The notes under the pieces are model-generated. The model did not search any database. It saw only the letters and a program-made list of their open reading frames with translations, and was not told where the DNA came from. A DNA stretch of 23,807 bases from a virus. The first letter of the stretch is position 1. Each line of letters opens with the position of its first letter. Both the position numbers and the translations under genes were made by a program. The stretch covers positions 1-23,807 of the IMG/VR virus record IMGVR_UViG_3300023184_000518, one strand, 5' to 3'. Shown in pieces: positions 1 through 23,807 of the stretch.

Positions 1-81
1 TAAATTTCTTTCCATAAACGTTGGAGGAAATGGGCTGGTGCGCTCTTCAGGCTCAACAAGATAAATTTCAGTATTTGTCAT
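1..81 (-). CDS. 5' end of an unidentified gene, running off the window
   Basis: An ATG at 81 opens a minus-strand frame of 27 codons with no stop before the window edge. It begins MTNTEIYLVEPEERTSP, which is too short to assign to a family. It is the next gene downstream of the tail tube gene, after the HNH gene, so a tail or baseplate protein is a reasonable guess from position only. The upstream sequence is a weak purine stretch (AAGAT) close to the ATG, so the start is plausible but not strongly supported. Confidence 0.5.
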   Translation of the reverse strand, partial: MTNTEIYLVEPEERTSPFPPTFMERNL

Positions 82-145
82 ATCTTATATGATAATACAT
101 ATCTTGACGCCAGTCAAGGAAACAAATTTCGTAAAAACTAAATCG
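82..145 (-). other. short noncoding leader with a small hairpin
   Basis: This gap lies between the HNH gene and the partial gene at the left edge. It contains a perfect 6-bp stem, CTTGAC/GTCAAG at 103-118 with a 4-nt loop. On the minus strand it is followed by ATATGTATT rather than a U-run, so it is at best a weak terminator for the HNH transcript. Confidence 0.3.
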
Positions 146-247
146 CATCATTGTTTAGATCCATGGCTCAGATGAAATTATAACTCTTATGTTCCTTTTT
201 ATGGCAAAATTTACAAAGAACAATTCCGCTAACATCATTGTTTAGAT
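146..247. repeat. 15-bp direct repeat at the 3' end of the HNH gene
   Basis: CATCATTGTTTAGAT occurs at 146-160 (noncoding, just past the HNH stop) and again at 233-247 (inside the HNH coding region). The context is similar too: both copies lie just after an ATGGAT on the minus strand. This suggests a small duplication or a recombination scar at the edge of the mobile gene. Confidence 0.6.
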
Positions 248-1037
248 GATAATCCATAACGGCTTCTGATATTTTTGTTTTCAATAGAATTATGTTATCA
301 TTTGTAAGATCATAATCAGCATCTTGCAGTTCTTGATACCAATTAAGTTTTTCGGCATGAGAGTTAACAATTTCAGAAAATCTCTCTTTATCGTGATGGA
401 CTTGTAATATGCCACCACCATTACCTTGTTTTCCACATCTTGTACATTTAAAACCAGAAGCCAGTAATTTTGGATATTTCCACTCTTTATAATATTTTGG
501 ATTAGAATGACAAACACCGCCTAAATCACTAATGCCACCTTTCCATTGAGAATGATCTTTGCCTTTGAGTGTTTTTATGACACCAGTCATTCTATTTTTT
601 CGCATTCTCTCAGAGCGAATTTTTATTTCTTCTGGTTGATTGATTGCTGCCGCCATCTTAGCGACTCTACAGTCAGTTTGTTTTGTTAAGCCTGCATTCC
701 ACACATTCCCCGTTTCTGAGGATCTAAAAGGCTTATAGATGCCATTGGCGATAAGTTTTCTCCTGGATGCAATTGAGTTTGTTTTGGATTTGCTTGTTTG
801 GTAGTTATTGTTTACTCTTGACGAATGCCCTCGTTTGTAATCTCTAAAACCTGCTTCAATTCCTAAAAATTTAGTTTTCTCACCGCACCCACATTTACAT
901 GTTGGTTCTATGTTTTTAGTATATAAAGCTATATAAAGATCTTTAGATGGTTTTTTGTGTTTTTTGCGGTAATGTGTCGATAAAGAAATCAAATTATCGT
1001 ATGATTCCTCATTGCAAAATGGGCATAAAAAAGTCAT
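168..1037 (-). CDS. HNH homing endonuclease with N-terminal zinc fingers
   Basis: A 289-residue protein expected to cut DNA at a specific site and promote its own spread between related phages. Residues 5-27 form a C2H2-like finger (C5, C8, H22, H27). Residues 47-71 form a second metal site (C47, C49, C51, H71). The C-terminal HNH nuclease has C198/C201, the central HH at 214-215, and closing C275/C278 with H283. The frame is open upstream to 1130, but ATG 1037 is chosen because AGGAGT lies at 1045-1050 and the conserved finger starts directly after it. It lies between the tail tube gene and the next late gene, a typical T4-like homing-gene position. The same finger module is present in the fusion protein at 17843-19999. 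Confidence 0.85.
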   Translation of the reverse strand: MTFLCPFCNEESYDNLISLSTHYRKKHKKPSKDLYIALYTKNIEPTCKCGCGEKTKFLGIEAGFRDYKRGHSSRVNNNYQTSKSKTNSIASRRKLIANGIYKPFRSSETGNVWNAGLTKQTDCRVAKMAAAINQPEEIKIRSERMRKNRMTGVIKTLKGKDHSQWKGGISDLGGVCHSNPKYYKEWKYPKLLASGFKCTRCGKQGNGGGILQVHHDKERFSEIVNSHAEKLNWYQELQDADYDLTNDNIILLKTKISEAVMDYHLNNDVSGIVLCKFCHKKEHKSYNFI

Positions 1038-1073
1038 GCGAAATACTCCTTTTAAAAATATATCGCATGACTT
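1031..1073 (-). promoter_or_regulatory. hairpin enclosing the RBS and start codon of the HNH gene
   Basis: A perfect 11-bp inverted repeat, AAGTCATGCGA (1031-1041) and TCGCATGACTT (1063-1073), is separated by 21 nt. In the minus-strand RNA the 3' arm contains the ATG of the HNH gene and the loop contains its AGGAGT. Folding would block initiation on long read-through transcripts. A transcript starting inside the element would be free to be translated. This is the arrangement known for T4 I-TevI and some other T4 late genes. Confidence 0.6.
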
Positions 1074-1104
1074 TGTAAAAAGCCAAAAATATGAAAAGAT
1101 AGGG

Positions 1105-1596
1105 TCAGTATTGCATAACACAATTATCAAATCTTAGCGTGAGAGATATTTCTGCCATATCTGCACCGCCTTCGTATGATAAATCGCCAAAAGTTGCAGT
1201 TGTACAAAATGCTCCTTTTACATCCCAGAGTTGGATCACGGTACCAACAGGGTCGAGCATTTTTAGTTGGCAATCACGTTTATAAAAGTCTGGGTAGCCG
1301 CCACGACCCGAAACGGATTCATAACAAAGGCGAATCCATTCCATAACCTGTTGTGCGCCAGATGGTGCAATTGGGTCATGAAGTGTGACAGCCATTGTGC
1401 CGAAGGTTGTTTTACCCGCAATATAGCGAGTTGAGTTAATCCAGTTAATAGTAACTTCTTCAGTTGTTATTTCTGGTCTTGCGGCGGTTTTAATGAGGAA
1501 CGCATCAATACCTTCGATTGCGAAGACAAAGTGCCGCTTCATCATTGGCGTAAATTTCGCTGGAAGCATTTCTTCTACTGATAGTGTTTGGGCCAT
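1105..1596 (-). CDS. tail tube protein (T4 gp19-like)
   Basis: At 163 residues it has exactly the length of T4 gp19, the protein that stacks in hexameric rings to form the inner tail tube. Features typical of the family are a basic N-terminal region leading into a beta-rich body, a central GKTTFGTMAVTLHDP strand-turn-strand, and a C-terminal strand pattern ending AEISLTLRFDNCVMQY. It has a good ribosome-binding site (AGGAG, 7 nt before the ATG). It follows the two sheath genes in the transcription direction, as gp19 follows gp18 in T4. No anomalies are visible in the coding sequence. The assignment rests on length, position and pattern; an alignment was not run. Confidence 0.82.
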   Translation of the reverse strand: MAQTLSVEEMLPAKFTPMMKRHFVFAIEGIDAFLIKTAARPEITTEEVTINWINSTRYIAGKTTFGTMAVTLHDPIAPSGAQQVMEWIRLCYESVSGRGGYPDFYKRDCQLKMLDPVGTVIQLWDVKGAFCTTATFGDLSYEGGADMAEISLTLRFDNCVMQY

Positions 1597-1696
1597 GTTT
1601 TTCTCCTACTTACATTAATTATTATACATTACCGAGTTTTACTCTTCCGTCCCAACAAATTATACGTTAGTTGCTACGAAATTACTTTAATGATGC

Positions 1697-1718
1697 CTTT
1701 CAATATAAACATTGAAAG
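1697..1718 (+). promoter_or_regulatory. hairpin upstream of the plus-strand GIY-YIG gene
   Basis: An 8-bp perfect stem CTTTCAAT/ATTGAAAG with a 6-nt loop ends 21 nt before the ATG at 1740. Unlike the other homing-gene hairpins it does not cover a recognisable ribosome-binding site. It lies in the 143-bp gap between the divergent tail tube and GIY-YIG genes, which otherwise shows no clear promoter. Confidence 0.4.
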
Positions 1719-1739
1719 ATTCCATCTATAACTATAGGA

Positions 1740-2543
1740 ATGAATAAAAATATATCTGCCGTATATGCAATTAAAAACATATTAAAAAATAGAATTTATA
1801 TTGGGTCTACGTGCCATTCAGAAGATAGAAAACAAGAGCATTTTAGGGATCTTAATAATAACAAACATGCAAACGCATATTTGCAAGCTGATTATAATAT
1901 TTGTGGAAACGAAAATTTTATTTTTGAAATATTAGAAGAAGTATCAATCAATGATCTTTTGTGTGATAGAGAACAAACTTATATAGATCAATATTATGAT
2001 AAACAGGAAAATTGCTATAATATTGCAAAATTTGCTGGAAGACCTCCACCAATAATCTGGACCAAGGAAATGAAAGAAAGTTTATCTTTAAAAACAAAAG
2101 GAAAGAAAATTCATCCAAATACATTAGAGCGATTGTTTAATAAGCAAAAAAATCCTTTCGCAAAATCTGGCAATGAACATCCAAAATCAGGTAAAGCAAT
2201 GCCAGAAAACGCAAAAATTGCAATTAGCAATGCTTTGATCGGAAAAAATAAATCCGAAAAACATTGTGAGAATATATCCAAATCATTAATTGGTAAACCT
2301 TTACCAGAGTATGTTACTGAAAAATTTCGTGATGGTAGGCGTAAAGGAATTAAAAATGCAAACGCAAAATCCGTTGAACAATATGACTTGGATGGTAATT
2401 TTATAAAATCATGGCCTCTAATGTCATTTGCCGCAAAAGAAACAGGTACAAATCTTTCATCCATAAGTTCTTGCTGCGCCGGTAAATGTAAGTCTGCTAA
2501 TGGTTTTATATGGAAGAAGCCTGTAAAAACATCAAATAATTAA
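1740..2543 (+). CDS. GIY-YIG homing endonuclease with NUMOD3 and IENR1-type DNA-binding regions
   Basis: A 267-residue putative site-specific endonuclease, antisense to the surrounding tail genes. The GIY-YIG catalytic domain occupies about residues 6-95: degenerate first motif AVY at 7-9, YIG at 20-22, catalytic Arg at 30, catalytic Glu at 78 and Asn at 94. Residues about 105-185 hold repeated short NUMOD3-like segments rich in SGKxxPE/IGKxxSE patterns. Residues about 209-259 resemble an IENR1/NUMOD1 helix-turn-helix repeat (EQYDLDGNFIKSW ... GFIWK). The start is fixed by the GIY motif, but the only purine-rich stretch, AGGA, touches the ATG, so initiation looks inefficient. The gene sits between the sheath B and tube genes, apparently as an intergenic insertion. 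Confidence 0.88.
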   Translation: MNKNISAVYAIKNILKNRIYIGSTCHSEDRKQEHFRDLNNNKHANAYLQADYNICGNENFIFEILEEVSINDLLCDREQTYIDQYYDKQENCYNIAKFAGRPPPIIWTKEMKESLSLKTKGKKIHPNTLERLFNKQKNPFAKSGNEHPKSGKAMPENAKIAISNALIGKNKSEKHCENISKSLIGKPLPEYVTEKFRDGRRKGIKNANAKSVEQYDLDGNFIKSWPLMSFAAKETGTNLSSISSCCAGKCKSANGFIWKKPVKTSNN

Positions 2544-2572
2544 GCCGGAGATTATTAGTCCCCGGCTTAATT
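2538..2572. terminator. probable bidirectional terminator between convergent genes
   Basis: A perfect 11-bp inverted repeat, AATTAAGCCGG (2538-2548) and CCGGCTTAATT (2562-2572), with a 13-nt loop lies between the ends of the plus-strand GIY-YIG gene and the minus-strand sheath gene. The GC-rich stem core with A/T arms can act in both directions. The U-tracts are short, so efficiency is uncertain. Confidence 0.6.
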
Positions 2573-2585
2573 AAAACCACTTTAC

Positions 2586-2606
2586 TGGTTAGCTATCAGC
2601 TAACCA
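2586..2606 (-). other. hairpin overlapping the sheath B stop codon
   Basis: TGGTTAGCT, ATC, AGCTAACCA forms a perfect 9-bp stem with a 3-nt loop. It includes the TAG of the sheath gene and lies 13 nt from the terminator hairpin at 2538-2572. In the minus-strand RNA it could stabilise the 3' end or add to termination. No U-run follows it directly. Confidence 0.4.
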
Positions 2607-5600
2607 ACAAAATTTTCTCTGTTGGTCACAACGAAGTCTATTGACAAAAATTCAAGTGAGGTGGTAGGGATAAGGAAGATTTTACCACGAAGGGTTTTAT
2701 TATCCAAATCAGCCTGAGTTGTGGTTGATGCATCAATAACAACTTTGTATTTTTGTACACCGCCAGCAGCTTGATAGCGTTGCATGATTGGCTGAACAGC
2801 TGCATTGAATGCTTTAAGAGTTTCTTCTCTAGCTGGCTCAAACATAAATTGATTACCAACTTTACGAACCTCTCTACGGATAGCGATAAGTAGTCTTCTT
2901 ACGTTTACACGATTAAGTAGTGACTCTTTGGCTAGGGTTGTTTTTTGACCCCATACCACAGGCCCTACTCCTGGTTTAGATAGAAGAGGGTTGATGCTTG
3001 TAACGTATAGAGTATCGGCATTTGGTTTATCAATGACTGCCGCAAAATCTGTAACGTTTCCAAGTCTTGCACGAGTATAACCAGCTGGAGCATTGAACAC
3101 CTGACCAACTGTGTCGTTGTTGCCATAAGCACCAAACACTACAACTGATGGTGGCATTTTTTCATATACTACACCATTATCCAAACGAATATTTACGTCT
3201 GGGAAATATGCAGCCGCAAAGCTAGAGTTTACTCCACGATTTGAGAAGTCCAGTGCTGTTTGTGTGACGCTAACATTATCATAAGAGCCGGTTAGTGGAC
3301 TGCCTATAGAACTGAACTGTTCGATATCCATGATATAGAAACAATCAAAACGATCTTTTTCCACTGTGGTAATTGCTGTGTCTGTAATAAAACGTTCACG
3401 TATACCTGGGATAACAAGCAGTTGCATGTTTACTTCATTTACATCCGAAACAATGCTCAATGATTTGAGATAGCTTTGTACAGTAGCACCATCAGTCAAT
3501 CCACGGCTTGTCTGATCAATTTCTTGAGCGGCGGCAATGTTTTTTAGATATCTTGTGCCGTTGTTAAAGACACGAACACCATCAAATCCTCTTTCTAGAT
3601 AAAAGGAGAATTTGGCAAGTGATTGAGCGGGAGCGTTATTGACCAAGTCGCTTACTCTTAGAGCTCTTGTTTTAGTTGCGTTATCAGCAGCAATAGCGCC
3701 GTTACGAACATATTGCCAATTTAAAAGTGCTGTTGAGCTTGTGTCAGGTTTTCCATTACTACCAGTAACAACTTTAACTTTTTCTAGTGTGAATAGGTTG
3801 TTATTAAACTGATCGCTGTCTAGAATATAACTTGCAGTAGTTGTGGCTACGCCAGTATTATCATATACTGCAAACTGCATCGTAGATGAATCATCGAAAC
3901 TTGGATAGAATTTGGAATATCCAAGAATGCTTTGGTTAAATATTGAACTGCCATTGGGATCGGTTGTGCTTACTTCATTTTGGAAGTGGACGCCCCAATA
4001 AAGGTTAGAATCTACGCCATTACTATTGGCAGATTTTTTGAGATTCAATCTCATTGGCACTGGTGGCTGAACAGCTTTATAAAGTGGATATTCTCCTATG
4101 GAGCCAGTATTGAAGTATGCATTGCCTGGACCAGCTAAAAGATCTCCCTGACGAATATTGTAAAGAGAGCTGCTGCCAGCGGTTACAAGGTGCTGTGGAC
4201 CACGGAAACCGAATGGAATCGCTGATGAATCAAGTTCCATTGCTTCAACGGCATCAGCTATTTCTACACGAACATAGCGTGATTGAACTGGGTATTCTCC
4301 AGAAGTAACTACTTTCTGTGAAAATAGATCAGTATCGAAGTTGAAGAAGTTATGAATGCTACCAATTTTTTTACCAATATAATTTGGACTTGTTGGATCA
4401 AGTGTGCATTTTGCGTATTGTTCCAATACTCTTACAACGCCAAGCTCATCACGATCATCAATGCCTCTTACTTGGACATCGAAGAAGCCATATGGCTGTG
4501 TTGCTGTTCCTGGCTGAATATTAGCGATAGAGATTTTTACACTATTATTGCTGGTTTCTCCATCAGAGAGATGATGGAAGCGGAATAGATTGTAAGCATT
4601 TCCGCCGAATCCTTGTGAGATAACCCATGGAGAAAATGCACTGCCGAAACGATCTTGGAAGCCTTCATAATTTGGTGTTACAGAAGTTCCAACATTTGAA
4701 GTATGTGTACCAGCAGAACCAGAGCTTGGAACAAGGAATGCAACGTTTTCTATGCCTGCTCCACCATAAATAGATGCAGAAGCTGCGACTATTATACCTG
4801 ATCCTGTTGGCTGAGCAAAGGATGGGAAAATGTCAAATTGGCTATATAGTAAGTGCCCAGCTTGCTCTGTTTTCAATGGATCAGTATTGAATACTGATGG
4901 GAAATAATCAATAGCAGTTGGATCAAAACTGGCAGATAGAACATTTGGGTATCTTGTATCAGTACCTTTATGGCCATTTAGGATCATCACAAATTTTTGT
5001 GATCCGGCTTGTAGGTTCAAAGATCCAGTAAATGCTCCGCTAAAGCTAGCTTCAGTAGCAACAAAGGATGAGGCAGGGGCGGCGCTTGGTGCCGCAGCTG
5101 AAGATAAACGAAGAACAACGCCTGATGGAGCAAATAATACACCACGAACAATAGGGGTTGCTACATTCTGTCCAAGTGTTTGCAGGCCAGCATCAGAGAA
5201 AATGGTCGAAGCAGCAGACTGGGACATGAAACAACCTAGCATATATACGCTACCTGTTACGCCGCCAGTGTTTGCATAGCTGTTATTACCAAGTGCTCCT
5301 GCTGCACTTTCTACTGGTTGTTGTTCGCCAACAACAAACCCAGCACCTGTTACAGTGCCGTTTGCATTACGTGCAAGACCTTTGCCAGCACCAAGCACTC
5401 TTACTTGAACAAGCGGTGTAGAAGAGTTAGAAAACCATTCTCTTGCTGTTAAGTAGCCGAGTGGAGTATCTGCATTAACACCACCGAAAACTGAAACATA
5501 ATCTGATAATGTTGTTACCATCGTAGGTACAAAAGCTGGGCCTTGTACAGTAGGCGAAATTACACAAGAGGGTGTGCCTGTTGGGGTTCTTGTTGAAACT

Positions 5601-5656
5601 CCGCTTATATCAATCTCTCTAGTGCTAACACCAGCACTTCCATTGCTATTTGCCAT
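2600..5656 (-). CDS. tail sheath protein B (gp18-like), long form
   Basis: A 1018-residue contractile tail sheath protein. The N-terminus has the family signature: SAGVSTREIDISG, then a small-residue strand with QGPAFVPTMV at about 37-46, then a TLSDYVSVFGG motif. The C-terminal domain (about 900-1018) carries LLNRVNVRRLLIAIRREV and later SLEFLSIDFVV, the conserved inner domain that contacts the tube. T4 gp18 is 659 residues; the extra length lies in the middle, rich in Ser/Thr/Asn/Gly, and probably makes outward-facing domains. The ribosome-binding site is GGAGAT, 5 nt before the ATG. A paralogue (sheath A, 6959-10051) lies just upstream, separated only by a GIY-YIG gene. Confidence 0.9.
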   Translation of the reverse strand: MANSNGSAGVSTREIDISGVSTRTPTGTPSCVISPTVQGPAFVPTMVTTLSDYVSVFGGVNADTPLGYLTAREWFSNSSTPLVQVRVLGAGKGLARNANGTVTGAGFVVGEQQPVESAAGALGNNSYANTGGVTGSVYMLGCFMSQSAASTIFSDAGLQTLGQNVATPIVRGVLFAPSGVVLRLSSAAAPSAAPASSFVATEASFSGAFTGSLNLQAGSQKFVMILNGHKGTDTRYPNVLSASFDPTAIDYFPSVFNTDPLKTEQAGHLLYSQFDIFPSFAQPTGSGIIVAASASIYGGAGIENVAFLVPSSGSAGTHTSNVGTSVTPNYEGFQDRFGSAFSPWVISQGFGGNAYNLFRFHHLSDGETSNNSVKISIANIQPGTATQPYGFFDVQVRGIDDRDELGVVRVLEQYAKCTLDPTSPNYIGKKIGSIHNFFNFDTDLFSQKVVTSGEYPVQSRYVRVEIADAVEAMELDSSAIPFGFRGPQHLVTAGSSSLYNIRQGDLLAGPGNAYFNTGSIGEYPLYKAVQPPVPMRLNLKKSANSNGVDSNLYWGVHFQNEVSTTDPNGSSIFNQSILGYSKFYPSFDDSSTMQFAVYDNTGVATTTASYILDSDQFNNNLFTLEKVKVVTGSNGKPDTSSTALLNWQYVRNGAIAADNATKTRALRVSDLVNNAPAQSLAKFSFYLERGFDGVRVFNNGTRYLKNIAAAQEIDQTSRGLTDGATVQSYLKSLSIVSDVNEVNMQLLVIPGIRERFITDTAITTVEKDRFDCFYIMDIEQFSSIGSPLTGSYDNVSVTQTALDFSNRGVNSSFAAAYFPDVNIRLDNGVVYEKMPPSVVVFGAYGNNDTVGQVFNAPAGYTRARLGNVTDFAAVIDKPNADTLYVTSINPLLSKPGVGPVVWGQKTTLAKESLLNRVNVRRLLIAIRREVRKVGNQFMFEPAREETLKAFNAAVQPIMQRYQAAGGVQKYKVVIDASTTTQADLDNKTLRGKIFLIPTTSLEFLSIDFVVTNRENFVG

Positions 5657-5743
5657 GTTTTATCTCCAAATCTTAAAACGTTAACAATAAATAGAAGAAT
5701 AAAAAAAAATACCACCTATAAGACAGCTGTTTTTAATTTACTT
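5657..5743 (-). other. short intergenic gap, no clear element
   Basis: The gap between the GIY-YIG stop and the sheath B start contains the sheath RBS, a 9-A run (5701-5709) and the short palindrome ACAGCTGT. I could not fold a convincing terminator stem before the U-run. Confidence 0.35.
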
Positions 5744-6874
5744 TTAATATTGTGTTTTATTATCTGGTAGCCGCCAACCTTTATGTTGTTTGTAAATTCC
5801 TTTAAGAACACAGTGCATATTACTTTGGTTTAGATTGTGTTTTCTACAAAACTCACACAAATTTTTTCCTTCAAAAATGATTCCATCTGGACTTAAAAAT
5901 TTGAACTCTTTTGCAAGTGAATGTTCTTTTTTGTCGGACATTGTTTCTGTAGCCAACACATGCCAACCTCTATAGGATTTATTCTTCCCACTAATAACAG
6001 AGTGCATATTACCCTGCGATAGATTATTTTTCCTACAGAATTCTTTAAGATTTTTACCTTTATATTCAATTCCATCTGGCCCTATTATAGTAAAATCTTT
6101 GGCTAATCTATGCTCATCAGGAGAGTATGCGACATCTATTAATTTATTATCATATAATCGCCACCCAAGGCATTGATAAGATTTGCCGCTAAAAACTGAC
6201 ATCATCCCAGATTTATGCAATTTATTTTCCTTGCAAAATCGACTTAAATTAGCCACTTCATAAACTATACCAAAAGGAGAAATTACTTTTCCCCAATATT
6301 TTGCTTTTGAAATTGCCATTTTTTCTATAGATGATTTATTTTTACAATTTTTTTTGAATCTTTCAATTGCTTTATCAGAGTTAGCAAACTGAACCATTTT
6401 ATCTCTATAATCTTGCAAGCTCCATGTTATTTTTGCAGAATCAGATTTTCGTTTAATATAATCTGGATTTTTACTTCGCTCTTTGAAAGAGACACTCATC
6501 TTGGCTTTTGTTTTTTCTGGAGTTTTACTAACTGAGCCTTCTCTCGAATATGCATTCAATGTTAAATTGTAGCATGTTTTACCACCATCATAATATTTTT
6601 TAAGATAGACGCCTTCGACATCTAGCCGTTCTTCTTTGGTTTTACCCGTCGTGATCTCTAAAATAATAAAACTATATGCTTCTTTTCCATGCTTGTTATA
6701 GCTGTGTTGGAGGATGTTGTTATAATGTCTATTATTCTTTAAAGCAGAAAGATGCTGTTTGTATCGGGCTAAAAAATTACTTGCAGATCCTATATAAAAT
6801 TTATCATTATCATTATTTTTTATTTTATATATACCGGAATCGTTTTTGAAAATTTCTTGGTCTTCAAATAACAT
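5744..6874 (-). CDS. GIY-YIG homing endonuclease with three C-terminal DNA-binding repeats
   Basis: A 376-residue putative homing endonuclease inserted between the two sheath genes. The catalytic domain is at about residues 12-105: GIY at 14-16, YIG at 27-29, Arg 37, Glu 87 and Asn 103, all the usual key residues. A Lys-rich linker (about 110-190) contains NUMOD3-like segments. Three copies of a roughly 43-residue unit follow at about 198-240, 262-304 and 326-368. Each begins (S/G)P(D/F)G and ends GW(R/H), with a helix-turn-helix-like core (NLxxFCxxNxLxxxxMxxVxxG). The repeats probably read successive stretches of a long DNA target. Translation is likely controlled by the hairpin at 6878-6914, which covers its AGAGGA ribosome-binding site. 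Confidence 0.9.
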   Translation of the reverse strand: MLFEDQEIFKNDSGIYKIKNNDNDKFYIGSASNFLARYKQHLSALKNNRHYNNILQHSYNKHGKEAYSFIILEITTGKTKEERLDVEGVYLKKYYDGGKTCYNLTLNAYSREGSVSKTPEKTKAKMSVSFKERSKNPDYIKRKSDSAKITWSLQDYRDKMVQFANSDKAIERFKKNCKNKSSIEKMAISKAKYWGKVISPFGIVYEVANLSRFCKENKLHKSGMMSVFSGKSYQCLGWRLYDNKLIDVAYSPDEHRLAKDFTIIGPDGIEYKGKNLKEFCRKNNLSQGNMHSVISGKNKSYRGWHVLATETMSDKKEHSLAKEFKFLSPDGIIFEGKNLCEFCRKHNLNQSNMHCVLKGIYKQHKGWRLPDNKTQY

Positions 6875-6877
6875 AAA

Positions 6878-6914
6878 ACTATATCCTCTATGGTTTTAAT
6901 ATAGAGGATATAGT
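6878..6914 (-). promoter_or_regulatory. 14-bp hairpin sequestering the RBS of the GIY-YIG gene
   Basis: ACTATATCCTCTAT (6878-6891) and ATAGAGGATATAGT (6901-6914) form a perfect 14-bp stem with a 9-nt loop. In the minus-strand RNA the 3' arm carries the AGAGGA ribosome-binding site, 3 nt before the ATG region. Read-through transcripts from sheath A should therefore translate the nuclease poorly. Confidence 0.75.
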
Positions 6915-6958
6915 CATATTGTTAAGCTAAAATTAATTTTTGAGCTTATTTCTTTGTG

Positions 6959-9900
6959 TTAGATCGAAACACCCGATGGTAACACAACGAAATCCATTAC
7001 AATGTATTCGATGGCTCTGGTTGGGATAACTCTAATTTGTGCATTCATACGGTTTGAATTTACATCTTCAGAGCTATTGTTTCTATCATCACAGATTACG
7101 GCAAATTTTTCAATACCTTGTCTTACTTGGACGTTTGACAGAACCAAGCTTGATTCATTAATGAAGCGTTGACGCAAGGCTGGTGTGTTTTGTTCGAATA
7201 GGATACGGTTACCTATTGCAACAATCTGACGTTTGATTTCAAGAACCATTCTCTTGACGTTAATTGACTCAAGGGCGGTTGATGCTTGCTGTAGTGTATT
7301 CTGTGAGAAGAATACATAGTTTTCGCCAGGGAATTTGACGATTGGGTTAATGTTGGCATCATATAGAGCATTGCGATCGTTTTGGTTTACACGAATACTG
7401 GTTAATAGAACGAAGCTCAAAGAGCCACGATCAAAACCTGCTGGAGCAAACCATGGGAATTTAACTCTATCGTTGTAGCTCAAAGCTGAAAGTGCAGCTA
7501 CTGATGCTGGTAATGTTACCTTACGATTATTTACAGTATCATCAATGATGACGTTTGGAAAGTAGGCTGCTGCTGCGTTGTTGTCAACTTGACGTGTAAC
7601 AAATGCGTTTGTTGTTTGTGCAATTGATACGAATTTATTTGTATCGCCATCAAAAATACGACCATTTGTTACGCCGTCTTTATCGTAGGATTGAATATCC
7701 ATTAGATAAAATGACAATGCATATTCTGTATTTTTTTCTAATGCATAATTCGTTATAAGCGGATCACGTTGACCGGGCAATGCGAGAATGTTGTTATTGG
7801 CAATTGATGTATTGGTTGCAATGTCAACTGCGGTACGATAAGCAATAACGTTAGAGTTTGTTACTCCTGCACCTGTATAATTTACGCCAGCGGGTGCCCC
7901 TGGTGATTGGTATGCAGAATTAGCAAGACCTTTACCACTTGACCCCTGATCTGTCGAGGTAGAACGATCAGTGAAACGTGCTGCTTGTTTGTCAAAGATG
8001 TTTACACCATCCCAGCCGCCTTGCATGAATGTTGTGAATTTGGCAAAAGATGAGAAGTTATTAAATATAACAGCACTGCCAGAGTTGAGTAGAGAAGCAA
8101 ATGTGACTCTGTCACCCACTACAGTATTATATGTAGTAGTTTTTATTGCTGCATCACGTAGATAAGCAGCTTCTTTCATATAAACACCAACTGATGTTGT
8201 TAGCTCAGTGATGATTGTGTTTGCTAGAGCGACACGAGCTAGAGTAAATTTGTTATTATTTAACAAATCGGATTGTGAACCAGTGGTGAGTACTCCGAGT
8301 TTTTCAATACCTGTAAATTTAGCGAAGTTTTCAATAATTGGGTTTACTTCAATGTTTGCATTAACATTTAGTGCATCGTTATTGTTTCGTTCAAATTTTA
8401 CACCCCAATAAAGCCTTCCGTCTGTGAACGTTTGTGTTCCTGGTGTTCCAGGTGTACCGGAAGCAGTCAGTGGGTTTCTGGTGACAGTAAATCTGAATGG
8501 AACTGGTGGAACGATTGACCCTGATAACAATGCACCATTTGGGCTTGTACTTGAGGAAACGCCAGTAATGCGGTTCGAAAGAAGACCAAGCTGGTCATTC
8601 AAAGCAGGATTGGTCAAAAGCATTTGATGTCCACGGAAACCAAATGGTAGTGCTTTGGCTGGCACTTCACCGGCATTCAGTTGAGCACTTGGAATAACAC
8701 GAATAAATTTGGAACGATTACCGTATTTTCCGGTAATTGTTAGGCCACGATCAGCAGATTCGATTGCATCAAAATTAAATTGTGATTTTTTATCACCAAT
8801 CATTTTAATAACATAATTTTCACTATCTGGATCAAGTGAAAGATTGTTAAATAGCTCTAGAACTTGTGGCTCTGCATCGGTATCATCAAAAGCTCTAACT
8901 TGCAAAGAGAATGAACCAAGGTCAGTGTTTGGATTGGTTGAAGCTTGCAATGATGTAATACTGATTTTATATTTCGTTGAAGCATATTCACCATCATCAA
9001 GAGACTCAGCGTAAAATAGATCATATTCAACACCGGCAAATGGCTGTGAAATGAAGTATGGTGTTTTTGGTGATTTATAGCGTGTGTTGTAAAAACCAAA
9101 AACATCTTTAAATTTCAGACCTAAAGAGTTTGTGCTATTAGAACCTGAAAGAACAGCTACTGTAGGAACTGCGTTGCTTGCTGAAAGCACAGCGATTTCA
9201 GTGTCTACTGGATAGTGTAAATAGAGTAAGTGTTTCTTCTCTTCGAAATTTTCTGGATTTGTATTAAGTATTTTACCAATGTATTGGTTTGAAGAAGGGT
9301 CTAGTGATGCAGAAAATACTTTTATACCTGCTTTGCCATCATCGACGGCAAATGAGCCAGAGGAACAAGAAAGGACAAGTTTAAACTGACCAGCCATAAT
9401 TCCTTCTGTACCGACTTGAGCAGCTTCATAGTTATTTGTCCCTGCTGCTAAAGTCTGTTGATTATAAATGCCGGTTGCATTCGTGGAGCCGCTCAATACA
9501 ATAAATCTTGAGTCTGGTGTTGTGAAAAGCACTGCACGTACAAGATTTACTTGATCCGAACTTTGAAGTGGATAGCTTTGTGGGTTGTCGGTAAACAATG
9601 GATAGCCAAATGCTTCATTTGTTGGTAAATAATGTTTACCTACCAAAAATTGGACAACGCCTTGAAAAGCGCCAGATACAGGTGCTGTGCCTTCCCCAAC
9701 GACTTTCATGCCTGCACTTACAACTGTTCCACTTACTTCGGTAGCCGAAATATCAACAGCATCTAAGTTTGCACCACAGCCAAGAACACGAATATAATTT
9801 ACTGATGCTAATTCAGAGCCTTTAGCTTCAAGAAATTTCTGTGCTCCATATCCTCCAACGAACTTTGGATCAACTGATCCAAATTTTGATTCAAAGTCTG

Positions 9901-10051
9901 TATAACTTCCAATGCTAACTGGTGTAAATGCTGGCCCTTTTTTTGCAGCACCTATCACTGTAGCGGGAACACCACCAACGGGTGTAACTCTTTCGGTTAG
10001 ATCGATTTCACGATCAAAATAATTTGGGGCTTTTAATACTGTTTCTGGCAT
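6959..10051 (-). CDS. tail sheath protein A (gp18-like), long form
   Basis: A 1030-residue contractile sheath protein, upstream in the transcript of its paralogue sheath B. The N-terminus shows the family pattern: APNYFDREIDLTERV, PATVIGAAKKGPAFTPVSI, SYTDFESKFGS and an NYIRVLGCG strand. The C-terminus has ALESINVKRMVLEIKRQI, NRILFEQNTPALRQRF and RAIEYIVMDFVV, matching the same segments of sheath B. The central portion is enlarged compared with T4 gp18 (659 residues). The ribosome-binding site GAGGAA lies 6 nt before the ATG. The N- and C-terminal domains resemble sheath B clearly while the middle has diverged, so this is an old duplication rather than a recent one. Both copies appear intact. 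Confidence 0.9.
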   Translation of the reverse strand: MPETVLKAPNYFDREIDLTERVTPVGGVPATVIGAAKKGPAFTPVSIGSYTDFESKFGSVDPKFVGGYGAQKFLEAKGSELASVNYIRVLGCGANLDAVDISATEVSGTVVSAGMKVVGEGTAPVSGAFQGVVQFLVGKHYLPTNEAFGYPLFTDNPQSYPLQSSDQVNLVRAVLFTTPDSRFIVLSGSTNATGIYNQQTLAAGTNNYEAAQVGTEGIMAGQFKLVLSCSSGSFAVDDGKAGIKVFSASLDPSSNQYIGKILNTNPENFEEKKHLLYLHYPVDTEIAVLSASNAVPTVAVLSGSNSTNSLGLKFKDVFGFYNTRYKSPKTPYFISQPFAGVEYDLFYAESLDDGEYASTKYKISITSLQASTNPNTDLGSFSLQVRAFDDTDAEPQVLELFNNLSLDPDSENYVIKMIGDKKSQFNFDAIESADRGLTITGKYGNRSKFIRVIPSAQLNAGEVPAKALPFGFRGHQMLLTNPALNDQLGLLSNRITGVSSSTSPNGALLSGSIVPPVPFRFTVTRNPLTASGTPGTPGTQTFTDGRLYWGVKFERNNNDALNVNANIEVNPIIENFAKFTGIEKLGVLTTGSQSDLLNNNKFTLARVALANTIITELTTSVGVYMKEAAYLRDAAIKTTTYNTVVGDRVTFASLLNSGSAVIFNNFSSFAKFTTFMQGGWDGVNIFDKQAARFTDRSTSTDQGSSGKGLANSAYQSPGAPAGVNYTGAGVTNSNVIAYRTAVDIATNTSIANNNILALPGQRDPLITNYALEKNTEYALSFYLMDIQSYDKDGVTNGRIFDGDTNKFVSIAQTTNAFVTRQVDNNAAAAYFPNVIIDDTVNNRKVTLPASVAALSALSYNDRVKFPWFAPAGFDRGSLSFVLLTSIRVNQNDRNALYDANINPIVKFPGENYVFFSQNTLQQASTALESINVKRMVLEIKRQIVAIGNRILFEQNTPALRQRFINESSLVLSNVQVRQGIEKFAVICDDRNNSSEDVNSNRMNAQIRVIPTRAIEYIVMDFVVLPSGVSI

Positions 10052-10147
10052 ATTATTTCCTCACTTTTGGAATAAAGTTTCTAGGGCATAAATAGAGTTT
10101 AAAAATCGTATTGCCTTCGACCTCACCAGAAAACTATGTAGGATATA

Positions 10148-11359
10148 TTAAAAGGTTTTCTTTTTGTCGATAAAAAACTGCATCAATGTCTCTTGATCAG
10201 AAGCAGAATAAACTGTTTCGCCTTTTTTTTGATTATTCGCCATCTGCTTTACATATTTAACACGTTTGTTTCCATTGTGGTCAACATATTCTCTACGGAA
10301 TAAAATTTGCTCTTGGGAAGTTGGTTTTTGTTTTGTTTCAGGATCTTGTTCAAGATCTGTTAAAATAAAGCTATTATCTTTTGTGAGGTCTTCTTTTGAT
10401 TCGTTGAAATTATCAATATTTCTCTGCTCTGCCACATCCCCTTCGGCGGTAACTGTTTCAAATGAAACATTCACGGCAGATAGATAACGCTTAAACGGAA
10501 CACGCTGTCCGGCTCCCTGTGGCGCTAAAAGAAAACCTCTAACAGAAAGTGTAACGCTATATTTTATTATTCTCTCGCTATCTGTAATGTCTTCAAAATT
10601 ATCTTGTGGACTTATTGTGGTTTCAACATTTGCATTAAACCAATAGCCTTTGTCAGTTTTTAAATAAAATCCTTTTCCTGGAGTTATCTGGCTAGCCATA
10701 AATGTTTCAATCAAGTAGTTCATATGAGTGGTGTAAGTCGTCCAAAATACAATCTCATATGTGGCCGTAAAAAACTGTGGAAACGGCATTGCTACGATTT
10801 CATATATGTGATTACTCTTGAAATCTTTATTTACAACATCCAGTAACATACCTTCTTGTATAGAAGTCGAATCAACGTCTACACCTTTATTATCACGAAA
10901 AGTCGCTGGAAGATTTGGTACGTTTTTTAATAAATAACGATTAATCAATGATTGATAATCTTTATCTGCTGGATCTAGTCTTCGTTTTATTGTAAGCTCA
11001 CCGAAAAAAGTATCCCCGTGCTGCTGTTCTAAGCCTGTTCTGCGGATCGAAATAGCTGGGAGCAGCAACAATCCATTCCTGTCTCTGTAAGGCTTTAAAC
11101 GCTTTGCTAAAGCGAATCTTTCACCGGTAGCAAATATAACAAATGGCTTCTTTAAATTTATTTCTTTTTGCGAACCAACGTTGGCTTGATAAGATCTAAA
11201 CTTTATATCAGTATCAAATAAAGAATGAACAGCGGTATCAACATCTTCTAATCCACATGCCGGAATAGAAAAAGTAGATGCATCATTTCCCTGAGTATCA
11301 TACCCTGTTGGTAACTGATCTTTGCCTTCAATAAATGGTACGTTTTGTCTTGTGGTCAT
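10148..11359 (-). CDS. probable tail completion / sheath terminator protein (gp15-like)
   Basis: A 403-residue late structural protein between the neck genes and the sheath genes, the position of tail-completion gene 15 in T4-like phages. The centre (about 190-290) has YEIVFWTTYTTHMNYLIETF followed by strands and an ERIIKYSVTLSV segment. This beta-strand/helix/beta-strand pattern is typical of tail-terminator and joining proteins of myoviruses. The C-terminal 100 residues are charged and look flexible. No catalytic motif is visible. The start is 18 nt after the previous stop with a weak ribosome-binding site, which suggests coupling to the upstream gene. The gp15 label is inferred from position and pattern; T4 gp3-like or another joining protein is possible. 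Confidence 0.5.
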   Translation of the reverse strand: MTTRQNVPFIEGKDQLPTGYDTQGNDASTFSIPACGLEDVDTAVHSLFDTDIKFRSYQANVGSQKEINLKKPFVIFATGERFALAKRLKPYRDRNGLLLLPAISIRRTGLEQQHGDTFFGELTIKRRLDPADKDYQSLINRYLLKNVPNLPATFRDNKGVDVDSTSIQEGMLLDVVNKDFKSNHIYEIVAMPFPQFFTATYEIVFWTTYTTHMNYLIETFMASQITPGKGFYLKTDKGYWFNANVETTISPQDNFEDITDSERIIKYSVTLSVRGFLLAPQGAGQRVPFKRYLSAVNVSFETVTAEGDVAEQRNIDNFNESKEDLTKDNSFILTDLEQDPETKQKPTSQEQILFRREYVDHNGNKRVKYVKQMANNQKKGETVYSASDQETLMQFFIDKKKTF

Positions 11360-11377
11360 AATCTATAAGTAGAGCTT

Positions 11378-11947
11378 TCACTCATCGTATATACCTTTTT
11401 TGGGAGGCAACGGATCATTATTGAATGATGTGGCTTTATCACCTTCTATAAAGTCTCCATTTTCATCATTTTTTTCCACTTTTTTAGCACCAGTACCCAA
11501 AGCAATAGGTGCCATAACATGATTCAAGCGTTCACGCATTTCACGAATATCGCTAGTGATTTCGCCCGTACTTGTAATTGGCAGACCCCTCTGCTGCTCA
11601 AAAACCTTCTGCACATCATCAGGAGCCAGTCGTGGCAATGGAAGGCTATTTGGATCAAGTTGACCCAACCTTGCAGATCTTGCAGTAATTTTCCATGAAT
11701 TGTTATATTCTGCCAAACCAAAGATATTATTGACATTGTAGAAAGTCAATATTTCATATAGCACATCATCAAAAGAAAATAGATCACCCTCAGATAAAAT
11801 AAGCTTCTTATCCATAAGATCTTTGTACTGAATGCTTACCTCTAATTTAGCTTCCAAATCTGGACCAAATGATGTTGTTTTACTAGACCATTCCGGCTGA
11901 CCAACTAAAGCTGGTATTTTAATGGGATTCTCAAATATCTTTTTCAC
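11378..11947 (-). CDS. probable neck protein (gp14-like) with anomalous 5' end
   Basis: The part with a conventional start begins at GTG 11947 and gives 189 residues, MKKIFENPIKIPALV onward. Conserved-looking elements are KTTSFGPDLEAKLEVSIQYKD, a GDLFSFDDVLYEIL strand pair, and an NSWKITARSAR segment. They resemble connector/neck proteins of T4-like phages, and the position between a gp13-like and a gp15-like gene agrees. However, the frame stays open a further 55 codons to a TAG at 12113, and that stretch reads like the true N-terminus (IGQREIHFINDLTKEY). It has no ATG, GTG or TTG. The real initiation site is therefore unclear, and starting at GTG 11947 would remove part of the domain. Confidence 0.5.
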   Translation of the reverse strand: MKKIFENPIKIPALVGQPEWSSKTTSFGPDLEAKLEVSIQYKDLMDKKLILSEGDLFSFDDVLYEILTFYNVNNIFGLAEYNNSWKITARSARLGQLDPNSLPLPRLAPDDVQKVFEQQRGLPITSTGEITSDIREMRERLNHVMAPIALGTGAKKVEKNDENGDFIEGDKATSFNNDPLPPKKGIYDE

Positions 11948-12112
11948 GGATTCATTATAAACACCGTGAACATCGCTCTTTATAGAAGATATTGGAAAAT
12001 AATGTATAACTTGACCAACTACATCTTTTATGTACTCTTTAGTCAGGTCATTTATAAAATGTATCTCACGCTGCCCAATAAATAATCTTGCTATATAGCT
12101 AGCCCTATCTTT
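11948..12112 (-). other. in-frame N-terminal extension of the neck gene without a standard start codon
   Basis: Fifty-five sense codons precede the GTG at 11947 in the same frame, after a TAG at 12113-12115. The translation starts KDRASYIARLFIGQREIHF and continues into ESVKKIFENP. It has balanced amphipathic composition and looks like genuine protein. No ATG/GTG/TTG occurs in it; only CTG, ATT and ATA codons could serve. A weak purine stretch (AGAAAGATAGG) lies at its beginning. It may be used through a rare start codon, or it may have lost its first codons when the adjacent homing genes arrived. Confidence 0.55.
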
Positions 12113-12142
12113 CTATATTATTAATTAGCTACGAGATATATA

Positions 12143-12177
12143 AAGATTTCAATCAGCAAATCTTAAAATTTAAGATT
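12143..12177 (-). repeat. overlapping alternative hairpins upstream of the neck gene
   Basis: Three copies of AAGATT/AATCTT in 35 nt allow two mutually exclusive stems. One is AAGATTT/AAATCTT (12143-12149 with 12158-12164, 8-nt loop). The other is AATCTTAAA/TTTAAGATT around 12159-12177. They lie between the GIY-YIG stop and the start-less neck frame and are not followed by a U-run, so they do not look like terminators. Confidence 0.45.
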
Positions 12178-12196
12178 ATTGCAGTGTATATATCAT

Positions 12197-13066
12197 CTAT
12201 TCTTTTACAAATTTAACATAACCTTCACATGATTTTCTTTTTCCATTAAGCATTTTATAAAATGAAGACAAAGAAGTTATTCCTTTTGTTTCACAAAATT
12301 CTTTTGGATTTTTAATTGGACCAAAAATCTCATTCGTCTTTGAATGTTTTATAAACAAATCTCCATTTCTATATTTTACCGTAGGAGCAATATGATTTTT
12401 TAATTTCTGAAGCCGCCAACCTTTATAAGATTTAATTTTTTCATTGACCAAGTATGATAATTGTCGAGCAGATAAATTAAAATTATTTGCAAACTCTATT
12501 AGAGTTGTTTCTACCGTGTGTACTCTATCATCTGAATCAACCAAAATCTTGTTTTCTTTTGCCACTTTTAGTTTTGTTTTCCTCGGCAAAGAATTAACTG
12601 AACGCCATTTAAAATAAGATTTAATTTTTCCACGAGCTAACGCTTGTAAAGATTTTTCATTTAAATTTTTCTGGGCGGCAAAGACACAAATATTAAATCC
12701 AGAGTAAACATTACCGCATGGATCAATAAATGCATAATGCTTAGCACGAATATTATTCCTATTCATCTCGGCATAGCGAGATAAATTATAACATTTATTT
12801 CTATCACCAAAATTTGATAACCCAATAAAATAATTCTCTTCGTCATTCAACTCATGAATTGGAATTTCTTTTTTCACAATAGCAAACAAAAACTTGTCTT
12901 CCCCGTGCTTATTATAATCATTTTGTAAATGCTTGTTGTAGTGTGTATTTTTTCTCAAACATAACAAATGACTATATTTTCTCGCAGCATATCTAACCGT
13001 TTGGCCAATGTAAATTTTACCGTTAAAAGTATTTTTAATTGAATAAATCAAACCAGTTTTAATCAT
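12197..13066 (-). CDS. GIY-YIG homing endonuclease with three C-terminal repeats
   Basis: A 289-residue putative homing endonuclease, second of a tandem pair. The catalytic domain is at about residues 5-96: LIY at 6-8 (degenerate GIY), YIG at 19-21, Arg 29, Glu 77 and Asn 94. Three diverged copies of the repeat found in the 5744-6874 protein follow at about 112-156, 173-219 and 236-285 (for example SYKGWRLQ closing the second). The linker is short and lacks the NUMOD3 region. The ATG lies 28 nt after the stop of the preceding GIY-YIG gene with only a weak AGAAAA ribosome-binding site, so expression may depend on coupling. The DNA is clearly more AT-rich than the capsid gene. It directly precedes the neck gene that lacks a start codon. 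Confidence 0.87.
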   Translation of the reverse strand: MIKTGLIYSIKNTFNGKIYIGQTVRYAARKYSHLLCLRKNTHYNKHLQNDYNKHGEDKFLFAIVKKEIPIHELNDEENYFIGLSNFGDRNKCYNLSRYAEMNRNNIRAKHYAFIDPCGNVYSGFNICVFAAQKNLNEKSLQALARGKIKSYFKWRSVNSLPRKTKLKVAKENKILVDSDDRVHTVETTLIEFANNFNLSARQLSYLVNEKIKSYKGWRLQKLKNHIAPTVKYRNGDLFIKHSKTNEIFGPIKNPKEFCETKGITSLSSFYKMLNGKRKSCEGYVKFVKE

Positions 13067-13094
13067 TTGATTTTCTGGGATATGACCTTCATAA

Positions 13095-14060
13095 TTAACG
13101 TATAAAAAATTTCCAACCTTTTACTTCATTCAATTTACCGGAATAAAGCTTATAAAGACCACTTGAATCTAATCCATGTTCTTTGGCAAACGCAGTTAAA
13201 CTACGAATATCAGAATATACTTTGCCATCCGGCGATATCAATGGAGCCTTTACTGGCATATTTTGCATCTTTTTCTCATTGTATGCCTTGATGTTCTCTA
13301 TGGATTTTTGATCCATCATCGCTTTATATTCCGCATCATTCTTATATCTTTCATTTAAATTTTCTGTTTTCTTTGTTCCGATATCAATATATGTCTGGCG
13401 AAACTCCGCATCTTCTTTTATTCGTTTTCTAAATGTATCTCTGCCTTTGGGCTGTGATAATTTCAGAGTTTCTATAATTTTTTCTGTCTCTGCTGTATTG
13501 TTTGTCATACGTTCTGACATACACTGTGAAGCTGCATCACGGCGTTCTTTATTATTTTCCCATGAACGTATATGACCCTCCTGTTTCCGTTGTGCTGTTT
13601 CTGGATCAGACAATGCATCTTTTATAGATGCTCGTATACTACTAGCCTTTTCTGGATTACTCCACATCTTTTTCGCAGACGCAGATATCTTGCGTTTCGT
13701 TTCTTCAGGGTCATTGCTCCATGGGCCTTCTTTTGCCACTGCCCAAGTGTTAAAATTATAGCACTCTTTTCCAGAATCAAAATATTGATTGATATAGGCT
13801 TCTTCAATCAATAACCGCTCTTCCTTTGTTTTTCCATCTGTCCCTTCAACAATTTCAAACACAAAAACTTCTTCACCACATTTATTAAAATCTCTTTGAA
13901 GAAATTTGTTGCTATGTTTGTTATTGCGAAGTGCTTTTGAGTGTTGCTTCCAGCGCAATTTAAATAATTTAGATGAACCAATATAGATTCTTCCATTTAA
14001 TTTATTTGTTATTTTATAAATACCAGACTTATACAAATTATTTTGATAATGATACTCCAT
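13095..14060 (-). CDS. GIY-YIG homing endonuclease with NUMOD3-like linker
   Basis: A 321-residue putative homing endonuclease, first of a tandem pair between two neck genes. GIY is at 13-15, YIG at 26-28, Arg 36 and Glu 87, so the catalytic set is complete. A long charged linker (about 110-265) has repeated segments spaced by SNPE/SDPE and KNDAE-like turns, as in NUMOD3 regions. One copy of the C-terminal repeat (SPDGKVYSD ... VKGWKF) is at about 276-317. The frame is open to 14117, but only through a TTG; ATG 14060 has AGGTG 5-6 nt upstream and is preferred. The start is 50 nt past the stop of the neck gene. Its linker and repeat are closest to those of the 5744-6874 gene. Confidence 0.87.
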   Translation of the reverse strand: MEYHYQNNLYKSGIYKITNKLNGRIYIGSSKLFKLRWKQHSKALRNNKHSNKFLQRDFNKCGEEVFVFEIVEGTDGKTKEERLLIEEAYINQYFDSGKECYNFNTWAVAKEGPWSNDPEETKRKISASAKKMWSNPEKASSIRASIKDALSDPETAQRKQEGHIRSWENNKERRDAASQCMSERMTNNTAETEKIIETLKLSQPKGRDTFRKRIKEDAEFRQTYIDIGTKKTENLNERYKNDAEYKAMMDQKSIENIKAYNEKKMQNMPVKAPLISPDGKVYSDIRSLTAFAKEHGLDSSGLYKLYSGKLNEVKGWKFFIR

Positions 14061-14109
14061 ATTACACCTGTATTTTTTAGATATACAACAGATATAACGT
14101 TTTGTCTCG

Positions 14110-15369
14110 TCAAGCAATTAAAATGGTATACTTTGGTGGGACGGGTATGAACTGAAGTTGTTTTACGGTATTTTCAGCTTTGCTTGCTTCTCTTTCGGCA
14201 ATTTTATCGAATGTTAAATTATCTAATGATTCACGCAGGCTTGTTGTTAATTTTTCTTTATCTTCACGGCCTTGTGATATAAGATCATCGCCATTCAAAG
14301 AAAGTTCAGCGCCAGGAATTGGAAAGCTTTTAAATTTACCACGAACTCTACCAAGAAGTTCCGTACATAAAGCTAGAGTAAGTTGTGCGATCCAATTTCT
14401 GCACCAGATATTTAATGAATTATAATTTAGTGGGCCAAAAGGAACGTTAAATGGGCCGTTAACCCCATAAATTTTATCATTCTGATAAGAAGCACCAGAC
14501 CCAGCCCCTACTGGTGAATAAGAAGATCCACTGTTTACTAATGTGGAGGCAAGAGTTGGAAATGGGGATGTTCCAAATGTAACACGTAGCCACAGTCTAT
14601 TGCTAAATCCAGAAACTAAATTATTCGGAGTAGGATAAATTCTCAGTGTTCTACCAGAAATTTTATAGCTAAAATGAGATCTACGAACCTTTTGTGCCGA
14701 CTCCAACATACCGGCTCTCAGAATGTCTTCAAATAGCGGCAGAACATAGAAACGTGTATCTGGTATATATGATTCTACTGGCAATCCTGTAGCTACGAAG
14801 TTTGATGCGAGGTTGCTGTTAAAGACATACTGTACAGGTGGGCCATGGAATACTTCGACCACCTGCATACTCCCAACAGAGCCAGAAGGCTGCTTACTAA
14901 ATATCGTCGCACCTGTTGTATCAATCAACTCAGAATAAATATCATATGTCTGCTGACCATTTGTTAAATTGATATAGCCAGAATATGTTTGCTCTGATTG
15001 ACCATAGCCAATAACACTTGCATAAGGTGCTGAAAGTGTTTTGAGAAACTCAAGGTTTGGCTGAACATACATGTCGGTGACATTTATGTTATTTTCATTA
15101 TTCTGATTAAGACTACCGGTTGGCATACCAAGTAGGGATGATAGATTTGATTTATTTTGATATTCAATCATCATTCCATTGAATTCACGAGTCGCTGTTT
15201 CAAAGCATGACCAAATCATTAATTTGGTTAATTCAACACCTAAAACATCCTCACCTAACATTCGCAAAACGAACGTAACCATGTTATCGGCATCTTGCTG
15301 ATAAAGACTATAACGATCAAAAAAACCAAATGGAGTTGGATGTAAGGTGGTATTAAATGTACTGCTCAT
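14110..15369 (-). CDS. probable neck/head-completion protein (gp13-like)
   Basis: A 419-residue structural protein, first gene of the neck-tail run. The N-terminus is helical (ADNMVTFVLRMLGEDVLGVE ... IWSCFETATREFNGM). The middle is beta-rich and Gly/Ser-rich. The C-terminus has helical ALCTELLGRVRGKFKS, then PIPGAELSLNGDDLISQGRED, then a charged coiled segment ending in a proline-rich tail (QFIPVPPKYTILIA). This C-terminal layout is one I associate with gp13-like neck proteins of T4 relatives, and the order gp13-gp14-gp15-gp18-gp19 would be the T4 order. T4 gp13 is about 309 residues, so this version is enlarged. A promoter-like GATAAATA lies upstream on the minus strand (15429-15436 region). 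The exact family needs a profile search. Confidence 0.55.
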   Translation of the reverse strand: MSSTFNTTLHPTPFGFFDRYSLYQQDADNMVTFVLRMLGEDVLGVELTKLMIWSCFETATREFNGMMIEYQNKSNLSSLLGMPTGSLNQNNENNINVTDMYVQPNLEFLKTLSAPYASVIGYGQSEQTYSGYINLTNGQQTYDIYSELIDTTGATIFSKQPSGSVGSMQVVEVFHGPPVQYVFNSNLASNFVATGLPVESYIPDTRFYVLPLFEDILRAGMLESAQKVRRSHFSYKISGRTLRIYPTPNNLVSGFSNRLWLRVTFGTSPFPTLASTLVNSGSSYSPVGAGSGASYQNDKIYGVNGPFNVPFGPLNYNSLNIWCRNWIAQLTLALCTELLGRVRGKFKSFPIPGAELSLNGDDLISQGREDKEKLTTSLRESLDNLTFDKIAEREASKAENTVKQLQFIPVPPKYTILIA

Positions 15370-15373
15370 ATAG

Positions 15374-15381
15374 TATAAATA
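15374..15381 (+). promoter_or_regulatory. T4-type late promoter motif TATAAATA
   Basis: An exact match to the T4 late promoter octamer on the plus strand, about 83 nt before the HAD phosphatase gene. In an AT-rich genome one exact match can arise by chance, but it lies in a divergent intergenic region where a promoter is expected. Confidence 0.4.
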
Positions 15382-15395
15382 TGAATCAATTTCCT

Positions 15396-15444
15396 AACAC
15401 TTTATCTGATAAATAAATGTTTTACAAATATTTATCAGAGTGTT
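15396..15444. promoter_or_regulatory. palindrome carrying two divergent GATAAATA late-promoter-like motifs
   Basis: CTGATAAATA (15406-15415) and its exact reverse complement TATTTATCAG (15429-15438) are flanked by AACACT (15396-15401) and AGTGTT (15439-15444). Each arm holds GATAAATA, one base from the T4 late octamer, pointing away from the other toward the plus-strand HAD gene and the minus-strand neck gene respectively. Arrangement and location suggest a bidirectional late promoter. A transcription-factor operator or an RNA hairpin are alternatives. Confidence 0.45.
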
Positions 15445-15463
15445 ATATTGTTAATAAAGTACA

Positions 15464-16078
15464 ATGAAACAAACTATTATTAGGGTTTTATTAAAGAAAA
15501 TGGTTAAGGAAGTTATTTTAGAGAAAGTAAAATTAAAATCAAAGCTTAATGTTTATGATTTTGATTCAACTCTTGCCATTACAAAAGAAAAAGTAATAAT
15601 TAAAACCAAAGATGGCAGTGTAGTAAAATATTTAAATCCTCATGAATACGCAGAATATCAAAAATCACCAGATGAGATAGCCGATTATACTCTTTTTAAA
15701 TCTGTAAAAGATGCAGAAATCAACAAACCAGTTTTTGATAGTTTTGTTCGTTCTATAAAGAATATATCTTCAAAAGATACGACATACATTTTAACTGCAA
15801 GAGGAAACGATTCAGGTATATGGATAAATAAATTTTTGCAAGACAATGATGTTATTTTTCCGCAATCCCATATAATAACTTTAGATAGCAGTGATCCATT
15901 AGATAAATCTAACTGGATTAAACACAAGATGATGGAATTTAGTATTTCTACCGCATTTTTTTGCGATGATAGCATTAGAAATGTAGCCGCTGTCGATCTT
16001 CTAAAACAAGACCCAGATTTAAAAAATAAATTTGGTAAAACACTTCGTATCAAAACCAAGCATATTAAGATGCTATAA
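15464..16078 (+). CDS. HAD-superfamily phosphatase-like protein
   Basis: A 204-residue protein with the three recognisable HAD motifs. Motif I is VYDFDSTLA (DxDxT, nucleophile Asp in the first D), motif II is TYILTARG, and motif IV is FFCDDSIRN. Proteins of this group in phages include nucleotide or nucleic-acid 5'/3' phosphatases; the substrate cannot be told here. The first 29 residues (MKQTIIRVLLKKMVKEVILEKV...) form a basic amphipathic helix outside the HAD fold, similar in style to the N-termini of the neighbouring small proteins. The gene is antisense to the late cluster with its own promoter-like sequences upstream and a strong terminator downstream. The ribosome-binding site is weak (AAAG). 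Confidence 0.75.
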   Translation: MKQTIIRVLLKKMVKEVILEKVKLKSKLNVYDFDSTLAITKEKVIIKTKDGSVVKYLNPHEYAEYQKSPDEIADYTLFKSVKDAEINKPVFDSFVRSIKNISSKDTTYILTARGNDSGIWINKFLQDNDVIFPQSHIITLDSSDPLDKSNWIKHKMMEFSISTAFFCDDSIRNVAAVDLLKQDPDLKNKFGKTLRIKTKHIKML

Positions 16079-16081
16079 AGC

Positions 16082-16109
16082 AGAAAGCCCAGGAAATCCT
16101 GGGCTTTCT
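16082..16109. terminator. strong hairpin terminator, probably bidirectional
   Basis: AGAAAGCCCAGG (16082-16093) pairs perfectly with CCTGGGCTTTCT (16098-16109) around a 4-nt loop and is followed by TTTAATATTT on the plus strand. It lies 3 nt after the HAD stop and 32 nt before the end of the converging small gene. Confidence 0.85.
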
Positions 16110-16140
16110 TTAATATTTATTGTTTTCTTACTAGTTCAAA

Positions 16141-16377
16141 TCAGCGGCGGGTTGAGCGGCCTTTGCGAAGACCGGCACGATATGCAGCTTTCACTGCTTC
16201 CATAATTACTGCTTCTTCTTTTTCTGGCATTTCTTCTTCATGCATGCCTTCTTCATACATGCCTTCTTCTGGCATATCTTTATCTTCTTTATCTGCATGC
16301 TGACCATGCATTTCCTGAACTGCTTCTTCGGTTGCTTCACGGATAAGTTGTTTTAATTGTCTTACGGTAATTTTCAT
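16141..16377 (-). CDS. small acidic head-associated protein (unidentified)
   Basis: A 78-residue protein with three parts: an N-terminal amphipathic helix MKITVRQLKQLIREATEE, a very acidic Met/Glu-rich centre with EEGM/EEEM-type repeats (about 33-52), and a basic tail (AGLRKGRSTRR). I12-R13-E14 followed by Ala fits the (I/L)-x-E cleavage consensus of the T4 prohead protease. The start resembles capsid-targeting peptides of T4 internal proteins in position and style. That, and its place near the scaffold and capsid genes, suggests an internal-head or prohead-core protein, but no family is recognised. The ribosome-binding site AGGAGA is good. Confidence 0.65.
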   Translation of the reverse strand: MKITVRQLKQLIREATEEAVQEMHGQHADKEDKDMPEEGMYEEGMHEEEMPEKEEAVIMEAVKAAYRAGLRKGRSTRR

Positions 16378-16397
16378 TTTATATTCTCCTATAGCCT

Positions 16398-16434
16398 ATA
16401 GATATTATTGGCGTTGTAAATAAATAATATCTAT
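16398..16434 (-). other. intercistronic 12-bp hairpin
   Basis: ATAGATATTATT (16398-16409) and AATAATATCTAT (16423-16434) form a perfect AT-only stem with a 13-nt loop between the two small genes. One arm includes the stop codon of the upstream gene. No U-run follows; it might be an RNA processing or stability element. Confidence 0.4.
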
Positions 16435-16679
16435 TTGCTTTTTTTCTTCATTCTTTTCTTTTTATCATCCATAGCCTTTTGAATTTTCATTGCAGTCCCA
16501 AAGACTTTTGCCGATGCAGCTTTACGTTTTTCTGGATCTTTGATCTTATATGGATCACCATACTCTGGTTTTAGTCTTTTCTTTATTATTTTTTCTACCG
16601 CAGCAGAAAATTTACCCTCCGCTAAACATTCAAAAATAACTTCTTTTACCAACTCCCCAATTGACTCTTTAATATTCAT
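16431..16679 (-). CDS. small basic protein (unidentified)
   Basis: An 82-residue protein with an N-terminal amphipathic helix (MNIKESIGELVKEVIFECLAEG), a middle with a KPEYGDPYKIKDPEKR segment, and a Lys-rich C-terminus (KKKRMKKKSK) that could bind nucleic acid. L19-A20-E21 followed by Gly fits the prohead-protease consensus, so a packaged head protein is possible. It has a strong ribosome-binding site (GGAGGT) and is followed by the acidic small protein, with which it may form an operon. I do not recognise a family. Confidence 0.6.
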   Translation of the reverse strand: MNIKESIGELVKEVIFECLAEGKFSAAVEKIIKKRLKPEYGDPYKIKDPEKRKAASAKVFGTAMKIQKAMDDKKKRMKKKSK

Positions 16680-16700
16680 AAGTTTACCTCCATTAATATA

Positions 16701-16708
16701 TATTTATT
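16701..16708 (-). promoter_or_regulatory. weak late-promoter-like motif AATAAATA
   Basis: On the minus strand AATAAATA (one base from TATAAATA) lies 22 nt upstream of the ATG at 16679. Spacing would allow a leader just long enough for the GGAGGT site. This is a low-information match in AT-rich sequence. Confidence 0.25.
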
Positions 16709-16711
16709 ATC

Positions 16712-17056
16712 ATGATTAAAAGATTATACAAGGCAATAAAAGAAGCTGTAAAAGGTAAACCACTTAAAGTACGATCCCAAAGATGGGATAATGTTAGAGA
16801 ATATCATTTGGAAATATATCCAACATGTGCAGCATGTGGTCGTAATGTTAATACGCAAGTACATCATATTAAACCATTTCACCTTTACCCAGAACTTGAA
16901 TTGGATAGAAATAATCTAATAACCTTATGTGAAAATAAAGAAACCAAATGCCATCTTAAAATTGGTCACCTGGGAAGCTGGAGAAGGATCAATCCAGACG
17001 TAACGCAGAGTGCTTCTGAATTCAAAGAAAATCTTTCAAAAACTATTGAGCCTTGA
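16712..17056 (+). CDS. small HNH endonuclease
   Basis: A 114-residue HNH nuclease of the compact phage type. Key residues are C39/C42 before the core, the HHI at 51-53 (catalytic H52 or H51), N68 in the NNL segment and the closing C73, C80/H81 and H86. A basic N-terminus (RSQRWDNVREYHLE) precedes it, typical of this group. It is on the plus strand, antisense to the late cluster. No ribosome-binding site is visible before the ATG, only A/T-rich sequence shared with the divergent small gene. Its last 14 nt overlap the end of the convergent GNAT-like gene. It is probably a free-standing homing nuclease; a packaging-associated HNH role is less likely so far from terminase genes. Confidence 0.8.
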   Translation: MIKRLYKAIKEAVKGKPLKVRSQRWDNVREYHLEIYPTCAACGRNVNTQVHHIKPFHLYPELELDRNNLITLCENKETKCHLKIGHLGSWRRINPDVTQSASEFKENLSKTIEP

Positions 17057-17846
17057 TTTTTCCAAACCAAACATCATAGCTTTTATAAATAAAATTTTTG
17101 AATTTACCTAATTTGTAATTTAAAACCCCTCCAGAGGAAGCTCCCCAGTGAACTAGACATTCCTTGTCTTGATCCGTTACTAGCCTCTGGATGGTCTTTA
17201 AATCAATATAAAGGCATAGATTTTTATATTCTTTTGATGGAATATATTTCCTGATCAAATACGAAAACAAAGGATGATCTAAATTTTTATCATCTGCATT
17301 TTTAGAAATTACTGAATAGCCAACGCACTTCATTGTTTCTTTGTCATAAAAAAACAATGTCTGTAAATTTTCCTTCTCTTGTTCGAAATATTGAGAATGG
17401 AAGAAGTTTTTATCATAACCAGAATGCAATTGCCATCCATACTTCCTTTTCCCAGCTAATTCATTCCATTCATCTACAACACCAATAACATCAAGAGGAC
17501 TAATCATTTTTTCGCTGATCAAAAGCTTCTTATCAAGACTATTAATTGTCTCTCTGTATTCTTCGTATTCTCTACCTTTAAATTCAAGGAAATTGTTTTT
17601 TGAAAAAGGCCCAGTGATTACAGCAGTGCTTTTTCCATAAAAACTCATGTCTTCAGATTTTATTTTCTTAGTAAAATATCCAAGATTAATATCTTTGTAA
17701 ATACCAATATATGATCTGGCAGACTCCTCATCAAAACATAAGATTTTATTCTTATTTCTTCTAATGGAAAGACTGTCTTCAATAATGGTTTGATTTTTTG
17801 ATAACATTCCCATAACAGAATGTTTGTTGATATATAAATCTTTCAT
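17043..17846 (-). CDS. GNAT-like protein coupled to the methyltransferase (unidentified)
   Basis: A 267-residue protein whose ATG overlaps the TGA of the methyltransferase gene (ATGA), so the two are very likely translated together. The C-terminal half has strand-helix patterns and segments such as LFFYDKETMKCVGYSVISKN and LVHWGASSGGVLNYKLGKF. These remind me of the GNAT acyltransferase fold, but no acetyl-CoA motif is certain. By analogy with Mu Mom, a GNAT-fold enzyme that modifies adenine, it could act on DNA together with the methyltransferase; this is inference from context only. The gene converges on and overlaps the HNH gene by 14 nt. An unknown structural or regulatory role cannot be ruled out. 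Confidence 0.5.
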   Translation of the reverse strand: MKDLYINKHSVMGMLSKNQTIIEDSLSIRRNKNKILCFDEESARSYIGIYKDINLGYFTKKIKSEDMSFYGKSTAVITGPFSKNNFLEFKGREYEEYRETINSLDKKLLISEKMISPLDVIGVVDEWNELAGKRKYGWQLHSGYDKNFFHSQYFEQEKENLQTLFFYDKETMKCVGYSVISKNADDKNLDHPLFSYLIRKYIPSKEYKNLCLYIDLKTIQRLVTDQDKECLVHWGASSGGVLNYKLGKFKNFIYKSYDVWFGKIKAQ

Positions 17847-19999
17847 GCTCTCCTCATCACTACAATTGGTTCTGATTTATGAATAAAATCTTCACGCTCT
17901 TCAGCAGATTTTTTATATTTTGTAAAATGACCATGTGACATCTGAATGAAGTACCTGTCTACTTCCTCAAACCCATGATTTTTACACACCTTGAGCATAT
18001 CGTCAAGTATATTGTGTTTACCATCCAAAACGGAAACCATATTAAGAATAAACACACCATCTTCACTAAGCAAGCCATCAATGTTTTTTACAACAGTATC
18101 CCACCAGCCGTCGATCCATTCCTGATATCCTCGGCCATCAGTACTTTGACCATTCTCTGATTTATCATAAATCTCTTTGGAGAAGTAAGGCGGTGAGGAA
18201 AATGCAAGAGAGAATTTACCCTTCTTGTCTTCTGGACAATATGATTCTGAACCCACATTATTTAGTTCAACTGCAAAATCTTTTACATCACTATCAATGC
18301 CACCAATAAATTCTTTTATTTTATGCCCTGATTCAATGTTCGCTGTCCATGGATCACATGCAACATAATTTCTACCACAAGACATTGCAGCAATCATTCG
18401 TTGACCAAAGCCCATAGAATAATCATAAACCCAATCGCCATTTTTAGAATAATTTTCATAAAAATATTTTGCTAATAGACAATTAAAATTAGAAACAACA
18501 GCACTAGAACGTGTCGAACGAAAACCTTGCCGCAACATAGCGCCGTGAATATTAAAATATCCGAAATAACGAACAATCCTATTTTTTAATACTGCCATCA
18601 ATGTCTTATCAGTATTAAAAGCTTCCAACATACTAGGAGAAGAATCCGAAGAAACATTGTAAAATTGTTCAGCAGTAAAATGCTGCACAATATCCATACC
18701 AGCACGATTCTTATTAGATATCTGCTTAGCTGAATCAGCCTCAATAGATTTTGCCTTTAACTTAAACCACTCCTTAGACATTGCTAAATCCTTATGTCGT
18801 GGATAAGGGAATCCAGTAGATCTATAAAAGTTAAACAATTCTAATACCAGCTTTTCTCTTTCTTCCTCAGATAAGGATTTGGTGTAGTCTTTTGTAATAT
18901 CATTACCGTGCCACTTTAAACATACCGTATCACCATAATCATATGGATCTTGACTGCTTGTAATATTGTTTGTCATTATTCTAACCTTATTTAAATTGTT
19001 CTGCTTTTTAATTCGCTGACCCTTTTTACCCGCATCACTCTCGGCCAGCGAAGAATGATCCTTGCAATAATCTTTAAATCCAAATGAAACATAACGAACT
19101 GAATTTAAACATTTTTCATGCTTACACGGAGGTCTTATGCCATTAAGACAATAATCTATCGTATATTGCTCAGTTGTAATTTTGTGAAAAAATTGAACGT
19201 GTGTTGCAAAAGATCTTGCATTTGAAAAACTAATGTTACAAATTATGCATACCTGTCTCTTAGTGTCATTCTCTAAAATATGATTCTCATCTGTGGAGTA
19301 TTTGAATTTTAAAGATTTAATGTGCTCAAATCTATTGGCGCATACCGAGATGATCTCAGTGTATCTTACACCATAGCTCATTGCAGCTTCTGCCACACTA
19401 TCATAAAATTTTCCATCATTCAAACAAATAACGGATCTTTTGTTATGTCCACCATGTTTGCCTTCTTTTACAATATATTTTGATGCTCTTTCCTTATCAG
19501 CATATATCCATCTATAACCACCAAACGTTATTAAACGACCTTTACAGGCATTATAAATGCATCCCGCACCAAATCCCAATTCACGCTCCACATCAGCAGC
19601 CGAAGGCCACTCTCTGATGACTTTGCGAGTATCTTTATCAATTTGTAGAATAGGAATTTTTTTAGATTCAAAATCTATGCCACCAGCATTTTTCGAAGTA
19701 TTATAACAATTTAATCCGTCATCATGATATAAATTAATTAATTCTTGTTCTCTTTTTATAATCTCTTCGTGTGAAGCACTTGGCATTTCTTCAATTATAA
19801 TAAATTGAAAGCTATTTTCCCCATATAAATTCCAAGATTTTTGCAAATGAACATTAATATGATTCCCTGTTGTAAGCAAAGTTTTATGTGACCACCATCT
19901 CTTAGTTATATGGATACTACTACCAATATAAAATTTGCCATTGGTCGTATTTGTTATTTTATATATCCCTCTTTTATGCGGAACAAACGGTCTTGCCAT
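17843..19999 (-). CDS. fusion of GIY-YIG endonuclease, zinc module and DNA methyltransferase
   Basis: One uninterrupted 718-residue frame. The GIY-YIG nuclease is at about residues 9-105 (GIY 11-13, YIG 24-26, Arg 34, Glu 84). Two IENR1-like DNA-binding repeats are at about 116-166 and 188-236. The zinc module is at about 251-315 (C251, C254, H267, H272; C292, C297, C312, H315). The class I methyltransferase is at about 345-718, with an SAM-binding motif DYSMGFG at 526-532, an acidic D549-P550, and a catalytic SPPY at 602-605, the pattern of amino-methyltransferases acting on adenine-N6 or cytosine-N4. An ATG at residue 342 with AAGG 8 nt upstream could give a separate methyltransferase. The gene overlaps the GNAT-like gene downstream and lies after the capsid terminator. 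All catalytic residues of both enzymes look intact. Confidence 0.8.
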   Translation of the reverse strand: MARPFVPHKRGIYKITNTTNGKFYIGSSIHITKRWWSHKTLLTTGNHINVHLQKSWNLYGENSFQFIIIEEMPSASHEEIIKREQELINLYHDDGLNCYNTSKNAGGIDFESKKIPILQIDKDTRKVIREWPSAADVERELGFGAGCIYNACKGRLITFGGYRWIYADKERASKYIVKEGKHGGHNKRSVICLNDGKFYDSVAEAAMSYGVRYTEIISVCANRFEHIKSLKFKYSTDENHILENDTKRQVCIICNISFSNARSFATHVQFFHKITTEQYTIDYCLNGIRPPCKHEKCLNSVRYVSFGFKDYCKDHSSLAESDAGKKGQRIKKQNNLNKVRIMTNNITSSQDPYDYGDTVCLKWHGNDITKDYTKSLSEEEREKLVLELFNFYRSTGFPYPRHKDLAMSKEWFKLKAKSIEADSAKQISNKNRAGMDIVQHFTAEQFYNVSSDSSPSMLEAFNTDKTLMAVLKNRIVRYFGYFNIHGAMLRQGFRSTRSSAVVSNFNCLLAKYFYENYSKNGDWVYDYSMGFGQRMIAAMSCGRNYVACDPWTANIESGHKIKEFIGGIDSDVKDFAVELNNVGSESYCPEDKKGKFSLAFSSPPYFSKEIYDKSENGQSTDGRGYQEWIDGWWDTVVKNIDGLLSEDGVFILNMVSVLDGKHNILDDMLKVCKNHGFEEVDRYFIQMSHGHFTKYKKSAEEREDFIHKSEPIVVMRRA
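18974..18988 (-). promoter_or_regulatory. possible internal RBS and start for the free methyltransferase
   Basis: On the minus strand AAGG (18985-18988) lies 8 nt before an in-frame ATG (18974-18976). The ATG falls exactly at the junction between the zinc module and the methyltransferase domain. Use of this start would give a 377-residue methyltransferase without the nuclease. Confidence 0.5.
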
Positions 20000-20011
20000 A
20001 TAACGTAATCA

Positions 20012-20032
20012 ATCCTTTATGTTTTAAAGGAT
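20012..20032 (-). promoter_or_regulatory. hairpin over the RBS of the nuclease-methyltransferase gene
   Basis: ATCCTTTA (20012-20019) and TAAAGGAT (20025-20032) form a perfect 8-bp stem with a 5-nt loop. The 3' arm in the minus-strand RNA contains AAAGGA, the only ribosome-binding-like site before the ATG at 19999, although the 13-nt spacing is long. Confidence 0.5.
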
Positions 20033-20070
20033 ACAGTTTTTGTTATATTATGTATATGATTTAAAAATAA

Positions 20071-20104
20071 AAAGGGCATCAGAACCGAAGTCCTGACACC
20101 CTTT
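20071..20104 (-). terminator. UUCG-tetraloop terminator after the capsid gene
   Basis: In the minus-strand RNA a 15-bp stem (with three G-U pairs) closes a C(UUCG)G tetraloop and is followed by a U-rich run (UUUUUAUUUUU). It lies 40 nt past the capsid stop. This is the classic T4 terminator design and should isolate abundant capsid mRNA from the downstream insert. Confidence 0.9.
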
Positions 20105-20143
20105 CCAAACAGGTCACTGTAATAAATGACTTGTTTTACCGGC

Positions 20144-22150
20144 TCAGATTATTGACATGTCTAGGCAGGTGACGGTTGCGTAGAAATCAGCTCTCACCAT
20201 TTTTTTCCCGTATCTAGTCATAATCCCTTTTCTTGGGGTGAAGTCATCTTGTGCATAGATGACTGGGGTTAGAATGAGGGGTACGTATGGAGCATAGATA
20301 TACCCTGATTCTAGGAAGGTTGAACCCTTGAGACCCACGAGAACTTTGTTCACTGGGAAGTATGGGTCAACGAATACTGAGTAACGACCATTTACGGTAC
20401 CGACCGCTTCAGCGCCGATGCTCATGTTGTCACGAACTTGGCCGTCTGAATCGATTTTGTAGTTTGCACGGTATGCAACGGTTGCTTCAAGGATGGTGCC
20501 AACTTCTGGTGAGCAAACAATGAAGTTGCCTGAACCACGAAGGGTTTTCTTGTGAATGACGTTGGCTGCATCAGTGATGGTTTCGATGAGTGTCTCGTAC
20601 CATTCACGGACGGTGCCGGTGAACTGTGGACCGGGGTGCACGTTGGTTGTACGAGAAACTTCTGAACCGGTGTATTTGTTAACAAAGCGACCTGGGGCAC
20701 GGCTCCAGAAGTAGTTGGCTGCTTGAGCTTGGGTAAGGAGGTCGTTTAGAATTTCACGGTCGATATCGAGAGTGATCATTTCTGAGAGAATATTGGTAAG
20801 CTCAGCTTCTACATCGATTGAGTAGAATGCAGTGAGGTCTTGTGCCATTTCTGGGGACCAACGTGCACGGAGTTTACGGGTTGTTGCTGTTACGGCAACT
20901 GATTCAATTTTGATGTCCACATCTGGAATCACTGGCTGTGCTGTGCTGGTTGCAAAGTTGGATTCAAAGCTTGGAATGGTGAGGGTTGAACCATCAGCAT
21001 TTACTGAGAGTGAATCGCCAATTACAACTGAAGCAGTTACTGCGGTTGTTACTGCGCCAAGACCAGTACCTGGGAGTGAAACGGTACCTGCGCCATTTGC
21101 AACGTTCATTACAAATAGAACGTGTGAGCCATCGAATGGTGCTGGGGTGAAGGTCTGGGCTGATGCATCCCAGTTACCACGTTGGTTGAAACGACGGAAG
21201 TTTAGTACGGCTTCACCAGCCTGATATGTTGCTGGAACAGGTGAGAATACTTGTGCGCCAACTGGATTTATTGTTCCTGAAACGCCGAAGCCAACTAGAG
21301 CAATTTGATCAACTGATTGAAGATCTGCGCCAGCAACTCTGTCTGTAAAGTGTGAAGCTGTAATGACAAGGAACGTGAAGTCTCTTGCGGCAACTTCTAC
21401 ATCAGCTGCAAGAGTTGGGTCATATGCACTGAAACGAGCATTGTAGCCAACGTTTGCTGAAGCTGAAGCAACTGTTGAGCCAGTAAGCCAAGTGGTACCG
21501 CCTTGCCATGAACCAACAAGAATACCAGATGAGGTTAGTGTGGTTTGGACGTGGACTTTTGAGTAACCAGAACCGATTAGGTTGTATTGACCACCAGCTG
21601 CAAGGGCACCTTGGGTGCGGATTGCGGAACCGGATGGGTTGGTGTATAGTGAGTTGCCACGACCATAGGTTGATGCGCCAGGGTTTACAGTTGTTGGGCC
21701 ACCTGATGTTGATGCGCCTGAACCAGCGACTGTTTCACCGGCTGCACCACCAACGTATGAACCGTAGGTGTAATCAAGATAAAAGAGCAGACCTGATGGA
21801 AGGCTCATTGGTTGTACGGAGACTACTTCGTTGGCAACTAGGCCAGCGAATACTCTACGGACGATTGGGAATGCTACGTTGGTAAAACCAGCGACTTGGC
21901 CGCTAGAAGCCATACCTGCTCCACCTTGGGAGAGAGAAAGGCTTTCGTTAAGCATTGAGGAACCGCCACGAAGAACTTCGCAAGCTTGGTTTTCAAGAAG
22001 GCGTGCCATCTTTTCTTTACCAAGGTTTGAAAGACCTTCTAGTAGACCGGTTTTGTTCCATTTGCCGACGATGCGATCATTGCCTGCTGTTGCGCTGGTA
22101 CGTTGAATACCTTCTGCGAGCTGTGAGAGTGTTAGGGTTTTTGATAACAT
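20144..22150 (-). CDS. major capsid protein (T4 gp23-like)
   Basis: A 668-residue capsid precursor. The diagnostic stretch is at about 89-130: FTNVAFPIVRRVFAGL, then VANEVVSVQPMSLPSG and a LDYTYGS strand. The C-terminal half contains RWSPEMAQDL, the long helix before DREILNDLL, and a C-terminus ending in TCLDMSII, as expected for the gp23 HK97-like fold. T4 gp23 is 521 residues; the extra length is in a Ser/Gly/Thr-rich insertion region (about 130-400). Four N-terminal sites fit the prohead-protease consensus or nearly so: LAE-G (11-14), LLE-G (36-39), LLE-N (51-54) and LNE-S (67-70). The last is closest to the T4 cleavage position after residue 65. The ribosome-binding site AAGGAG is good. 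Base composition is richer in GC than the neighbouring homing genes. Confidence 0.93.
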   Translation of the reverse strand: MLSKTLTLSQLAEGIQRTSATAGNDRIVGKWNKTGLLEGLSNLGKEKMARLLENQACEVLRGGSSMLNESLSLSQGGAGMASSGQVAGFTNVAFPIVRRVFAGLVANEVVSVQPMSLPSGLLFYLDYTYGSYVGGAAGETVAGSGASTSGGPTTVNPGASTYGRGNSLYTNPSGSAIRTQGALAAGGQYNLIGSGYSKVHVQTTLTSSGILVGSWQGGTTWLTGSTVASASANVGYNARFSAYDPTLAADVEVAARDFTFLVITASHFTDRVAGADLQSVDQIALVGFGVSGTINPVGAQVFSPVPATYQAGEAVLNFRRFNQRGNWDASAQTFTPAPFDGSHVLFVMNVANGAGTVSLPGTGLGAVTTAVTASVVIGDSLSVNADGSTLTIPSFESNFATSTAQPVIPDVDIKIESVAVTATTRKLRARWSPEMAQDLTAFYSIDVEAELTNILSEMITLDIDREILNDLLTQAQAANYFWSRAPGRFVNKYTGSEVSRTTNVHPGPQFTGTVREWYETLIETITDAANVIHKKTLRGSGNFIVCSPEVGTILEATVAYRANYKIDSDGQVRDNMSIGAEAVGTVNGRYSVFVDPYFPVNKVLVGLKGSTFLESGYIYAPYVPLILTPVIYAQDDFTPRKGIMTRYGKKMVRADFYATVTCLDMSII

Positions 22151-22215
22151 TTTATTTTCTCCTTAATATCCTTTTAAATTCACTTAATAGTGTCAATTCT
22201 AAATATATGCTGATT

Positions 22216-23802
22216 TCAAGATTTCTTCACGCCAGCAAGAATTTGCCAGCGAGTAGTGTCGAAGCCGGGTTCGTTGCGACCTTCATTAAGGTTGCGGCGA
22301 CCATCTACAGATTCGTTCATCATCCCTGATTTTTTAGCTGTATTTAGGACTTTGACGATGCGATTGTAAACTTCTTTAGCTTCGGAAATAGTGCGAGCAC
22401 TATCTAGATACTCAACGATTTTGCGCTTTTGTGTCCCAGATAAATCGTCTCTCACAAAAATTTTGTTTAAATAGAGCGAACGTGCGGTAAGAAGTTGGGT
22501 TTCTTGAAGCTGTCCACGAAGAGCTTTGTTTTCGTTGACTGATTCTTTTTTATCTTCTTCTTCTTCTGAATCTTCTTCTGAATCTTTAGATTCCAATAGG
22601 CGAAGTTCTTTGCGAACTAGCTTACGTACTTCTTGTAGGGCTGCGGCTTCTTCTTCGCCGTCTTCCATATCTTCCATATCTTCATCGGCTTCTTCTTCTT
22701 CGCCGTCTTCCATATCTTCCACGCCCTCCATATCTTCATCTTCGTCGCCAGTGACAGGTTCGCCATTAACATTAACATTAACATTAATATCTTCTGCGCC
22801 TGCGCCATCAAGATCGATATCTAGAGTTAAGCTATCATCTTCTGCTTCGGCTTCGGCTTCGGCTTGTTCACGTAGTGCACGTAGACGTTTGCGAGAACGA
22901 GCGGCTTCTGCCACTACTTCTTTTTCATCTAGTTCAAGCACGACTTCCTCTTCCATTTCATCAGCATCATCGCCTTCGCTCATGAATTCAGCAATTTCTT
23001 CTTCTAGCTGTTCCAGAAGAGATTCTGCTGATGGTTTCCCTGGCCATTCATTTTTTTGCTTGGTTGGGAATTTAGCTTTTTCAGCTTCGGCTTTTACATG
23101 ATGAGGATTGCCAGAAGCTTTGTGGGCATGTTCTGCATCGCCACCTTCTGCATCACCAGCTGGATCTACATGACCAACTGCTTTTTCAAATCCCTCTGCG
23201 CCTTCGAAGAGTGATTTGGCGAATTCTTTTAATGAGTCTTTTCTTTTTGTTTGCATATTATTACCTTTTAGTAGTGGAATTTTGGTATAACTATATATTA
23301 AATTCAGATTTTCATGTAGCAATTCCAAGCGTTCTTCATTAAAAGAAAAGAGTCTAGGGGAAATTGCATTATTTTCCTTGAGATTAATTAAAGTTGTGTA
23401 AAGAGAATAAATTTCTTTTTCACAAGATTCTTTAATAAAATTTTTATTTGTTTTATTTGTTTTGCGAAGACCTGTTACCGCTTCTTCAAGTTTTTCAAAT
23501 TTTTGTTTATAATTTTTGTATTCTTGAATAGGCGCAGGAGGTGCATTTGGGTCTACCACTGGCGCTGCTGCGTTTGGAGCAGGGGCAATTGGTGCTGGCT
23601 GTGCAGCAGGGACTGGTGCTGGTGCAGCTGGTGCAGCTGGTGGCATTGCCATTGGCGCAGGAGATGCATTTGGGTCTACCGCTGGTGCTGGTGCTGGTGG
23701 AGGTGCAGGAGGTGCATTTGGATCTACTGCTGGCGCTGGCGCTGCTTGTTCGGCAATTAATTTAGAGACGGCGCTGTAAATTTCTGCCAAAGATTTTGGC
23801 AT
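22216..23802 (-). CDS. prohead scaffold (gp22-like) with long N-terminal extension; likely nested internal start
   Basis: A 528-residue frame. Residues 1-90 are Pro/Ala-rich with repeated VDPNAPPAP units; 95-182 are helical and charged. From M183 the sequence looks like an independent gp22-like scaffold: MQTKRKDSLKEFAKSLFEG, long very acidic stretches (about 265-425), and a C-terminal helical domain (LLTARSLYLNKIFVRDDL ... ISEAKEVYNRI) typical of T4-like scaffold proteins. M183 (ATG 23254-23256) has its own AAGG site, whose bases encode the preceding KGNN residues. L-F-E-G just after M183 fits the prohead-protease consensus. The gene directly precedes the capsid gene, as 22 precedes 23 in T4. 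The frame remains open to the window end, so the full-length start at 23802 is probable but its upstream context is not visible. Confidence 0.75.
   Translation of the reverse strand: MPKSLAEIYSAVSKLIAEQAAPAPAVDPNAPPAPPPAPAPAVDPNASPAPMAMPPAAPAAPAPVPAAQPAPIAPAPNAAAPVVDPNAPPAPIQEYKNYKQKFEKLEEAVTGLRKTNKTNKNFIKESCEKEIYSLYTTLINLKENNAISPRLFSFNEERLELLHENLNLIYSYTKIPLLKGNNMQTKRKDSLKEFAKSLFEGAEGFEKAVGHVDPAGDAEGGDAEHAHKASGNPHHVKAEAEKAKFPTKQKNEWPGKPSAESLLEQLEEEIAEFMSEGDDADEMEEEVVLELDEKEVVAEAARSRKRLRALREQAEAEAEAEDDSLTLDIDLDGAGAEDINVNVNVNGEPVTGDEDEDMEGVEDMEDGEEEEADEDMEDMEDGEEEAAALQEVRKLVRKELRLLESKDSEEDSEEEEDKKESVNENKALRGQLQETQLLTARSLYLNKIFVRDDLSGTQKRKIVEYLDSARTISEAKEVYNRIVKVLNTAKKSGMMNESVDGRRNLNEGRNEPGFDTTRWQILAGVKKS
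23254..23267 (-). promoter_or_regulatory. internal RBS and start codon of the nested scaffold protein
   Basis: AAGG (23264-23267) lies 7 nt before ATG 23254-23256 inside the longer frame. The protein that starts here (346 residues) begins with a scaffold-like N-terminus, while the sequence before it has different composition. Confidence 0.65.
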
Positions 23803-23807
23803 CTCTT

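Follow-up and report, generated by a model that had tools for sequence, protein, structure and literature searches.

Homing genes and restriction-modification systems both deploy nucleases, selfish or defensive, and they avoid cutting their own DNA in different ways; the locus described here raises the question of whether one phage gene can be both at once. The window, meaning the whole 23,807-base stretch of viral record IMGVR_UViG_3300023184_000518 that was analysed, carries capsid, neck and two tail-sheath genes. The original prediction, made from its letters alone, was that a single open frame joins a GIY-YIG nuclease, DNA-binding repeats, a zinc module and a DNA methyltransferase into a possible self-protecting mobile element; alternatively, a resident methylase gene had simply received a homing gene at its 5' end. 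Here, we ask which of these readings, or which other, best accounts for the gene, its relatives and its location.

A homing nuclease and a methyltransferase in one chain

The predicted frame lies on the minus strand, which had not been specified, and each of its parts was recovered (Table 1). Pfam matches GIY-YIG at residues 11-94 (8.7e-10), and in the alignment with I-TevI (1mk0) the GIY, YIG, Arg, Glu and Asn positions are retained. The NUMOD-like repeats and the zinc module score weakly in Pfam, below the cut-off; the PHROG 314 homing endonuclease profile reaches residue 248 (9.7e-28), and the zinc module gives only a weak C2H2 match, but the same Cys/His module is found in window gene 168-1130, and related phages have it in homing genes. 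In the methyltransferase, Pfam N6_N4_Mtase matches residues 597-716 (7.7e-8), motif I stands before motif IV, and the structure predicted for residues 342-718 has a pLDDT of 92.9. The chain terminates with the methyltransferase fold and nothing follows it. As read from its sequence, the predicted product is one chain in which a complete GIY-YIG nuclease is followed by DNA-binding modules of homing type and by an amino-methyltransferase whose motifs are intact.

Table 1. Features of the fusion gene and its surroundings, in window coordinates
Feature	Position	Strand	Evidence or remark
78-aa gene, far side of insert	16141..16377	-	L100 homologue, 61% identity over 23 aa, E 1.5e-6
82-aa gene, within the interval empty in L100	16431..16679	-	
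HNH nuclease gene in same insert	16712..17056	+	67% identical gene near capsid gene in L096
267-aa gene, putative FemX/DUF2156-like (GNAT-fold) transferase	17043..17846	-	4 bp overlap with fusion gene (ATGA)
718-aa homing nuclease-methyltransferase fusion gene	17843..19999	-	open over 718 codons
Methyltransferase domain, residues 366-718	17846..18904	-	
Motif IV SPPY, residues 602-605	18185..18196	-	at least 90% conserved across 82 alignment rows
Motif I DYSMGFGQR, residues 526-534	18398..18424	-	D, G, G, R invariant across 82 alignment rows
In-frame ATG, residue 342, possible internal start	18974..18976	-	AAGG 8 nt upstream
Zinc module of phage homing-nuclease type, about residues 247-320	19040..19261	-	
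NUMOD/HTH-like DNA-binding repeats, residues 116-245	19265..19654	-	
Segment with divergent GIY-YIG in L007, about residues 35-115	19655..19897	-	nucleotide identity 0.60-0.67
GIY-YIG nuclease domain, residues 9-101	19697..19975	-	I-TevI structures 1mk0/1ln0, 2.9e-11
Intrinsic terminator of capsid gene, just before insert	20068..20105	-	sequence and fold
Major capsid protein gene, adjacent, putative target locus	20144..22150	-	PHROG 138, 8.7e-70

The original prediction would have been abandoned had a stop or frameshift separated the two parts, or had relatives all carried a separate methylase and a recent homing insertion that yields no full-length product; neither is the case. The frame is not an artefact of assembly or frame calling, since the 718-aa frame is also present, without stop or frameshift, in a separate contig, L007, and bears the mark of purifying selection: beyond residue 115, dN is 0.008 and dS 0.115 (dN/dS about 0.07). 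Past the swapped segment, 20-codon blocks are 92-100% identical in DNA, with the exception of residues 661-680, where there are extra, mostly synonymous changes. Within the segment dS is about 1.7. Because the divergence is confined largely to residues 35-115, the nuclease core has been exchanged between otherwise near-identical chains.

One methyltransferase family joined to several nucleases

Profile scans of viral contigs and genomes gave 278 loci, clustered into 172 tree rows that include 60 homing-type nuclease fusions and 92 free methyltransferase genes. The single-chain order thus recurs in other phages and the methyltransferase also occurs alone, the two comparisons that had been proposed at the outset. 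The 60 fused representatives, from viral contigs, combine one methyltransferase family with several nuclease families: GIY-YIG, LAGLIDADG_2, LAGLIDADG_3, TnsA-like and HNH by Pfam or PHROG, together with Vsr-like and CGNR/PD-(D/E)xK types whose labels were assigned partly by eye. Motifs I and IV are both present in 57 of them. In the methyltransferase tree, a quick one with a single support measure, the window fusion is sister to a TnsA-like fusion (L016, support 99), with HNH and LAGLIDADG fusions close by; the nuclease half varies on closely related methyltransferases. Free-standing members of the family occur in Vibrio, Bacteroides and staphylococcal phages, some of them among nucleotide and replication genes.

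The family also appears in other contexts. At L028:5980-7455 its partner in the chain is a T4-type RNA ligase domain (Pfam RNA_lig_T4_1, 2.2e-10). A Lak phage protein (L014:2636-4579), which adjoins a Vsr-like nuclease gene on the opposite strand, combines zinc modules with a family methyltransferase whose motif IV is altered (SPYG). At L213:2252-3682, a LAGLIDADG gene with a truncated methyltransferase end is followed by a complete free methyltransferase, an arrangement that resembles a partial duplication.

Neither the methyltransferase part nor the neighbouring 267-aa gene gave a match in sequence searches of the PDB. When the structure of the methyltransferase core was compared, the nearest folds among the matches listed were the tRNA amino-methyltransferases Trm11/TrmN (Z about 18), and DNA methylases did not appear among the best 50 structure matches listed, which is no evidence of their absence. 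These folds would suit RNA rather than DNA as the substrate, a reading to which we give very little credence, given that the Pfam and PADLOC matches are to DNA N4/N6 methylases and that the parts joined to relatives are of homing type or, by eye, resemble ParB.

Most fusions lie behind the major capsid gene

Of the 60 fusions, 55 have a capsid gene within 4 kb, compared with 12 of 92 free methyltransferases (Fisher p = 1.6e-23) and 12 of 53 same-family nucleases without a methyltransferase nearby (p = 1.5e-14), although these p values overstate independence, since the capsid models were grown from these loci and the 55 capsid proteins fall into only three clusters at 40% identity (49, 4 and 2), and the contrast with plain nucleases is inflated, since those often come from phages whose capsid these models may miss. 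The small number of capsid clusters also means that shared descent explains part of the pattern. All 55 capsid-linked fusions are on the 3' side of the capsid gene, 47 of them within 400 bp (four of these convergent), and the window fusion is 145 bp away. The remaining five comprise one behind a tail-tube gene, three behind a giant virion-like gene and one in convergent orientation to another gene. In LR745208, a 485-kb phage, the methyltransferase is fused to LAGLIDADG immediately behind the capsid gene. Ten phage records of 258-459 kb have one full-length methyltransferase each, except for one record with two, and the other LAGLIDADG copies in these records are scattered, none with a methyltransferase. 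Expression by read-through from the capsid gene is weakened as a reason for this address by the terminator between the capsid and fusion genes.

The distribution bears on the idea that a methylase gene already in place acquired a homing gene at its 5' end, with free methylase still made from an internal start. The ATG foreseen at residue 342 (position 18976) is present, with its AAGG, and free relatives begin near the same point; initiation there is possible in the window fusion. It does not appear to be a feature of the other fusions, as internal starts are not enriched at fusion junctions (10 of 4560 codons near the junction versus 70 of 26614 elsewhere). The nearest relatives of the window gene are themselves fusions and not free genes at the capsid locus, fusions are at that locus while free methylases are mostly elsewhere, the nuclease half changes, and the exchange with L007 falls within the nuclease. 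We consider such a landing quite improbable.

The insertion is polymorphic and the region heavily invaded

In a related phage, L100, the site is empty: the capsid gene, the terminator and the homologue of the 78-aa gene are in direct succession with no homing gene. Other relatives have homing genes in the interval that follows the capsid gene, of GIY-YIG, Vsr-type or TnsA-like kind depending on the phage. The insertion is polymorphic, as is expected of homing endonucleases, and the predicted mobile element sits where homing genes sit and is absent from a relative. The G+C content of the insert genes (0.30-0.35) is like that of other homing genes here, and that of the capsid gene is 0.48. That versions at the same address occur in many phages suggests a mobile gene, one that may mark its own DNA against self-cutting.

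Five additional homing-type genes in the window (1740-2543, 5744-6874, 12197-13066, 13095-14117 and 168-1130; four GIY-YIG and one zinc/HNH-like) adjoin sheath, tube and neck genes, so the structural region is heavily invaded. Elsewhere, the major capsid gene is in pieces in L185, L190, L196, L207, L368 and L373, with a homing gene between the pieces in L185 and L190.

Invasion of the capsid gene of these phages by other homing elements would give a use to a protein in which the DNA-binding modules of the nuclease half only steer the methyltransferase to the capsid locus, either to regulate it or to defend it against those elements. Such a guide is improbable, in that the catalytic GIY-YIG residues are kept both in the window fusion and in the swapped L007 version, and the exchange of whole nuclease types suggests selection for cutting.

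Another possibility is that the methyltransferase, with or without its FemX-like neighbour, is an ordinary phage gene for anti-restriction or modification, carried by the homing gene as cargo, and does not protect the site. In support of this, 80 of the 92 free methyltransferases of the family are away from the capsid locus, nuclease and complete methyltransferase are separate adjacent genes in L201, L203 and L213, and some plain homing nucleases occupy the same capsid address without a methyltransferase, which indicates that one is not required for homing there. Recurrent in-frame fusion with several nuclease types, however, favours a functional tie between both activities, and we regard cargo as rather unlikely, if the most serious of the alternatives.

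A transferase-like neighbour

Searches with the 267-aa gene alone found a near-identical contig only, and its homology was seen through an alignment of methyltransferase neighbours (hhalign against this partner family: probability 96, E 4.9e-9, nearly full length). The partner family has weak PF09924 matches and a weak likeness to LPG_synthase_C, and the model of the 267-aa protein, of low confidence (pLDDT 65.6), is nearest to MprF/DUF2156/FemX, which makes a double-GNAT aminoacyl transferase fold no more than a candidate. MprF and FemX are enzymes that move amino acids from tRNA. Relatives of the gene adjoin the methyltransferase in L021, L189, L199, L203, L209, L216 and others. In L201 and L190 they carry a fused N-terminal part of homing type (LAGLIDADG at L201:4116-5981 and a similar part at L190:6951-8699), the FemX/DUF2156-like partner replacing the methyltransferase. 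In two bacterial genome contigs (L344 and L349), a DUF2156-like gene adjoins a family methyltransferase whose chain is without a homing nuclease.

Discussion

In this study, we sought to explain a phage gene that joins a homing nuclease to a methyltransferase. The reading we favour, to which we give a probability of roughly one half, is a free-standing homing cassette whose fixed address is the 3' end of the major capsid gene and whose methyltransferase is predicted to protect the intact target. Building on the architecture of this cassette, its recurrence, address and empty allele, and the conserved motifs, the following course can be proposed. During mixed infection, the nuclease part would cut a cassette-free phage at its capsid locus, and the break would be repaired from the carrier, with the cassette copied in. 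Since the insert stands after the capsid gene and does not interrupt it, the recognised sequence can survive the insertion; the methyltransferase would mark that sequence on carrier DNA, in the style of type IIG restriction-modification, and so would protect it. More speculatively, the FemX-like gene might add to or act on this modification.

The fusion has features of two known systems. Like free-standing GIY-YIG homing endonucleases of the I-TevI/Seg type, it has a GIY-YIG domain alignable with I-TevI, NUMOD-like and zinc modules, an intergenic location beside a conserved virion gene and a patchy presence; unlike them, its chain also bears a methyltransferase. It resembles type IIG restriction-modification enzymes in being a nuclease followed by an amino-methyltransferase in one chain, yet its nuclease is GIY-YIG rather than PD-(D/E)xK, both its nuclease and its DNA-binding parts are homing-type, no target recognition domain follows the methyltransferase, and it is located in a phage homing site.

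The literature searched, mostly without subscription journals, does not describe this class, which is weak evidence of absence; the nearest case in it is homing insertions inside a different class of actinophage methylase. Actinophage methylases with LAGLIDADG, intein and ShiLan (hidden HNH) insertions (PMC9957025, PMC11855218) likewise have a homing nuclease and a phage methylase sharing one gene. In Taj_79, motif IV comes first and motif I last, with LAGLIDADG inside the methylase, whereas in our fusion motif I precedes motif IV and the nuclease is N-terminal. Membership of the same family can be ruled out, as the profile of the fusion methyltransferase family scores Taj_79 at only 5 bits, and the N-terminal nuclease, not inserted within the methylase, does not suggest an intein. 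In Lactobacillales, an Slx1-like GIY-YIG domain is fused to a COG4123 N-methyltransferase (PMC1564403), a chain that also combines GIY-YIG with an NPPY-type methyltransferase; unlike the fusion, that protein has an N-terminal methyltransferase and a repair-type nuclease and is encoded on a bacterial chromosome.

Altogether, we tentatively put forward self-protecting homing elements as a class: homing restriction-modification genes in a single chain, specialised for the major capsid locus, whose nuclease heads can be exchanged and in which methylation would take the place of target disruption. Such a class could explain how a homing gene can sit next to an essential gene that tolerates no disruption of its sequence, and a recurrent natural fusion at one preferred address makes the link between homing and restriction-modification directly testable.
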